Positions 1-64,000 of a stretch of DNA of 64,000 nt are shown here, in pieces; position 1 is the first letter of the stretch; every line of letters begins with the position of its first letter. The position numbers and the translations under genes are program-made. The stretch is taken from NCBI RefSeq assembly GCF_003254295.1, contig NZ_QKZO01000012.1, positions 1 to 64,000 on the forward strand, read 5' to 3'. This stretch comes from Rhodobacter capsulatus. GTDB taxonomy: Bacteria > Pseudomonadota > Alphaproteobacteria > Rhodobacterales > Rhodobacteraceae. Under the pieces are notes generated by a model, which was given only the letters and a program-made list of their open reading frames with translations, had not been told where the DNA came from and did no database searches.

Positions 1-614
1 CCCGAAGGGATCGTCACATCTGCTTGTCGTTCTGCCGTAGCAGCACGCCAAACAGTGAAGCTGACAACACTCATCATCGGCACAAGGCCTAGAGTGCGAT
101 ACGCGCTCGGTCCGCAGTCGCTTGCACGACCAAACCGCCCACATATCTCTTCAGATAGCATCAATGTCAAAGAGCAAGGAAACAAAAACAACCGTCAGCA
201 CCAATCCCTTGGCGCATCCAGCCAGTATCATCTCCAGTTTTCCGTTTGCTTTCAGTCGCTTGCGCTTCCGTCCGCTTCCTTCCGCAACCACCGTCGCTTC
301 GGTGAGGGGTCTTCTACGGATACCCACCAACCTCCGCAACCCCCTTTTTCAAAAATCACCAAAATTTCTCGCCGCGCCCGCCAAACCCCCAGCATTCATT
401 GGGCAAAATCGAATACCCAAAAGAGAACCCCAAAACACGCCAGAAACTTTGTTGCGCAAAGGCGCCAGCGAAAGACGGAAAATTCTTGCACGCGACCGGG
501 CGACACCGGGGAATCGCAAGGAAAGCGCCCTGCCCTTCCCGCCCGGCCAAGGCCCAGTCATGCGAAGGCCCGCCATGGGGCGGGCCGGGCAAGACGGGTT
601 TCAGCGCGGACGGG
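1..614. other. No confident gene; less GC-rich leader stretch
   Basis: No reading frame here has convincing coding character. The stretch at about 130-470 is visibly richer in A and T than the rest of the window. A 62-codon frame on the minus strand (151-339) would give a basic N-terminus followed by one hydrophobic helix, so a small membrane protein cannot be excluded, but its ribosome site and codon pattern do not support a call. Confidence 0.4.
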
Positions 615-899
615 TCACATCCTTCGGGCATAGGGCGCGATCGCATCCTCGACCTCGGCGCGCGAGAACGGGCCGGTGAAGGGCCCCGGTCGGCCGTCGC
701 CGGTCAGGACGACGCCGAATTCCGCCCCCCGCCACAACAGGAAGGTGACGTTACCGTATTTCGAGACCACGGGCGGCTGCGTGGTGATTTGCGACAGTTG
801 CATGGCGATTCCCCAATCGATGGCCCCCCCAGCTTCGCGGATCGAGGTTAACCGAGAGTCAATCGCGCGCCGAAATCCGGCCTGACCGGTCGCGCTCAT
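615..899 (-). CDS. Small protein of unknown function (94 aa)
   Basis: I do not recognise this family. The frame is open much further upstream, but the ATG at 899 is preceded by a purine-rich ribosome site (AGGAAGAAAGGG) at good spacing, which decides the start. The product has a basic N-terminal third, then a segment that looks like beta strands (VVSKYGNVTFLLWRGAEFGVV) cut here by a glycine-rich turn, and ends in a short acidic helix. No signal peptide or membrane segment is visible. It stands alone, downstream of the NylB-like gene on the same strand but 333 bp away, so co-transcription is uncertain. Coding status is likely rather than certain. Confidence 0.5.
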   Translation of the reverse strand: MSATGQAGFRRAIDSRLTSIREAGGAIDWGIAMQLSQITTQPPVVSKYGNVTFLLWRGAEFGVVLTGDGRPGPFTGPFSRAEVEDAIAPYARRM

Positions 900-1232
900 T
901 TCCCTTTCTTCCTGAGCGTCGAATGCTTGCCGAGATCCCATCGGGCCCGCAGGAACATCACCGCCTGCGCCAAGACTCTTTCCGCTCAGGGGCCGAAAAT
1001 CGGGGTTTACAGGGCTGATGCGCCGCTTGCTTTCGGGATATGTCGCGGCGGAGGATCTGGCGCATCGCGGACAGGCGCAGCGGAAGCGCGGGTCGGCACG
1101 AGGGCAATGCGTGCGCCTTTGCCGCTCAGGGAACGAAGGGCCGTATCGCCTCAAGCACGACGCTTTCGATCCACACCCTGCGCCATTCACCCCCGGGTTT
1201 CTCAATCACTGGAAGCGCCTCCTCCCCGCTCG
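900..1232. other. Gene-free stretch
   Basis: This 333-bp gap lies between the small gene at 615-899 and the NylB-like gene. Frames run through it in several phases but none has a good start site or recognisable product. I see no strong terminator or repeat. Confidence 0.4.
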
Positions 1233-2573
1233 TCAGTCCTGACGCATCAGGAACTCCGCCACGGCCTGAAAGGCTGGCAGCGATGTGGGGTCGATCCGGG
1301 TGTTGGACGCGGTGGGATGAGAGGCGAAACGCACCAGAACCATGTCGGCGGCGGGGTCGACATAAATCGTCTGGCCATGCACCCCGCGCGCGGCAAAGGC
1401 GCCATGCGCATTGTGAAAGACCCACCACTGGCTGGTGTAGCTGCCACCCGGCAGCGTCGGATAGCCGCTGAACCGGGTCCGATCCCCCCCCTTCGCGATC
1501 TTTTCGACGACTTGCGCCGGAAACACCTGTTCGCCGTTGATCCTGCCCTTGTTCAGCATCAGCAAACCCAGGCGTGCCGCATCGCGCAGACCAAGGCTGA
1601 TCCCGCCCCCCGCGAAAGGCACGCCCTTGCCGTCCACGGTCTGATAGGCGTCCTGCTCGGCCCCCATGGGGCGCCAAAGGCGTTCCGAGGCCAGATCCGT
1701 CACCGCCTTGCCCGTGGTACGGCTAAGGATCCAGCCCAGCATGTCGGAATTGATGGTCTTGTAATGGAACGCCTCGCCATGGTTCCCCTCGGGCTGGACC
1801 TGCGCCAGATATTCCCAATAGCCGTCCGGCCCCTTGTAGTCGGCAGGTTTCGGAAACGGGCTGGCGGCGGCGGAATAGACCCAGATGTCGGCCTTCGGAT
1901 CGGCATAATCTTCCGAATATCTGACCCCCGTCGTCATGTCCATCACCTGACGGACGGTCGCGGTGCCAAAGGCGCTTTCGGCAACCTCGGGGATGATCTC
2001 GCCGACCCGGCGCGTGTCGTCGAGTGCCCCCTCCGCGATCAGGATCTCGGCCAGAAGGCCCGTCACCGATTTCGTCATCGACATTGCCGCATGTTTCCCG
2101 GCCGCGTCCAGGCAGCCGGAATAGCGTTCATAGACGACCCGCCCCCGGTGCAGGATCAAAATGCCGTCGGTGTAATTGGCATCGAGCGACTCTTCCCAGG
2201 TCATCGGTGTGCTCGCCCCGATCGGCAGGAAGGACAGCGCATCGATCCGGGCGCGCAGATCGGCGAAGTCCGCCGCCGGGGGATAGCTCAGCGGGACGGG
2301 GGCGCCCAATCCGCGGCTGATGGCCTCGGTCGGCAGAAACTCTCGCAGGTGGCAGACCGACCAGCGCAGTTTCGGAAAGCTGAAATAGACCTTGTCCGGC
2401 TGCGTGATGATCTTGTCCGCGGGCGGGGGGAAGCCCTGCATCCAGCCCATCACCCGCGGGTCGGACTCCCGCGCCGAGAGCGGCGCCGCCTCGGCGCTGG
2501 CGGACGTCGCGGTGGCAAGCGCAAGGACGAGCGCGGCGGTCCACAGGAACCCCTCAGTAGGCGATGACGACAT
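1233..2573 (-). CDS. NylB-type serine hydrolase of the beta-lactamase fold (6-aminohexanoate-dimer hydrolase family)
   Basis: The product (446 aa) starts with a signal peptide (hydrophobic core then ASAEA), so it acts in the periplasm. The active-site motif is SMTK in the stretch AAMSMTKSVTG, the SxxK of class C beta-lactamase and EstB-type esterases. A later YSEDYADP stretch, the NSDMLGWI segment and the C-terminal GGSYTSQWWVFHN and GVHGQTIYVDP strings follow the NylB order closely. Known family members hydrolyse amide or ester bonds; the true substrate is unknown. The ATG at 2573 has an AGGAGGA ribosome site and lies inside the last 20 bp of the upstream barrel gene, so the two are probably translated together. 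Family call is firm, substrate is not. Confidence 0.85.
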   Translation of the reverse strand: MSSSPTEGFLWTAALVLALATATSASAEAAPLSARESDPRVMGWMQGFPPPADKIITQPDKVYFSFPKLRWSVCHLREFLPTEAISRGLGAPVPLSYPPAADFADLRARIDALSFLPIGASTPMTWEESLDANYTDGILILHRGRVVYERYSGCLDAAGKHAAMSMTKSVTGLLAEILIAEGALDDTRRVGEIIPEVAESAFGTATVRQVMDMTTGVRYSEDYADPKADIWVYSAAASPFPKPADYKGPDGYWEYLAQVQPEGNHGEAFHYKTINSDMLGWILSRTTGKAVTDLASERLWRPMGAEQDAYQTVDGKGVPFAGGGISLGLRDAARLGLLMLNKGRINGEQVFPAQVVEKIAKGGDRTRFSGYPTLPGGSYTSQWWVFHNAHGAFAARGVHGQTIYVDPAADMVLVRFASHPTASNTRIDPTSLPAFQAVAEFLMRQD

Positions 2574-3981
2574 TGGCAAATCCTCCTGTCCAGGGCGATG
2601 CGTCCCGGCCGATGACCCGGTCAATTCCGGCCCCGGGAAAGGAGGCCGAGACACCGGCGGTCAGAAACGTGTTGCGGTTGATGACCCGGCTGTATTCAAG
2701 GAAAAGATCGTCGGCCAGATCGGCCGTCGTCACGCCCGCCACGACCTCGAAATCGGGATCAAGGCGGGTTCCCTGTCCGAACTGGATCGGGCTCTTCAGC
2801 TCATTGGCCCGAACATGGGCATAGCGCAGGGTCAGGCTCTCCCGGGGCGAGGGGCTGAGCTGCAGCGCAAGGGACAGGGCGTTCACGTTCGAATTGATGA
2901 AGGTCGAAGCGGATTTCGACCCCGTCGCCCAGGCGCTTGGGCTGCCCTGATAATAGAGCGGGTCGAAGCGTTCGAGGGTCGCAGTGTCCGGATCATCGCC
3001 CGAGAAGGTCTGATAGCCGAGCGTCAGCATCGGCGACCATGGCCTGTCCGCAAAGCTGTAGCCGATGGTCACCCGACCGGCCCAGGCTTCCATGTCGATG
3101 CGATCATTCCGCTGCAAGGCCAGATCGCCGGTGAAGACCCAATTGGCCAGCCCGGTGTCGAAGGGATTTGTCTTCGCGTAAATGTTCAGCGTCCTGGTCG
3201 CCTCGCGCCCGCCCGCAAGGATCGAGGGCGCCCCGATGCCCCCCGGCGCGGCCACGGGATAGGGCGACCCGGAGCGGATCACGTCGACGTAAGTCGCGCC
3301 GATATAGCCCCCTTTCGGGTCGTCAAAGCGCAGATCAAGGCCCGCCAGGGCATTCCTGCCATCCTGGCCCGGCAATTCGTTCGGGTCCAGATAGAAAGCC
3401 GATCCGGTGACAGGCCCGTGCGACAGCTTGCCGAGGGCGGCCATTTCCCAGGCCTTGCGCGGCCCGAACTTGAGCGCGCCGCGTTCAAAGCCGTTCGTCG
3501 CGCCATTCGCCACCAGCATCCCGGTTCCGAAAGACACCTCGCGCGGTCCCAGCGACAGATCATAGGAGATGCCCTCGCTTTCCCCGCCGCGCAGGGCGAG
3601 ATAGGCCTCTTCAAGCGTCGTCGCGCCGCTGTCCTGCGCGGCGAAGGCATCGGTGCCAAAGGTATGGGACAGAACCGCCGAGGCCCCGCCATAAAGCACG
3701 GCGCCGCCGTCCAGCCGCGCTTCAAAGCTGAGCCCGGGCTTGAGGTAGCTTTCGAGCCAGTCCGTATCGGGATCAAACCCGCTTGCGGGCGCCGTTGTCG
3801 CCGCAAGATCCCAAAAGAGATTGCTTTCGCTGACCGCATTCAGCCCGCCCTGAAGATGCCAGCGCAGGGTGAAACCGTCGCGCGCAAAAAGGGTGGTTTC
3901 TTGCGCCAGCGCGGGCTGCACGGCGGAGGGCAGCGCCGAAACGAGGAAGACAACCGCGCCGGGGAGACAGAACCTTCGCAT
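2554..3981 (-). CDS. Outer-membrane beta-barrel, alginate-export-type porin
   Basis: The product is about 475 aa with a clear signal peptide (LPGAVVFLVSALPSAVQPALAQ). The rest alternates hydrophobic and polar residues with many aromatic ends, and finishes in a strand with a C-terminal aromatic (VVIAY), typical of an outer-membrane barrel. The YQTFSGDDPDT and RFDPLYYQG strings fit the alginate-export (AlgE-like) family. That family forms anion-selective or polymer-export channels. An in-frame TTG at 4017 is possible, but the ATG at 3981 places the signal peptide properly. The gene overlaps the NylB-type hydrolase by 20 bp, which suggests that the porin brings in the amide or ester that the hydrolase cuts. 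Confidence 0.75.
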   Translation of the reverse strand: MRRFCLPGAVVFLVSALPSAVQPALAQETTLFARDGFTLRWHLQGGLNAVSESNLFWDLAATTAPASGFDPDTDWLESYLKPGLSFEARLDGGAVLYGGASAVLSHTFGTDAFAAQDSGATTLEEAYLALRGGESEGISYDLSLGPREVSFGTGMLVANGATNGFERGALKFGPRKAWEMAALGKLSHGPVTGSAFYLDPNELPGQDGRNALAGLDLRFDDPKGGYIGATYVDVIRSGSPYPVAAPGGIGAPSILAGGREATRTLNIYAKTNPFDTGLANWVFTGDLALQRNDRIDMEAWAGRVTIGYSFADRPWSPMLTLGYQTFSGDDPDTATLERFDPLYYQGSPSAWATGSKSASTFINSNVNALSLALQLSPSPRESLTLRYAHVRANELKSPIQFGQGTRLDPDFEVVAGVTTADLADDLFLEYSRVINRNTFLTAGVSASFPGAGIDRVIGRDASPWTGGFANVVIAY

Positions 3982-4347
3982 CGACCACCGCCCCGCGATC
4001 ACCAGCGGCCCCGTCAACGTTCGCGCTCAGGAGTGAGCCTGCCCGGGCGTGGCGTGATGACAAGCATTTCAAGTTCGGATGTTTCCAGAAGACCTTGGCG
4101 AACTATGCCGCGACCGATCCGCTCGATCAACAACTTTTGGTTGCGACCGCGAGGCGAGGATGAGGTTTCCTCTCATGTCGTGTTATGTTCTTCGGAAATC
4201 GTCAATCACCACCTGCCGGCTTTTTCCAGAGGTCACCAGGTTCGGGTCTTCTTCGATCAGGCTGCGGGTCTGGGCCGGCGCAAGGGGTGTGCAGGCAAAG
4301 CAGAGATGCAGGTGCTGTTCCGTACATGGCAGGTGGGGCAAAGCGGA
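3982..4347. other. Gene-free stretch
   Basis: This 366-bp region separates the barrel gene from the AraC gene, both on the minus strand. It should hold the promoter of the barrel-hydrolase pair. No open frame with a recognisable product and no clear hairpin terminator was seen. Confidence 0.4.
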
Positions 4348-5247
4348 TCAGGCCCCGGTCTGCGGCGCCAGCCCCTTTCGGATCGCGACCCTGTCGCGGC
4401 CGGGCGGGGCGCCGAACATGCGGCGGTATTCGCGGCTGAATTGCGACGGGCTCTCGTAGCCGATCGCATAGCCGACCCGGGCGACATCGGCCGCGTCGGA
4501 CAAAAGCAGCCGCCGCGCCTCCTGCAGGCGCAGCTGCTTTTGATATTGCACCGGCGTCATCGCCGTCACCGCCTTGAAATGGCGATGAAAGGTGGCGGGG
4601 CTCATGGCCGCGACCTCGGCCAGCCGCGCGATCTGGAGCTGCTCGGCGAAGCTGTCCCGGATCTGCGCGATGGCGCGGCCGATCCGCGCCGCGGGACTGC
4701 CCGCCAGCCCGATCTGGCGCAGCGCGGGCCCCATCGGGCCCTGCAGCAGCCGCCAGGTGATCTCGCGCCGGATCAGCGGCGCGAGGATCGCGACATCGCG
4801 CGGCCGCTCGCACAGCTGCAACAGCCGCAACAGCGGCTCCTGCAGCTCGGCCCCGAGACGATGCACCGCCAGCGCCGGGCCGGGCGGGATATCGGCGGCC
4901 GCGCCCATCTCGCACAGCAGGTCGGTGATCGTCGCGGGCTCCAGCGCCAGGCTGAAGGCGAGATAGGGGCGTTCCGGCGTGGCCTCGGTGATCTCGGCAC
5001 GGATCGGCACCTCCATCGAGGCGATCAGGCATTTTCCCGCGTCATAGCAAAAGGCCCGGTCCCCCAGCATGCTGATCTTGGCGCCCTGCACCACGACGCA
5101 GAGCGAGGGGCGGTAAACCGCATGAATCGGCCCGGTCGGGGCCGAAACCGCGGTCAGATACAGCCCCTCAAGGGGCGTTTCGCGGCCATGCGCCTGCCAC
5201 AGGCGGGCGATCGCGTCTCTCAGCGGGGCAAGGCTGTCCGTGTCCAT
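4348..5247 (-). CDS. AraC-family transcriptional regulator
   Basis: The 299-aa product has an N-terminal cupin-like sensor domain of the AraC_N type (about 1-185) and a C-terminal pair of helix-turn-helix units (about 200-290). The latter shows LAEVAAMSPATFHRHFKAVTAM in two parts and the signature GYESPSQFSREYRRMFG. Regulators of this class usually sit next to, and control, an aldo-keto reductase or short-chain dehydrogenase. Here the adjacent plus-strand region holds only the tail of such a reductase, so its usual target may be lost. The ATG at 5247 is chosen because the sensor domain begins right after it; the upstream codons of the open frame have no family similarity. Confidence 0.9.
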   Translation of the reverse strand: MDTDSLAPLRDAIARLWQAHGRETPLEGLYLTAVSAPTGPIHAVYRPSLCVVVQGAKISMLGDRAFCYDAGKCLIASMEVPIRAEITEATPERPYLAFSLALEPATITDLLCEMGAAADIPPGPALAVHRLGAELQEPLLRLLQLCERPRDVAILAPLIRREITWRLLQGPMGPALRQIGLAGSPAARIGRAIAQIRDSFAEQLQIARLAEVAAMSPATFHRHFKAVTAMTPVQYQKQLRLQEARRLLLSDAADVARVGYAIGYESPSQFSREYRRMFGAPPGRDRVAIRKGLAPQTGA

Positions 5248-5400
5248 GACCGGCAGGCTATCCGTCTTCGCGTGATCGCGCAGCCCGCAATCGGCGCGAA
5301 TGAGAGGATCGTGCAAGATTTCGCGAGGATCGGCGTCGCGCCCCGCAGCCTTGCGGGCCTGTCTTTGCGGCAACCGGGCGGCCTGCGGGTTTCCCTCGGG

Positions 5401-5600
5401 CAAATACGGCGCGGGATCGCCACGGCCCGGGGCTGCTCGGTGGCGCAGGTGGCGCTGGCCTGGCTTTTGCATCAGCCGGTGGTGACCTCGGTGATCGTCG
5501 GCGCGAAGCGGGTCGATCAGCTGGCCGATAACATCGGCGCGACCGGGCCGCGGCCTGCGCCCGAGGATCTGGCGGCGGTCGGGCGAAACCCCGCAGTCAA
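5401..5600 (+). pseudogene. 3' remnant of an aldo-keto reductase gene
   Basis: In the forward frame this stretch reads ARGCSVAQVALAWLLHQP, then VTSVIVGAKRVDQLADNIGA and PEDLAAV. That is the C-terminal cofactor-binding region of aldo-keto reductases, where the alanine-tryptophan helix and the GAxRxxQLxDN motif contact NADPH. The catalytic Asp-Tyr-Lys-His core (about 200 residues) is missing, and similarity stops after EDLAAV where an aspartate-rich tail is expected. A different frame just upstream (5388-5420) reads GFPSGKYGAG, which may be another scrap of the same gene. It faces the AraC gene that such reductases usually accompany. Confidence 0.7.
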
Positions 5601-5604
5601 GCCG

Positions 5605-6009
5605 TCACGGCGCGCTGGCGAAAAGACGGCGCGTCAGCGCAAAGGCCCGCTCCGCCCGGGCCGCGATCTGCGGCGGCGTCAGCGGCGCCTGCCGCCCCAG
5701 CGCCTGTCGCATCTGCCCCTCGCCGAAAAGCAGGCTGACATAGGTCTCGGCCGCCTCGGCCGGGTCCGTGTCGGGGGCAAAGCGGCCCGTCGCAATCACC
5801 TCGGCGAGACGCCCGGTTTCGGCGGCATCGACGATGGCGGCGCGGTTCAGGATGACCGCCTTGTCGCTGCTGATGAAGGCCAGAAGCAGCGGCCCAAGCT
5901 GGTCCAGCGCCGCCAGCGGATCGGCCTGCCCGGCAAGCGCCGCGTCCAGATGCGCGCTGACCCGCCCCCGTTTCGCCTGTGCCCGGGTCAGGATCCGGGC
6001 CCCTTTGCA
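5605..6009 (-). pseudogene. Truncated TetR-family regulator lacking its DNA-binding domain
   Basis: The open frame from the stop at 6010 to the stop at 5605 gives about 134 residues resembling the C-terminal ligand-binding half of a TetR regulator (LAAHxDQLGPLLLAF-like start, then NRAAIVDAAETGRLAEVIA and TYVSLLFGEGQMRQALG). The N-terminal helix-turn-helix of about 50 residues is absent. The 5' end runs into the last codons of the threonine dehydratase-like gene, on the same strand, where the frame is blocked by a stop. There is no proper start codon; a GTG at 5799 would give only 64 residues. A deletion that joined the two genes is the likely cause. Confidence 0.65.
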
Positions 6010-6974
6010 TCACCGGGGCATCGCCCGGCGAGCACTTCCAGAAAGATCTCGCGGTCGATGTTGCCGCCGCTCAGGATCACCGCGGCGCGCTTGCCCGCAT
6101 GGCGGGCGCGACAGTGCATCAGCCCCGCCAGCGCCGCGGCACCTGCGCCTTCGGCAAGGTTGTGGGTGTCGGCAAACAGCACCCGCATCGCTTCGGCGAT
6201 CTCCTCCTCCGTCACCTCGATCAGATCGGCGGCCCCGCGCAGGATCACCTCCAGCGCCTCGGGCGGCGGCTCGCGGCAGGCAACCCCGTCCGCGAAAGTC
6301 TGCGCCGCAAGGCCGGGCACCGGATGACCGGCGCGAAAGGCCCGCGCAAAGGCCGGGGCGCCCTTCGCCACCACGCCGACGATCTCGGTCGAAAGCCCCA
6401 GAAGATCGCGCATCGCGATCAGCCCGCAGAGACCCGAGCCCATGCCCACCGGCACGAAGACCACGTCGATCCCCTGCCAATCGGAAAACAGCTCAAGCGC
6501 ATAGGTCGCGACGCCCTGCACCAGATCGCGGTGGAACGACGGCACCATCCGATACCCCCGCGCCTTTGCCTCGGCGGCGGCCCGCGCCCGGGCGGCGTCG
6601 AAATCCTCGCCCGCGATCAGCACCTCGCCGCCAAAGGCCCGCATCGCGGCATTCTTCTCGACCGAATTGCCCTTGGGCACCACGATCAGCGCCGGAATGC
6701 CCGCCGCCCGCGCGCCCATCGCGATCGACTGGCCGTGATTGCCCCGCGTCGCGGTCACCACCCCCGGCGGCAGCGCGGCCCGGCGCAGCCGTTCCATGTA
6801 AACCAGCCCGCCACGCGCCTTGAACGACCCGGTGGGCGTGTGGTTCTCGTGCTTGACGATCACCTCGAGCCCCAGCCGCGCCGCCAGAAGCGGCCAGGCA
6901 TAGGCGGGCGTGGGCGGCACGCGCGGCCGCAGGATCGACACGGCATCGGCGATCTCGTCATCGGTGAACTGCAT
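5988..6974 (-). CDS. Threonine dehydratase-like PLP enzyme (serine/threonine ammonia-lyase family)
   Basis: The 328-aa product belongs to fold type II PLP enzymes. The PLP lysine is in TGSFKARG near residue 52, the asparagine loop is ATRGNHGQSIA, and the glycine-rich phosphate loop is VGMGSGLCG. The serine or threonine near the C-terminus is in ILSGGNID. It has no C-terminal ACT regulatory domain, so it matches short catabolic-type dehydratases that make 2-oxobutyrate from threonine, or a related hydroxy-amino-acid lyase or racemase. The ATG at 6974 has an AGGAGGG ribosome site. A divergent AraC regulator at 7140 is its probable controller. Its 3' end abuts the truncated TetR remnant, so its last few residues may be altered. 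Confidence 0.85.
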   Translation of the reverse strand: MQFTDDEIADAVSILRPRVPPTPAYAWPLLAARLGLEVIVKHENHTPTGSFKARGGLVYMERLRRAALPPGVVTATRGNHGQSIAMGARAAGIPALIVVPKGNSVEKNAAMRAFGGEVLIAGEDFDAARARAAAEAKARGYRMVPSFHRDLVQGVATYALELFSDWQGIDVVFVPVGMGSGLCGLIAMRDLLGLSTEIVGVVAKGAPAFARAFRAGHPVPGLAAQTFADGVACREPPPEALEVILRGAADLIEVTEEEIAEAMRVLFADTHNLAEGAGAAALAGLMHCRARHAGKRAAVILSGGNIDREIFLEVLAGRCPGDAKGPGS

Positions 6975-6990
6975 CGCACCCTCCTGTTTC

Positions 6991-7016
6991 GGGCTTCCGG
7001 TTCGGGCTTCCGGTTC
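6991..7016. repeat. Two tandem copies of a 13-bp unit in a divergent promoter
   Basis: The unit GGGCTTCCGGTTC occurs at 6991-7003 and again at 7004-7016, followed by a further GGGC. It lies 17 bp upstream of the threonine dehydratase-like start and about 125 bp before the divergent AraC gene. Direct repeats at this place may be AraC half-sites, though a simple slippage repeat is equally possible. Confidence 0.5.
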
Positions 7017-7139
7017 GGGCCGCTGTAGCAGCCCTCAGGGCGCCGGGCTTTCACGGATCGCACATGAAATTGCGCCAAACCCGCAAGCGGGGCTGCGCGG
7101 GGGGCTGCACGACGGCGCGCGGTGCGCTAGGCTCTCCCC

Positions 7140-7997
7140 ATGGGCAAGGCATCGCAGCAGACCGCCCCGGGCACGGGGGTTCTTCGGGCGCAGATCGGGC
7201 GCTGGCGGGCCGAGCTTTGGCCCGAAGCGCCCTATTCGGTGCGCTACACCCCGGACGCCGGGGTGTTGGGCTTTGCCTTTGATCCGCAAACGGGGGAACA
7301 TGCCTTTGGCGCCGACCGCCGACAGGTCTTCGTCGCGCGGGCGGGGGGCCTGGCCTGGGTCCCGGCCGGCTGCGATGTCTATTCCGCCTCCGACCGGGGC
7401 GGCGCCTATCTGCGGATCGAGGGGCTTTGCGGCCCCGACCGACCGATGCGCGACCTGCCGGACCGGGGCGCCGAGGTCGCGGCACAGGCGCTGCGCCGAA
7501 CGCTTCTGGGCGGCGCGGATCCGCTGCAGGCCGAAGCGCAGATCCTGACACTGGCCGCGCGGCTTGCGGCGGTGAATGGCGCCGCCCCGGCCCGCCCCAA
7601 AGGGTGGATGACGCCGCAGCGGCTGCGCCGGATCGACGCCCTGATCGAGGCGCGGCTTGACGAACCTCTCCTTGTTTCGGAGCTTGCGGCGGCGCTGGAC
7701 CTGTCGCCCGGCTTCTTTGCCCGCGCCTTTCGCGAGGTGACGGGGCGCTCGCCGCGCGCCCATATCCTGGCCCGCCGCCTGAACCGGGCGCTGGAGATGG
7801 TGCGCAGCACGCCCCGACCGCTGGCCGAGATCGCCGCCGCCTGCGGCTTTGCCTCGCATGCGCATATGAGCGCGCAGTTCCGCGCCCGGCTGGGCATCGC
7901 GCCGAGCGATCTGCGCTGCGCCTTCCCGACGCGGGTCTTGCCGGGGGGAGCCGCGTCGGAAGCGCGGCGCTTGCGCCCCCCGGCGCCGATCCCTTGA
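7140..7997 (+). CDS. AraC-family transcriptional regulator
   Basis: The 285-aa product has an N-terminal sensor part of about 170 residues with no close family match visible, and a C-terminal AraC DNA-binding domain (about 160-265). The latter shows LAAALDLSPGFFARAFREVTG followed by the second helix-turn-helix with AAACGFASHAHMSAQFRARLG. The C-terminal end is arginine and proline rich. It is divergent from the threonine dehydratase-like gene with 165 bp between starts, the usual layout for a regulator and its target. The ATG at 7140 is the first of the frame; no strong ribosome site is present, so translation may be weak. Confidence 0.85.
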   Translation: MGKASQQTAPGTGVLRAQIGRWRAELWPEAPYSVRYTPDAGVLGFAFDPQTGEHAFGADRRQVFVARAGGLAWVPAGCDVYSASDRGGAYLRIEGLCGPDRPMRDLPDRGAEVAAQALRRTLLGGADPLQAEAQILTLAARLAAVNGAAPARPKGWMTPQRLRRIDALIEARLDEPLLVSELAAALDLSPGFFARAFREVTGRSPRAHILARRLNRALEMVRSTPRPLAEIAAACGFASHAHMSAQFRARLGIAPSDLRCAFPTRVLPGGAASEARRLRPPAPIP

Positions 7998-8041
7998 GGC
8001 TGTCGCCGGCCCGAGGACGCGGCGGGCGGCGCCGTTTTCGA

Positions 8042-8069
8042 TTGTCCCGAGATCAATATCGGCTATGGT
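8042..8069 (+). promoter_or_regulatory. Possible sigma-70 promoter for the ydcF-like/Mur-NRPS pair
   Basis: A TTGTCC -35 element (8042-8047) and a TATGGT -10 element (8064-8069) are separated by 16 bp and lie 33 bp before the GTG start of the YdcF-like gene. This was found by eye only. Confidence 0.35.
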
Positions 8070-8102
8070 CGCGGCACGAATGCGCCGACTTGAGGACGCC
8101 GT

Positions 8103-8666
8103 GTGAACCCATACGATAGCCGAAGCGCCATCAGCGCCTTCCTGTTCAAGAAATGCCCCCCGGAAGCCGTGGATCTGGCCTTTGTCTTCTGCAGCCCGAC
8201 GCTCAGCAGCCTCGATCCGGCCATCGCACTCTATAAAGCGGGGCTGACCCCGAAACTGCTGCTCTCGGGCGCGGGCACGGCCATCGACGGATCGGTGGAA
8301 TGGGCGTTCTATCGCGATCATGCCCTCGCCTCGGGCGTGGCGGAAAGCGCGCTGCTGCTTGAAAAGACCGCCCGCAACACCGCCGAGAACGCGGCCTTCG
8401 GGGCGGCGCTGATCGAGAAGGAACTGGGCTGGGCGCAGGTCCGCAGTCTTGCCGTGTGCGCCAAGCCCTTTCACATGCGGCGCGCGATCATGACGCTGCG
8501 CCCGCATGTCCCGGCCGGGGTGCGGCTGATCGCCCAGCCCCCGGACGATCCCGGCGATCTTGCCGCGGAAACCTGGTGGCAGACCGCGCAGGGCCGCGCG
8601 CGCGTCTTCGCGGAATTGGAAAAGATCGGCGCCTATGCCCGCAAGGGAGATCTGGGCGATGTCTGA
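8103..8666 (+). CDS. YdcF/SanA-like DUF218 protein
   Basis: The 187-aa product fits the DUF218 (YdcF/ElyC/SanA) family: an early strand ending in FCSPT, a glycine-rich loop LLLSGAGT, a conserved ARNTAENAAFG stretch, and a late strand with CAKPFHMRRAIMTL. Members of the family are linked to cell-envelope polymer metabolism, and YdcF binds S-adenosylmethionine. There is no membrane anchor or signal, so this one looks cytoplasmic. Translation starts at a GTG at 8103. The stop overlaps the start of the Mur ligase-NRPS gene by 8 bp, so the two are almost certainly coupled and probably act on the same molecule. Confidence 0.8.
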   Translation: MNPYDSRSAISAFLFKKCPPEAVDLAFVFCSPTLSSLDPAIALYKAGLTPKLLLSGAGTAIDGSVEWAFYRDHALASGVAESALLLEKTARNTAENAAFGAALIEKELGWAQVRSLAVCAKPFHMRRAIMTLRPHVPAGVRLIAQPPDDPGDLAAETWWQTAQGRARVFAELEKIGAYARKGDLGDV

Positions 8667-11600
8667 CCCGGCCCCCTCACACCTGACCCGCCCGCAGCTC
8701 GCCCGCCCCCACCTCGCCCGCATGCACCTGATCGGCGTCGGGGGAAGCGGGATGCTGCCTTTGGCGCTGCTGCTGCGGCAGGCGGGCCAGCCGGTGACCG
8801 GCAGCGACGATCTCTGCGCCCCGGCGCGTCTTGCGCTTTTGCAAGCGCAAGGGATCGCGGTGCGTTCGGGGGCGGATCCGGCCCTTGCGCGGGCGGCCGA
8901 TTGTGTCGTCGCCAGCCCGGCGATTCCGGAAACCCATGTGGAGCGACGGGCGGCACGGCGCGCGGGCCTTCCCGTCAAGACCCGCGCCGAGGCGCTGGCC
9001 GAGGTGATCGCGGGCCGTCAGACCATCTGCGTCGCGGGCAGCCATGGCAAATCGACGGTGACGGCGATGCTGATCCGGATCCTGACCGCCGCGGGACGGG
9101 ACGATTTCGGCTATATGCTGGGGGCCTCCTTCGCCGATCCCGGGATCGCCCCCGCGCGGCTGGGCACAGCCGGGGCGCCTTTCGTGACCGAAGCCTGCGA
9201 AGCCCATGGCGCCCTGGCGCAGTGGCAGCCCGCGCAGGCGATCGTGACCAATCTTGATGATGAGCACGCCGATCACTACGGCGGGCTGACCGGGTTGCGC
9301 CAGGCCTTCGCGGCGTTCCTGACGCGATTGCCGCCCGAGGGGCAGGCGGTGGCCTGCGGCGACGACCCGCAGGTCGTCGAGATCCTGCGCCGGGCGGGCT
9401 GTGCGGCGCTGACCTATGGTTTTCAGGACGGCAACGGCTTGCGGGGGGTGCCGGACGCGGCCGGGGGCGCCAGCGTCTTCCTGCAGGGCGCAGAGCTGGG
9501 GCGGCTCGCGCTGGCGGTTCCGGGGCGGCACAACATGCTCAATGCGCTGGCCGCGCTGGGCATGGCGCTGCGCCTTGGCATCGGGTTCCGGGTCGCGGCC
9601 GAGGCGCTGGCCGGGTTTCCCGGGATCGCGCGGCGGCTGCAGCGCCTCGACACCGGCGGCGGGCCGCGGCTTTATGACGATTTCGCCCATCACCCGGCCG
9701 AGATCGCGGCGGCTCTGGCGGTGCTGCGCGAAACGACCGCGGGGCGGCTGATCGCCGTGCTCGAGCCGCAATTGCACAGCCGGGTGACGCGCATGGCCGG
9801 GCGCTTCGCGCAGGCGCTGGGCGCGGCGGACCAAAGCTACATCCTGCCGGTCGCGGCACTGGGCGAAAGCGCGCGGGCGGGCGATGGCGATGCCGCGCTG
9901 GCCGCGGCCTGCCGCGCGGCGGGGCTTGTCTGGCAACCTGTCGCGGAGCTCGGCGCCCTGCTGGCGCGGCTCGGACAGGATCTGCGGGGCGACGACACGC
10001 TTGTTGTCATGGCGGGGACAAGCGGCGCCGCGCTGGCCCGGCAGATCGCCGCGGCGCTGTCGCAACCGTCCGCGCCCCGCGCGGCCCCCGCATCCGTCCC
10101 GGCCCCCGCATCCGTCCCGGCCCCCGCCTCCAACCCCGCCCCCGCCCCCAGCCTGCTGCTTGGCGAGCGGCGGCCCCCGCCGCCCGATCTGCTCGCCCTT
10201 GTCGCCGCGCAGGCGAAGCGGCGGCCCGCCGCACCCGCCGTCGAGATGGGGCCGCGCCGGCTGAGCTACGCCGATCTGCTCCGGCGCAGCGACGAGCTTG
10301 CCGCCCGTCTGGCCGCCGCGGGCGTCGGGGCGGGCGACAGCCTCGGTGTCTGCCTTGGCCGCTCGGTGGACCGGGTGACCGCCTTCCTCGCCGCCTTGCA
10401 GCTTGGCGCCGTCTTCGTGCCGCTTGACCCGGCGCTGCCCGAGGAAAGGCTGCGGCAGATGCTGCAAACCGCCCAGGTGCGGACAGTGGTGGTGAATGCC
10501 GCCAGCCCGGCGCTGCCGGAGATCGGCCTGCGCATCGTCCCCTGCGGCCAGCTGCCGGAGCGGGACGATGCCCCCGGGCCGCCCGGACGTCCGGTGCCCG
10601 CAGCGGCCGAAGCCACGGCCTACATGATCTTCACCTCCGGCACGACGGGGGCGCCGAAAGCGGTCGAGATCTCGCGCAGGGGGCTTGCCAATTACGCCGC
10701 CGCCGCGGTCCGGCACTTCCAGATCGCCCCCGGCGCGCGGGTCTCGCAGCTCAGCGGCTTCGGCTTCGATGTCTCGGTGGGGGACATGGCGATGGCGCTG
10801 GCCGCCGGGGCCTGTCTGGTCTTTCCCACGGATCTGCAGGCGATCCCCGGCCCGCCCGTCGGCCGCTTCCTTGCCGAGGCCCGGCTGACGCATCTGTCGC
10901 TGACGCCCTCGGCGCTGGCGATCATCCCCCCGGCAGAGCTGCCGGATCTGACCCATGTCATCGTCGCGGGCGAGGCCTGCCCGCCCGCGCTGGTCGCGCG
11001 CTGGGGCGAAGGGCGCGTCTTTCTCAATGCCTATGGGCCGACCGAAGCCACGATCGAGGCGCTTTTCGCCCGCTGCACCCCCGGCCAGCCCGTCAGCATC
11101 GGGCGGCCCTTCGACAACATGGGCGCCTGCGTGATGACGGAGGCCCTTGAACTTGTCACCCCGGGCGCGACGGGGGAGCTGTGCCTGTTCGGGCCGGGCC
11201 TCGCCACGGGATATCGCCACCTGCCCGCGCTGAGCGCGCAGCAGTTCCCGGTGGTCGACCTGCCCGGCCTTGGCCAGACGCGGATCTATCGCACCGGCGA
11301 CCGGGCCAGGGTCGGCGCCGATGGCGGGCTTCTGTATCTGGGGCGGATGGACGGCCAGCTGAAGGTCAACGGCCACCGCATCGAGCCCGGGGAAGTCGAG
11401 GCGGCCCTTTGCGCCCTGCCCGGGGTGATCGACGCGGCGGTCTCCTGCCTTGCGGCGCCGCTTTCGGCCGATCGTCTGATCGCCCATCTGGTGATGCGGC
11501 CCGGCGCCGCCGCGCCCGATCCGGTCGATCTGCGCGCCCGGCTGCAGCGGCAGCTGCCCGGCTGGATGGTCCCCGCGGTCTTCCTGCCGGTGCCCGAAAT

Positions 11601-12648
11601 TCCGCGCAATGCCAATGGCAAGCGTGACCGCAGCGCGCTGCCGGTGCCGCCGCAGCTGACGCGGCCCGCCGCGGCCCGCCGCACCGGCACCGCGACCGAG
11701 GCGAAGCTGATGGCGCTGATCGACGCCGAGGTCGGGACCGGGGTCATCGCCGGCACGCGCGACAGCCTGCGCGAGGCCGGGATCGACTCTCTCTCGATGG
11801 CCAACCTGCTGTTTGCGATCGAGGACGCTTTCGGCATCGCCCTTGATGCCGGGTTCGAGGCCGGGTTCGATACGGTCGAAGTCCTGGGGCTGATGGTGGA
11901 TGCGCGGCTGCGGGCCCCGCCCGCGCCCGCCGCGCCCGGGATCGCCGCGGCGCTGCCCGCAAAGATCCTGCCCCATCTTGCCACCTGGCCGGGGCGGCGG
12001 CTTGGCCGGGCCGGGCTGGTGCGCAGCCTTGGAGAGGCAGGTGCGGCGCAAAAGCTGTTCTGGTGCTTTCAGGCCGGTCAGGAATTCGCCCGGCTGAGCG
12101 AAAGCCTGGGCGGGGCGGTCTCGCTTTTCGGGCTGCGCTCGGGGCATCTGGCGGTCGATTATGATGCCGATACGCTGATGGCGCTTGGTCGGCTTTATGC
12201 CGGGGAGATCACCGCCATCGCCCCGACCGGCCCGCTTTGTCTGGGCGGGAATTGCCAGGGCGGGCTGGTGATGCGCGAGGTCGGGCTGGCGCTGATGCGT
12301 CAGGGCCGCGAGGTCGCGCTGACCATCCTGATGGAACAGGGCCGCTTCCTGCATTACCCGGGCGCCACCCTGCTGCTGTTCGGCGCGGGCAGCTATCTCA
12401 ACCCCTATGGCCAGATCGCGGCGCCGGAGCAGGTGTTCCGCAGCGCCTATCCCGCGGGCCACCATGTCGAGATCCTCCGCGGGGCGCATGGGCAGTATTT
12501 CAGGCCCGGAAATGTCGAGGCGCTGGCCGCGACGATCCTGCGCCATCTCGCGCCTCCCCGGAACGGAGACGGCAGCGGAGACGGCGCGGGCCCTCCTTGC
12601 CCCGGAGCGGCGCGGGGGCGCGTTCCTGCGGACGGATCAACGCACTGA
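8659..12648 (+). CDS. Mur ligase-NRPS fusion: MurC-like ligase, adenylation, carrier and thioesterase domains
   Basis: A 1329-aa fusion. Residues about 20-468 are a MurC/Mpl-type ligase: nucleotide loop GVGGSGM (26-32), ATP loop GSHGKST (127-133), GRHNMLNALAA (289-299) and DDFAHHPAEI (340-349). A proline/alanine linker (about 470-500, with a repeated ASVPAP unit) follows. Residues about 505-1000 are an NRPS adenylation domain with FTSGTTGAPK (658-667), NAYGPTEATI (790-799), YRTGDRAR (877-884) and PRNANGKRDR (982-991). The aspartate at 704 in FGFDVSVGD matches the residue that binds the amino group of alpha-amino acids. A carrier domain (about 1010-1085) has its phosphopantetheine serine at 1044 in GIDSLS. 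The end (about 1130-1298) is a thioesterase with GNCQGG (1197-1202) and His1277. No condensation domain is present, so the Mur part may form the amide bond. The ATG at 8659 has an AGGGAG ribosome site. Confidence 0.9.
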   Translation: MSDPAPSHLTRPQLARPHLARMHLIGVGGSGMLPLALLLRQAGQPVTGSDDLCAPARLALLQAQGIAVRSGADPALARAADCVVASPAIPETHVERRAARRAGLPVKTRAEALAEVIAGRQTICVAGSHGKSTVTAMLIRILTAAGRDDFGYMLGASFADPGIAPARLGTAGAPFVTEACEAHGALAQWQPAQAIVTNLDDEHADHYGGLTGLRQAFAAFLTRLPPEGQAVACGDDPQVVEILRRAGCAALTYGFQDGNGLRGVPDAAGGASVFLQGAELGRLALAVPGRHNMLNALAALGMALRLGIGFRVAAEALAGFPGIARRLQRLDTGGGPRLYDDFAHHPAEIAAALAVLRETTAGRLIAVLEPQLHSRVTRMAGRFAQALGAADQSYILPVAALGESARAGDGDAALAAACRAAGLVWQPVAELGALLARLGQDLRGDDTLVVMAGTSGAALARQIAAALSQPSAPRAAPASVPAPASVPAPASNPAPAPSLLLGERRPPPPDLLALVAAQAKRRPAAPAVEMGPRRLSYADLLRRSDELAARLAAAGVGAGDSLGVCLGRSVDRVTAFLAALQLGAVFVPLDPALPEERLRQMLQTAQVRTVVVNAASPALPEIGLRIVPCGQLPERDDAPGPPGRPVPAAAEATAYMIFTSGTTGAPKAVEISRRGLANYAAAAVRHFQIAPGARVSQLSGFGFDVSVGDMAMALAAGACLVFPTDLQAIPGPPVGRFLAEARLTHLSLTPSALAIIPPAELPDLTHVIVAGEACPPALVARWGEGRVFLNAYGPTEATIEALFARCTPGQPVSIGRPFDNMGACVMTEALELVTPGATGELCLFGPGLATGYRHLPALSAQQFPVVDLPGLGQTRIYRTGDRARVGADGGLLYLGRMDGQLKVNGHRIEPGEVEAALCALPGVIDAAVSCLAAPLSADRLIAHLVMRPGAAAPDPVDLRARLQRQLPGWMVPAVFLPVPEIPRNANGKRDRSALPVPPQLTRPAAARRTGTATEAKLMALIDAEVGTGVIAGTRDSLREAGIDSLSMANLLFAIEDAFGIALDAGFEAGFDTVEVLGLMVDARLRAPPAPAAPGIAAALPAKILPHLATWPGRRLGRAGLVRSLGEAGAAQKLFWCFQAGQEFARLSESLGGAVSLFGLRSGHLAVDYDADTLMALGRLYAGEITAIAPTGPLCLGGNCQGGLVMREVGLALMRQGREVALTILMEQGRFLHYPGATLLLFGAGSYLNPYGQIAAPEQVFRSAYPAGHHVEILRGAHGQYFRPGNVEALAATILRHLAPPRNGDGSGDGAGPPCPGAARGRVPADGSTH

Positions 12649-12700
12649 GAAGCCCTGATCCGGGGCCGCGGCGCAGGCGGTAAGGCGAGAGGCGGGGCGG

Positions 12701-13102
12701 TCAGATCGCGGCGGCGACGATGCGGGTGATGAAAGTGTTCAGCACCGCCTTGCTCATCGCCACGGTCATCGCCTGCTTGAACTCGGGCGAGAGTTTGGCG
12801 CGCGGGATCTGCGCCCCCGGAATCGGCGCAGTCGTGCGGTTCGCGGCGGGCCATGCCGTCGGGCGGGTCAGCGCGGCCTTCGGGCAATGGGCGCAGATAT
12901 GATCCAGGATCGCCCCCAGCTCGCCGCGCTCGACATGGTAATGCACGATCACCGAGGCCGCGCCGCGGTTCACCTCGACCGCCAGCACGCCTTCGAGCGC
13001 GCCGACCTTCTCATGCAGCTTGCGCGCCAGATCGGCATCGCGGCGCAGCGCCTCGATCTTGAAACGGGCGCGGCCGGGGATGTGATGCACGCAGCAGACC
13101 AT
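12701..13102 (-). CDS. HMA-like small protein with a PGR motif, possible FezC-type protein
   Basis: The 133-aa product has an N-terminal ferredoxin-like HMA domain (about 1-75). Instead of the metal-binding CxxC loop it has HHIPGRARFK (6-15), preceded by a CC pair (3-4). The same PGRxR feature is in the N-terminus of the P1B-ATPase next door, which points to a shared partner or ligand. The C-terminal part is a basic, helical segment ending in VLNTFITRIVAAAI. The ATG at 13102 has a GGAGG ribosome site. It is the last gene of a five-gene operon, 94 bp after the ATPase. HMA domains of this kind are known from ferrosome (Fez) gene clusters; that role is inferred. Confidence 0.7.
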   Translation of the reverse strand: MVCCVHHIPGRARFKIEALRRDADLARKLHEKVGALEGVLAVEVNRGAASVIVHYHVERGELGAILDHICAHCPKAALTRPTAWPAANRTTAPIPGAQIPRAKLSPEFKQAMTVAMSKAVLNTFITRIVAAAI

Positions 13103-13196
13103 GGAAGCCTCCGTCCTGTCCCCGGCAGGATGCGAAACCAAAGCGATTCTGTCAAGAATTATCCGGGCCAAGATGCATCCTGGCGCTCGCTTCGCG

Positions 13197-15323
<2,127 letters not shown>

Positions 15324-15344
15324 CCGGCCACCTGCCCTTCGGCT

Positions 15345-15599
15345 CTATTTCCGCTGCTGCGCGCGCAGCTCGGATTGCGCATCGCGGAAGCGCTCCTTCG
15401 CCTCTTCCATCCCGCCCTGCAGCCCCAGCCAGAGCTGGGCAAGCCCCCCCATCAGCTTGCGCTGCGCCGCCTCGTTGGTCAGGACGTAAGTCACCAGACC
15501 GCCCACGACCGCCCCGGTCAGAAACCGCGGGTTCGACAGAAGACCGGGCTGGCCGGTGGCCTCGGGGGTCGCGGGGGGTTGCGCATTGGTCTCGGTCAT
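15345..15599 (-). CDS. Small membrane-associated protein of the metal-ATPase operon (84 aa)
   Basis: After a proline-rich N-terminus, FLTGAVVGGLVTYVLTN forms a short glycine-containing hydrophobic helix. It is followed by a long charged helix that may form a coiled coil (GGMEEAKERFRDAQSELRAQ). The pattern is like YtxH-type small membrane proteins. The start ATG overlaps the stop of the upstream gene by 4 bp, and the ATPase gene follows after 21 bp. In ferrosome-type clusters small hydrophobic proteins accompany the ATPase and may shape the compartment; that is inference here. Confidence 0.7.
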   Translation of the reverse strand: MTETNAQPPATPEATGQPGLLSNPRFLTGAVVGGLVTYVLTNEAAQRKLMGGLAQLWLGLQGGMEEAKERFRDAQSELRAQQRK

Positions 15600-15949
15600 T
15601 GCGCGGCCTCCGCTTCTTCGGAGCCCGCGTCGGGGGCCGTTTCGGGCGCGGCCTTGCGGCTGGACCTGGCGAAATAGATCACCCCCGCCGCCAGCGCGAC
15701 CAGCCCCAGAGCGGGCGCATTGCGCGCCAGATGCGAGGCGAGCGTCGCCACCGCCCCCGCCCCCGCCCCGATCGCGGCGCTGTTGGCGGTGGCGCGCAGC
15801 GCCGCATCGGTCGTGGTCTGGCCGTTGCGGACCCGGATCCCCTCGTTGATCGCGGTCCAGGCGCCGGTGATCGCGGCGCCGTTCACCCCGGCCCGCAGGA
15901 TCTGCGTGGTCGAGGGCATCAGCGGTGCGGCTTTCGGTTGCGAAGACAT
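15596..15949 (-). CDS. Alanine/glycine-rich membrane protein of the metal-ATPase operon (117 aa)
   Basis: I do not recognise the family by name. The product has a first hydrophobic segment (RAGVNGAAITGAWTAINEG), a central alanine- and glycine-rich segment, and a second clear membrane helix (ALGLVALAAGVIYFA) followed by an arginine-rich then acidic tail. Such two-helix proteins can bend or line membranes. The ATG at 15949 follows a GGAGAG ribosome site. It starts one base after the preceding stop and its own stop overlaps the next ATG, so it is tightly co-translated with the genes on either side. Its only functional hint is this operon. Confidence 0.7.
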   Translation of the reverse strand: MSSQPKAAPLMPSTTQILRAGVNGAAITGAWTAINEGIRVRNGQTTTDAALRATANSAAIGAGAGAVATLASHLARNAPALGLVALAAGVIYFARSSRKAAPETAPDAGSEEAEAAQ

Positions 15950-15950
15950 C

Positions 15951-16466
15951 TCAGCTCTCCTCTGTGGTGGGGGCGGGTTTCGCCGCGGCGGGCGGGGTGC
16001 CCATGGCGCCCATGCCGCCCATGCCAAACCCCTGCGCGGCCAGGCCCGCAAACATCGCCTTGAGCGCGGGCAGATTGGCCAGCGCCAGCGCAACGGCAGA
16101 GCCCGCCACCGCCCCCTTCCAGAAATCGCGGTCGCGCAGGTTGAACAGCATGCCCAGCGTCTCGGCCGAGACATCGCCGCGGGCAAGACGGTCGAAGGCC
16201 TGCATCAGATCACGGTTGTCGGGCTCTTGCGGCCCCGGAGCCGCCCCGAAACCCGGGCCGAACCCGGAATTTGGGCCGTTTTGCGCCCCGCCCCAACCGG
16301 CCCCGCCCTGCCCCGGCCCCGCCTGCGGCCCCCAGCCGGGGGCGCAGCCCGCGACCCAGGGCGGTTCCGGCCCGAAATAATACCACCCCACCGGCGGCGT
16401 CGCGCCCACCCCGGGCTCCCCCCGCCCGGGGCTGCGCGGCTGATCCTCGTCGTCGTGCTTGCTCAT
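15951..16466 (-). CDS. Gly/Pro-rich protein with a hydrophobic segment, first gene of the metal-ATPase operon
   Basis: The 171-aa product opens with a charged stretch, then a low-complexity region (about 15-80) rich in glycine, proline, alanine and tryptophan. Residues about 85-110 form a charged helix (LMQAFDRLARGDVSAETLGM). Then comes a hydrophobic segment (VAGSAVALALANLPALKAMF) and a glycine/methionine-rich tail. No known domain name fits. It leads the operon that ends with the P1B-ATPase and HMA protein. The low-complexity region plus membrane segment recalls proteins of bacterial organelles, which fits a ferrosome-like locus but proves nothing. Confidence 0.65.
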   Translation of the reverse strand: MSKHDDEDQPRSPGRGEPGVGATPPVGWYYFGPEPPWVAGCAPGWGPQAGPGQGGAGWGGAQNGPNSGFGPGFGAAPGPQEPDNRDLMQAFDRLARGDVSAETLGMLFNLRDRDFWKGAVAGSAVALALANLPALKAMFAGLAAQGFGMGGMGAMGTPPAAAKPAPTTEES

Positions 16467-16509
16467 CGTCTCGCTGTCCCGTCTCGCTTGCGCCTGTTCA
16501 CGCCTCAGT

Positions 16510-16536
16510 TGAATAGCCCGGATCGACAGGGGTCAA
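16510..16536 (-). promoter_or_regulatory. Possible promoter of the metal-ATPase operon
   Basis: Read on the minus strand, TTGACC (16531-16536) and TATTCA (16510-16515) form a -35/-10 pair with a short 15-bp spacer, 44 bp before the first ATG of the operon. No clear Fur or Irr palindrome was seen beside it. Confidence 0.3.
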
Positions 16537-16987
16537 GACCGATTCTTGAGTGTTTTTATATGGTAACAAAATGCCGCAGGACCGCCCCTGCCGCGCGCCG
16601 CAAGGGCGTCTGCCCGGCTTGACGTCCCGACCGGACCGGCGTGCCAGAGCGGGCCAGAGCGGCTTTCCCGTGATGCCCCAACCCTCTGGTTTCACGACAA
16701 GACTCGTTTTGGCGGGAAAGGGTCGGCGCCATCGCCGCGGACCGGACCGACCGCGCGGACGGCACCGGAGGCCGGAAGCTCCCTCCGCCCCGAGGCGCTT
16801 TCGGCCGGAAACGCGCCGCGAATCGGAAGATTATTTCACAATCAGGGGTTGCTTTTTGAATAATCCATACGCGCAAAGGCGTTACGACCGGTTCACATCC
16901 CGCTTTGAATTTGCTCGAAACGGTGTAGCATCAGGGTTGAAATGCCTGAAATATATACAACCCATGGTTGCCGAAAAGGACGACATC
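16537..16987. other. Intergenic region between divergent operons
   Basis: This roughly 450-bp region separates the metal-ATPase operon (minus strand) from the unknown four-gene run (plus strand). Its right half (about 16820-16980) is clearly lower in GC than the flanking genes. It must hold the promoter of the 16988 gene. No confident gene, hairpin or operator was seen. Confidence 0.45.
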
Positions 16988-19324
16988 ATGTTTGACGTGA
17001 CCACCGCCCGACAAGTCGATTACAAGGACAGCCAGGGAAATCAACTGCAGGTGACCGTTTTTCAGGACCGTGAGGACAAGGGTCTGTGGTATCTGGTTCC
17101 CGTGCCGCGGCTGCGCGTCGACAACGGTCAACCGGCCTTTAACCTGACGAAATATCTGAAAAATCAGGACGGAAGCGCCGGGATCTGCACCTTCGAGGTC
17201 GAGCTTTTCGCCCCCGAAGACGCCAAGCGCGCCGCGCAGGAGCAGATCCCCGAGATCCGGGCCTGGGGCCAGTTCACCTGGACCAGCGGCGATGTGTTCT
17301 TCGATTTCGACCTGCCGGTCGAGGGCAAATCCGAAGGCCAGCAGATCTGCGTCTCGCCCTCGCTGTTCGGCTCCAATGTCGCGCGGTTCCTTGTCGAGCT
17401 GGAGACGGAGGCGGCGGTCAACACCTTTGTCGGCGCTTTCACCGGCGCGGGGGGGCTTGCGCCCTTCTCGATCAACTATTCGATGGGGGTGCTGACGCAG
17501 CTGCTGGGCGCCAAGGCCGAGGTGAAATATACTGCCTCAGTGGCGATCGACTACGAGCGCACCTATGAAACCAAGAAGGACACCTGGGGCAAGTCGCAAC
17601 AGGTTCTGGTCGAGGTGAAGCAGAATCTGAAATCCTCGGGCGCGGGGGATGTCAAGGTGACGCCGGGCGTCGGCGGCACCCCCGAAGTGGTGCAGATGGT
17701 GCGCGACTGGGCCTGGAGCGTGCTGGAAACGCAGGTCGCCTCGGCGATCGAGACGGCGCAGCGCCAGGCCACCGGCAACCAGAACCCGATCTCGGTGGTG
17801 AGCGACATCTTCCTGACCTATGCGGAAGATGCGATCGTCGAATGGAGCACGCCGGTGTCGCGGTTCCTGCCCCGGTTCGAGCCCGCGATCTGGGAAAAAC
17901 TCTATCACGAGGTCGACAACCGCGAACTGGTCGTGGTCTTCGAACTGGCCGGCGATCCGACCGATGCGGAAGGCGTGATCGGCTTCGAGGATGTCGAGGT
18001 CGAGGTCCGCTACCCCACCCGCACCACCGACAACAGCTTCAAGCTGAGCCTGGGCACGGGCGGCGAAAGCGCGGTCGTTTATCGCGCGCCGGGCGGCGGC
18101 GCCTTCGACCCGAGCTATGACTATCGCTACACGGTCAATTTCGGCGGCGGCGAGCCCTCCTATACCTCCGACTGGATCCCGGACCGGGCGACACGGGTCA
18201 CCTTCCGGCCCAACCGTCTCGGCCTGCGCAACGTGACCTTCCTTGGCACCGGGATCCCGTTTAAGGACGGGACGCAATATCAGGTCCGGAAGCTTTTCAT
18301 CGACTTCTTCGAGACGCCCCCCGCGGGGCAGCCGCCGAAGCTGCAGACCAAGGAAATGACCGAAAACGACACGCCGGTGGCGTTTTCCTCCACCTATCAT
18401 GTGCCGATCGCCAATGAATACAACTATCGCCTGCGCTATCAGCTGGCATCCGGGGATGTGATCACGGTGCAGCCCGACGCGCGGTTCGGATCGAACAACG
18501 CCGACACCGTTTTCGTGCTCACGCCGCAGCGCTATCTGACGACCTTCTCGCTCCGGGCGCTGAGGATTCAGGGCGGCAGCGGCTTCCTCGAGATGAGCAT
18601 CAACAGCGCCTATCACGACGACCAGAACCCGTCGCAGAAAGTGCCGCCGAACTACAACTGGGACGGCTGGGTGCCCCAATCGCAGACCGGCGTATCAGTC
18701 TCGCCGACCTGGACGTTCCAGGCGCAGCCCGATCCGCAGACCGCCTATTTCGATCTGAACGGACAGGTGATCTACGGCGATGGCGACGTTGCGACGCTGT
18801 CGAATGTCAAGGTGCCCTACAGCCGCCGCGCGCTGATCATCAAGGATACCGAAGAGATCTACAGCGTCGAGATCTTCACCAACGAGATCGACTGGACGCT
18901 GGTCAAGCAGGTGTCGCTGAACATCATGCAATTCGCCGATGCGAAGGGGGCGGTTCTGGCCGAACTGCACGAGGCGGCGCAGCAAAGCTTCACCCTGATG
19001 CGATCCCTGCACGGCACGGCGCCGCAGCCGGACCAGGGCTCCGGGCGGGGCGGATCGGTGTCGGCGGTCAACCTGATCGCCTACAACATGATCCCGCCCG
19101 CCACGGACATGATCGTGAAGGCGCTGCCGCTTTACTACACGCTATATCGGCCGCGCGGGGCGCCGGACATCGTCTTTTACTACAACGCCGACTATGTGAT
19201 GAACGATGGCACCCGCAAGAGCACGGGGCCGCTCGAGGTGACGAACAAGCTGCAGATCCACCTTCCGCCGGTGGCCAGCGATCCGCCGGGCGTGCTGCAG
19301 GCCGCCCGCATCGCTCACCGATAG
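16988..19324 (+). CDS. Large protein of unknown function, first of a four-gene run (778 aa)
   Basis: I do not recognise this protein. It has no signal peptide. The N-terminal part (about 1-260) reads like a beta-rich globular domain (FQDREDKGLWYLVPVPRL, FNLTKYLKN) containing a glycine-rich, weakly hydrophobic stretch (TFVGAFTGAGGLAPFSINYS). The middle (about 260-400) is helical and charged, and the rest is again strand-rich, with several aromatic beta-like repeats and a GxGGSGFLEMS-type turn. The frame is open further upstream, but the ATG at 16988 has an AAAAGGACG ribosome site, which decides the start. The next gene begins 14 bp after the stop. Composition matches the genome, so it is not an obvious recent import. 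Confidence 0.75.
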   Translation: MFDVTTARQVDYKDSQGNQLQVTVFQDREDKGLWYLVPVPRLRVDNGQPAFNLTKYLKNQDGSAGICTFEVELFAPEDAKRAAQEQIPEIRAWGQFTWTSGDVFFDFDLPVEGKSEGQQICVSPSLFGSNVARFLVELETEAAVNTFVGAFTGAGGLAPFSINYSMGVLTQLLGAKAEVKYTASVAIDYERTYETKKDTWGKSQQVLVEVKQNLKSSGAGDVKVTPGVGGTPEVVQMVRDWAWSVLETQVASAIETAQRQATGNQNPISVVSDIFLTYAEDAIVEWSTPVSRFLPRFEPAIWEKLYHEVDNRELVVVFELAGDPTDAEGVIGFEDVEVEVRYPTRTTDNSFKLSLGTGGESAVVYRAPGGGAFDPSYDYRYTVNFGGGEPSYTSDWIPDRATRVTFRPNRLGLRNVTFLGTGIPFKDGTQYQVRKLFIDFFETPPAGQPPKLQTKEMTENDTPVAFSSTYHVPIANEYNYRLRYQLASGDVITVQPDARFGSNNADTVFVLTPQRYLTTFSLRALRIQGGSGFLEMSINSAYHDDQNPSQKVPPNYNWDGWVPQSQTGVSVSPTWTFQAQPDPQTAYFDLNGQVIYGDGDVATLSNVKVPYSRRALIIKDTEEIYSVEIFTNEIDWTLVKQVSLNIMQFADAKGAVLAELHEAAQQSFTLMRSLHGTAPQPDQGSGRGGSVSAVNLIAYNMIPPATDMIVKALPLYYTLYRPRGAPDIVFYYNADYVMNDGTRKSTGPLEVTNKLQIHLPPVASDPPGVLQAARIAHR

Positions 19325-19337
19325 CGGCGGCCGCGCG

Positions 19338-20345
19338 ATGGACCCGGTTCTGAGCCGTGCCGCAGCGGTCGGCAGTGCCGCGCCTCTCCCCGCCCCCGAC
19401 CCTTCCGATGCGCTCTTGCGGGCCTGTCGGGCGGCGGGCGGGGCCGATGTTCCGGCCGAGCGATGGCACCGGGAGCTGCGCGGGCTTTGCGCCGACCCCG
19501 AGGCGCAGGACAGCAACCTCTCGGCGATCGGCGATCCGGTGGAGTTCCAGGCGCTCTGGTCCGCCGCGGGCGCAGAGCAGGTCCGCGCCACGCTGGATCC
19601 GGCCCCCGGAGCCTCGGGCGCCGAGCGGCGGGCGCGCGCGGTCGCGGCGGTGCAGGGCCTTTCGCCCGGGCAGCGCGCCCTGCGCGCGGCTGTCGTGGCC
19701 GCCCAGCAGGCGCGGGGCGCGCGGTTCGGCGGCTGGATCGGGTTGCGCCCCGGCGGCACGGGCCTGCGGCGCAAGCTTTATCTGGAACTGCCCGGCGCCC
19801 CCGAAACGCTGACGGCACTGCCCTTTGCCCCCCTGTCCCGCCGCCTGCCGGCGGTCCGCGCGCTCACCCCCGTGCTGCTCGGGCTCGATCCGGTGCGGGG
19901 CGAGGTCGAGATCTATGCCGCGATCGCGCCGCTGGCGCGCGACGGTCTGGCACTGCTGCTGGCCGATCTGGACTTGCCGCCGCTGGCGCCTGAGGCCTTG
20001 CGGCTGCTGACCGATCTGCGCGATCAAAGCCTGCGTCCGGTGCTGCCGACGCAGGATCAGGGGCTCAGCATTTCCTGGGGCAGCGACGGATCCGCCGAGG
20101 CACTGACCTGGTATGTGCATTGCGATGCGCTGCTCGGTCCGGCGGCCCGGGCGCGCGAGAGCCTTCTGGCCTTCGGCCAGCGCCGCGGCTGGGCGATGCC
20201 GCGCTACCGCGCGCTGAGCGCCCCGGCCGCGGACCGCATCCCCTGGCACGGGCTGGTCGGGCTGACGCTGGCCCGGTCGGGGCTGGCGCTCTCGGTCACC
20301 TGCGCGACGCGATGCGAAGCCTGGCGATCATGCGCGCGGTGCTGA
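19338..20345 (+). CDS. Protein of unknown function, possible ABBA-like beta/alpha barrel (335 aa)
   Basis: No family is recognised with confidence. After an alanine-rich helical N-terminus (about 1-130), paired strands alternate with helices: KLYLELP, then PVLLGLDPVRG with EVEIYAAIA, helices to about 225, then GLSISWG with ALTWYVHCD, a helix, and GLVGLTLARSGLALSVTC. This strand-strand-helix-helix order is that of ABBA-type aromatic prenyltransferases, but no diagnostic residue is seen, so this is only a hint. The last 12 residues, rich in Cys, Arg and Trp, look like read-through into the next gene's sequence. The gene overlaps the following one by 34 bp in another frame; a frameshift joining the two cannot be ruled out. 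Confidence 0.65.
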   Translation: MDPVLSRAAAVGSAAPLPAPDPSDALLRACRAAGGADVPAERWHRELRGLCADPEAQDSNLSAIGDPVEFQALWSAAGAEQVRATLDPAPGASGAERRARAVAAVQGLSPGQRALRAAVVAAQQARGARFGGWIGLRPGGTGLRRKLYLELPGAPETLTALPFAPLSRRLPAVRALTPVLLGLDPVRGEVEIYAAIAPLARDGLALLLADLDLPPLAPEALRLLTDLRDQSLRPVLPTQDQGLSISWGSDGSAEALTWYVHCDALLGPAARARESLLAFGQRRGWAMPRYRALSAPAADRIPWHGLVGLTLARSGLALSVTCATRCEAWRSCARC

Positions 20346-21235
20346 TCCGCCAGACGGCGCGCGGCGCTTTCCCCTCGGAGGTGGCGGGGATCGAGGACGG
20401 AACCTGTTTCGTCACCGCCAGCGTCGCGCTGTGCCTTGACCCCGCGGCGCATCGCCCGGCGCTCGAACGCGCGCTCGATTTCATCGAGACCTGCGAGGAT
20501 CCGCGCCATCCCGGGGCCTTCGCCTTTTATCCGCCGCGGGGCAATGGGCCGATGCTGGTGCGCGGCCTGCCGCCCGATGCCGATGACACGGCGCTGGCCT
20601 GGCTGGCGCTGCTGCACGGCGGGCGGCGCGGCACCGATCAGGCGCGGGCGGCATTCGAGGCGCGGATCACGCCTGCCGCCTGTTTGCTGGTGCCGGGCGG
20701 CGCCCCGCCCTGGGTGCGCCGCGGCGCGGTGCGGACCTGGCTGATCGAGCGCGGCCGCGACAATCCGGTCGATCTGGCGGTGAATGCCAATGTGCTGGCG
20801 CTGGCCTGCCGTCTGGGCCTTGCGGCGCATCCGGTGGCGCAGGGCGCTGCCGCCTCGCTGGCCGCGGCCGCGGCGGGCGGCTTTGATCCGGCGGGTTTCG
20901 GCCGTCGGCTGGCGCCCTATTATGCCGATGTGACCGAACTGTGGTTCGCCGTCCGCCGTGCCGCCGCGCTGGACGACGGGACGCTTGCCCCGATGCTGGT
21001 TCCGGTGCTGGCCTGGCTGGCGCCCCTGCTGGGAAGCCGGGCGCTGGCGCTCGACAAGCCGCTTTACTGCAACGACCACGGACGGCCGGTCTGGCGCGCG
21101 CCGGTGCTGCAACGCACTCGCCGCCTCGGTCCCGCGCCCCGCCTGCCCCACGCCAGTGCCTGCGCTTTCAAACAGACGCCTGCGCTTTCAAACAAGGGAG
21201 ACCAGCATGACGTTCTTTTCCTCTGCGGCGCTTGA
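20312..21235 (+). CDS. Class II terpene cyclase-like/prenyltransferase-repeat protein with a DADDTA motif (307 aa)
   Basis: The product is all-helical with repeat-like helical hairpins. Near residue 90 it has GLPPDADDTALAWLALL, a match to the DxDDTA acid motif with which class II terpene cyclases protonate an alkene or epoxide. Later NPVDLAVNANVLALACRLG and PYYADVTELWFAVRRAA look like further alpha/alpha-barrel repeats. At 307 aa it is one barrel domain, about half the length of a normal diterpene or squalene-hopene cyclase, so it may be catalytic on a small substrate or a relic. The ATG at 20312 is a guess, as no ribosome site is evident and overlap with the preceding gene suggests coupling. 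The 3' end overlaps the next gene by 29 bp. Confidence 0.65.
   Translation: MRSLAIMRAVLIRQTARGAFPSEVAGIEDGTCFVTASVALCLDPAAHRPALERALDFIETCEDPRHPGAFAFYPPRGNGPMLVRGLPPDADDTALAWLALLHGGRRGTDQARAAFEARITPAACLLVPGGAPPWVRRGAVRTWLIERGRDNPVDLAVNANVLALACRLGLAAHPVAQGAAASLAAAAAGGFDPAGFGRRLAPYYADVTELWFAVRRAAALDDGTLAPMLVPVLAWLAPLLGSRALALDKPLYCNDHGRPVWRAPVLQRTRRLGPAPRLPHASACAFKQTPALSNKGDQHDVLFLCGA
21158..21194. repeat. Tandem 17-bp repeat (20-bp period)
   Basis: GCCTGCGCTTTCAAACA occurs at 21158-21174 and again at 21178-21194, just before the ribosome site of the 1174-aa gene and inside the tail of the cyclase-like frame. It adds a near-duplicate peptide (CAFKQT, ALSNKG in shifted phase) to that tail. It may be a slippage scar. 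Confidence 0.8.
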
Positions 21236-24200
21236 GGCCGCCCCGGTCGGCGCCACCCCGGCGCTGCGGGTCAGCACGAATTACATGGAAACCTTCCTGC
21301 CGTTGCAGCCGGTCTCCTCGGGCACCGAGATCCAGACCTATCTGAACACCGCCGGGATGCTCGACATCTACAGCGTCGGCACCACCGGCCGGGTCTATCG
21401 CTATCGGCGCACCGATGCGACGCTCGCCCCCTATGAGGAAGCCGATCTGGGGATCCGCGCCAGCCAGCTTTACTTTTTCGACGCCGCGGGCGGGCGCTCC
21501 GACACGCCGTCGATCTTCGGGCTCAACAGCGAAAGCAAGCTGACGCTCGCCACCTATCAATCCGGCGGCTACGGGCAGCGCAACACCGGCCCGCAAGACG
21601 AGGTGATCCGCCATTTTCTGGGCGTGCGCGGCGTGACCGGGCGGATCTACATCAACGTGCGGCTTTCCGACGGGCGGCTGTGCACGAATTACTACGAGCC
21701 GCAGACCGACAAATGGGGCGGGCCGGTCTGGGCGCCGGTGATCGGCCCGGACGGCAAGGATGCGGTGATCAAGGACATGGCGATGGCCGCCAACAACCCG
21801 GTGCAATCGGCGCTGTTCGCGATCGGCATGGATGACGAGGTGCTCTTCGCCGAGGACAGTTTCCGCACCTCGCGGCTGCGCAAGCTCAACAAGAAGGCCT
21901 CGCATATCGCGGCGATCGCCGATTCCGAAAATCTGCTGAACATCCTCGCGGTGGAGCGCGACAGCGGCCTTTTGTGGGTGAAGAAGCAGCGCAAGCATTC
22001 GACCGCGGGCATCCAGTTCGACGATTGGGTGCAGGTCGATCCGGGCCAGAGCGGCCGGCTGGGCCGGTTGACGGCGAACCTGCGCCGCGACGGGCTGATC
22101 GAGGTTTTCGCGCTCAACGAGGCGGGCGATCTGACCTATACGCGCCAGGTCACCAACAGCGCGGGCAAGCTGCAGGGCTGGCGGGTGATCTTTCCGATCG
22201 CCTGCGACATGGAAAACCGGATCGTCGCCGTCGGGCGCAATACCAACGGCTATTCCGAGGCCTATTCGGTGACCGACGAGAACCAGATCTTCCGGTTCTG
22301 GCAGGCCCCCGACACCGAACAATGGTTCTCCGAGGTGCTCGATCTGCCGAAGGCCGAGGACAAGCTGGTTTCCGTGCCCACCCATTCGACCGAGATCTTC
22401 GTCGTCGACGCCGAGGGGGCGCCGATCTATGATGCGCCCGTCAGCGTCAACGCGGCCTTTCTCTGCACGCTTTGGGTGAACGGCAAGGCCTATCGCTCGA
22501 GCCTTGTCGATCCGGTCAGCTTCCGCACCGACGCGACGGGCAAGGTGGTCATCTTGCAGCGCGCCAATGCGCTGGCGGGGGCGACGCTGCTGATCGCGAC
22601 GCCCAGCACCGGCGCGGGCCAGCCGATCGTCGTGCAGCCGAATGCGCAGCTGCAGGCGAAGATGGCGCAGACCACCAGGGACGACGTGCTGAACGCCACC
22701 GACAGCGCCGGGGCGCTGCTGCTGCCCGCCGACACCAAGGACCGCGAGAAGGTGGCCGAAAGCATCGCCGAGGTCACCCGCCAGTCGATGCGGATCGCGC
22801 AGGCGGATGAAACCGCGCGGGCGATCCAGTACAAATTCGCCTCGCCCCATGCGCTGCGCCACAGCCTGCAGGCGGATTTCCGGTCGCTTGGCACGGTGTC
22901 CTGGGAGATCGATTTCGGCTCTGGCGTGCCGATCTATCGCAGCCTGGACAGCAGCGACATCGCCGCCTTCCGAAGCGCCCATGCGCCGCAGCTGGACGCC
23001 GGGGGGTCGTTTCTCGGCATCGACTGGGGCTCGGTCTGGCGCGGCATCCGCGACGGCGTCGAATGGCTGATCAACGGGCTGGAAAAGATCGTCGTCACGA
23101 TCATCGACGGCATCGCGAATGTGCTGTTCAAGATCGCGGGCCAGGTCTTTCAGGCGGTGATCAAATTCGCCCAGCAGGCGCTCGATTTCATCGAAGGGGT
23201 CTGGAACTGGCTCAAGGTGAAGCTGGAGCAGCTCTTTCAGTGGCTGGCCTTCCTGTTCGATTTCAAAGACTTCGCCCGCACGGCCGAGGGGATCAAGCAC
23301 AGTGTCGGGGTAACGCTCGATTTCACCGCCGATGCGGTCCATGCGCTGCGCGGCCGGGTCGAGGAAGGGTTCGACTTTCTCAAGGCGGGGCTGGACGGCA
23401 TCGTCAACAACCTGATCCTGACCCTGAACCGCGAGGGCGACCCGACGATGGGCGCCTATTTCGAACAGGAGGAACCGAGCGAAGCGGAACAGCATGCCTC
23501 CGATCACAACATCTTTCTCAATGCCTTCCGCGAGAACGAGACCAGGCTGACGGTCAAGGCGGACGGCGCCGCGATCTTGCGCGCCACCACCGCGCTGACC
23601 GATCCGCTGCAGGATCTGTTCGGGCGGATGAAATCCTTTTCCGACAATTTCCAGTTCGGTGACGGCAAGCAGGCGCTGGACGAGGCCTTCGGCTATTTCA
23701 ACAACATCGGAAACGAGCCCGGGCGGGCGGCGCAGCTGTTGCTGAGCGGTCTGGTGAAGGCGCTGGAGGCGGCGGCGCTGTTCGCGCTCGATGCGGCCGA
23801 GGGCATCGTGCTGACGCTGTTCGATCTGGTCGAGGATCTGATCCGGCTGGTCAAGCTGGCGCTGTTTCAGGAATGGGAAATCCCGATCCTGTCGCAGCTT
23901 TACCAGCTGTTCACCGGCGACCGGCTGACGCTGACACCGATCGATGTCGTGGCCTGGATCGCGGCGATTCCGATGACGATCACCAGCAAGCTTATCCTGG
24001 GCCGGACGCCCTGGACGGCGGAGCAGCTGGCCAGCTTCAAGGCGAGCTTCACCGTCGAGATGCTGAAGGACCGGCTGGGGATGAGCCGGGCCAAGGCGCT
24101 GACGGCGGCCGAGGCGAACGGCTGGACGCCGGAGTTGCGCGAGAATTTCCTGACCGGCTATTGCGTCGTGATGGCGTTCCGCTCGCTGCTCGATCCAAGT

Positions 24201-24731
24201 TCGGCGATGGCGAATGCCTCGGGCGCGGGGCTTGGCCCGGCCGGGATCGTGCCCGCGGCGGCGGGGCTTTTGTCGACGCTCTTCACCATGCCCTGGGCGC
24301 TGTCGCCGCTGGCCGGGGCGCCGAACTGCCAGCCCGGCGATCCGGGTTTCGGCGTGACGATCTGGATCTGCCAGATCCTGTGCGGCCCGGGGCGCGGGAT
24401 CGCGCTGCATTATCAGCCCTGGATCACCGGCGAGGCGAAGATCACCACCGCCGAATTGACCCAGACCGCCTGGGGGGTGGCCTATCTGATCATGCTCTCG
24501 GTCAATTTCGCCAATCAGGAGCAGACGACGCGCAACAAGCTGGCGTTCAGCCGCGGCATTCTCAACCTTGTTCCCGGCCAGGCCTTGCGGTTCCTGGCGA
24601 TCCCGGCGCTCAACAAGGGCACCTACATGATCCCGGCGGCGATCCTGGGCGTGCTGAGCTTCCTGTCCTGCTGGGGCTCGCTTGGCGTGGCCATCGCCGA
24701 GATCCATCTGAAGGATCAGGCGCAGGCCTGA
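21207..24731 (+). CDS. Very large protein of unknown function: beta-propeller-like N-part, amphipathic helices, hydrophobic C-terminus (1174 aa)
   Basis: No family name is certain. Residues about 20-400 contain recurring blocks of the type VLFAEDSFRTSRLRKL, LLNILAVERDSGLLWVKKQ and LIEVFALNEAGDLTYTRQV, spaced 40-50 residues apart. This is how a lectin-like beta-propeller looks. About 400-480 resembles an Ig-like or carrier-like strand domain (EIFVVDAEGAPIYDAPV). About 600-720 holds long amphipathic tryptophan-rich helices (GLEKIVVTIIDGIANVLFKI, VWNWLKVKLEQLFQWLAFLF). The C-terminal third has several hydrophobic segments, with membrane-like stretches near 1000-1040 and at the end (AAILGVLSFLSCWGSLGVAI). 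No signal peptide is visible. The ATG at 21207 has an AAGGGAG ribosome site. A surface, membrane-inserting or toxin-like role is possible but unproven. Confidence 0.75.
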   Translation: MTFFSSAALEAAPVGATPALRVSTNYMETFLPLQPVSSGTEIQTYLNTAGMLDIYSVGTTGRVYRYRRTDATLAPYEEADLGIRASQLYFFDAAGGRSDTPSIFGLNSESKLTLATYQSGGYGQRNTGPQDEVIRHFLGVRGVTGRIYINVRLSDGRLCTNYYEPQTDKWGGPVWAPVIGPDGKDAVIKDMAMAANNPVQSALFAIGMDDEVLFAEDSFRTSRLRKLNKKASHIAAIADSENLLNILAVERDSGLLWVKKQRKHSTAGIQFDDWVQVDPGQSGRLGRLTANLRRDGLIEVFALNEAGDLTYTRQVTNSAGKLQGWRVIFPIACDMENRIVAVGRNTNGYSEAYSVTDENQIFRFWQAPDTEQWFSEVLDLPKAEDKLVSVPTHSTEIFVVDAEGAPIYDAPVSVNAAFLCTLWVNGKAYRSSLVDPVSFRTDATGKVVILQRANALAGATLLIATPSTGAGQPIVVQPNAQLQAKMAQTTRDDVLNATDSAGALLLPADTKDREKVAESIAEVTRQSMRIAQADETARAIQYKFASPHALRHSLQADFRSLGTVSWEIDFGSGVPIYRSLDSSDIAAFRSAHAPQLDAGGSFLGIDWGSVWRGIRDGVEWLINGLEKIVVTIIDGIANVLFKIAGQVFQAVIKFAQQALDFIEGVWNWLKVKLEQLFQWLAFLFDFKDFARTAEGIKHSVGVTLDFTADAVHALRGRVEEGFDFLKAGLDGIVNNLILTLNREGDPTMGAYFEQEEPSEAEQHASDHNIFLNAFRENETRLTVKADGAAILRATTALTDPLQDLFGRMKSFSDNFQFGDGKQALDEAFGYFNNIGNEPGRAAQLLLSGLVKALEAAALFALDAAEGIVLTLFDLVEDLIRLVKLALFQEWEIPILSQLYQLFTGDRLTLTPIDVVAWIAAIPMTITSKLILGRTPWTAEQLASFKASFTVEMLKDRLGMSRAKALTAAEANGWTPELRENFLTGYCVVMAFRSLLDPSSAMANASGAGLGPAGIVPAAAGLLSTLFTMPWALSPLAGAPNCQPGDPGFGVTIWICQILCGPGRGIALHYQPWITGEAKITTAELTQTAWGVAYLIMLSVNFANQEQTTRNKLAFSRGILNLVPGQALRFLAIPALNKGTYMIPAAILGVLSFLSCWGSLGVAIAEIHLKDQAQA

Positions 24732-24814
24732 GCGCGCGTCCTGCCGGTCCCGAACCGGACCGGCAGGCCCGGCGCGGGACCGAAAGGCAGGCAGGGCCGC
24801 GGCCAAGAGGGCAC

Positions 24815-26197
24815 ATGACCCTGCGAGTTTTTTCACCGCCCCGACAAAAAGGCGCGACCCGGGCGGTTGCCCCGGTGCGGCGAAGCGGGCAAGGTGGCGC
24901 CCGTACCGCCCCTGCCCCGAACGGACCGATGCCGCCCGCCGAAGACCCCGAAACCGAGCGCCGCGCGCGGCGCGACACCGGCTTGCTCCTGGTGCAGATC
25001 CGCTGGATGGCGATCGGGGCGCAGATCATCGCGACGCTCTTTGCCGCCCGCGTTCTGGGCCTGCCGCTGCCGCTGGAGCGGATGGCGCTGATCATCGCCG
25101 GGCTGGTCGGCTTCAACCTGATCATCGCGGTGGCGCTGCGTCGCGACCGGCGTCCGCCCGATGCCGTGCTGGCGGCGCAGCTGGGCATCGACACGCTGTC
25201 GCTGGCGGCGCTGCTCGCGCTTTCGGGCGGGGCGGCCAATCCCTTCGTGGTGCTGCTGCTGGTGCCGGTGCTGCTGGCGCTGTCGCTTTGCACCCCGGCG
25301 GCGGCGCTGCCGATCTATCTGCTGGCGAACCTCTCGGTCTGGGCGCTGGTGACGCTGGTGCCCGCGCCCGCCGGCGGGCCGGGAACCGCGCTCGTGCCGG
25401 CCTTCGGACTGACCTCGACGCTGATGGCCTGGTTCGTGCTGCGCTTGCGACTGGCCGCGGCGGCGCGCGCGGAGGCGATCGAGGCCCTGCGCAAGGCCAA
25501 GGCCGAGGCCGATCAGCTGGCGGGGCTTGGCCTTTTGGCCTCGGGGATGGCGCATGAACTGGGCACGCCGCTGACCACGCTTGCGGTCACGCTGGACGAC
25601 TGGGCCGAGGTCGGCCCGCCCGAAGGCCCGGCGGCGAAAGCCGAGCTGGAGCGGATGATCGCGCAGCTGCACCGCTGCCGGGCGATCGTCTCGCGCACCT
25701 TGCAGGCGGCGGGGCAGGAACGTCTGGAGGCCGCCGCCGCCGTGCCCGCCGAAACCGAGATCCGGCGCATCCTGGCGCTCTGGAGCGGCGCGCGGGGCCG
25801 GTCGCGGGTGCCGGTGGTGGCCAGCGCCAGCCTGCGCGGGGCGCGGATGCTCTCGGCCCCGGTGCTGGAGGCGGCGCTGATCAACCTGCTCGACAATGCC
25901 GAAAGCGCCGCCCCGGGCACCGTCGCGGCAGAGCTCTCGACCCGCGGGGCGCAGATGATCCTGCGCCTGACCGACCGCGGCCCGGGCTTTCCCGATTTCG
26001 TCCTGACCGGCCCGGCCGCGCCTTTCGTGACCGGATCGGGGGCACCGGGGCGCGGCCTCGGGCTGTTTCTGGCGCGCAATGCCATCGACCGTCTGGGCGG
26101 GCGGATGGAGCTGCGCAACACCGCCACCGGCGCCGAGGTGCGGATCGCCTTTCCGCTGCTCGCCCCCGCCATCAGCACCGAGACCCCGCATGACTGA
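24815..26197 (+). CDS. RegB/PrrB-like redox-sensing histidine kinase (paralogue)
   Basis: The 460-aa kinase has about six membrane helices (55-210), a histidine box GMAHELGTPLTT with His247, and an ATPase domain with NLLDNAES and GRGLGLFLA. Two features tie it to RegB/PrrB/ActS: the quinone motif GGxxNPF, here GGAANPF (138-144), and the redox cysteine in the dimer helix, here Cys288 in LHRCRAIV. In RegB the kinase is active when the quinone pool and this cysteine are reduced. The unusual N-terminal 50 residues, basic and proline-rich, are absent from typical RegB; a start at the internal Met39 is possible. The gene overlaps its response regulator by 8 bp. Divergence from RegB elsewhere suggests a paralogue, not the main regB. 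Confidence 0.85.
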   Translation: MTLRVFSPPRQKGATRAVAPVRRSGQGGARTAPAPNGPMPPAEDPETERRARRDTGLLLVQIRWMAIGAQIIATLFAARVLGLPLPLERMALIIAGLVGFNLIIAVALRRDRRPPDAVLAAQLGIDTLSLAALLALSGGAANPFVVLLLVPVLLALSLCTPAAALPIYLLANLSVWALVTLVPAPAGGPGTALVPAFGLTSTLMAWFVLRLRLAAAARAEAIEALRKAKAEADQLAGLGLLASGMAHELGTPLTTLAVTLDDWAEVGPPEGPAAKAELERMIAQLHRCRAIVSRTLQAAGQERLEAAAAVPAETEIRRILALWSGARGRSRVPVVASASLRGARMLSAPVLEAALINLLDNAESAAPGTVAAELSTRGAQMILRLTDRGPGFPDFVLTGPAAPFVTGSGAPGRGLGLFLARNAIDRLGGRMELRNTATGAEVRIAFPLLAPAISTETPHD

Positions 26198-26759
26198 GCC
26201 CCGCCGCCTGCTGATCGTCGAGGATGACCCGCATCTGGCCGAAACCCTCGCCAGCGCCTTCGCCCGGCGCGGCCATGCGGTGCACACCGCCCCGCGCGAG
26301 GACATGGCGATCACCCTTGCCCGCCGCCTGCGGCCAAGCCATGCCATCGTCGATCTGAAACTGGCCGAGGGCTCGGGGCTGGGCGTCGTCAAGGCCCTGG
26401 CCGCGCTTGATCCGCCGCCCGCGATCGTGGTGCTGACGGGCTTTGCCGCGGTGGCGACGGCGGTCGAGGCGATCAAGCTTGGCGCGACGCAATATCTGGC
26501 GAAACCCGCCACCGCCCGCGAGATCGAGGCCGCCTTTTCCCATCGCGCGGGCATGGCAATGCCGGAAATCGAGACGCCGCAGGTCGGCGTGAAGGCGCAG
26601 GAATGGGAGCTGATCCAGCGCACCCTGGCCGAGACCGGCTTCAACGTCTCGGAAACCGCCCGCCGCCTCGGCATGCACCGCCGCACCCTCGCCCGCAAGC
26701 TTGCCGCACGCAAGGCCGCGGGCGAAGATCCTGGCCGCATGATCGATTTCGAGGACTGA
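26190..26759 (+). CDS. RegA/PrrA-like response regulator (paralogue)
   Basis: The 189-aa regulator has a receiver domain (about 5-120) with the acid pair EDD (11-13), the phospho-acceptor Asp55 in AIVDLKL, the threonine in VVLTGFA and the lysine in YLAKPAT. A short linker leads to a Fis-type helix-turn-helix (NVSETARRLGMHRRTLARKL) near the end. This domain order and the near-invariant MHRRTL recognition helix are those of RegA/PrrA/ActR. The HTH is followed by a longer tail (AARKAAGEDPGRMIDFED) than in RegA. It is translated from an ATG that overlaps the kinase stop. Because the recognition helix is so similar, it may bind some RegA sites; its targets are unknown. Confidence 0.88.
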   Translation: MTEPRRLLIVEDDPHLAETLASAFARRGHAVHTAPREDMAITLARRLRPSHAIVDLKLAEGSGLGVVKALAALDPPPAIVVLTGFAAVATAVEAIKLGATQYLAKPATAREIEAAFSHRAGMAMPEIETPQVGVKAQEWELIQRTLAETGFNVSETARRLGMHRRTLARKLAARKAAGEDPGRMIDFED

Positions 26760-26876
26760 TCCGCTTTCTTCCCGGCTCGACGACGCCGGGGGTCAGGGCG
26801 AAGCCCCCGGCGGGTTCTACCGCGCCTTTGGTCCGCAACACCCGCCGGGCCGCCCTCGGGCGGTGATTTTGCACAG

Positions 26877-26905
26877 CTGTAACGCGGCGGTTAACAAAGT
26901 GTCAC
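26877..26905 (+). promoter_or_regulatory. Putative Pho box before ugpB
   Basis: Three seven-base units lie exactly 11 bp apart: CTGTAAC (26877), CGGTTAA (26888) and GTGTCAC (26899). This is the spacing of PhoB direct repeats (consensus CTGTCAT). The site points toward ugpB and ends 45 bp before its ATG. ugp operons are classic PhoB targets. Confidence 0.6.
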
Positions 26906-26949
26906 CGGCGACAGGCAGGGTCCGCGCACCGCTGCAACCGGAGTGAGCC

Positions 26950-28245
26950 ATGTTCAGAACCGCTTCTCTCGTCACCGTGCTGACCGCCCTTGGCGCGACC
27001 ACGGCCCTTGCCCAGACCGACATCACCTGGTGGCACGGCATGGGCGGGCGCAATGGCGAAGTGATCAACGAAGTCGCGCAGAAATTCAACGAGGCGCAGA
27101 CCGCCTGCCATCTGACGCCGCTCTCGAAGGGCACTTATGAAGAGGCGCTGGCCGCGGGCATCGCCGCCTTCCGCTCGGGCGAGCAGCCCGACATCCTGCA
27201 GGTCTTCGACGCGGGCGCCGCCACGATCATCGCCGCCAAGGGCGCGACCATCCCGGCCGAGGATCTGATCACCGGCGCGGGCAAGCCCTTTGACCGCAAC
27301 GCTTTCATCCCGGGCGTGCGCAGCTTTTACGCCGATGCCTCGGGCAAGTTCATCGGCATGCCGTTCAACTCCTCGGCGCCGATCATGTATGTCAACACCG
27401 CGGCGCTGGCCAAGGCCGGTGTGAGCGCGCCGAAGACCTGGGAAGAGTTCGAAGCGATCGCGCCGAAGCTGAAAGCGGCGGGCTACATTCCGCTGACCGC
27501 CTCGCAGCTGACCTGGCAATTCGTCGAGAATTTCAAATCGCGCAACAACCAGCAATTCGCGACGAATGGCAACGGCTATGACGCGACCGAGGGGACCGAG
27601 ATCATCGTCAATGATGCCAACACCGTGATGATGTTCGACAAGCTCAAGGCCTGGGCCGATGCGGGCTATTTCGGCTTTTACGGCGCGGGCTGGGCGGACA
27701 ACCAGAAACCCTTCGAGGAAGGCAAGGCCGCGCTCTGGATCGGCTCTTCGGGCAGTTTCGGCGGCCTTGCGAAAACCGCCACCGCGCCGTTTTCCGCCGA
27801 TTTCCTGCCCTATTGGCAAAGCCTGGGCGCGGGCAAGCAAAGTTTCATCGGCGGCGCGGCGCTGTTTGCGATGGCGGGCAAACCGGCGGAAAACACCGCC
27901 TGCACGGCCGAGTTCTTCAGCTTCCTGACCCAGCCCGAAGTGCAGAAATTCTACCATCAGGCGACGGGCTACGTGCCGATCACCACCGCCGCTTATGAGC
28001 TGGCGAAATCCGAGGGCTGGTATGAAAGCCACCCCGTGGCCGAGGTCGGCATCAAGCAGCTGATGCTGCCCGCGGGGGACTGGACCCGGGGCTACCGGAT
28101 GGGCTTCTTCCCGCAGATCCGCACGATCGAGGAACGCGAGTTCAACCGCATCTTCTCGGGCGAGGTGACGCCGAAAGAGGCGCTGGCCACCGTCCAGACC
28201 GAGGCGAATGCGCTGTTGGCGAAATTCGCCAAGACCGCGAACTGA
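26950..28245 (+). CDS. ugpB: Glycerol-3-phosphate ABC transporter, periplasmic binding protein
   Basis: The 431-aa product has a signal peptide ending in TTALAQ and the family opening ITWWHGMGG. Further UgpB hallmarks are the conserved PFNSSAPIMYVN stretch in the hinge region, the TWEEFEAIAPKL helix, and GGAALFAMAG followed by the C-terminal repeat of helices. It captures sn-glycerol-3-phosphate or its diesters in the periplasm and hands them to the UgpAE channel. It is first in ugpBAEC, with a GGAG ribosome site before the ATG. A Pho box 45 bp upstream suggests induction in phosphate starvation. A hairpin after the stop probably lowers expression of the downstream genes relative to it. Substrate is assigned by operon type and similarity. 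Confidence 0.9.
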   Translation: MFRTASLVTVLTALGATTALAQTDITWWHGMGGRNGEVINEVAQKFNEAQTACHLTPLSKGTYEEALAAGIAAFRSGEQPDILQVFDAGAATIIAAKGATIPAEDLITGAGKPFDRNAFIPGVRSFYADASGKFIGMPFNSSAPIMYVNTAALAKAGVSAPKTWEEFEAIAPKLKAAGYIPLTASQLTWQFVENFKSRNNQQFATNGNGYDATEGTEIIVNDANTVMMFDKLKAWADAGYFGFYGAGWADNQKPFEEGKAALWIGSSGSFGGLAKTATAPFSADFLPYWQSLGAGKQSFIGGAALFAMAGKPAENTACTAEFFSFLTQPEVQKFYHQATGYVPITTAAYELAKSEGWYESHPVAEVGIKQLMLPAGDWTRGYRMGFFPQIRTIEEREFNRIFSGEVTPKEALATVQTEANALLAKFAKTAN

Positions 28246-28261
28246 TCTGTCGCGAGGACAG

Positions 28262-28291
28262 GGCCCCGGGGGGAACGCCCCGGGGTCTTTT
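28262..28291 (+). terminator. Intra-operon hairpin with T-run between ugpB and ugpA
   Basis: A 10-bp stem (28262-28271 with 28278-28287, one G-T pair) closes a six-base loop and is followed by TTTT. It lies in the 64-bp gap between ugpB and ugpA. It probably acts as a partial terminator or mRNA end protector, giving more binding protein than permease. Confidence 0.7.
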
Positions 28292-28309
28292 CGCCATGAA
28301 AGCTGCCGC

Positions 28310-29224
28310 ATGACCGCTTCCCCCCAGACTGCCGCGCCGCCCGCGAAACAGGCGCAGTTCGACCACCGCTGGACGCCGTGGGCTTTCGTGGCGCCGCAAC
28401 TGCTGATCGTGGCGATCTTTTTCTACTGGCCCTCGGTGCAGGCGGTGACCTCGTCCTTTTACCTTGAAGATCCGTTCGGCTTTGGCGCCTCTTTCGTCGG
28501 GCTCGACAATTACCGCGAGGCGCTGGGGTCAGCGGAATACCGCCAGATCGCGGGCTTCACCGCGTTTTTCGCCGCCACCGTCACCGCGCTGGCGCTGGGG
28601 CTGGGGCTTTTGCTCGCCGTCAAGGCCGATGCGGTCTTGCGCGGCGCGGGCGCCTACAAGACGGCGCTGATCTCGGTCTATGCCATCGCGCCGCCGGTCG
28701 TCGGGCTGATCGGCATGATGATGTTCGACATGCATATCGGCCCCTTCACCCGCGCCGCCGCGCTGATCGGCTGGGATCTGAAGGTCGGCATCGATTACTG
28801 GGACACCGCCATCGCGCTGATCACCGTCGCGGTCTGGAAGCAGATCCCCTACAATTTCATCTTCTTCCTGTCGGGGCTGCAGGCGGTTCCGGCCGCGGTG
28901 CGCGAGGCGGCGCGGATCGACGCGACCTCACGCTGGCGGCAGTTTCGCGATGTCACGCTGCCGCTTCTGGCGCCGACCGCGTTCTTTTTGCTGGTGATCA
29001 ACATCACCTATGCGCTGTTCGACACTTTCGGGATCATCGACGTGATGGTGAAGGACAAGCCCGCCAACAACCCGATCACGCTCGTCTACAAGGTCTATCT
29101 GGACGGCTTCAAGGGCAACGACATCGGCGGCTCCTCGGCGCAATCGGTGATCCTGATGGTGGTCGTCGCAACCCTCACCCTCGCGCAGTTCCGCCTGATC
29201 GAGCGGCGCGTGCATTACGGGTGA
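28310..29224 (+). CDS. ugpA: Glycerol-3-phosphate ABC transporter, permease
   Basis: The 304-aa protein has six membrane helices; the first is PQLLIVAIFFYWPSVQAV, near residues 25-45. The cytoplasmic EAA loop for the ATPase reads AAVREAARIDATSRWRQFRDVTLP, broken here: EAARIDA then the G-to-S change in the usual DGA-x-x-W. After the P-loop-like start, FYLEDPFGFGASFVGLDNY is the standard UgpA periplasmic entry segment. It forms the channel with UgpE, 4 bp downstream. The ATG at 28310 was chosen because the upstream frame is non-coding hairpin sequence. Confidence 0.9.
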   Translation: MTASPQTAAPPAKQAQFDHRWTPWAFVAPQLLIVAIFFYWPSVQAVTSSFYLEDPFGFGASFVGLDNYREALGSAEYRQIAGFTAFFAATVTALALGLGLLLAVKADAVLRGAGAYKTALISVYAIAPPVVGLIGMMMFDMHIGPFTRAAALIGWDLKVGIDYWDTAIALITVAVWKQIPYNFIFFLSGLQAVPAAVREAARIDATSRWRQFRDVTLPLLAPTAFFLLVINITYALFDTFGIIDVMVKDKPANNPITLVYKVYLDGFKGNDIGGSSAQSVILMVVVATLTLAQFRLIERRVHYG

Positions 29225-29227
29225 TCC

Positions 29228-30070
29228 ATGCGACGGTTCCGACCCCTTGACCATCTGATCCTGCTTCTGGGCGCGGCCTTTCTGCTGGCGCCGGTGCTGA
29301 TGGCCTTTCTGTCCTCGACCCATGCGGCGGCGGACATCCACATGAACGGGCTTTACCTGACCCCCGGCACCGAGGGCCTGGCCACCTACAAAAAGGTGCT
29401 GACACAAAAGGGCGGCTTCACCGGCGAGGTGACCGGAGCAAGGATGGCGCTGAATTCGCTGATCCTTGGCCTTGGCTTTGCGCTTGGCAAGCTGATCGTC
29501 TCGATGCTGGCGGCCTACGGGCTGGTCTATTTCCGCTTCCGCTTTGCCACGCCGATCTTCTGGGGGATCTTCACCACGCTGCTGCTGCCGCTCGAAGTGC
29601 GGATCATGCCCTCTTATCAGGTGATGAGCCAGCTTGGCGCGCTCAATACCACTTGGGGGCTGATCGTGCCGCTTCTGGCTTCGGCCACCGGCACCTTCTA
29701 CTTCCGGCAGTTCTTCAAATCCGTCCCCGATGAACTGCTGGAGGCCGCGCGGATCGACGGCGCCGGGCCGTGGCGGTTCTTTGCGGGCATCCTCGTGCCG
29801 CTCTCGCGGCCGATGATGGCGGCGATCTTCATCATCATGTTCGTTTACGGCTGGAACCAGTATCTCTGGCCGATGCTGATGACCACCGACGAGCGGTTCT
29901 TCACCCTGATGCGCGGGATCAAGACGATCCTGCAGGTCTGGGTCGGCAGCCAGATCCCCGATTACAACGAAGCCTTCGCCCTTGCGGTGCTGGCGATGCT
30001 GCCGCCTCTGGGGGTGGTGATCGTGTTCCAGCGCCTCTTCGTCAAGGGCCTGACCGAAAGCGACAAATGA
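29228..30070 (+). CDS. ugpE: Glycerol-3-phosphate ABC transporter, permease
   Basis: The 280-aa inner-membrane protein has six helices, the first at about 10-30 ([19 protein letters not shown]), and the family EAA loop [17 protein letters not shown]. The segment [21 protein letters not shown] is split over the third helix and loop and is typical of UgpE. It pairs with UgpA to form the sn-glycerol-3-phosphate channel. It starts 4 bp after ugpA, and its TGA overlaps the ugpC start (ATGA), so the three are coupled. Confidence 0.9.
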
Positions 30071-31167
30071 TGGCGGCACTTACCCTTGAAAGCCTGGGCA
30101 AGACCTATGCGGGCGGCACGACGGCGGTCAGCGACGTGTCGCTTGCCGTGGCGGATGGCGAATTCATCGTGCTGGTCGGCCCCTCGGGCTGCGGAAAATC
30201 GACGCTTTTGCGGATGGTGGCGGGGCTGGAGGAGATCAGCACCGGCACGGTGACCATCGGCGATCGCGTGGTGAACCGGCTGGAACCGGCCGAGCGCGAC
30301 ATCGCCATGGTGTTTCAGAACTACGCGCTTTATCCGCATATGACGGTGCGCGAAAACATGTCCTGGGGGCTGAGGAACCGCCGCATCCCCGCGGCCGAGA
30401 TCGCCGCCCGGGTCGAGGAAGCGGCGCGGATGCTGGAGCTGCAGGCCCATCTCGACCGCAAGCCGCGCGCGCTTTCGGGCGGGCAGCGCCAGCGCGTCGC
30501 CATGGGCCGCGCCATCACGCGCCAGCCCGCGGCGTTCCTGTTCGACGAGCCGCTCTCGAACCTTGATGCGAAACTGCGCGTCACCATGCGCGGCGAAATC
30601 CGCAAGCTGCAAAAGCGCCTTGGCACCACCGCGCTTTATGTCACCCATGACCAGCTGGAGGCGATGACCTTGGCCGACCGGCTGGTGGTGCTCAACGGCG
30701 GCAAGATCGAGCAGGTCGGCCGCCCGCTTGAGGTCTATCACCGCCCGGCCTCGACCTTTGTCGCGGCCTTCATCGGCGCACCGGCGATGAACCTGATGGA
30801 TGCGCGGATCGAGGCGGGGCGGCTCATGCTGGCGGGCGTCGATCTGGGCGCGGTGGACAGCGGCCCGCGCATGGTCACGCTGGGCATCCGGGCCGAGGAT
30901 CTGCGGCTGCGCGCGGCGGGCGGGCTGCCCTTTCGCCTCGACGGGATCGAGGAGCTGGGCGCCACGCGGCTGGTGCATGGCTTCCTCGAGGATCAGCCGC
31001 TTTGCCTGTCCCTGCCCTCGGGGGCGGATCTGCCCGCGGGGCTGCATCTGGGCGCCGATCCGGCGGCCTGGCATCTGTTCGACACGCTGACCGGGAAGCG
31101 GCTGCCGTCGGCGTTGCATCCGGCCGCCCGGTCCCGGATCGCCGCCGGGGCTGATCCGCTGTCCTAA
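30067..31167 (+). CDS. ugpC: Glycerol-3-phosphate ABC transporter, ATP-binding protein
   Basis: The 366-aa ATPase shows Walker [10 protein letters not shown] (about 38-46), the Q-loop [11 protein letters not shown], the signature LSGGQRQRV, Walker [12 protein letters not shown] and the switch histidine in VTHDQLEAM. The C-terminal third (about 240-366) is the OB-type regulatory domain of MalK/UgpC proteins, which in E. coli UgpC responds to PhoU and phosphate. It drives uptake through UgpAE. The first of two consecutive ATGs overlaps the ugpE stop; either may be used. It closes the operon, facing the convergent cyclic-di-GMP gene 21 bp away. Confidence 0.9.
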
Positions 31168-31188
31168 GCCCGGGACCGCCGGGGGGCG

Positions 31189-32967
31189 TCAGACACAGGC
31201 CTCCATCTGCAGGCTGGCCTTTTGCTGCCGCGCCAGCGATTTCAGCGCGGTCAGCCGGGTGGTCAGCGCCAGCGTCGTCTGCGGCCGATAGCCCGGTTCC
31301 AGCCGCAAGGCCGCGACGGTACAGGACAGCAGCGGGAACCGGGTCTGCGTGCCGTCACGCGCGCGCGCCTCGATGAAGCCCGCGGCGCGGTCTTCGGGGC
31401 TGTAAAGGCTCTCGGCCACATGGCGGAACCGCGCCCCGATCGTCTGCATGATCTTGTCCAGCGCGTCGCAGGCCGCGCCCTCGGCCCCCAGAAAGAAATC
31501 GTCGCCGCCGATATGGCCGACAAAGGCGGCGTGATCGCGTTCCAGCGATTTCAGGATCGAGGCCAGGATCAGGATCGCCCGATCCCCCATCTCGAAGCCG
31601 TATCGGTCGTTGAAGGCCTTGAAATGATCGATGTCGATATAGGCGACCAGTCGCGGCCCGGCGGTCTCGGTCAGACATCCCTCCAGAAACCCGGCAATCG
31701 CGTTGTTGCCCGGCAGCCGCGTCAGCGGATTTTGCGCCGCCGCCTGCTGCAGCCGGACCTCGTTGGCAAGCTTGAGCAGGCTGCCCGAGGACATGTAGCC
31801 CAGATAGCGCAGCGCCTTGGTGACGACGACGCCGTCCTCGGCATGATCAGCGATCAGTTCCAGCCGCTGCGCGATCGGCGTGCTGCTTTCCAGCGTCGGG
31901 ATCGGCCGGACGAAATCGCCGATCGTCATGCCGATCGAGCGGTTGCGCGCCAGATCGCGCCCGAAGGGGGAATGCAGCAGCGGCTTGACGTCGCTTTCGC
32001 GGACCGCGCCGCGGGGCAGGCCGTCGCGATCCAGAACCGGATAGACGTTGCGGCCGGGATTGACCGTCAGCTGGTCGAACAGCACCGCAAGCGGCGTGTT
32101 TTCCTGCAGCGTCGGCACCTCCTCGATGAACTTCTCGATCATCAGGCTCTCGCCGCTTTCGGCGGCCGCGGCACCGGCATGCACCCGCTCGGCATAGCCC
32201 GTTGCAAGCTCGCTCGGATCGGTGGCCGGACGCGCGATCAGATAGCCCTGAATGAGATCGCAATTGGCTTCGCGGCAACAGATCAGCTGCTCGACCGTCT
32301 CGACCCCCTCGGCGATCACCCGGCTGCCCAGCGTATGCGCCAGATCGACGATCGAGCCGACCAGCAACCGCTTTTTCGCATCGCTCGGCATCGATTTGAT
32401 GAAGAACTTGTCGATCTTGATAAAATCGGGCGCCGCCTGATAAAGCATCTGCATCCCCGAGACGCCGGTGCCGAAATCGTCGATGGCGATCTGGAGCCCG
32501 GCGGCGCGCAGACCGCGCACCGCCTCTTCGAAGGCCTCGGGCGCAAGCGGTTGATGTGCCTCGGAGAGTTCGATGCACAGATCCTGCGCAGACAGGCCAA
32601 GCTGCTCGCAGCGCAGTTCCAGAAAGGTGCGCAGGGCCCGCCAGTGCTGCAGATTGCGCCCGTCGAGATTGAGAAACAGAGCGCCGCCTTCGGCCTTCGG
32701 AAACCGCGCCCGCGCGGCAATCGCCTTCGCGATCACGCAGCAATCCACCTCGAACAGCCGCTTGCGCGCGGCGGCGCCATCAAGAAGCGCGCCCGGATCG
32801 GGAAAGCCCAGATCGTCGAAGCCGCGCATCAGCGCCTCATGCGCGACAACGACGCCGGTGTTTGCCTCGACGATCGGTTGCAGCGCAACCACCAGATGAT
32901 GGTTCACATCCCTCAGAAACTGCTCGGAGTCGAAATTGTGCAGCCATATCGGCAGTTCGTCCCGCAT
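31189..32967 (-). CDS. Cyclic-di-GMP protein with EAL, CBS and GGDEF domains
   Basis: The 592-aa product lacks membrane helices. An EAL phosphodiesterase domain (about 12-240) keeps HEALMRG, LNLDGRNL, ELSEAH, IDDFGTG, IKIDKFFI and AEGVET, so hydrolysis of c-di-GMP seems possible. A CBS pair (about 255-380), which usually binds nucleotides, follows, and then a GGDEF domain (about 400-570) with DIDHFKAFND and a GGDDF active loop that could still make c-di-GMP or bind GTP. The RFP-type order EAL-CBS-GGDEF suggests a regulator that senses a nucleotide and switches activity. The ATG at 32967 has a GAGAGAGA-type ribosome site; the extra upstream codons look untranslated. It is convergent with ugpC, so not part of that operon. 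Confidence 0.88.
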   Translation of the reverse strand: MRDELPIWLHNFDSEQFLRDVNHHLVVALQPIVEANTGVVVAHEALMRGFDDLGFPDPGALLDGAAARKRLFEVDCCVIAKAIAARARFPKAEGGALFLNLDGRNLQHWRALRTFLELRCEQLGLSAQDLCIELSEAHQPLAPEAFEEAVRGLRAAGLQIAIDDFGTGVSGMQMLYQAAPDFIKIDKFFIKSMPSDAKKRLLVGSIVDLAHTLGSRVIAEGVETVEQLICCREANCDLIQGYLIARPATDPSELATGYAERVHAGAAAAESGESLMIEKFIEEVPTLQENTPLAVLFDQLTVNPGRNVYPVLDRDGLPRGAVRESDVKPLLHSPFGRDLARNRSIGMTIGDFVRPIPTLESSTPIAQRLELIADHAEDGVVVTKALRYLGYMSSGSLLKLANEVRLQQAAAQNPLTRLPGNNAIAGFLEGCLTETAGPRLVAYIDIDHFKAFNDRYGFEMGDRAILILASILKSLERDHAAFVGHIGGDDFFLGAEGAACDALDKIMQTIGARFRHVAESLYSPEDRAAGFIEARARDGTQTRFPLLSCTVAALRLEPGYRPQTTLALTTRLTALKSLARQQKASLQMEACV

Positions 32968-33042
32968 CCCGTCTCTCTCGCAAGATTTCCCGACCGATAG
33001 CCGGTCCGGCTTAACGAGCCATGAACCCGGCCCCGTCACCGC

Positions 33043-33963
33043 TCAGCGCCAGAGCGGATTCGACCAGGCGCGACGTCCCGCCGCATCCACCACCGTCACC
33101 CGCAACCACGGCGAGGCCGCCAGCCGGGCATCAAGCAAGACCCGCGTGCGCGTCATCGCGCTGCCGTGCCGCGCCACCACGGCCGAGGCCTGCCCCTGCA
33201 CGATCACGCTGACGACGGCGCCGCTCTCCACCTCGATCGCGGTGCCGTCAAAGCGGATCGCGCGCAGCTCGGGCCCCTGCGAGGCATAGAAATGCCCCGC
33301 CTTCAGCGCCGCCAGCAGCGCCTCGGGGGTGTTTTCGGGCGCCTTCACCATCACCCAGCCGCCGAAATGATCGGGTTCGGTGAAATGGGCGTCGTCGGTG
33401 GCGATCAGGTTCAGCCGGCGGCCCCCGGTCAGCAGCAGATCGGCGATTGCCGCGCCATCGCCGCGATCGGCGCCGGTGGCGCAGCCGTGGTTGTAGATCT
33501 CGATCGCATGGGCGGCGGTCAGGCTGCGGGCGTCCGACAGGCTCAGCCCCGACCAATGCGGATGCGCGATCGCGACGAAAGCCCCCGCCGCCACCGCCCG
33601 CGCGGCGATCTCGGGCCCGGTTTCCTGCCCCGCGACCGGGGTGAAATCGGGACTGAGAGAGGGCGCGAAATCGGCGGGCAGGCCGACCGCCAGAATGTGC
33701 CACAGCTCGCCGTTTTCAAGCGCGCCGGAATGCAGTTCGGCGCCGGGCAGCGTGGTGAAATCCGCGCTGCGAAACGGCGCGGTGTCGGTGATCGGATAGC
33801 CGTAGCAGCCGACGAAATGATCGGTCAGCGCCAGAAAGTCATAGCCCTCGGCGGCATAGCGGCGGCAGACCTCCGCGGGCGGCAGCGCCCCGTCGGAGCG
33901 GTCGGAATGGCAGTGCAGATTGCCGCGCCAGAATTTTCCGGGGGCGGTGAAGGTGTCGATCAT
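33043..33963 (-). CDS. PHP-domain metal-dependent phosphoesterase
   Basis: The 306-aa product has the PHP motifs: HCHSDRSDG (the HxH metal pair, about 17-25), ALTDH, a GAELHSG glutamate, AIAHPHW and ATDDAHF. They form a trinuclear metal site that hydrolyses phosphoesters. The C-terminal 70 residues form a strand-rich domain (VSVIVQGQASAVV, WLRVTVVDAAG) like those of stand-alone PHP phosphodiesterases. The substrate is unknown. Its place between ugp and phn genes would fit release of phosphate from organic esters, but no Pho box is seen before it. The ATG at 33963 is chosen because the PHP fold begins 12 residues later. Confidence 0.85.
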   Translation of the reverse strand: MIDTFTAPGKFWRGNLHCHSDRSDGALPPAEVCRRYAAEGYDFLALTDHFVGCYGYPITDTAPFRSADFTTLPGAELHSGALENGELWHILAVGLPADFAPSLSPDFTPVAGQETGPEIAARAVAAGAFVAIAHPHWSGLSLSDARSLTAAHAIEIYNHGCATGADRGDGAAIADLLLTGGRRLNLIATDDAHFTEPDHFGGWVMVKAPENTPEALLAALKAGHFYASQGPELRAIRFDGTAIEVESGAVVSVIVQGQASAVVARHGSAMTRTRVLLDARLAASPWLRVTVVDAAGRRAWSNPLWR

Positions 33964-34078
33964 GGTCCGGTTCCCTGGGCCTTGCGGCCCGCATGCTGTT
34001 GGCGACCGCGACGGCGCCGCGCCGCGAGGTCGGGCGCAAAATGCCACGCAACCCGGACAGAATCATGACGGTCCGGCG

Positions 34079-34324
34079 CTAGCGGCGGTGCAGGCATTCC
34101 CGTTGGTGACGGCGCAGCAGCTCGACCAGCCTGCGCGCCGAAATCCGGCCGTCGCGCTTGAGTTCGACGATCACGCATTCGGTCTCGTCCAGCGCCCCGG
34201 TCTCGTCCTTGAGCCGCACGAGCATGCCCACCGCATCCTCGCCGATCGCCCTGTTCATGTCGAGTTTCGCGATCCGCGCAAAGCGCGCGACAAGCTCGGC
34301 AACCGCGGGCCTTGGTTTCTTCAT
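34079..34324 (-). CDS. Small protein of unknown function (81 aa)
   Basis: A short charged helical protein (MKKPRPAVAELVARF, then IAKLDMNRAIGEDAVG, then ECVIVELKRDGRISARRLVE). The mixture of a basic N-terminus, acidic middle and an Arg-rich C-terminal helix-turn-helix-like stretch would allow nucleic acid binding, but no family is recognised. The ATG at 34324 is the better of two starts; the ribosome site is weak. It stands alone on the minus strand. Confidence 0.55.
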   Translation of the reverse strand: MKKPRPAVAELVARFARIAKLDMNRAIGEDAVGMLVRLKDETGALDETECVIVELKRDGRISARRLVELLRRHQRECLHRR

Positions 34325-34530
34325 CTGCACCCCATCACCTGAACTGAACCGTTTCGCTCCCCCGCGAACGGAGCCTAAGGCGATGGCCAACATCCTGTCC
34401 AGAATGAGAATTTCAGATCATCTGCGACAGATTGCCCACCCGTCCAAAAGACAGGGCCGGGATCGAAAACGTGCCGATCCTTTCCGCAATCCCCCTGCGG
34501 ATGCAAAATCGGCACGCATTTCGGGACCGC

Positions 34531-34974
34531 TCAGACGGCGGCGGCGGCTTTCCCGGCCCGCTTGCCCGGGCGCGCGGGCGCAGGCGCCGGGTCCGCGCTT
34601 GCCGGGGCCTGCGCCGCGGCGGCGGCAGGCGTCGTTTCGGGCGACACCGCCGCGACGGGCTCGGCCAGGGGCTGCGCAACCGCCCCGACCGCGGTTTCGC
34701 CGCCGGTTTCGCCGCCGGTTTCGACGGCGGCTTCGACAGCGGCCTCGACTGGCTGGGCCTTTTTCGCCTTGCGTTTCTTCGGCGCGGCGCCACTGTCCGT
34801 TCCGGCCCCGACCTCGGCGGATTTCGCCGCGACGAAGGCGCGCATGAAGCGGCGCAGCTCGCGCCCGGCGCTGGTGTCAAGCGCTGCGCACAAGCCAAGG
34901 AAGGCGGCCTTCTCCGCCTTCTCGACCCGGATCACCAATTGGCTTTCCTTTTTCTTTTCCTTGGTCTTGCCCAT
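34531..34974 (-). CDS. Ribbon-helix-helix-like protein with an Ala/Pro/Glu-rich tail (147 aa)
   Basis: The first 50 residues (a KTKEKKKES basic start, then LVIRVEKAEKAAFLGLCAAL and SAGRELRRFMRAFVAA) match a ribbon-helix-helix DNA-binding pattern: one strand with alternating residues and two helices. A lysine cluster (KKRKAKKAQ) and a long low-complexity tail follow, containing the small repeats EAAVEAAVE and TGGETGGET, and ending in GKRAGKAAAAV. Such histone-like or phasin-like tails can bind DNA or polymers. The Pho box at 35048-35087 is oriented toward this gene, 74 bp before its ATG, so it may itself be a phosphate-starvation protein. Function is not known. Confidence 0.65.
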   Translation of the reverse strand: MGKTKEKKKESQLVIRVEKAEKAAFLGLCAALDTSAGRELRRFMRAFVAAKSAEVGAGTDSGAAPKKRKAKKAQPVEAAVEAAVETGGETGGETAVGAVAQPLAEPVAAVSPETTPAAAAAQAPASADPAPAPARPGKRAGKAAAAV

Positions 34975-35047
34975 CGCGGCCTCCTCAAATGCAACGACAA
35001 TGTATCGACACCCGCAGCCGCCGCAACGGGATTAATGTAACGTTTTC

Positions 35048-35087
35048 ATGACACTTGGATGACGCACACATGACGCCCGCATGACAG
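35048..35087 (-). promoter_or_regulatory. Four-unit Pho box between phnX and the divergent RHH-like gene
   Basis: ATGAC occurs at 35048, 35059, 35070 and 35081, exactly 11 bp apart. On the minus strand the units read CTGTCAT, GCGTCAT, GCGTCAT and GTGTCAT. It lies 102 bp before phnX and 73 bp before the divergent gene at 34974, toward which the repeats point. Confidence 0.7.
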
Positions 35088-35189
35088 CCCGGGGCTGGCC
35101 TGCGCGCATGCGCCGCGCCCTTCCGTCATCTGGCTGCAACAAAGCGATGTCCCCCTTGGCCTGACAACGGCGAAGCGAACGGAGACAGG

Positions 35190-35981
35190 ATGAGCAAGAT
35201 CAAGGCAGTCGTCTTCGACTGGGCCGGAACGATGGTCGATTTCGGCTCTTTGGCGCCGATGGGGGCTTTCGTTCAGGCCTTCGCCGAATTCGGGGTCGCC
35301 ATCAGCGTCACCGATGCGCGCAAGCCGATGGGGCTGCGCAAATGCGACCATATCGCCGCGATGCTGGCCGAGCCGCATATCGCCGCGCGCTGGCAGGAGG
35401 CGCAGGGCGCGGCCCCCGACGCGGCGGCGGTGCAGCGGCTGCACGATGTCTTCGTGCCGATGACTGCGGCGGTGGCGGCCCGGCACGCGACGCTGGTGCC
35501 CGGGGCGCTGGAGACGGTCGACTGGCTGCGCGGTCGCGGCATCAAGATCGGCTCCACCACCGGCTACACCCGCGCGATCATGGAGCAGGTCAGCCCGGTG
35601 GCCGCAGCGCAGGGCTATGTGCCCGACACGCTGGTCTGCGCCGATGACCTGCCCGAGGGGCGGCCGGGCCCGCTGATGATGTACAAGTGCTTCACCGATC
35701 TGGCGGTGCATCCGCCACGCATGGTGATCAAGGTGGATGACACCGAGCCCGGCATCGCCGAGGGGGTGGCGGCGGGCTGCATCACCGTCGCGGTGACGCT
35801 TTCGGGCAATCATGCCGGGCTGACGGCGCGGGAGATGGCGGCCCTTTCCGAAGCGCGGCGCAACGAGATCCGGCGCCGCGCAAGGGCGGCGCTGAAGGCC
35901 GCGGGCGCCATGCATGTGATTGATACCGTGGCCGATCTGCCCTCGCTGATCCAGACCTTCGAAACCCGAGAGAGCGCATGA
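35190..35981 (+). CDS. phnX: Phosphonoacetaldehyde hydrolase (phosphonatase)
   Basis: The 263-aa HAD enzyme cleaves phosphonoacetaldehyde to acetaldehyde and phosphate (EC 3.11.1.1). The nucleophile Asp10 is in VFDWAGT, Thr14 is the phosphate-binding threonine, and the Schiff-base lysine of this family is Lys51 in GLRKCDHI. GSTTGYTR (loop 2) and VKVDDTEPGIAEG in part (KVDDT, the metal acids) follow. It is the second step of 2-aminoethylphosphonate breakdown, after PhnW, which overlaps it by 4 bp downstream. A four-unit Pho box lies upstream, consistent with induction by phosphate limitation. Confidence 0.95.
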   Translation: MSKIKAVVFDWAGTMVDFGSLAPMGAFVQAFAEFGVAISVTDARKPMGLRKCDHIAAMLAEPHIAARWQEAQGAAPDAAAVQRLHDVFVPMTAAVAARHATLVPGALETVDWLRGRGIKIGSTTGYTRAIMEQVSPVAAAQGYVPDTLVCADDLPEGRPGPLMMYKCFTDLAVHPPRMVIKVDDTEPGIAEGVAAGCITVAVTLSGNHAGLTAREMAALSEARRNEIRRRARAALKAAGAMHVIDTVADLPSLIQTFETRESA

Positions 35982-37138
35982 AAGACATTCCCCCCGTCGA
36001 GCCGATCCTGCTGACCCCCGGCCCGCTGACCACCTCGCGCGCCGTCCGGGCGGCGATGCTGCGGGACTGGGGCAGCTGGGATGACGATTTCCGCGCCATG
36101 ACGCGGCAGCTGCGCGCCGATCTGGTGGCCCTGCTGGGCGCGGGCCGCGAGGCATATGACTGCGTGCCGATGCAGGGCTCGGGCAGCTATCTGGTCGAGG
36201 CGATGCTGGGCAGTTTCGTGCCCTGGCATGGCAAGGTTCTGGTGCTGGCCAATGGCGCCTACGGGCAGCGGGCGGCGCGGACGCTTGACGTGATCGGCCT
36301 GCCCTTCACGCTGATCGACATGGGCGATTTCCTGCCGCCGCGGGGCGAGGACGTCGCCGCCGCGCTGGCCGCCGACCCCGAGATCACCCATGTTCTGGCG
36401 ATCCATTGCGAGACCTCCTCGGGCATCCTCAACCCGCTGGCCGAGATTGCTGCGGCGACAGCGGCGGCGGGGCGCAAGCTTCTGATCGACAGCATGTCGG
36501 CCTTTGGGGCGATCGCGATCGACCCCGCGTGGCTGCCGTTCGAGGCGCTGGTGTCTTCGGCCAACAAATGCCTGGAGGGGGTGCCGGGCTTCGGTTTCGT
36601 GCTGGCGCGGCGCCGGGCGCTGGCCGAATGCGCGGGCAACAGCCCCTCGCTTTCGCTGGATGTGCACGCGCAATGGCTCAGTTTCGAGACAACCGGGCAA
36701 TGGCGATTCACGCCGCCCACCCATGTCGTCGCGGCCTGTCTTGAGGCGCTGGCCGAACACGCGGCCGAGGGCGGCGTGGCGGCCCGCGGCGCGCGTTATG
36801 CGGCCAATCGCGACCGGTTGGTGGCGGGGATGCGGCGCCTTGGCTTCGAGACGCTGCTGCCCGAGGCCTGGATGTCGCCGATCATCGTCACCTTCCTGTC
36901 GCCCGCCGATCCGGCCTTTGATTTCGCGCGCTTTTATGCGGCGATGAAGGCGCGCGGCTTCCTGATCTATCCGGGCAAGCTGACCCTGGTCGAGAGCTTC
37001 CGCATCGGTTGCATCGGCCAGATCGACCCCGAGATGATGAGCCGCGTCGTCGTGGCGGTCGAGGAATCGCTGCAGCAGCTGGGGGTGCGCTCGGTCGCCC
37101 CCGCGCCCGCGGCGCTGGCGCAGCGGATGCCGGGCTGA
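35978..37138 (+). CDS. phnW: 2-aminoethylphosphonate:pyruvate aminotransferase
   Basis: The 386-aa fold type I PLP enzyme transfers the amino group of 2-aminoethylphosphonate to pyruvate, giving phosphonoacetaldehyde and alanine (EC 2.6.1.37). It opens with the family motif LLTPGPLTTS, has the PLP aspartate in LLIDSMSAFG (Asp171), and the PLP lysine at 197 in SSANKCLEGVPG. GCIGQIDPE near the end is also typical. Translation is coupled to phnX by an ATGA overlap. The pair releases phosphate, carbon and nitrogen from a natural phosphonate, and a Pho-box importer 20 kb away could be its supplier. Confidence 0.95.
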   Translation: MKDIPPVEPILLTPGPLTTSRAVRAAMLRDWGSWDDDFRAMTRQLRADLVALLGAGREAYDCVPMQGSGSYLVEAMLGSFVPWHGKVLVLANGAYGQRAARTLDVIGLPFTLIDMGDFLPPRGEDVAAALAADPEITHVLAIHCETSSGILNPLAEIAAATAAAGRKLLIDSMSAFGAIAIDPAWLPFEALVSSANKCLEGVPGFGFVLARRRALAECAGNSPSLSLDVHAQWLSFETTGQWRFTPPTHVVAACLEALAEHAAEGGVAARGARYAANRDRLVAGMRRLGFETLLPEAWMSPIIVTFLSPADPAFDFARFYAAMKARGFLIYPGKLTLVESFRIGCIGQIDPEMMSRVVVAVEESLQQLGVRSVAPAPAALAQRMPG

Positions 37139-37319
37139 TCAGCGCCGCGGGCGCGTCCGGAAACGGGATGTGGCGGCGGCGGCGCATCTCGGCCCCGGTC
37201 CCGCCCGCGCCCCCCGGTCGCGACTGCCGAGCCGGATCAGCCCGACGCGCATCGCGCTGTCGATCGCCGCCGCGCCGGGCCCGCCCAAGCATCCGCCATA
37301 CGCGCGCAAAATATGCAAA

Positions 37320-37338
37320 GGGCGCCCATCAGGCGCCC
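37320..37338. terminator. Small hairpin after phnW
   Basis: GGGCGCC (37320-37326) and GGCGCCC (37332-37338) form a 7-bp stem with a five-base loop. No T-run follows on the plus strand, so it may be a weak or Rho-linked end. It lies in the 263-bp gap between phnW and the convergent complex I gene. Confidence 0.35.
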
Positions 37339-37401
37339 AATATGTAGATCTCGCTGAAAACTCGCGCCCATAGGGTGAGAACGCGAGTCTTTTCTGCACC
37401 C

Positions 37402-37713
37402 TCAATGCGTCCAGTTCGCCCGCCGGTTCGTCGCGAAATTCTCGCCGTAGCCCATCGGACGGATGTTGACCTTGCGCTTGTGACCCTCGGTCACCGTGTA
37501 GTCCAGACCCCGCGCCTTGGCGAAAGCCTCCGCCGCCGCGCGACTGTCGAACTTCAGGCGCACCTGCGCCTGGGTGTCGTCCGTGCCCGTCCAGCCCATC
37601 AGCGGGTCCAGATTGCGGGCATCGGCCTGCAGGAAATCAAGATACCAGAGCTTCGTTTTCGCCTGACCGGATTGCATGGCGTTGCGGGCCGGTTGGTAGA
37701 TGCGTGCGCGCAT
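37402..37713 (-). CDS. ETC complex I (NDUFS4-like) accessory subunit
   Basis: The 103-aa product begins [15 protein letters not shown] and continues with [25 protein letters not shown] and a C-terminal basic stretch. That is the ETC complex I subunit family, whose mitochondrial member NDUFS4 (18 kDa) stabilises the NADH dehydrogenase arm. Alphaproteobacteria carry it as a stand-alone gene outside the nuo operon, as here. The ATG at 37713 has an AAAGGGGGA ribosome site. The frame continues upstream without family similarity. Confidence 0.9.
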
Positions 37714-38080
37714 GGGATCCCCCTTTGTCTTGCCCCAGTCATAGGCCGATCCGCGGAAAAATTCAAGCTCTGCATACAATGGTGTGCAGAAGGCGACGCG
37801 GCGTTGACTGATCCGGCAGGGGTTTGGAAAATGCGGGAAGGGGTGCTACCGGCCGGGCTTGGGGAGCGAGGGGTGGGGGTGGTGCCCCGGCCGGTAGCCA
37901 ATCGCTGCTTGCCTGAACAATATGCGAACACGCGCGATCAAAAGCAAGCGCTAAATATCCATAAGGTCATGTTTTGCATCGAAAAAATACGTCCTCACCT
38001 TAACCTTCGCTTAACATCTGCAGCAATCCCTTGAAAGAGAACGAAAAGGGACCGACATTGGGGCGGATCAAGGAGGCCCC
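37714..38080. other. Intergenic region before uvrB, with possible LexA half-sites
   Basis: This divergent spacer separates the complex I gene from uvrB. At 38039-38053 the sequence GAAC, seven bases, GACC is one base from the GAAC-N7-GAAC LexA site described in Rhodobacter, 28 bp before the uvrB ATG. The rest shows no gene; a run of A/T near 37930-38000 may hold the uvrB promoter. Confidence 0.4.
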
Positions 38081-40264
<2,184 letters not shown>

Positions 40265-40273
40265 CCCCCTGCC

Positions 40274-41578
40274 CTAGCGGCCGACGCTGACATAGCCCTC
40301 GAAGCCCGCCTTTTTCGCGTCCTTGGCGGAATAGATGTTGCGCAGATCGGCCATCCGCGGCGTGGTCATCTTCTTCGCCAGTTTCTTCAGATCAAGGGCG
40401 CGGAATTCGTTCCACTCGGTCAGCAGCACCAGGCAATCGGCCTTCTGCGCCGCCTTGTAGGCATCCTCCATCCAATGCACACCGGGCAGCATCTGCTGCG
40501 CCTCGCGCAGGCCCTGCGGATCGACGGCGCGCACCTTGGCCCCCGCCCCGATCAGCGCGGGCACGATGGTCAGGGACGGCGCGTCGCGCATGTCATCGGT
40601 ATTGGGTTTGAAGGTCACCCCAAGCACCGTAATGGTCTTGCCATTCACCGAGCCGTCGCAAAGATCGACGATCTTGTCGATCATCCGCCGCTTCACCTCG
40701 TCATTGACCTTGATCACCGTCTCGGTGATCTGCATCGGCACGGCGTGATCCTGCCCCATCCGCGCCAGCGCCTGGGTGTCCTTGGGGAAGCACGAGCCGC
40801 CATAGCCCGGCCCGGCATGCAGGAACTTGTTGCCGATCCGGCCATCGAGCCCCATGCCGCGCGCCACTTCTTTGACATCGGCGCCGACCTTTTCACACAG
40901 CCGCGCGATCTCGTTGATGAAGGTGATCTTCGTCGCCAGGAAGGCGTTGGCGGCGTATTTGATCATCTCGGCGGTTTCCAGATCGGTGTAAAGCACCGGG
41001 AATTCGCGCAGGAAGAGTGGCCGGTAGACCTCGCCCATCACCTCTTTCGCCCGCTCCGAGGAGACGCCCACCACCACCCGGTCGGGGCGCATGAAATCGT
41101 CGATCGCCGCGCCCTCGCGCAGGAACTCGGGGTTCGAGGCGACGTCGAATTCCGCCTCCGGCCGGGCCTTGCGGATCACCTGTTTCACCGCGCGGTTGGT
41201 GCCGACAGGCACGGTCGATTTCGTCACCACGACGGCATAGCCGGTCAGCGCGGCGGCGATTTCCTCGGCCGCGGCCATCACATAGCGCAGATCGGCATGG
41301 CCGTCGCCGCGCCGCGTCGGCGTGCCCACCGCGATGAAGACCGCCTCCGCGCCATCGACCGCCGCCGCCAGATCGCCGGTGAAGGACAGCCGCCCCGCCG
41401 CGACGTTCTTGGCCATCAGCGCCTCCAGGCCGGGCTCGTAAATCGGCACCTCGCCCTGCAGCAAACGCTCGATCTTCGCCGGATCCTTGTCGACGCAGAC
41501 CACGTCATGGCCGAAATCGGAAAAGCAGACCCCGGACACCAAACCGACATACCCGGTGCCGATCATCGCAATCTTCAT
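40274..41578 (-). CDS. ugd: UDP-glucose 6-dehydrogenase
   Basis: The 434-aa enzyme oxidises UDP-glucose to UDP-glucuronate with two NAD (EC 1.1.1.22). Seen are the N-terminal Rossmann loop GTGYVGLVSG, the substrate motif KSTVPVGT, the FLREG and AEMIKYAANAFLA helices, and the catalytic cysteine in GPGYGGSCFPKD. The C-terminal nucleotide-sugar domain has GVTFKPNTDDMRD. Its product feeds acidic exopolysaccharide or lipid decoration, which suits the yjbE/F/H-like genes just downstream. The ATG at 41578 has an AAGGG ribosome site. Confidence 0.97.
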   Translation of the reverse strand: MKIAMIGTGYVGLVSGVCFSDFGHDVVCVDKDPAKIERLLQGEVPIYEPGLEALMAKNVAAGRLSFTGDLAAAVDGAEAVFIAVGTPTRRGDGHADLRYVMAAAEEIAAALTGYAVVVTKSTVPVGTNRAVKQVIRKARPEAEFDVASNPEFLREGAAIDDFMRPDRVVVGVSSERAKEVMGEVYRPLFLREFPVLYTDLETAEMIKYAANAFLATKITFINEIARLCEKVGADVKEVARGMGLDGRIGNKFLHAGPGYGGSCFPKDTQALARMGQDHAVPMQITETVIKVNDEVKRRMIDKIVDLCDGSVNGKTITVLGVTFKPNTDDMRDAPSLTIVPALIGAGAKVRAVDPQGLREAQQMLPGVHWMEDAYKAAQKADCLVLLTEWNEFRALDLKKLAKKMTTPRMADLRNIYSAKDAKKAGFEGYVSVGR

Positions 41579-41892
41579 CGCAAGCCCTTTCGTCGTGACC
41601 CGGCAAAATTCGATGCCCCGCAGCGCGAAGTCAATCCGCCCCTTGTCACGCCGCGGCGAAAGTTTGCAACTGGCCGCAAAACGGCGCCTTTTTGCACCCT
41701 TTGCAGAACGCTGCAGGCGCGATGCCGCCGCGCAGCATCCAATCGCCCGCAACAGGGTGCGAAAGTGCAACACTTTGGGGGACCCATATGGAACCGGTCA
41801 AGAATTCCCCTTTGCATTTAGCGGCTCATATGCTCTTCTCGCGATGATGCTGCCGGGCTTGGCGGCTCTCTACAGCAATGACGGAGATTGAC
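41579..41892. other. Divergent intergenic region
   Basis: This 314-bp spacer separates ugd (minus) from the small secreted protein (plus). It holds A/T-rich patches (TTTGCATTTAGCGG, near 41810) and several GCAA/TTGC motifs but no gene. It should contain both promoters. Confidence 0.4.
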
Positions 41893-42078
41893 ATGAAAAA
41901 GATCGCTACCATCGCCCTGGCCCTCGGCCTCTCGGCTTCCACCGCTTTCGCTGGCGGCTACACCGCTCCGGTCGTCGAATCGACCCCGGTCGTCGCCGGC
42001 ACCTCGTCGTCGAACGCCGGCATCCTGATCCCGGCCCTGCTGCTCGTCGGCGTGGCCGTGGCCGCTTCGTCGAACTGA
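41893..42078 (+). CDS. Small secreted YjbE-like protein (61 aa)
   Basis: A clear signal peptide (KKIATIALALGLSASTAFA) is followed by a Gly/Ser/Thr/Val-rich mature part of about 40 residues (TPVVAGTSSSNAG) ending in a hydrophobic stretch (LIPALLLVGVAVAA). Size, composition and neighbours (yjbF- and yjbH-like genes) suggest the YjbE role, a small secreted protein of the yjb polysaccharide system. It has a CGGAG ribosome site at the ATG. It is convergent with the yjbF-like gene, not in the same operon. Two strong hairpins follow it. The signal peptide is certain, the family is not. Confidence 0.6.
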   Translation: MKKIATIALALGLSASTAFAGGYTAPVVESTPVVAGTSSSNAGILIPALLLVGVAVAASSN

Positions 42079-42104
42079 GTTCGACGATCAGGCTCGCCTG
42101 ATAC

Positions 42105-42138
42105 GGCCGGGAAGCGCAAGCTTCCCGGCCTTCTTCTT
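42105..42138 (+). terminator. Intrinsic terminator of the small secreted gene
   Basis: A perfect 11-bp stem (42105-42115 with 42120-42130) closes a GCAA tetraloop, and a T-rich tail (TTCTTCTT) follows. It is 26 bp after the stop codon of the 61-aa gene. Confidence 0.85.
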
Positions 42139-42200
42139 GCGCCGGACAAACCGCGCAGGCCCGTCCCGGCGCGGCAGGCAGATCAGATGAGACAGACCAG

Positions 42201-42238
42201 ATCAGAAAGGGGCGCCCCGCGGAGCGCCCCTTTCTGAT
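42201..42238. terminator. Perfect 15-bp inverted repeat, bidirectional terminator
   Basis: ATCAGAAAGGGGCGC (42201-42215) pairs completely with 42224-42238 across an eight-base loop. It carries A on one side and T on the other, so it can end transcription from both directions. It lies between the convergent 61-aa gene and the yjbF-like gene, 17 bp from the latter's stop. Confidence 0.8.
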
Positions 42239-42254
42239 GTCGATCGCCAGAGTG

Positions 42255-42944
42255 TCAGTTGCGCAGGGACTGCAGGGTCAGATAGCCCAGCCGCGGCCCG
42301 ATCCATTGCCGCGAGGACAGCACCACCCCCGCCCCCGAGACGATATAGCTGTTGTCGAACTTGAAACCGTAGCCCTCGCAATGCACGGCCACCGGCGTCC
42401 CCTCGAAGCGCATCCCGGCGAAATCATAGCCGGTGGGCGCGGCAGTGCCGGTCCGGCACGCAAGCGGCAACGGCCGCTCTTTGCCCAGCCCGTCCAGATA
42501 ACGCAGCTCGATCTTCAGCTCGGTCGTGCGCCGCCCCTGCACCACACCGATCAGCGGACCGATATCCGACGACATCAGATCGTTGCCGAAGCCGCGGGTG
42601 CCCGCCAGCACGCCGCCGCGGGTGATCACCCCCTGCCCCGAGGGCGAGAGCCAGGTCCGCATGCCGTTGTTCTCGCCGCGCAGCCCGAAGACCGAGGTGG
42701 ATTTCGTCGCCTCGAGCGAGACCAGCATCACCGGCCCCGGATTGGCCGCCAGCGCCTCGCGCGCGATCTGCTGCGGATCGGGGGCGGCGCCTTTCGCTCC
42801 GCGATGGACCAGACCGCGCAGCAGCGCCTTCACCTCGGCCGTCGCCTCGCGCCCGGTTTCCAGCCGGGTCTGATCCGTACCGCAAGCCGCAAGCCCGGCG
42901 ACGAGCGCCAGCGCGGCCATGACGGCCCGACGCCTGTTCGTCAT
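42255..42944 (-). CDS. YjbF/GfcB-like outer-membrane lipoprotein
   Basis: The 229-aa product has a lipoprotein signal (VMAALALVAGLAACGTDQ; lipobox LAAC). The mature part has the YjbF hallmarks: VSLEATKSTSVFGLRGENNG is the conserved string and WLSPSGQGVITRGGVLAGTRGFGNDL, quoted here only in part (GVITRGGVLAGTRGFGNDL), precedes a late CRT...C pair. It acts in the yjbEFGH (GfcABCD-type) polysaccharide system at the outer membrane. The ATG at 42944 overlaps the yjbH-like stop by 4 bp and is preferred over 42962 because it has a GGAG site at better spacing. Confidence 0.85.
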   Translation of the reverse strand: MTNRRRAVMAALALVAGLAACGTDQTRLETGREATAEVKALLRGLVHRGAKGAAPDPQQIAREALAANPGPVMLVSLEATKSTSVFGLRGENNGMRTWLSPSGQGVITRGGVLAGTRGFGNDLMSSDIGPLIGVVQGRRTTELKIELRYLDGLGKERPLPLACRTGTAAPTGYDFAGMRFEGTPVAVHCEGYGFKFDNSYIVSGAGVVLSSRQWIGPRLGYLTLQSLRN

Positions 42945-45136
42945 CGCCAGAATCTCCCCCATTCGTTGTAAAGCGAGCCGGTCTGCGCGCCGTGGACGGT
43001 GTCGAACAGCCGCCCGTCGATATCCAGCCGCGCGCCGCCATCGCGTTGCAGCGGACGGATCGTCGTCTTCAGCGTGTTGACCGAGGGCTTGCCGGTGCTC
43101 CAGGCGACCGGAATGGTCAGGCGGATGCCCTTGTCGAACGAGCCCTCGCCATATTCCTCCGAGGACATGTCGGTGATCGTCGCAAAGGCGCCGACCTTCC
43201 AGCCGTTCTCGAATTCGCGGTCCAGCTCGATCGTGCCGCCCCAGTCCTGCGCCAGATAGCGGCCGACATGCAGTTCGCCGACATAGCCGCGGCCGAAATC
43301 GTAATAGGCCGAGACATGGCCGGTGGCGGTGTCATAGTCCTGAAAGCCGAAATGCTGGTCGAAGTCGCGCTGCTTCACCCAGTTCGCCTCGAGCCCCAGC
43401 GCCAGACGGCTGTCGACGGGTTTCCACAGCATCTCGCCGGAAACGCCGCCATACATCCGTTCCAGATAGCCCACCGTCACCCGCGAGAAGACATTGGGCA
43501 TCGGCTGGCCGTAATGGCTGACGGTCAGATATTGCAGCGCCAGATCGCCCTCGCGCTGATACTCGACCAGATCCGAGCGCACATGCTGCACCTCCGAATC
43601 CGAGACCCGGGTGGAATTGTCGAGGTTGCCCGCGACCTTCTGCCGGACAAGGCCCGACATCACGAACCCCGGCGCCAGTTCGAATTTCGCCGAAAGCTGG
43701 GCGCCGAAATCGGCCCGCAGCGGATTGTCGGGATCGAAGATCGAGGCCTCGGCATAGGGCATCAGCCCCCAGCGAAAGCGCGGGTAAAGATCGGCGGTGC
43801 GCACCTGCGCCGGATCATGCGCGTCAGCCGCGGTGATCGTGGTCGAGGGCAGGATATCAAGCGCGCGGGTGTTTTCCAGCCGCTCCAGATCGCGGCGATG
43901 GAAGGTGACCGAGGAAATCGCCAGACCGCGTTCGACCGAGGTGATGGTGATGGTTTCGACCGAGGGCGGCAGGGCGCGGGTGGCGGTGCGGGCGGCATGG
44001 CCGATCGCCTGCGGCTGCGCGCCATAGGTCATGTTGCGGATGCGCAGCTCGGCCCTTGTCGCGGAAAGCGACATCGATTCAAGCACCTGCCCGTCCTTTT
44101 CCAGCGCCTGCGCCAGCGCGCCCTGAATTGCGGGCTGCGCGGTCGGGTCCTGGCTCCAGGCGCCCGACCAGCCCAACCGGTCGGCGGACACCGGCGGGCG
44201 CGGCTGCACCGGCAGGGGCGCGCGCTCGATGCCGGAGGCGAAGGGCGGCTCCTGCGGGTTGATCGCGCGGGTGATCTGGAAGCCGAACTTGTCGCCATGC
44301 ATGTAGAAGAACTGCATGTGGGTGAAGGCGCCAAGCTGGTAATCGGCGCCGATATTGACCGAGCTGCGCCGCTCCCAGTCGCCATTGGGCGGGCTGTCGG
44401 CGGTTTCCTTTTCATAGGCGTCCGAGGAATATTCCGCCTTCAGCGTCAGCCGGTCGGTCATCGCCCAGGACAGGCCGAAGAAGGGCGCGACATCGCCGCG
44501 GAACCAGTTCTTGCCGTTGAACTGCCCGCCGGTCGAGCCGTAGTCATACTCGGGCCGCGTTCCCATCGAGGCGATCGAGCCATGCGAGCCAAGCCGCCCC
44601 CAGCCCAGACCGCCCGAGACCCGCAGCCGGTCGCCAAAGCTTTTCGTGGCCACGATATATTCCGAGGAATAGACCCCGGTGCCGACGAAATCGTTCATCC
44701 CCACCGCGACGGCGGGACGATAGCGCCCCTCCTCCAGCATCTGCCAGCGGATGTCGAAGGAGCGGTCGTAAAGCGCGGTATAGGCGCCGGTTTCCTTGTC
44801 GTCGTCGCCCTTGACCGGCATCAGCCCGGGCACGCGCGAATAGCGGAAGGCGCCGACCAGCGAGGGGGCGATCTGAAAGGTCAGCGTCGCGCGCGAGGTG
44901 CCGTCATCCAGCACCGTCAGACCGATGCCCAATTCGCCATCGGGGAACATCTCGGCCGAGGGCATGTCGAGCACGCCGGGCATCCCGAAGGTGTTGCGCG
45001 TCTTGCCGACCAGCGGATCGGCCTGCACGGGCGCCGCCCCCAGGGCCGCGGCAAGGACGACAAGGCTTGTGGCCGACAACCAGCGGCCAAGGCCGGATTT
45101 TCCCGGTTGCGTCATGGGCGCAATCGCAGTCTGCAC
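42941..45136 (-). CDS. YjbH/GfcD-like outer-membrane polysaccharide protein
   Basis: The 731-aa product starts with a signal peptide (WLSATSLVVLAAALGAAPVQA), then GMPGVLDMPSAEMFPDGELG, the family opening. Repeated strands with aromatic ends fill the barrel-like remainder, the C-terminus being TGSLYNEWGRFW. YjbH/GfcD proteins are thought to help export or modify an exopolysaccharide. A GTG at 45136 has a GGGAG ribosome site and is my choice; the ATG at 45115 would also keep the signal peptide but has no ribosome site. The stop overlaps the yjbF-like gene, and ugd, about 700 bp further on, makes a likely sugar precursor. Confidence 0.85.
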   Translation of the reverse strand: MQTAIAPMTQPGKSGLGRWLSATSLVVLAAALGAAPVQADPLVGKTRNTFGMPGVLDMPSAEMFPDGELGIGLTVLDDGTSRATLTFQIAPSLVGAFRYSRVPGLMPVKGDDDKETGAYTALYDRSFDIRWQMLEEGRYRPAVAVGMNDFVGTGVYSSEYIVATKSFGDRLRVSGGLGWGRLGSHGSIASMGTRPEYDYGSTGGQFNGKNWFRGDVAPFFGLSWAMTDRLTLKAEYSSDAYEKETADSPPNGDWERRSSVNIGADYQLGAFTHMQFFYMHGDKFGFQITRAINPQEPPFASGIERAPLPVQPRPPVSADRLGWSGAWSQDPTAQPAIQGALAQALEKDGQVLESMSLSATRAELRIRNMTYGAQPQAIGHAARTATRALPPSVETITITSVERGLAISSVTFHRRDLERLENTRALDILPSTTITAADAHDPAQVRTADLYPRFRWGLMPYAEASIFDPDNPLRADFGAQLSAKFELAPGFVMSGLVRQKVAGNLDNSTRVSDSEVQHVRSDLVEYQREGDLALQYLTVSHYGQPMPNVFSRVTVGYLERMYGGVSGEMLWKPVDSRLALGLEANWVKQRDFDQHFGFQDYDTATGHVSAYYDFGRGYVGELHVGRYLAQDWGGTIELDREFENGWKVGAFATITDMSSEEYGEGSFDKGIRLTIPVAWSTGKPSVNTLKTTIRPLQRDGGARLDIDGRLFDTVHGAQTGSLYNEWGRFWR

Positions 45137-45304
45137 GAGGATCTCCCAAATCTTTTCCCCGTTATACCCGTTTTCCGTTTCGAGACGAGAGCGAAACGCA
45201 GCGATTGTGGCAGGAATGTGGGGGAATGGCAGGAAAGCCGCAACCTGTGGGGGATGCCGCCAAGGGTGGTGGCCCGGCGGCATCGAAGCCGCCGGGCGCC
45301 GCGC

Positions 45305-46459
45305 TTACATGCAGGCGTCGAACAGCGCGCGGGTGTTTTCGCGCGTCATTTCGATCGGGTTGCCGCCGCAGGAGGGATCTTCCAGCGCCATCTCGGTCAG
45401 CATCGCCAGATCTTCCGGCTTCACGCCCATTTTCGTCAGCGTTTCCGGGATCTTGAGCTCCGCATTCAGGGCCACGACCGCGGCGCGGAAACCGTCAAAG
45501 CCGCCCGGAATGCCGATATAGGCGGCGGCTTTCTCGATCCGTTCCTCGATGGCGGCGCGGTTGTAATCGAGCACCATCGGCATCACGCAGGCATTCGTCG
45601 TGCCGTGATGGGTGCCGTAAACCGCGCCCACGGGGTGCGACAGCGAATGGATCGCGCCAAGGCCTTTCTGGAAGGCCACGGCGCCCATCGCGGCGGCCGA
45701 CATCATATGGGCGCGGGCCTCGATGTCCTGCGGGGTCTTGTAGACCCTGGGCAGGTTCTCGAAGACAAGCCGCATCCCTTCGAGCGCGATGCCCTGCGAC
45801 ATCGGATGATAGAAGGGCGAGCAGTAGGCCTCAAGGCAATGCGCCAGCGCATCCATGCCGGTCCCCGCGGTGATGAAGGCGGGCATGCCCACCGTCAATT
45901 CCGGGTCGCAGATGGTGACCGCGGGCATCAGTTTCGGGTGGAAGATGATCTTCTTCTTGTGGGTGACGGAATTCGTCAGCACGCCGGCGCGGCCCACTTC
46001 CGACCCCGTCCCCGCCGTCGTCGGCACGGCGACGATGGGGGCGATCTTCGTGGCATCCGCCCGGGTGTACCAGTCGTCCACATCCTCCAGATCCCAGACC
46101 GAAAGGTCGGCGCGCTGATCGGCCATCAGCGCGATCATCTTGCCCAGATCCAAGGCCGAGCCGCCGCCGAAACAGATCACCCCGTCATGGCCGCCCGCCT
46201 TGTAGACGGCGATGCCCGCGGCCATGTTGCCCTCGTTCGGGTTCGGATCGACCTCCGAGAACACCGCCCGGCCAAGCCCGCCCTTGTCCATCACATCCAG
46301 CGCCTGCGCGGTGATCGGCAGGCTGGCCAGCGCCTTGTCGGTGACCAGCAGCGGCTTGGTGATGCCCACCGCCTTGCAATGATCGGCCAGCTCCGCGATC
46401 CGGCCGCAGCCGAATTTGATCGGCGTCGGGTAGTTCCAGTTTCTGTTCGGAACGCTCAT
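45305..46459 (-). CDS. Iron-containing alcohol dehydrogenase
   Basis: The 384-aa group III dehydrogenase has the NAD-binding FGGGSALDLGK, the TTAGTGSEV stretch, and metal ligands in GTGMDALAHCLEAY (Asp and His), HSLSHPVG and YGTHHGT. It converts an aldehyde and an alcohol with NAD(H). The ATG overlaps the aldehyde dehydrogenase stop (ATGA), so the two act in sequence: alcohol to aldehyde to acid, or as alternate routes. In this operon, with a glutamine-synthetase-like ligase and a TRAP importer, an amino alcohol or diol substrate is likely, but the true one cannot be read from sequence. Confidence 0.9.
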   Translation of the reverse strand: MSVPNRNWNYPTPIKFGCGRIAELADHCKAVGITKPLLVTDKALASLPITAQALDVMDKGGLGRAVFSEVDPNPNEGNMAAGIAVYKAGGHDGVICFGGGSALDLGKMIALMADQRADLSVWDLEDVDDWYTRADATKIAPIVAVPTTAGTGSEVGRAGVLTNSVTHKKKIIFHPKLMPAVTICDPELTVGMPAFITAGTGMDALAHCLEAYCSPFYHPMSQGIALEGMRLVFENLPRVYKTPQDIEARAHMMSAAAMGAVAFQKGLGAIHSLSHPVGAVYGTHHGTTNACVMPMVLDYNRAAIEERIEKAAAYIGIPGGFDGFRAAVVALNAELKIPETLTKMGVKPEDLAMLTEMALEDPSCGGNPIEMTRENTRALFDACM

Positions 46460-47844
46460 TTCGTCACCTTCTTCAGATGGTAGGATTTCGGCCGCGTGAC
46501 CGAATGATAGCCAAGGGCCGAGAGTGCCGCGCCGCGGCCGGTGTCCTTGCAGCCGGTCCAGCACAAAGCCGGGTCCAGATAGTCGCAGCGGTTCAGGAAG
46601 ACGGTGCCGGTCTCGATCCGCGCGCCGATGGCGGCGGCGCGCTCCACATCCTGCGTCCAGAGCGAGCAGGTCAGACCGTAGGGGCTGTCATTCATCGCGG
46701 CGATGGCTTCTTCGTCATTCGCGACGGGCATGATGCCGACGACCGGGCCGAAGCTTTCCTCGCGCATCACCCGCATTTCGTGGTTCACATTGACCAGGAT
46801 CTGCGGGGCCAGATAGGCGCCGCCGTCATCTTCCGGAAACAGCGCCGGGTCGATCAGCGCCGTCGCCCCCTCGGCGATGGCCTCGGCCACCTGCTCTCGC
46901 ACCACATGGGCAAAGCGCTTGTGCGCCATCGGGCCAAGCGTCGTCGCCTGATCGAAAGGATTGCCCAGTTTCAAGGCCTTGACCCAGGCCACCGCCTTTT
47001 GGACGAAAGCATCGTAAAGGCTTTCATGCACATAGATCCGCTCGATGCCGCAGCAGCATTGCCCGGCGTTGAACATCGCGCCGTCCATCAGGCTGTCCAC
47101 GGCGGCGTCCAGATCGACGTCGTCCATCACATAGCCCGGGTCCTTGCCGCCGAGTTCCAGCCCAAGCCCGGTAAAGGTGCCCGCCGCCGCCCGTTCGATC
47201 GCAGCCCCGCCGCCCACCGAGCCGGTGAAGTTGACGAAGTTGAAGGCGCGGTTTCGCAGCAGCTCCTCGGTCACGTCATGGGTGAGGTAAACGTTCTGGA
47301 ACACGTCCTCGGGCACGCCCGCCTCGGTGAAGGCCTCGACCAGACGCTCGCCCACCAGCATGGTTTGCGTGGCGTGTTTCAAAACGACCGTGTTGCCCGC
47401 GATCAGCGCCGGAACCAGCGTGTTGATCGTGGTCAGATAGGGATAGTTCCACGGCGCGATGATGAAGACGACGCCCACGGGCTCGCGCGCAAGGCTGCGG
47501 CGGAAGCGGTCACTGTCCTCGACCACGGTGGGCGCAAGGGTCTTTCCCGCGATCTCGGCCATGTAATTGGTGCGCTCGTTCACGCCGCCGAATTCGCCGC
47601 CAAAACGCGTCGGGCGGCCCATCTGCCAGGCCAGCTCCTCGACCACGCGGTCCTTCATGTCATTGAGCCGCGCCACCCCGGCCTTGACCAGCGCGATGCG
47701 GTCTTCAAGCGGACGCGCCGCCCAATCGGCCTGCGCCGCCCGGGCGCGCGCGGCAACCGCCTCGGCTTCGGAGAGCGTCAGCGCCGGGCGCTCCGCATAG
47801 ACCCGCCCATCCACCGGCGAGATACATTGGATCATCTTCGTCAT
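46456..47844 (-). CDS. NAD(P)-dependent aldehyde dehydrogenase
   Basis: The 462-aa enzyme has the ALDH motifs: APWNYPY (substrate and NAD entry), FTGSVGGG, the general base glutamate in LELGGKDP, and the catalytic cysteine in NAGQCCCGIERIYVH. Next come EESFGPVVGIM and NDSPYGLTCSLWT. It oxidises an aldehyde to an acid. The ATG at 47844 follows an AAGGAAGG ribosome site. The gene lies 40 bp after the glutamine-synthetase-like gene and is coupled to the alcohol dehydrogenase. The order fits a pathway in which a gamma-glutamylated aldehyde is oxidised, as in putrescine or ethanolamine-type breakdown. Confidence 0.92.
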   Translation of the reverse strand: MTKMIQCISPVDGRVYAERPALTLSEAEAVAARARAAQADWAARPLEDRIALVKAGVARLNDMKDRVVEELAWQMGRPTRFGGEFGGVNERTNYMAEIAGKTLAPTVVEDSDRFRRSLAREPVGVVFIIAPWNYPYLTTINTLVPALIAGNTVVLKHATQTMLVGERLVEAFTEAGVPEDVFQNVYLTHDVTEELLRNRAFNFVNFTGSVGGGAAIERAAAGTFTGLGLELGGKDPGYVMDDVDLDAAVDSLMDGAMFNAGQCCCGIERIYVHESLYDAFVQKAVAWVKALKLGNPFDQATTLGPMAHKRFAHVVREQVAEAIAEGATALIDPALFPEDDGGAYLAPQILVNVNHEMRVMREESFGPVVGIMPVANDEEAIAAMNDSPYGLTCSLWTQDVERAAAIGARIETGTVFLNRCDYLDPALCWTGCKDTGRGAALSALGYHSVTRPKSYHLKKVTK

Positions 47845-47884
47845 GTCGACCTTCCTTTGGGGCGCCGTCGCCCCCGTGAACCCG

Positions 47885-49249
47885 TTACGCCCGCTCAAAC
47901 CCGCGGTGCCGTTCCCAATCGGTCACGACGCGCAGGCTTTCCTCGATCTCCCAGCGCGCGGCGTGATAATAATGCTCCACCACATCTGCCCCCAGCGCCT
48001 GCGCGAGGAAAGCGGAATCCTTCAGCGCCTCGGCCGCCTCGATCAGCGAGCGTGGCACCCCGGGCGCGGCCTCGGACTGATACAGATCGCCATTCACCGG
48101 CTGGCCCGGGTCCAGCATCTGTTCGATCCCCTCCAGCCCCGCCGCCAGAAGCGCCGCGCAGGCCAGATAGGGGTTCAGATCGGCGCCGCCGATGCGGCAT
48201 TCGACGCGGACGGATTTGGTGTTCTCGCCGCAGATCCGATAGCCCGCGGTGCGGTTGTCCAGCGACCAGACCGCCTTTGTCGGCGCGAACATGCCGACGC
48301 AGAAGCGCTTGTAACTGTTGACATAGGGCGCCAGAAAGACCGAAATCTCGCGCGAGAACGCCAGCTGCCCGGCCAGGAAATGCCGCATCACCGCGCTCAT
48401 CCCATGCTCGGCCGCCGGGTCGTGAAAGGCGTTCTTCCCGTCTTTCCAGAGCGACTGGTGAATGTGGCTTGATGACCCCGCCTTGCGGTGATCGTATTTC
48501 GCCATGAAGGTGACGCTGGCGCCGTGTTGTTGCGCGATTTCCTTCACCCCAAGCTTGATCAGCGCATGCATGTCGGCGGTATCAAGCGCGTCGGAATATC
48601 TCGCATTGATCTCTTCCTGACCGGCCTCGGCCTCGCCCTTCGAGCATTCGATGGGGATCCCCGCGCCGTAAAGCTTGTTGCGGATGTCGCGCATGATCCG
48701 CTCGTCACGCGCCGAGCCCATCAGGTTGTAATCGACATTATACCGCGCCATCGGGGTGGGCAGCGGATAACCGGCATCGAACAGCGCCGGGAAGCTTTCC
48801 TCGAACAGGAAGAATTCCAGTTCGGTCGCCATCATCACGTCAAAGCCCATGGCTTTCGCCCGCTCGATCTGCCGCTTCAAGACCGTGCGCGGCGCATGGG
48901 CGACCGGCGCATGGGTGTGATGGTCAAGCACATCGCACATCACCAGGGCCGTGCCCGGGGCCCAGGGAATGGTGCGCAGGGTCGCCATGTCGGGCTTCAT
49001 CACATAGTCGCCATAGCCGCGCGACCAGCTTGACGCCTTGTAGCCCGGCACGGTGATCATCTCCATGTCGGTGGCCAGCAGATAGTTGCAGCAATGCGTT
49101 TCCTCATGCGCGCTTTCGAGGAAATGCGCGGCATGAAAGCGCTTGCCCTGCAATCGGCCCTGCATGTCGCAGATGCAGGTGATGACGGTGTCGATCTCGC
49201 CGCTGGCAACGGCCTTCTTCAGCGCGGCAAAGGTCAGGTTTGCGGGCAT
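47885..49249 (-). CDS. Glutamine-synthetase-like gamma-glutamyl-amine ligase
   Basis: The 454-aa product has the glutamine synthetase fold: the beta-grasp N-domain opens MPANLTFAALKKAV and ATELEFFLFEES carries metal-binding glutamates. The central motifs are GEAEAGQEEIN, KYDHRKAGSSSHIHQSLW and an NRTAGYRICGE arginine. The size and the absence of an adenylylation tyrosine site resemble PuuA/GlnT-type enzymes, which join glutamate to an amine, not to ammonia. As such it would start breakdown of an amine whose aldehyde and alcohol stages are served by the next two genes. The ATG at 49249 has an AGGAGAGAG ribosome site. True glutamine synthetase activity is unlikely but not excluded. Confidence 0.85.
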   Translation of the reverse strand: MPANLTFAALKKAVASGEIDTVITCICDMQGRLQGKRFHAAHFLESAHEETHCCNYLLATDMEMITVPGYKASSWSRGYGDYVMKPDMATLRTIPWAPGTALVMCDVLDHHTHAPVAHAPRTVLKRQIERAKAMGFDVMMATELEFFLFEESFPALFDAGYPLPTPMARYNVDYNLMGSARDERIMRDIRNKLYGAGIPIECSKGEAEAGQEEINARYSDALDTADMHALIKLGVKEIAQQHGASVTFMAKYDHRKAGSSSHIHQSLWKDGKNAFHDPAAEHGMSAVMRHFLAGQLAFSREISVFLAPYVNSYKRFCVGMFAPTKAVWSLDNRTAGYRICGENTKSVRVECRIGGADLNPYLACAALLAAGLEGIEQMLDPGQPVNGDLYQSEAAPGVPRSLIEAAEALKDSAFLAQALGADVVEHYYHAARWEIEESLRVVTDWERHRGFERA

Positions 49250-49302
49250 CTCTCTCTCCTCCTCGGGCGGGGAAAGGCCGGGGCTGCCCCCGGCCCCACC
49301 GA

Positions 49303-50337
49303 TCAGTAGCGATAGGGCACGCCGGCCTTGACCATCGTGTCGTTGTATTTCTTGATGATCTCGACCACCTTCGCCTTGAGCGGGCTTTCCGCGGCGATCT
49401 CGTCCCAGAACCTCTGCGCGGCCTCCTCGATTTTCGCGTAATCCTCGGGCGGAAGCGAGGTCAGCGTCATGTCGGCGCCCTCGACGCGCAGCTTGGCTTC
49501 GCCCGCCCAGTACCACCATTGGCGGCGGTAATGCGACTGGTCGAAACAGGTCTGCATCAGCTGTTGCAGATGCGCAGGCAGGGCATTCCAGCGCTCCATA
49601 TTGGCGAAGAAATGCCCGATCCAGGCGCCCGAGATGTTGTTGGTCAGGAAATAGGGCGCGACCTTCGACCAGCCCGCGGTGTAATCCTCGGTGATGCCCG
49701 ACCAGGCCAGACCGTCAAGCTCGCCCGTTTGCAGCGCCACCTCGACATCCTCCCAGGGCAGCGTGACCGGGATGACGCCGAATTGCGCCAAAAACCGCCC
49801 CGCCGTCGGGAAGGTGAAGACGCGCTTGCCCTTGAGATCTTCGAGCGACTTGATCGGCTCCTTCATGTTGAAGTTGCACGGATCCCAGGACCCCGCCGAG
49901 ATATGCTTGATGCCGACCTTGGCGTATTCTTCCTTCCAGATCTGATCGAGGCCCCATTCGTTGAAGAGCGCAGGCACATCGAGCGAATAGCGCAGCGCGA
50001 GCGGGAAATAGCCGCCAAATACCGTCACCTCGGTCGGGCTGGCCATGCTGTCATCATCCGATTGCACCGCATCGATGGTGCCGTTCTGCATCGCGCGGAA
50101 CAGCTCGCCCGTCGGCACCAGCTGGTCCGAGGTGTAAAGCTCGATCTCCATCTGGCCGTTCGCAATGGTGTTGAAGGCGTCAATCGCCGGTTTCACCACC
50201 TGCTCGGCCAGCACCGTGCCGGCATAGGTCTGCAACCGCCACTTGATCGGCGCCGATTGCGCCAGCGCCGGGGTCGCAAGACCCGCCGCAACACCCGCCG
50301 CGCCGGTGGTGAGGAAGGTCCGTCTGGTCGTCGTCAT
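49303..50337 (-). CDS. TRAP transporter solute-binding protein (DctP family) with Tat signal
   Basis: The 344-aa product has a twin-arginine signal (TTTRRTFLTTGAAGVAAG, cleaved after PALAQ), so it is exported folded. The mature part shows the DctP fold: WRLQTYAGTVLAEQVVKPAI, the AMQNGTIDAVQSDDD helix, LKGKRVFTFPTAGRFLAQFG with the arginine that holds a carboxylate, and LAWSGITEDYTAGW. Family members bind carboxylic or keto acids, some in the FcbT1 or mannitol group; the pattern PCNFNMKEPI is unfamiliar. The ATG at 50337 has an AAGGAG site. It belongs to the TRAP operon, with DctM 47 bp upstream. Confidence 0.88.
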   Translation of the reverse strand: MTTTRRTFLTTGAAGVAAGLATPALAQSAPIKWRLQTYAGTVLAEQVVKPAIDAFNTIANGQMEIELYTSDQLVPTGELFRAMQNGTIDAVQSDDDSMASPTEVTVFGGYFPLALRYSLDVPALFNEWGLDQIWKEEYAKVGIKHISAGSWDPCNFNMKEPIKSLEDLKGKRVFTFPTAGRFLAQFGVIPVTLPWEDVEVALQTGELDGLAWSGITEDYTAGWSKVAPYFLTNNISGAWIGHFFANMERWNALPAHLQQLMQTCFDQSHYRRQWWYWAGEAKLRVEGADMTLTSLPPEDYAKIEEAAQRFWDEIAAESPLKAKVVEIIKKYNDTMVKAGVPYRY

Positions 50338-50384
50338 CTCTCTACTCCTTGTCGGTTGATGCCCCATTTTCGGGGTCGTTCGTG

Positions 50385-51710
50385 TCAGCGCCCCAGCATC
50401 GCCTGCGGCAGCCAAAGCGCGATTTGCGGAAACACCATGATCAGCACAAGCGTCAGCACCATCACCAGAACGAAGGGCCAGACCGAGCGGTAGATCACCG
50501 GAAGCGTATAATCCGGCGGCGCCAGCGCCTTCATCAGGAACAGGTTATAACCGAAGGGCGGGGTAAGATAGGCGATCTGACAGGTGATGGTATAAAGCAC
50601 GCCATACCAGATCAGATCGAAGCCCAAAGCCTTGGCCAGGCTGACATAAACCGGCGCGACGATGACCAGCATCGCGGTGTCGTCCAGAAACATCCCCATG
50701 ACCAGGAAGCTCAGCTGCATCAGCACCAGGATCTGCCAGGGTTCCAGCGCCAGATCCCTGGTGAAAAAGCTCTGGATCGCGCGCCCGGCCCCAAGCCCGT
50801 CGAAGACCGCGCCGAAACTCAGCGCCGCGGTGATGATCATCATGAACATCACGGTGATCAGCATCGTCTGTTTCGTCGCGGTTTCCAGCACATGCCAGCT
50901 CATCCGGCGCTTGGCCCAGGCGACCAGCACGGTGGCCGCGACGCCGATCACCGAGGTCTCGGTCAGGCTGGCCCAGCCGTTGAGGAAGGGCACCATCATC
51001 GCGACGAAGATGAAGACCGGCAGCAGCCCCGCCCGCAGCAGGCTGAACTTCTCGGCCCGGGTGATCGCGGCGCGTTCCTCGGCCGACATCCGCGGCGCCA
51101 GCGACGGGTTGGCCCAGGTGCGCAGGACGATGTAAAGGATGAACATCGCCGCCATCAAAAGCCCCGGCACGATGCCCGCCAGCCAGAGGTTCGACACCGG
51201 CTGGCGCGCGATCATCGCATAAAGCACCAGCACAACCGAGGGCGGGATCAGGATGCCAAGGCTCGAGCCCGCCTGAATCACCCCCGAAATCATCAGCTTG
51301 TCATAGCCGCGCCGCTGCAATTCGGGCAAAGCGATGGTGGCGCCGATCGCCATCCCCGCGACGGAAAGCCCGTTCATCGCGGAAATCAGCACCATCAACA
51401 GCACGGTGCCGATGGCGAGGCCCCCCGGCAGCGGCCCCATCCAGACGTGAAACATCCGGTAGAGATCCTCGGCCAGCCGGGTTTCGCTCATCACATAGCC
51501 CATGAAGATGAACATCGGCAGCGTCAGAAGCGCGGTCCATTTCATCAGCTTCATCACCGCCGAAAAGCCCATGTCGGCGCCGCCATCGCCCCAAAGCGTC
51601 AGCGCCGCAACCACGGCGACGAGGCCGATGGCGCCAAAGACGCGCTGCCCGGTCAGCATCATCAAGAGCATCGACGAGAACATCAGCGCGGCAATGGTGT
51701 TGTAATCCAT
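50385..51710 (-). CDS. TRAP transporter large permease (DctM family)
   Basis: The 441-aa protein has about 12 membrane helices and the DctM patterns: LMLLMMLTGQRVFGAIGLV, GLSVAGMAIGATIALPEL, SGVIQAGSSLGILIPPSVVL and, near the end, YLTPPFGYNLFLMKALAPP. It moves the solute with sodium or proton, together with DctQ. The ATG at 51710 shares one base with the DctQ stop (TGATG), so both are co-translated. The gene upstream in the same direction is DctQ, downstream DctP. Confidence 0.9.
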   Translation of the reverse strand: MDYNTIAALMFSSMLLMMLTGQRVFGAIGLVAVVAALTLWGDGGADMGFSAVMKLMKWTALLTLPMFIFMGYVMSETRLAEDLYRMFHVWMGPLPGGLAIGTVLLMVLISAMNGLSVAGMAIGATIALPELQRRGYDKLMISGVIQAGSSLGILIPPSVVLVLYAMIARQPVSNLWLAGIVPGLLMAAMFILYIVLRTWANPSLAPRMSAEERAAITRAEKFSLLRAGLLPVFIFVAMMVPFLNGWASLTETSVIGVAATVLVAWAKRRMSWHVLETATKQTMLITVMFMMIITAALSFGAVFDGLGAGRAIQSFFTRDLALEPWQILVLMQLSFLVMGMFLDDTAMLVIVAPVYVSLAKALGFDLIWYGVLYTITCQIAYLTPPFGYNLFLMKALAPPDYTLPVIYRSVWPFVLVMVLTLVLIMVFPQIALWLPQAMLGR

Positions 51711-52216
51711 CAGAGTTTCACTCCGCGCAGGGTGGCGAAATCGCGGATCAGCAGGGCTGTGGCCTGCAGCAGCATCAGCCCGAAAGCGAGCGTGATGACC
51801 GACTTGACCGGCCACAGCACCGGGCGCCAGGCGGTCGGATTTCGTTCCGACATTTCAAAGGAATAGACGGTGCTGTCAAAGGCGCCATAGAGCATCACGC
51901 CGAGATAGAACATCAGGCAGAAGACGGTGAAGACATCGGTCAGCGCCCGCCCCTTGTGCGAGAGGCGCCCGTAGATCAGGTCCATCCGCACGTTCACATC
52001 GGTCTGCAGCGCAAAGGGCGCGCCCAGCATGTAATAGGCGACCAGCGTGAATTGCGCCATTTCCAGCGTCCAGAGCGCCGGGACATGCACGGCCTTGGTC
52101 AGCATCGAGACGATCATGATCCCCATGATCACATAAAGCAGATACATGGCGAACCGGCCGACGCGCCGGTTCACCCCGTCAATGAAATGCACATAGGCGA
52201 CAAGCACACGGGGCAT
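51710..52216 (-). CDS. TRAP transporter small permease (DctQ family)
   Basis: The 168-aa protein has four membrane helices, with the DctQ pattern FALQTDVNVRMDLIYGRLS between helices 2 and 3 and GVKSV-like WPVKSVITLAFGLMLLQA at the last helix. It joins DctM in the membrane. The ATG at 52216 is preceded by a very strong AAAGGAGG ribosome site, so this is the first gene of the transporter/catabolic operon. The divergent RpiR gene starts 264 bp away. Confidence 0.88.
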   Translation of the reverse strand: MPRVLVAYVHFIDGVNRRVGRFAMYLLYVIMGIMIVSMLTKAVHVPALWTLEMAQFTLVAYYMLGAPFALQTDVNVRMDLIYGRLSHKGRALTDVFTVFCLMFYLGVMLYGAFDSTVYSFEMSERNPTAWRPVLWPVKSVITLAFGLMLLQATALLIRDFATLRGVKL

Positions 52217-52479
52217 CAGGCGGCCTCCTTTGTTGCACGCGGTTGCATCGGCGCCGCGGCAGGCCGCATCCGGGCGCGGCGGTCCGCCGCCGCGCATCCC
52301 GTGATGACGACCGCGCCTCTTGTCGGTTCTTTCACCCTGGCTCCCTGGTCTTGACGGCGATTCTGCGATCTCCTGTCGTGCAGGCTTGACCGGACGCAAG
52401 AAACTGTCAACTTCATTTCAGGGGAAGCAATTCTGTTACAATCTGTTCGGCAGGGGCGGACCGCCTTTGCCGCAGCGAG

Positions 52480-53361
52480 GTGCCCGTTTTGGCGGCAGGC
52501 AAGGCCACGATCGAGGAGCAGCTGCGCGGCGCGATCGACACGATGACGCGCGCGGAACGGCAATTGGCGGGTCATGTGCTGCGGCATTATCCGCTGGCGC
52601 TGCTCGGCTCGGTCACGCAGCTGGCGCGGGCGGCGCAGGTCAGCTCGCCCACGGTGGTGCGGCTGGCGCAGAAGATGGGCTTTGGCGGCTATCCGGGGCT
52701 GCAGGGGGCGGTGCGCGACGAGCTGGAAGCGCGGCTGGAAGGTCCGCTCTCGAAACACGACCGCTGGTCGGCGCAGGCGCCGAAAGCCCATGTGCTCAAT
52801 CGCTTCGCCGATGCGGTGCTGGGCAATCTGCAGGCGACGCTGGCGCAGATCGACCAGCAGGATTTCGACGCGGCAGCGGATCTGATGGCCGATCCCGCGC
52901 GCAAGGTCTTTGCCACGGGGGGCCGGATCACGCTGGCGATGGCGGAATATTTCGTCACCCACATGAAGGTGATCCGCCCCGAGGTGGAGCTGCTGATGCC
53001 GGTCTCGAACGCCTGGCCGCCCGCGCTGCTGGAGATGCGCCGGGGCGATGTGCTTTTGGCCTTCGACATCCGCCGCTATGAGAACAACGTGCTGCAACTG
53101 GTTGAAATGGCAGCCGAACAGGGGGCCGAGGTGGTGCTGGTCACCGACCCCTGGATCAGCCCCGCGGCAGCGCATGCGCGCTATCGGTTCTCGGTTCAGG
53201 TCGAGGTGCCCTCGGCCTGGGACAGCACGGTGGCAATTCAACTGCTGGTCGAAACGCTGATGGCGGCGGTGCAGGATCTGACCTGGCAGACGACGTCGGA
53301 CCGGATGGCGCGGCTGGAAGCACTTTACGAACGCGCGCGGTTCTTTCGCGGCCGGAAGTAA
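52480..53361 (+). CDS. RpiR-family transcriptional regulator
   Basis: The 293-aa product has an N-terminal RpiR helix-turn-helix domain (about 1-85: MTRAERQLAGHVLRHYP, VTQLARAAQVSSPTVVRLAQ KMGF) and a C-terminal SIS sugar-phosphate-binding domain (about 125-280: VFATGGRITLAMAEYFVTHM, GDVLLAFDIRRYENN, VVLVTDPWISPAA). It probably controls the divergent TRAP/catabolic operon; the ligand may be a phosphorylated intermediate. A GTG at 52480 is the chosen start, as the RpiR domain begins 9 residues later; the ribosome site (GCAGCGAG) is modest. Confidence 0.85.
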   Translation: MPVLAAGKATIEEQLRGAIDTMTRAERQLAGHVLRHYPLALLGSVTQLARAAQVSSPTVVRLAQKMGFGGYPGLQGAVRDELEARLEGPLSKHDRWSAQAPKAHVLNRFADAVLGNLQATLAQIDQQDFDAAADLMADPARKVFATGGRITLAMAEYFVTHMKVIRPEVELLMPVSNAWPPALLEMRRGDVLLAFDIRRYENNVLQLVEMAAEQGAEVVLVTDPWISPAAAHARYRFSVQVEVPSAWDSTVAIQLLVETLMAAVQDLTWQTTSDRMARLEALYERARFFRGRK

Positions 53362-53424
53362 GGAAGGGGGGGACGCTGCCCCCCTCTTGGCCTGACGGCC
53401 AATTCACCCCCCGAGGTATTTCGG

Positions 53425-53463
53425 GCAAGATGAAAGCAGGACCCGGCCGCCCTTTCATCTTGC
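53425..53463. terminator. 12-bp inverted repeat between convergent genes
   Basis: GCAAGATGAAAG (53425-53436) pairs perfectly with CTTTCATCTTGC (53452-53463). It lies between the convergent RpiR gene and the ABC importer. The flanks (GAGGTATTTCGGGCAAG and TGCCTCAAATATCCCGG) are imperfectly complementary too, extending the stem. Similar sequences may recur in the genome. Confidence 0.65.
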
Positions 53464-53481
53464 CTCAAATATCCCGGGGGT

Positions 53482-53500
53482 GCGGGGGCAGCGCCCCCGC
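53482..53500. terminator. GC hairpin at the end of the ABC importer operon
   Basis: GCGGGGGC (53482-53489) and GCCCCCGC (53493-53500) form an 8-bp stem three bases before the stop codon of the ABC ATPase gene (minus strand). It may end that operon or protect its mRNA. Confidence 0.5.
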
Positions 53501-53502
53501 CC

Positions 53503-54549
53503 TCAGGCCCCGATCACCATGAGATCGGCCGCATTCAGGCCAAGCGTAACCTCGGTGCCCACCTGCGGCGGCGCGACGTGGCTGTTGTTGAACGTGTCAA
53601 AGGCGATCGGCTGGCCCGCCAGATCGGCGCGCAAACGGATCACCGAGCCGAGGAAATCCACCTCGCGGATCGTCGCGGTCAGCCGCGTGTCGTGCGTCCC
53701 CTGCCCCAGCGTCACCGCCTCGGGGCGCAGGCCCAGCGTCACCGCGCCGGGGGGCAGCGGCCGGGCCAGGTCGATCTCGGTCGCGCCCAGCCGCACCCGG
53801 CCGGTCGCAGCGTCCAGCACCTGCGCATCGAGCGTGTTCAGCGTGCCGACGAAGCCCGCGACAAAGCGGGTGGCGGGGCGGTTGTAGATGTCAAAGGGCG
53901 TGCCGACCTGATCGGCGATCCCCTCATGCATCACCACGACCCGGTCCGACATCGAGAGCGCCTCTTCCTGGTCATGGGTCACGAAGATCGTGGTGATGCC
54001 AAGCTCGCGCTGGATCGCCCGGATCTCGTTGCGCAGCGACACCCGGACCTTGGCATCGAGCGCCGAAAGCGGCTCATCGAGCAGCAGCACCGAGGGTTTC
54101 GGCGCCAGCGCGCGCGCCAGCGCCACGCGTTGCTGCTGGCCGCCCGAAAGCTGGAACGGATAGCGGTTGCCGAGTTCGGGCAGGCCGATCAGCGCCAGCA
54201 TCTCCTCGACCCGCCGCGCGATCTGGGCGCGCGGCGTGCCCTTGACCTTGAGCCCGAAGCCGACGTTCTGCGCCACGGTCAGGTTCGGAAAGAGCGCGTA
54301 AGCCTGAAACACCATGCCGATATTGCGCTGGTTCGGCTTGAGGTCGGTCACCTCCTTGCCCGCGATGGTGATGGCGCCGGTCGTCGGCGTCTCGAACCCC
54401 GCCACCATCCGCAGCACGGTGGTTTTCCCGCAGCCCGAGGGGCCCAGAAGCGAGATGAACTCGCCCTTTTCGACGCTCAGGTTGAAGTCCTTCACCACGC
54501 GCAGCGTGCCGAAGCGTTTCTCCAGATGGGTCAGCTCAAGATAGCTCAT
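53503..54549 (-). CDS. ABC importer ATP-binding protein (PotA/FbpC type)
   Basis: The 348-aa ATPase has Walker A GPSGCGKTT, Q-loop QAYALFPNLTV, signature LSGGQQQRVALARAL, Walker B LLLDEPLSALDA and switch VTHDQEEALSMSD. Its C-terminal part (about 245-348) is a TOBE-type OB domain. It drives an importer of the spermidine/putrescine, iron(III) or 2-aminoethylphosphonate group, which cannot be told apart by the ATPase. The ATG overlaps the permease stop (ATGA). A Pho box before the operon favours a phosphorus-containing substrate. Confidence 0.9.
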   Translation of the reverse strand: MSYLELTHLEKRFGTLRVVKDFNLSVEKGEFISLLGPSGCGKTTVLRMVAGFETPTTGAITIAGKEVTDLKPNQRNIGMVFQAYALFPNLTVAQNVGFGLKVKGTPRAQIARRVEEMLALIGLPELGNRYPFQLSGGQQQRVALARALAPKPSVLLLDEPLSALDAKVRVSLRNEIRAIQRELGITTIFVTHDQEEALSMSDRVVVMHEGIADQVGTPFDIYNRPATRFVAGFVGTLNTLDAQVLDAATGRVRLGATEIDLARPLPPGAVTLGLRPEAVTLGQGTHDTRLTATIREVDFLGSVIRLRADLAGQPIAFDTFNNSHVAPPQVGTEVTLGLNAADLMVIGA

Positions 54550-55328
54550 CGCGGGGCCTTGTCGTGTTTGGTGAACCGGGTGACGAGCTGGATCAGCCCC
54601 ATGCAGGCCCAGGTGATGATGAAGGCGATGGTGGCGAGCGCGAAGGGCTCGTAGGCGCGGTTGGCCCCCATCAGTTGCAGATAGGGCCCGAAGGCCGGGC
54701 GATCCAAAAGCGCCGCGAGGGTGAATTCGCCCATGACGATGGCAAAGGTGACAAAGGCGCCCGAGAGCACCGAGACCAGCACATTGGGCAGGATCACCCG
54801 CGCCAGGATCGTGCCCCAACCGGCCCCCAGCGACTGCGCGGCTTCCGTCAGCGTCGCCACGTCGATGGTGCGCAGCCCGGTATCGACGGCGCGATACATG
54901 TAAGGCAGGCTCAGCGTCGCATAGCCGAAGAGAAGCAGCAGGTTGGTGCCAGATGTGGTGCCGGTCAGCGGCAGCCAGCTTGAAGTGTTGTAAAGCCGGA
55001 TATAGCCGAAGACGATGACGATGGCCGGGATCACCAGCGGCAACAGGGTGACGAATTCGATCACCGGGCGCCAATGCGGCAGCTTGAGCCGCACCCAGAA
55101 GGCCGTCGGCACCACCAGCACGACGCCGAAGACGATGGTCAAGACCGCCATCAGCACCGAATAGCTGAAGGTGTCGCGAAAGCGCGGATCGGCGAAGACG
55201 ACGCGGTAGGCCTCAAGACTGTATTCGCCGCGCGTCATCGACAGCGAGAATTCCACCAGCCCCACCAGCGGCAGGATGAAATAGGCCATGCCCAGCAAAA
55301 GGATGGCCCAGGCGGCGGCGGTCTTCAT
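54546..55328 (-). CDS. ABC importer permease (second, PotC/PhnV-like)
   Basis: The 260-aa membrane protein has six helices, the first AAAWAILLLGMAYFILPLVG. The ATPase-contact loop is EAAQSLGAGWGTILARVILP, of the short EAA type. The starting ATG at 55328 overlaps the stop of the first permease (ATGA); a GTG at 55337 is the alternative. It completes the channel with the upstream permease. Substrate is shared with the binding protein at 56289. Confidence 0.88.
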   Translation of the reverse strand: MKTAAAWAILLLGMAYFILPLVGLVEFSLSMTRGEYSLEAYRVVFADPRFRDTFSYSVLMAVLTIVFGVVLVVPTAFWVRLKLPHWRPVIEFVTLLPLVIPAIVIVFGYIRLYNTSSWLPLTGTTSGTNLLLLFGYATLSLPYMYRAVDTGLRTIDVATLTEAAQSLGAGWGTILARVILPNVLVSVLSGAFVTFAIVMGEFTLAALLDRPAFGPYLQLMGANRAYEPFALATIAFIITWACMGLIQLVTRFTKHDKAPR

Positions 55329-56218
55329 TTCAGCCACCTTTCCGACCGCATCCGCAGCCAGATGTAAAGGATATTGGCGAAAGCGGTGATCAGGATCATG
55401 CCGAAGGCCATCGCATAGCCCAGATGCGGATTGCCCAGAACGTCACCGCGGATCTGCGCGAAGAGCATGATCGGCACGATGTTCAGGCTCGATCCCGTCA
55501 GCGCAATGGCGGTGGCGACGGCGCCAAAGGCATTGGCGAAGAGCAGCGCGAAGGTGCCCAAAAGCGACGGGAAAAGGATCGGCAGCGCGACCGAGGTCCA
55601 GTATTGCGTCGCGGTGGCGCCCAGCGATTGCGCCGCTTCGCGCCATTCGCGTTTCAGACCGTCGAGCGCCGGGGTGATGATCAGGATCATCAGCGGGATC
55701 TGAAAGAAGATATAGGTGATCGTCAGGCCCCAGAACGACAGGATGTTGAAGCCATGCGCCCGCAGGTTGATGCCGAATTCGGTGCGCAGCCAGACGGTGA
55801 CAAGGCCGAGGGGGCCAAGCGTCGCCAGAAAGGCGAAGGCGAGCGGCACGCCCGCGAAATTCGAGGCGACGCCGGAAAAGGTGAGCAAAGGCGCGCGGAT
55901 CCCCCGCGGCAGACCGCCCAGCACCATCGCCGCGGCCATCAGAAAGCCGATCAGCGCGCCCAAGGCCGCCGAGGCCACGGAAATCTTGATCGAGATCCAG
56001 TAGCTCGCCAGGATCGAGGGGGTGAAGAGCCCGATCAGGTTTTCAAAGGTGAAACTGCCATCGGCGCGTTGAAAGGCGCCGATCACGATCTTCATCGTCG
56101 GCGCGATCAGGAACAGGCCCACGAAGAGCGCGAAGGGAACGAGGCCCAGCCAGGCAAGGCGCAACCGTCGGCGGGACGGGGCGGCCGGGGGGGCGGCGGG
56201 GGGGGATGTGTCGGTCAC
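55325..56218 (-). CDS. ABC importer permease (first, PotB/PhnU-like)
   Basis: The 297-aa membrane protein has a proline-rich N-terminal tail, a first helix (LGLVPFALFVGLFLIAPTMK) and five further ones, with the loop EAAQSLGATATQYWTSVALP. It starts at a GTG (56218) with an AAGGG site; no nearby ATG is in frame at a sensible place. It lies 70 bp downstream of the binding protein and is coupled to the second permease. Confidence 0.85.
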   Translation of the reverse strand: MTDTSPPAAPPAAPSRRRLRLAWLGLVPFALFVGLFLIAPTMKIVIGAFQRADGSFTFENLIGLFTPSILASYWISIKISVASAALGALIGFLMAAAMVLGGLPRGIRAPLLTFSGVASNFAGVPLAFAFLATLGPLGLVTVWLRTEFGINLRAHGFNILSFWGLTITYIFFQIPLMILIITPALDGLKREWREAAQSLGATATQYWTSVALPILFPSLLGTFALLFANAFGAVATAIALTGSSLNIVPIMLFAQIRGDVLGNPHLGYAMAFGMILITAFANILYIWLRMRSERWLK

Positions 56219-56288
56219 GGCGGCCCTTGGTCGGGAGCGGGAAAACCGCCCCCGGGATCCCCGGAGGCGGCACAATCTTTCGAGCCGA

Positions 56289-57386
56289 TTACTGGACGTT
56301 GGCGCCCACGACCTTGTCCCAGCCCTCGGTGACGGCGGCCTTGTTGGCATCCTGTTCCGCAAGGGTCGGGAAATAGGCGGCCTGATAGGCTTCCGCCGGA
56401 GGCAGCTTGGCCATCGCCTCGGCATCAAGCTTGCCCGCCGCCGCCATCGCGTTGAAGCGCGCCGGGTGGCAATAGCCCTTCAGCCAGAGGTTCTGACCTT
56501 CATCCGAATAAAGGTATTCCATCCAGAGTTTCGCGGCATTCGGATGCGGCGCATGGGCCGAGATCGCCTGCACATAGACGCCCGCCAGAACGCCGGTCTG
56601 CGGCACCACCACCTCGACCGGCGGGTTGCCCTTGAGCGTGTCGCGCGCCGACAGCGCGTTATAGTCCCACATCACCACGATCGGCGTGGCGCCTTGCGCC
56701 AGCGTGCCCGCCTTGCCGATGACCGGCACGAAATTGCCCGCGTCGTTCATCGCCTTGAAGTAATCGAGCCCCTTGGCCCCGGCTTCGGCGCCCGCCGCAC
56801 CGCCATTCGCCATGCCCGCGGCCAGAACCGCCAGGATCGCCTGGTTCGAGGCGCGCGGATCGCCCGCCAGCGCCACCTGACCGGCGTAATCCGCTTTCAG
56901 CAGATCGGCCCAGTCGGCGGGCGGCACCGGCACCAGATCCTTGTTCACCATGAAGGACATGACGCCATAATAGTCGCCATACCAGTAGCCGTCGGCATCC
57001 TTGATCTCGGCCGGGATCTCGTCCCAGGTCGAGACCTTGTAGGGCTGGATCAGCCCTTCTTCCTTGGCCTGCGGGCCGAAGGACAGGCCGACGTCGATCA
57101 CGTCGGGGGCCTGCGGGCCGGTGTTGCCCTTGTTGGCGCGGATCGCCTCCAGCTCGTCGGCCGAACCGGCGTCGGGGTTCAACTCGTTCACCTTGATGTC
57201 GGGATACTTGGCCTTGAAGCCCTCGATCACCGCGCCGTAGCCACACCAGTCATGCGGCAGCGCGATCGTCGTCAGCTGGCCTTCGGCCTTGGCGGCGGCT
57301 TCCAGCGCGGCCAGATCCTCGGCGTGAACAAGCGCCGTCGTGGCCATCAGCAAAGCCGCACCGGCAAGGACGTGCATCGGTTTCAT
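56289..57386 (-). CDS. ABC importer periplasmic binding protein, likely for a phosphorus compound
   Basis: The 365-aa protein has a signal peptide ending in ALVHA and the type I/II binding-protein fold seen in iron(III), polyamine and 2-aminoethylphosphonate receptors: LTTIALPHDWCGYGAVIEGF, DVIDVGLSFGPQAKEEGL, YGDYYGVMSFMVNKDLV, GDPRASNQAILAVLAAG and IVVMWDYNALSARD. There is no tyrosine pair for iron that I can pick out with confidence. A Pho box ends 69 bp before its ATG, so it probably binds a phosphonate or organophosphate. 2-Aminoethylphosphonate would suit phnXW in the same window. It heads the importer operon. Confidence 0.8.
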   Translation of the reverse strand: MKPMHVLAGAALLMATTALVHAEDLAALEAAAKAEGQLTTIALPHDWCGYGAVIEGFKAKYPDIKVNELNPDAGSADELEAIRANKGNTGPQAPDVIDVGLSFGPQAKEEGLIQPYKVSTWDEIPAEIKDADGYWYGDYYGVMSFMVNKDLVPVPPADWADLLKADYAGQVALAGDPRASNQAILAVLAAGMANGGAAGAEAGAKGLDYFKAMNDAGNFVPVIGKAGTLAQGATPIVVMWDYNALSARDTLKGNPPVEVVVPQTGVLAGVYVQAISAHAPHPNAAKLWMEYLYSDEGQNLWLKGYCHPARFNAMAAAGKLDAEAMAKLPPAEAYQAAYFPTLAEQDANKAAVTEGWDKVVGANVQ

Positions 57387-57454
57387 CTGTCTCTCTCCCC
57401 GTTATCGGAAGGTTGGGCCCACAATGGGCACCAGCCAGCACCTAGGCGCGTTCT

Positions 57455-57472
57455 GTGACAGTCTGTTGACAG
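57455..57472 (-). promoter_or_regulatory. Pho box before the ABC importer
   Basis: Read on the minus strand the site is CTGTCAACAGACTGTCAC, two seven-base units 11 bp apart, one base off the CTGTCAT unit in each. It points toward the binding-protein gene and lies 69 bp before its ATG. Confidence 0.7.
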
Positions 57473-57678
57473 CCAGGCCCCCGGCGGTCGGTCGTGGCCG
57501 ACAGCGAAAGACTTGCCCGAAAACCAGCCGCTTGCAACATTTCTGTTATCGATCCGTCACATTCAGCCGGAACGCGAGCTTGCCGCTGCGGCAGGTCGCG
57601 CAAGCCCTGCTGCGGGGGGTGGATTTTTCGGGCAACTGCGTCATTCTTGAACGTGAGCAAACCGAATGGGAGGATGGA

Positions 57679-57996
57679 ATGGCCGAGATCAGCAAGGATT
57701 TCACCGGGCAGACGGTGATCTGCACCTTCGAAATGACCCCCGCGACGGCGATCGAACTGATGGAGGCGCTGCAATCGGCCTATGCCGAGTGCATCAGCAA
57801 ATCGGCGGGGTTCATCGGCGCGGGGCTGCACATGAACGATGCCCACACCCGCATCGCCACCTATTCGAAATGGGAAAAGCGCGGCGATTATCAGGCGATG
57901 CTGCGCAGCCCCGAGATGATCACCCGCAATCGCCACATCGCCACTTTGTGCCGCAGCTTCGAGCCGGTGATGTATGAGGTTGCCGCCGATTTCTAG
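57679..57996 (+). CDS. Antibiotic-biosynthesis-monooxygenase-fold (ABM) protein
   Basis: The 105-aa product resembles ABM-type small ferredoxin-like proteins: an opening strand VICTFEMTPATAIELMEAL, a middle GFIGAGLHMNDAHTRIATYSKW with the usual tryptophan, and a last helix-strand LRSPEMITRNRHIATLCRSFEPV. The family includes heme or quinol oxygenases and structural relatives; the reaction is unknown. The ATG has a GGGAGGATGG ribosome site. It is divergent from the Pho-box importer and may share the regulatory region. Confidence 0.75.
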   Translation: MAEISKDFTGQTVICTFEMTPATAIELMEALQSAYAECISKSAGFIGAGLHMNDAHTRIATYSKWEKRGDYQAMLRSPEMITRNRHIATLCRSFEPVMYEVAADF

Positions 57997-58050
57997 GTCC
58001 GAACCGGACGGATTCAGGGTTCGTTAACCCTGTGGGCGCAGGATCGGTGC

Positions 58051-58515
58051 ATGAGCCTCATGGACCGATTCCCGCTTCCGGGGCAGACCCGGTTCTTCAC
58101 GCTCCGCCTTTTGCGGACCGGAAGCTGTCTGCTTGTCGATCACATCGCAGACCTGCGGGCCGCCTGGGCCGCGATGGTCGCCGAACATCCCACCATCTGC
58201 GGCGCGATGGTGGTTCTGCCCGATCACCTGCATGCGGTGCTGACGCTGCCGCCGGGGCCGCGGGCGGTGTCGGTGCGCTGGTCGCAATTGCGCCGCGATT
58301 TCGCGGGCCGTGTCGCCCCCGAGGCGCCCGAGACGATCTGGCAGCCCGAGATCCTGATCGAGCCGCTGCCGGATGCGGCCGCGGTGAACCGCGCCCTGGC
58401 CTTTTGCTGGGAGGCGCCGGTGCGGCTGGGTCTGGCGAAACATCCCGAGGACTGGCCCTATTCCTCGCTGCACCGCGATCTGCGCATTGCCGCAAGGCGG
58501 CGGATGGGGGCCTAG
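58051..58515 (+). CDS. REP-associated tyrosine transposase-like (RAYT) protein, probably inactive
   Basis: The 154-aa product follows the RAYT/Y1-transposase pattern: FFTLRLLRTGSCLLVDHIADL, AMVVLPDHLHAVLTLPPG (the HUH metal pair is HLH) and HPEDWPYSSLHRDLR. In active relatives the region before the last motif reads YCWxNPVKHG with the catalytic tyrosine; here it is AFCWEAPVRLGL, with Phe for Tyr. The WQRRFWEH-type stretch is also eroded to IWQPEILIEPL. It probably cannot cut DNA, and may be a domesticated or decaying remnant. REP-like hairpins lie directly downstream. The ATG at 58051 has no strong ribosome site. Confidence 0.7.
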   Translation: MSLMDRFPLPGQTRFFTLRLLRTGSCLLVDHIADLRAAWAAMVAEHPTICGAMVVLPDHLHAVLTLPPGPRAVSVRWSQLRRDFAGRVAPEAPETIWQPEILIEPLPDAAAVNRALAFCWEAPVRLGLAKHPEDWPYSSLHRDLRIAARRRMGA

Positions 58516-58578
58516 GCCCCTGCCCTTTTTTTGACCGAGGCCATCGCCGAGGTCATGCGCCACATTTGCCTCAGGATC

Positions 58579-58630
58579 GCCGAGGGCCCAAAGGCCCTCG
58601 GCCAGCGCCCGCCCCGCCCTCGGCGGGCGC
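58579..58630. repeat. REP-like double hairpin
   Basis: Two adjoining perfect hairpins stand 63 bp after the RAYT-like gene. GCCGAGGGCC (58579-58588) pairs with 58593-58602 across a CAAA loop, and GCGCCCGCC (58605-58613) pairs with 58622-58630. Such paired GC hairpins next to a RAYT gene are typical of REP/REPIN units. Confidence 0.65.
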
Positions 58631-58758
58631 TTCTCGCCCGCCGGGTCAGGCGCTGGCCTCTGGTGCGCTTGGGGAAACGGTCGTGCCGGGCGGTTGCGCG
58701 ACGGGCGGGGAAACGCGTTGCGTTTCCTGTTCCGCCCGATCCCGCGGTCGGGGCAACT

Positions 58759-60417
58759 TCAGCCCTGATCCCGCCAGCGGTTCACCATCGGATAGCGCCG
58801 ATCCAGCCAGAACGCCCGTGTCGTCAGCCGCGGCCCGGGCGCGGACTGGAACCGCTTCCATTCGGAAATGTAAAGCAGATGCTCGATCCGTTTCACCGTC
58901 GCGCGGTCAAACCCCGCCGCGACGATCTGATCGACTGATTGATCGCCCTCGACCAGCCGCTCCAGAATCGCATCCAGCACCTCATAGGGCGGCAGGCTGT
59001 CCTGATCCGTCTGGTTCTCGCGCAGCTCGGCGCTTGGCGGCTTGTCGATGATCGCAACCGGGATCACTTCGCCCGCGGGCGCCCGCATCCAGGGCCGATG
59101 CGTGGCGTTGCGCCACCGGCAGGTCTCGAAGACGCGGGTTTTATAAAGGTCTTTCAGCGGGTTGTAACCTCCCGCCATGTCGCCGTAGATGGTGCAGTAG
59201 CCCACCGCCACCTCGGATTTGTTGCCGGTGGTCAGCAGCATCGCGCCGAACTTGTTCGAGATCGCCATCAGGATCACACCCCGCAGCCGCGACTGGATGT
59301 TCTCCTCGGTCACGTCGGGCGCGGTGCCCGCCAGCACATGGGCCAGCGCGCCCTCGACCGCCGCCCGGGGCTCCTCGATGGCGACCGTATCGAGCCGCGC
59401 CCCCAGCCGCCGCGCCAGATCGGCGGCATCATCAAGCGAGCCCTGCGAGGTGTAGCGCGAGGGCAGCATCACGCAATGCACGTTCCCGGCCCCGAGCGCA
59501 TCGGCGGCGATGACCGCCACCAGCGCGGAATCGATCCCGCCCGAGAGCCCCAGAACCACCCTGGAAAACCCGGATTTGCGCAGATAATCCTGCAGCCCCA
59601 GCACCATGGCGCGGTAATCCTGCTCGATGTCGCCGGGCGGCGGCACGATCTCGCCCGGCACCGCCCGCCAGCCCGCCGCGCTGCGCTGCAGATCGACATG
59701 CACCACCGCTTCCTCGAAGGCGGGCAGCTGCACCGCCACCTCTCCATCGGGGTTCAGCACGAAACTGGCGCCATCGAAGAGCTGATCATCCTGCCCGCCG
59801 ACCATGTTCAGATACAAAAGCGGCAGCCCGGTTTCCGCCACCCGCGCCACCGTCACCGCGCGGCGCAGATCCAGCTTGCCGCGCCGATAGGGCGAGCCAT
59901 TGGGCACCATCAGCACCTCGGCCCCCGCCGCCGCCAAGGCCCCCGCCACATCCGGGTGCCAGGCATCCTCGCAGACCGGGATGCCCAGCGCCACCGGGCC
60001 AAGCCGCAAGGGGTCGCTGACCGGCCCTTGATCGAAGAGCCGCATCTCGTCAAAGACATCGTCATGCGGCAGATGATGCTTGAGCGCGCGGGCGATCACC
60101 CGGCCGTCCTTCAGCACCCACCAGGCGTTGTAACTTCCTGTTTCATCGACATAAGGCCCGCCAATGCCCAGCGCGGGCCCGTCCATCACCTGCGCCGCCA
60201 GCGCCCGCATCGCCGCCATCGCATCGCGCAGGAAGGCCGGTTTCAGCACCAGATCCTGGGTCTGATAGCCGGTCAGGAACATCTCGGGCAGCGCCACCAG
60301 ATCGGCCCCCGCGGCGCGGCCCGCCTGCCAGGCCGCCAGCGCCTTTTCGGTATTGGCGGCCAGCGCCCCCACCGTCGGGTTCAGTTGCGCAAGGGTGATG
60401 CGGAAACGATCTGTCAT
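58759..60417 (-). CDS. nadE: Glutamine-dependent NAD synthetase
   Basis: The 552-aa enzyme makes NAD from nicotinate adenine dinucleotide with glutamine and ATP (EC 6.3.5.1). The N-terminal nitrilase-type amidase domain (about 1-250) has LVALPEMFLTGY (Glu), LKHHLPHDDVFDE (Lys) and the catalytic cysteine in GIPVCEDAWHPD. The C-terminal synthetase domain shows the PP-loop LGLSGGIDSAL, TTGNKSEVAVGY, GDMAGGYNPLKD and KPPSAELREN. The ATG at 60417 begins the amidase motif. It is divergent from the MORN gene. Confidence 0.95.
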   Translation of the reverse strand: MTDRFRITLAQLNPTVGALAANTEKALAAWQAGRAAGADLVALPEMFLTGYQTQDLVLKPAFLRDAMAAMRALAAQVMDGPALGIGGPYVDETGSYNAWWVLKDGRVIARALKHHLPHDDVFDEMRLFDQGPVSDPLRLGPVALGIPVCEDAWHPDVAGALAAAGAEVLMVPNGSPYRRGKLDLRRAVTVARVAETGLPLLYLNMVGGQDDQLFDGASFVLNPDGEVAVQLPAFEEAVVHVDLQRSAAGWRAVPGEIVPPPGDIEQDYRAMVLGLQDYLRKSGFSRVVLGLSGGIDSALVAVIAADALGAGNVHCVMLPSRYTSQGSLDDAADLARRLGARLDTVAIEEPRAAVEGALAHVLAGTAPDVTEENIQSRLRGVILMAISNKFGAMLLTTGNKSEVAVGYCTIYGDMAGGYNPLKDLYKTRVFETCRWRNATHRPWMRAPAGEVIPVAIIDKPPSAELRENQTDQDSLPPYEVLDAILERLVEGDQSVDQIVAAGFDRATVKRIEHLLYISEWKRFQSAPGPRLTTRAFWLDRRYPMVNRWRDQG

Positions 60418-60565
60418 GCTGGATCCTGTCTGTTGCCCCTGATGTAACGCCAAGGGCGGGCGGGGAAAAGCACCCGGGCGCGAAATCCGCGGCCGCCGGG
60501 CGCTTGTCACGCTTTTGGCACGCCATTAGGTTTGCGCCGATCGGGCCATCAGGCGGGGGAAAAGC

Positions 60566-62020
60566 ATGGGGCAAGCGGGCAAGCGGGGGCTGATGCTGGC
60601 GGCGGCGCTGGTTTTCGCCGGGGCGGCGCAGGCCGAAGAGGTGCAGACCAAGCAATATCAGGACGGCGGCATTTACGAGGGCACGTTCAAGGACGGCAAG
60701 CAGGACGGCCATGGCAAATACCGCCTGCCCTCGGGTTACGAATACGAAGGCGACTGGCGCGCGGGCGAAATCGTCGGTCAGGGCCGCGCCCGCTTTCCCG
60801 ACGGCTCGATCTACGAGGGCAGCTTTGCCCGCGGCAAGCCCGAGGGCCGCGGCAAGATCACCTATCCCGATGGCGGCACCTACGAGGGCGACTGGGTCGC
60901 GGGCGAGATCACCGGCACCGGCGTCGCGCTTTATGCCAACGGCACCCGCTACGAGGGCCGCTTCGCCAAGGCGCTGCATGACGGCGCGGGCGTGCTGACC
61001 GGCGCCGACGGCTACCGCTACGAGGGCGACTGGGTGCAGGGCGTGAAACAGGGTCGCGGCAAGATCACCTACCCGGACGGCGCCCGTTACGAAGGCGAGA
61101 TGGCGGGCGGCTTGCGCGCAGGCCGCGGCACGCTGATCCTGAAGACCGGGGTCACCTATGAGGGCGACTGGAAGGCCGGTCAGATGGAGGGTCAGGGCGT
61201 GCTGATCCAGCCCAATGGCGACCGCTACGAGGGCGCGATGGTGGCGGGCAAGCGGCAGGGCAAGGGCCGGGTGACCTACGCCAACGGCGATCTTTACGAG
61301 GGCGAGTTTCTGGCCGACAAGCCGCAGGGTCAAGGCCATTTCCGCGGCGCGGACGGCTATGACTACACCGGCGGCTGGGTCGAGGGCCGAATCGAGGGCC
61401 GGGGCCGGGCGCGTTTCCCCGACGGCTCGGTCTACGAGGGCGATTTCCGCAATGACATGCCCGAGGGCACGGGCAAGATCACCTATCCCGACGGCGCCAG
61501 CTACGAGGGCGGCTGGGTCGCGGGCAACATCGCCGGCCGGGGCCTGGCGCGTTATGCGAACGGCCTTGTTTATGAAGGCGAATTTCTGGACGCCCGGCAG
61601 CATGGCAAGGGCAGGATGACCTATCCCGACGGCTATGTCTATGACGGCGACTGGGCCGACGGCACAAGGCAGGGCCGCGGCCGCGCCACCCATCCCGACG
61701 GCACGATCTACGAGGGCGGCTTCGAGGCCGGGCAGCGCTCGGGCCGGGGCAAGCTGATCACGCCCGACGGCTTCACCTATGACGGCATGTGGCGCGACGG
61801 CGAGATCGACGGGCCGGGCAAGGCCAGCTATGCCAATGGCGATGTCTACGAGGGCAATTTCGTGCAGGGCCGCCGTCAGGGCAAGGGGGTGATGCGCTAC
61901 GCCTCGGGCAAGGTCGCGGGCGGCACCTGGGCCGAGGACCGTCTGGCCGAACCGGCCGAAGCGCTGCCCCCTCCCCCGCCGCCGCAACCGCAAGCCCAAC
62001 CGCCCGGAAGCGCCGAGTGA
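60566..62020 (+). CDS. Exported MORN-repeat protein with 18 repeats
   Basis: The 484-aa product has a signal peptide (LMLAAALVFAGAAQAEE) and then 18 consecutive 23-residue MORN repeats (about 35-450), with the consensus YEGDWxxGxxxGxGxxxYPDG. The mature part is thus a long, flat or curved beta-strand stack. The C-terminal tail is rich in proline (PPPPPPQPQAQPPG). MORN proteins hold other proteins or bind phospholipids, and exported bacterial ones of this size are usually uncharacterised. The ATG at 60566 has a GGGGGAAAA ribosome site and is divergent from nadE. At the DNA level the repeats have a 69-bp period with much sequence drift, so the array is old. Confidence 0.92.
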   Translation: MGQAGKRGLMLAAALVFAGAAQAEEVQTKQYQDGGIYEGTFKDGKQDGHGKYRLPSGYEYEGDWRAGEIVGQGRARFPDGSIYEGSFARGKPEGRGKITYPDGGTYEGDWVAGEITGTGVALYANGTRYEGRFAKALHDGAGVLTGADGYRYEGDWVQGVKQGRGKITYPDGARYEGEMAGGLRAGRGTLILKTGVTYEGDWKAGQMEGQGVLIQPNGDRYEGAMVAGKRQGKGRVTYANGDLYEGEFLADKPQGQGHFRGADGYDYTGGWVEGRIEGRGRARFPDGSVYEGDFRNDMPEGTGKITYPDGASYEGGWVAGNIAGRGLARYANGLVYEGEFLDARQHGKGRMTYPDGYVYDGDWADGTRQGRGRATHPDGTIYEGGFEAGQRSGRGKLITPDGFTYDGMWRDGEIDGPGKASYANGDVYEGNFVQGRRQGKGVMRYASGKVAGGTWAEDRLAEPAEALPPPPPPQPQAQPPGSAE

Positions 62021-62158
62021 GGCCCCGCCCGATGCAATCCTGCCGCGATTTTTCGCATCCCTCCTGCCGTTATTGGCAACTATCCCGCGAATGCGGTAGA
62101 ATGGTAAGAAATCGGTAGGGGAAACCGGGGTATTGCTGAGACAGGCGGGATTCGGCCT

Positions 62159-63649
62159 GTGTGGGCGGTCCGCGCGGAACAGCCCGCAGCGATCGGGCAG
62201 GTGGGTGTGTTGGCAAGTCAGCAGTCCGACATTGATGGCATCGACGGCCGCAAGGAAATCGACCGCCTGTTCGATCTGGAATACGGTCGGCGGCTGGATG
62301 CGGCCTTCCGTTTCGGCCTGATCCTTTCCGTGGGCGTGGTGCTGCATTTCTACCTCGACGGCCTGATGGCGGTCTGGTGGATCGCGGCGCAGGCCGTCGG
62401 GCACGTCGTCCATTTCCTGTTCCTGCGCAGCCGCGGCGAGACCTGCTCGCGCCGCGAGGTGCTGATTGCAGGGGCGGTGTTCTGGTATCTGGTCGCCGCC
62501 TTCATCTGGCTGCCCGCCGAGATGATCACCACCGCGGATCCGGCCTTGCGGATCGGCGGCGCGGCGGGGATGGGGGCGATGCTCGTCTTCCTGATCTATC
62601 GCTCGGACCGGGTGCTGGCGATCATGCTGGGCGAGATCGCGGTGATCGGCGCGGCCATCGCCTGGGTGGTGTTCCGCACCATCCAGCAGCTGGACCATCC
62701 CGGCGCGATCCTTGGCACGATCCTGGCCGCGGCGGGGCTGCATGTCTATTTCTCGCTGACGCTGCTGGCGCATCGGCGCATCCGGATCGAGGCCGAACGG
62801 GCCGCGCTGCGCTCGGTCCAGGCGCAGAAGATGGAGGCGATCGGCCAGCTTGCGGGCGGGGTTGCCCATGATTTCAACAACATCCTGACCGCGGTGATCG
62901 GCAATCTCGATCTTTACGACGCCATGGACACCGAGGCCGAACGGCTCAATGCGGTGACCGAGGCGAAGACGGCGGCCTTGCGCGCGGCGGAACTGGTCAA
63001 GCAGCTGCTCGCCTATGCGCGGCGCACGCAGATGCGGATCACCCGGCGCGATGTCGGGGCGCTGCTCGAACAGCTGCAACTGCTGACGCGGCGGCTTCTG
63101 CCCGCCTCGATCACCCAGGATTTCGAGGCGCCGCAGACGCCGCTCTGGGTCGCGCTGGATGAAAACCAGTTCATCACCGCGCTGGTCAATCTGGTCGTCA
63201 ACGCCCGCGATGCCATGCCCGCGGGCGGCACGCTGACGGTCTCGGCGCGGCCGGTGCATCTGTTCACCGACGACGTGCAGCCCGATGGCACGGTCCTGCC
63301 CGCGGGCGATTACGCGGAGGTGACGGTGGCCGATACCGGCACCGGCATCCCGCCCGAGATCATCCGCCGCGTCACCGAACCCTTCTTCACCACCAAGGCC
63401 GTGGGCCAGGGCTCGGGGCTGGGGCTGAGCATGGTCGATGGCTTCGCCCGGCAATCGGGCGGCCTGCTGACCATCGACAGCTCGTCCGAGGGCACGGCGA
63501 TGCATCTTCTGCTGCCGATCGCCCCGGCCGAGGAAACCCGGCCCGACACCGCCGAAGACACGCCGCCGCCCGAGGCGCCGCAGCCGCAAGGCCGGGCGCA
63601 GCCGGGCGGGCGCGGCCCCGCGCCCGGGCTGCGGATCTCGCAGGCCTGA
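62159..63649 (+). CDS. Membrane sensor histidine kinase (orphan)
   Basis: The product (up to 496 aa) has about six membrane helices in residues 50-210, a histidine box [19 protein letters not shown] of the HDFNN type, N-box [42 protein letters not shown], and a proline-rich tail. HDFNN-type kinases often act with a separate receiver domain; no response regulator is next to it. The start is uncertain: GTG at 62159 keeps the long frame, while GTG at 62207 has a closer AGGTGG site and may be right. Signal unknown. It faces the leucine operon leader on the same strand. Confidence 0.88.
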
Positions 63650-63722
63650 CCCCGCGCCGCCATTTTCCGGGCCGCGCATTTTCGGGCTTTTCATTTTCCC
63701 GCCGCCCCGCCATAGTCCCGTC

Positions 63723-63815
63723 ATGGCACGGAACACGATCAGTTTCATCGGCAAGCGCGGGGCTTTCGCCCCCCTTCTTTCCGTGCGCGGCCTCCTTCTT
63801 CTGAGCCTGCTCTGA
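63723..63815 (+). CDS. Leucine operon leader peptide
   Basis: This 30-codon frame reads MARNTISFIGKRGAFAPLLS then VRGLLLLSLL. The end has six Leu codons in the last seven (CTC CTT CTT CTG, Ser, CTG CTC). A leader of this kind before leuA senses charged leucine tRNA and controls readthrough into leuA by attenuation. Its stop is 124 bp before leuA. Bases upstream (GCCGCCCCGCCATAGTCCCGTC) carry no strong ribosome site. Confidence 0.8.
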   Translation: MARNTISFIGKRGAFAPLLSVRGLLLLSLL

Positions 63816-63859
63816 GCGTGCCCCCGGGCGCGACCGCTCAGATGTATCAGCGCCCACCC

Positions 63860-63891
63860 CCCGAACCCCAGGCGAGACGCTGGCATTCGGG
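63860..63891 (+). promoter_or_regulatory. Hairpin between leucine leader and leuA
   Basis: CCCGAA (63860-63865) pairs with TTCGGG (63886-63891) and the inner CCAG (63868-63871) with CTGG (63880-63883). It lies between the leader and leuA and could be the terminator or anti-terminator arm of attenuation. No T-run follows, so the mechanism is not clear. Confidence 0.45.
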
Positions 63892-63939
63892 AGACCGCAA
63901 GGCTAAGACACCGACATTGAACATTCTCAGGCCCAGACC

Positions 63940-64000
63940 ATGACCGACAAATCCCGCGTTCTGATTTTTGACACCACGCTGCGCGATGGCGAACAATCGC
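63940..64000 (+). CDS. leuA: 2-isopropylmalate synthase, 5' part only
   Basis: The first 20 codons are present, ending at the window edge: MTDKSRVLIFDTTLRDGEQS. The FDTTLRDGEQ motif holds the aspartate metal ligand of the HMGL/DRE-TIM barrel of 2-isopropylmalate synthase, the first step of leucine synthesis (acetyl-CoA plus 2-oxoisovalerate). Citramalate and homocitrate synthases share the motif, but the leucine-rich leader upstream makes leuA the best call. The ATG at 63940 has no strong ribosome site. Confidence 0.85.
   Translation, partial: MTDKSRVLIFDTTLRDGEQS

Follow-up and report, generated by a model that had tools for sequence, protein, structure and literature searches.

In the non-ribosomal peptide synthetase (NRPS) EntF, a condensation domain stands before the adenylation (A), carrier (T) and thioesterase (TE) domains. 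Folylpolyglutamate synthetase and cyanophycin synthetase are Mur-type ligases turned to other acids, and the partner of the Mur ligase in cyanophycin synthetase, as in MurC-Ddl fusions, is an ATP-grasp ligase and not an A-T-TE module. As regards the thioesterases, the structurally characterised NRPS members with Cys, a less common residue there, are reported to be SulM, ObiF and the uncharacterised AB3403 (PMC11298585). Elsewhere, a Mur ligase is reported to share an operon with a cyclodipeptide synthase without being fused to it (PMC2922099), and a second murE gene has been reported together with NRPS clusters in a setting unrelated to such a fusion (PMC7601586). No description of an NRPS module carrying a Mur ligase was found in the open-access literature searched. 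Within that literature, the statement of a first-pass annotation of this DNA that no characterised enzyme carries both chemistries on one chain was borne out.

Here, a gene of this composition was analysed in the window, which is the whole stretch of 64,000 nucleotides of Rhodobacter capsulatus DNA under study. The architecture of the fusion is firmly established, and its parts all come from known families. The features of the locus are as follows.

8103..8666, + strand: DUF218/YdcF-family gene, 187 aa, GTG start; PF02698 59.1 bits against a cut-off of 27.6
8643..8649, + strand: Shine-Dalgarno-like AAGGGAG before the ATG at 8659, predicted by sequence reading
8659..12648, + strand: Mur ligase-adenylation-carrier-thioesterase fusion, 1329 aa, frame open for 1329 codons plus stop
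8722..9015, + strand: Mur ligase N-terminal domain, residues 22-119; PF01225 53.3 bits; GSD and Arg109 as in MurC
9031..9567, + strand: Mur ligase central ATPase domain, residues 125-303; PF08245 70.7 bits
9631..10014, + strand: Mur ligase C-terminal domain, residues 325-452; PF02875 48.3 bits
10039..10188, + strand: Pro/Ala-rich linker with a VPAPAS-like repeat; dN/dS 0.39-0.55
10204..11622, + strand: adenylation domain, residues 516-988; TIGR01733 365.9 bits; pocket code DVGSIAAIEK
11752..11850, + strand: carrier (PP-binding) domain; PF00550 23.4 bits against a cut-off of 20.8; Ser1044
11935..12558, + strand: thioesterase domain; PF00975 18.6 bits, below the cut-off of 26.4; Cys1199 (GGNCQGG), Glu1226, His1277
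12172..13410, no strand assigned: duplicated segment, thioesterase end plus downstream DNA; second copy within the genome on contig C16, 97.6% identity

It can be observed that the Mur motifs GVGGSGM (residues 26-32), GSHGKST (127-133), GRHN (289-292) and DDFAHHP (340-346) are followed in the same intact frame by the NRPS motifs TSGTTG (659-664), GIDSLSM, which holds the carrier serine at 1044, and GGNCQGG (1196-1202). The Pfam domains stand in the order Mur_ligase, Mur_ligase_M, Mur_ligase_C, AMP-binding (220.7 bits), AMP-binding_C (40.6 bits) and PP-binding, all six scoring above their curated cut-offs, and Thioesterase, scoring below its own. A condensation domain (PF00668) gave no match in the 1329-aa protein at E up to 0.01. 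The first-pass annotation had proposed a single frame with all Mur ligase and adenylation motifs, a carrier serine, no condensation domain and a normal Pro/Ala hinge, and each of these points stands. By dN/dS the linker is less conserved than the domains, and in the window it is longer than the linkers of the other five close copies.

Six complete copies of the fusion were found beyond the window, in G004, G005 and G008, at L009, on plasmid pAMI4 of Paracoccus aminophilus and at L198 of G240, where L009 and G192:C14 were treated as one copy. Within the genus, 4 of 18 genomes carry the whole fusion, namely the window genome, G004, G005 and G008, the latter three copies being 76-78% identical to that of the window. 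The match in G008 contains stops because it extends beyond the stop of the gene itself; the gene frame used for dN/dS has none. A fifth genus genome, G002, has two partial matches only, beside stretches reading N. Outside the genus, identity to the window fusion is 65-67% for L009, which belongs to another genus, and 64-65% for pAMI4 of Paracoccus aminophilus JCM 7686. Among the plasmids searched, the DNA closest to the mur cluster of the window genome itself comes from Paracoccus (about 78% over 58% of the query), which makes the host a relative of Paracoccus. Among 100 sampled family genomes, with the six best candidates of each scored, two were positive at E <= 1e-120, both of this genus. 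One of 72,556 plasmid records covers at least 80% of the query, and the contig scan across genomes returned L009 as the single full-length match among the best 80 listed, which is a lower bound; none of those 80 except L009 has a Mur ligase fused to the module. Judged by their motifs, most of these loci other than L009 are Mpl, which the scan pattern YDDFAHHP favours. The scan of viral contigs gave no match. Plasmid-borne extra murC genes of Paenibacillus and Streptomyces are not fused and were set aside. The fusion gene family is rare within what was searched.

Comparison of the window with L100 and L101 by the Nei-Gojobori method gave dN/dS values of 0.16-0.34 in every Mur, A, T and TE segment, indicating that both halves have been retained by selection on one chain, and the linker range listed above comes from the same comparison. 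Uniform purifying selection is contradicted by the near-identical pair L101 and L102, for which the Mur N domain reaches 0.59 on few changes and the TE 0.37. The linker reaches 0.82 between L100 and L101, closer pairs giving noisier values. A frameshift, a chimera or a decayed gene is very improbable as an explanation of the locus. Such an explanation could draw on the copy on C16, a truncated 98% version of the 3' end of the fusion gene, and from the partial copies beside N stretches in G002; against it stand the six other complete one-frame copies and the low dN/dS of the domains. As these copies have the same domain order in one frame, a frame artefact or chance is excluded. The frame artefact is thus refuted by the orthologues, and the earlier statement that the frame is no read-through product is upheld.

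Regarding its identity, the Mur part belongs to the Mur ligase superfamily, with three Pfam domains in order and with the P-loop Lys131, Glu178 and His203 kept. Its score to the murC model TIGR01082 is 297.6 bits for the protein and 301.3 in the genome search, below the cut-off of 335.1; the 59 genome-search matches above that cut-off score 491-616, and the fusion sits in the band of Mpl and other paralogues. The Mpl model TIGR01081 gives 162.8 bits against a cut-off of 388.7, so that membership of either MurC or Mpl is rejected by the curated cut-offs. In the window genome, no Mpl match was obtained at E <= 1e-100. In its fold and in most of its catalytic residues the Mur part is MurC/Mpl-like, the match of the model to MurC being partly built in, because its alignment contained MurC and Mpl sequences. 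The MurC motifs EADESD and QPH are replaced in the fusion by EACEAH and EPQ. Cys180 and His183 stand in place of two Asp of the central domain, following a Glu that we take to be Mg-binding. The 43 other MurC/Mpl-type ligases compared all have Asp at both 180 and 183, and position 183 is His in the fusions except L198, which has Phe. On the amine side, Gln371 takes the place of His (MurC) or Arg (Mpl), while Arg375 is kept as in MurC. All seven fusions have Cys180 and Gln371, against Asp and His/Arg in all 43 comparators; Asp and His are found in 21 of the 21 MurC rows used. The fusions keep 21 of 27, 27 of 37 and 18 of 26 MurC-conserved positions in the N, central and C domains, respectively. 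Mpl keeps 20 and 28 of the same N and central positions, so that the fusions do no better there. Four N-domain residues that are common to MurC and not to Mpl, G28, G31, S86 and R109, are kept in the fusions, as is GSD.

In the Mur trees, the seven fusions form one clade (support 100/99), placed in the best tree on the Mpl side with support of just 77/55. These trees comprised 15 of 30 MurC loci, taken alternately, the full set of 14 Mpl loci, MurC and Mpl of E. coli, three actinobacterial MurCs, two genus MurCs, two loci of a Mur paralogue here called X (L196 and L197, from alphaproteobacteria) and five further scan loci. Placement tests gave p 0.36 for the fusions with X and p 0.13 for the fusions with MurC to the exclusion of X. 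A grouping with the resident MurC was rejected (AU p = 3e-72 when the fusions were constrained to group with two MurCs, one from the window genome and one from another genome of the genus). The earlier interpretation was therefore right in part: a true Mur ligase and an A-T-TE module do share a single chain, and the "MurC-like" ligase is not a MurC proper.

The adenylation domain exceeds the TIGR01733 cut-off of 317.4 bits and has the equivalents of Asp235 and Lys517. Alignment to EntF gave the pocket code DVGSIAAVE(K) for the five close copies beyond the window; nine positions were read in all six close copies and the Lys in four of them; the pocket of L198 is DAHGNGIMIK. The Asp and Lys of the pocket, both present in the window and in L198, presumably hold an alpha-amino acid, and judging from these codes the activated amino acid probably differs between the lineage of the close copies and that of L198. 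The A-domain tree, computed without L198 and L200, leaves the neighbours of the fusions unsettled. MbtH gave no match in the window genome at E <= 0.001, and phosphopantetheinyl transferase matches (PF01648) lie on C11 and at C15:23451, the latter near NRPS genes.

The thioesterase label is supported by homologues that score higher on PF00975 (L110, 37.1 bits; L198, 38.9 bits). A thioesterase had been correctly called in the first reading, with the correction that its nucleophile is Cys1199 and not Ser. Cys occupies this position in 19 of 19 distinct aligned homologous genes, a count that describes that subfamily only, as the genes were chosen by likeness to the window thioesterase; the more distant thioesterase of L105 has Ser. 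The alignment took in 13 of 30 profile-search loci and 8 others, the weak matches L124-L140 being left out. His1277 is found in 16 of the 19 (Tyr in L109, two not covered), and at position 1226 ten of the genes have Glu, four Asp, four Asn and one Cys. Glu1226, in the segment LMEQ, is the candidate acid by alignment only; an AF2 model of T-TE built from two sequences had a pLDDT of 44.1. Over 149 genomes of the order, the thioesterase profile matched 32 at E <= 1e-12. The GGNCQG thioesterase occurs in C-A-T-TE proteins (C, condensation domain), namely L110, beside glycosyltransferase genes, and L109, which has sulfotransferase and TPR parts. It also occurs in L199, an A-T-TE protein with neither a ligase nor a condensation domain, and as the free thioesterase L164 near methyltransferase, glycosyltransferase and carrier genes. 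L160 is likewise an A-T-TE protein without either domain, its thioesterase being recognised by profile and alignment only.

The DUF218 gene upstream is part of the unit. It overlaps the start of the fusion by 8 bases, with no membrane segment visible by eye, and an orthologue lies directly upstream in L009, L089, L100, L101 and L102. Across these five neighbourhoods and that of the window, only DUF218 and the fusion are common to all, the surroundings differing otherwise. DUF218 is associated with seven of seven complete copies, since it precedes the fusion in six and is fused in the seventh, L198, a single chain of 1450 aa with the order DUF218-Mur-A-T-TE. Identity of L198 to the window is 39% for DUF218, 38-45% for the Mur domains, 40% for TE, 30% for A and 16% for T. 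The in-frame fusion ties DUF218 directly to the pathway, with the reservation that L198 was found once only, on a contig of 5.6 kb, where an error of one base might have merged two genes that overlap. The role of DUF218 would be an intimate one, perhaps the handling of the nucleotide-sugar product. Furthermore, a GH3 gene stands immediately 3' of the fusion in L009 and L089, the two genes being 67% identical, and not in the window, L100, L101 or L102. The GH3 protein of L009 is of the NagZ type, with 177 bits to PRK05337, below the cut-off of 207. A NagZ-like gene is thus directly downstream in two of the six loci with readable downstream DNA (the L198 contig ends 1.1 kb downstream), and the window genome holds no close GH3 relative, the best match being 31%. 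Three points had escaped the first-pass annotation: DUF218 as a partner, the cysteine nucleophile of the thioesterase, and the existence of relatives with a condensation domain in the Mur position.

We tentatively propose, giving it somewhat less than an even chance, that the protein is a dedicated hybrid synthetase whose Mur ligase takes over the task of the NRPS condensation domain. In this scheme, the adenylation domain would activate an alpha-amino acid and attach it to the carrier in thioester linkage, its Asp235 and Lys517 equivalents being present. The Mur domain would bind a UDP-sugar acid, most likely UDP-MurNAc, and convert its carboxylate with ATP into an acyl phosphate. Subsequently, the alpha-amine of the carrier-bound amino acid would attack the acyl phosphate to give a muramoyl-aminoacyl thioester. 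Finally, the acyl group would pass to Cys1199 and from there to its acceptor, which would be water, an amine or a hydroxyl group. Amide formation by the Mur domain with the amine of the carrier-bound amino acid is suggested by the condensation domain found at its position in L110, L109 and L105 and by the changed amine-side residue Gln371. UDP-MurNAc is the most likely acid in view of the fold, some MurC-type residues of the N domain and the NagZ-like neighbour, and action on a cell-wall precursor is plausible, given the kept catalytic residues, the NagZ-like gene at two of six loci and the LD-carboxypeptidase gene that adjoins X at one of its two loci (L196). The product is probably an amino-acid conjugate of a cell-wall sugar, and would be an accessory muramic-acid conjugate, not an essential wall precursor. 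Plasmid pAMI4 is dispensable, a Paracoccus aminophilus strain without it having been grown according to PMC3925955, in the searched text of which the terms nonribosomal, non-ribosomal and adenylation do not occur; this implies that the function of the fusion is accessory in that species. The wider reading is possible and is held with more reserve: acyl-phosphate chemistry of the Mur type would replace the condensation domain in joining a nucleotide-activated wall sugar to a carrier-tethered amino acid, the Cys thioesterase would off-load the product, and DUF218 would be an obligatory fourth part, in a natural combinatorial family where the adenylation domain and its amino acid vary and the sugar-acid ligase stays constant.

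The main rival to the Mur ligase acting in place of a condensation domain supposes two independent steps, with the Mur domain acting like MurC or Mpl in coupling UDP-MurNAc to a free amino acid or to a recycled peptide. The A-T-TE module would then add a second amino acid to that product or to another acceptor through the Cys thioesterase. The MurC/Mpl-like fold with most of its catalytic residues is what such an enzyme would have, and the LD-carboxypeptidase gene beside X is a recycling context. A-T-TE modules lacking a condensation domain also exist; from L199 and L160, the ancestor may never have had one. This explanation is nevertheless rather unlikely, as Gln371 resembles neither the His of MurC nor the Arg of Mpl and the linkage on a single chain in seven of seven complete copies would be left unexplained. 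The exchange of Asp for Cys180 and for His183 (Phe in L198) means that the acid may differ from UDP-MurNAc, which leads to the suggestion that the Mur domain has been turned to a carboxylic acid other than muramic acid and that the chain produces a small amide with no connection to the wall. Cys180 in seven of seven fusions and His or Phe at 183, against Asp in 43 of 43 relatives, agree with it, as does the accessory nature of a gene found in two of 100 family genomes and on a dispensable plasmid. With GSD kept, as well as G28, G31, S86 and R109, which are common to MurC and not to Mpl, and a NagZ-like neighbour at two loci, we regard this as unlikely.

The second option of the first-pass annotation was that the Mur domain acts on a released amino acid; in this case the A-T-TE module would produce a modified amino acid and set it free as a substrate for ligation. 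This is compatible with the domain order and has no specific support; an A-T-TE module that does no more than load and hydrolyse one amino acid would be futile unless a tailoring enzyme acted on the carrier, and DUF218 alone is common to all neighbourhoods compared, so that we consider it decidedly improbable. Returning to the hybrid synthetase, ADP-forming ligases of wall precursors and AMP-forming thiotemplate synthesis are here combined in a single chain that is under selection. Should the Mur domain accept a carrier-bound amino acid, Mur ligases could serve as parts with which carboxylates are linked to thiotemplate amines, and UDP-muramic acid would be an entry point to natural products. 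DUF218, in Pfam just a domain of unknown function, gains a concrete pathway partner. As a strain without pAMI4 is already described (PMC3925955), the product can be sought directly.

In comparison with known systems, the fusion differs from MurC (PDB 1p3d, 1p31) by D180C, D183H and H371Q, by the attached A-T-TE module and by its sub-cut-off score, and from Mpl by the absence of the EPRSNTM motif and of Arg371. Paralogue X has ten residues in common with the fusions, e.g., Ser30, Pro34, Ser132 and Ala156, each found in under 20% of MurC and of Mpl; unlike the fusions, it is stand-alone and keeps Asp180, and the AU value of 0.36 given above neither establishes nor rejects a sister relation between them. 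MysE of the mycosporine pathway is a partial precedent, an enzyme with A, T and TE domains that attaches an amino acid to a small acceptor; no ligase is mentioned on its chain, and in two other cyanobacteria a D-Ala-D-Ala ligase homologue is said to replace it (PMC7693272). SulM and ObiF are reported to form a four-membered ring, and their acid lies in an unusual place, in SulM after strand 7 (PMC11298585); the candidate acid of the fusion is Glu1226. EntF, L110, L109 and L105 have A, T and TE in the same order as the fusion, and L110 and L109 also its GGNCQG Cys thioesterase, but L110, L109 and L105 carry a condensation domain at the place of the Mur ligase in the domain order. Like cyanophycin synthetase and the MurC-Ddl fusions, the window fusion combines a Mur ligase with a second amide-forming enzyme.

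Within the window's copy of the fusion, the Pro/Ala linker (10060-10180) includes a short VPAPAS repeat; in the other five close copies the linker is shorter. The gene's 3' end, together with the region downstream, is duplicated within the same genome:

window 12172-13410 and contig C16 about 9930-11175: duplicated segment, ~1.25 kb, 97.6% identity

The C16 segment is a truncated copy of the fusion's 3' end, and this duplication is a sign of past rearrangement. Elsewhere in the window, two large frames display coding-like GC3, with no Pfam match at E <= 0.001 for either:

16550-19324, +: 924 aa
20958-24731, +: 1257 aa

The fusion family has a divergent member, and its carboxy-terminal part has relatives in other loci:

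L198 (G240:C174) 1144-5493, -: DUF218-Mur-A-T-TE, single 1450-aa chain
L165 (G000:C3, the window's own genome) 8283-9395, -: free-standing thioesterase
L164 7584-8687, -: free-standing thioesterase
L159 7941-11743, -: URO-D-family gene overlapping an adenylation-carrier-thioesterase-like gene
L160 5317-9194, +: same overlapping pair

The adenylation pocket of L198 differs from those of the other fusions. Both free-standing thioesterases share the fusion's GGNCQG motif, and that of L164 is clustered with genes for a TylF/CmcI-type methyltransferase, a glycosyltransferase, a carrier and an acyl-AMP ligase. The URO-D overlap occurs in two genomes of the genus; the URO-D assignment was tested with Pfam in L160 only.

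The Mur ligase also has stand-alone alphaproteobacterial paralogues:

L196 9052-10605, -: score under the murC cut-off
L197 8994-10391, -: score under the murC and mpl cut-offs

In L196, an LD-carboxypeptidase gene lies divergent to the paralogue and a TonB-receptor gene follows it. The paralogue is possibly a stand-in for Mpl in wall recycling.
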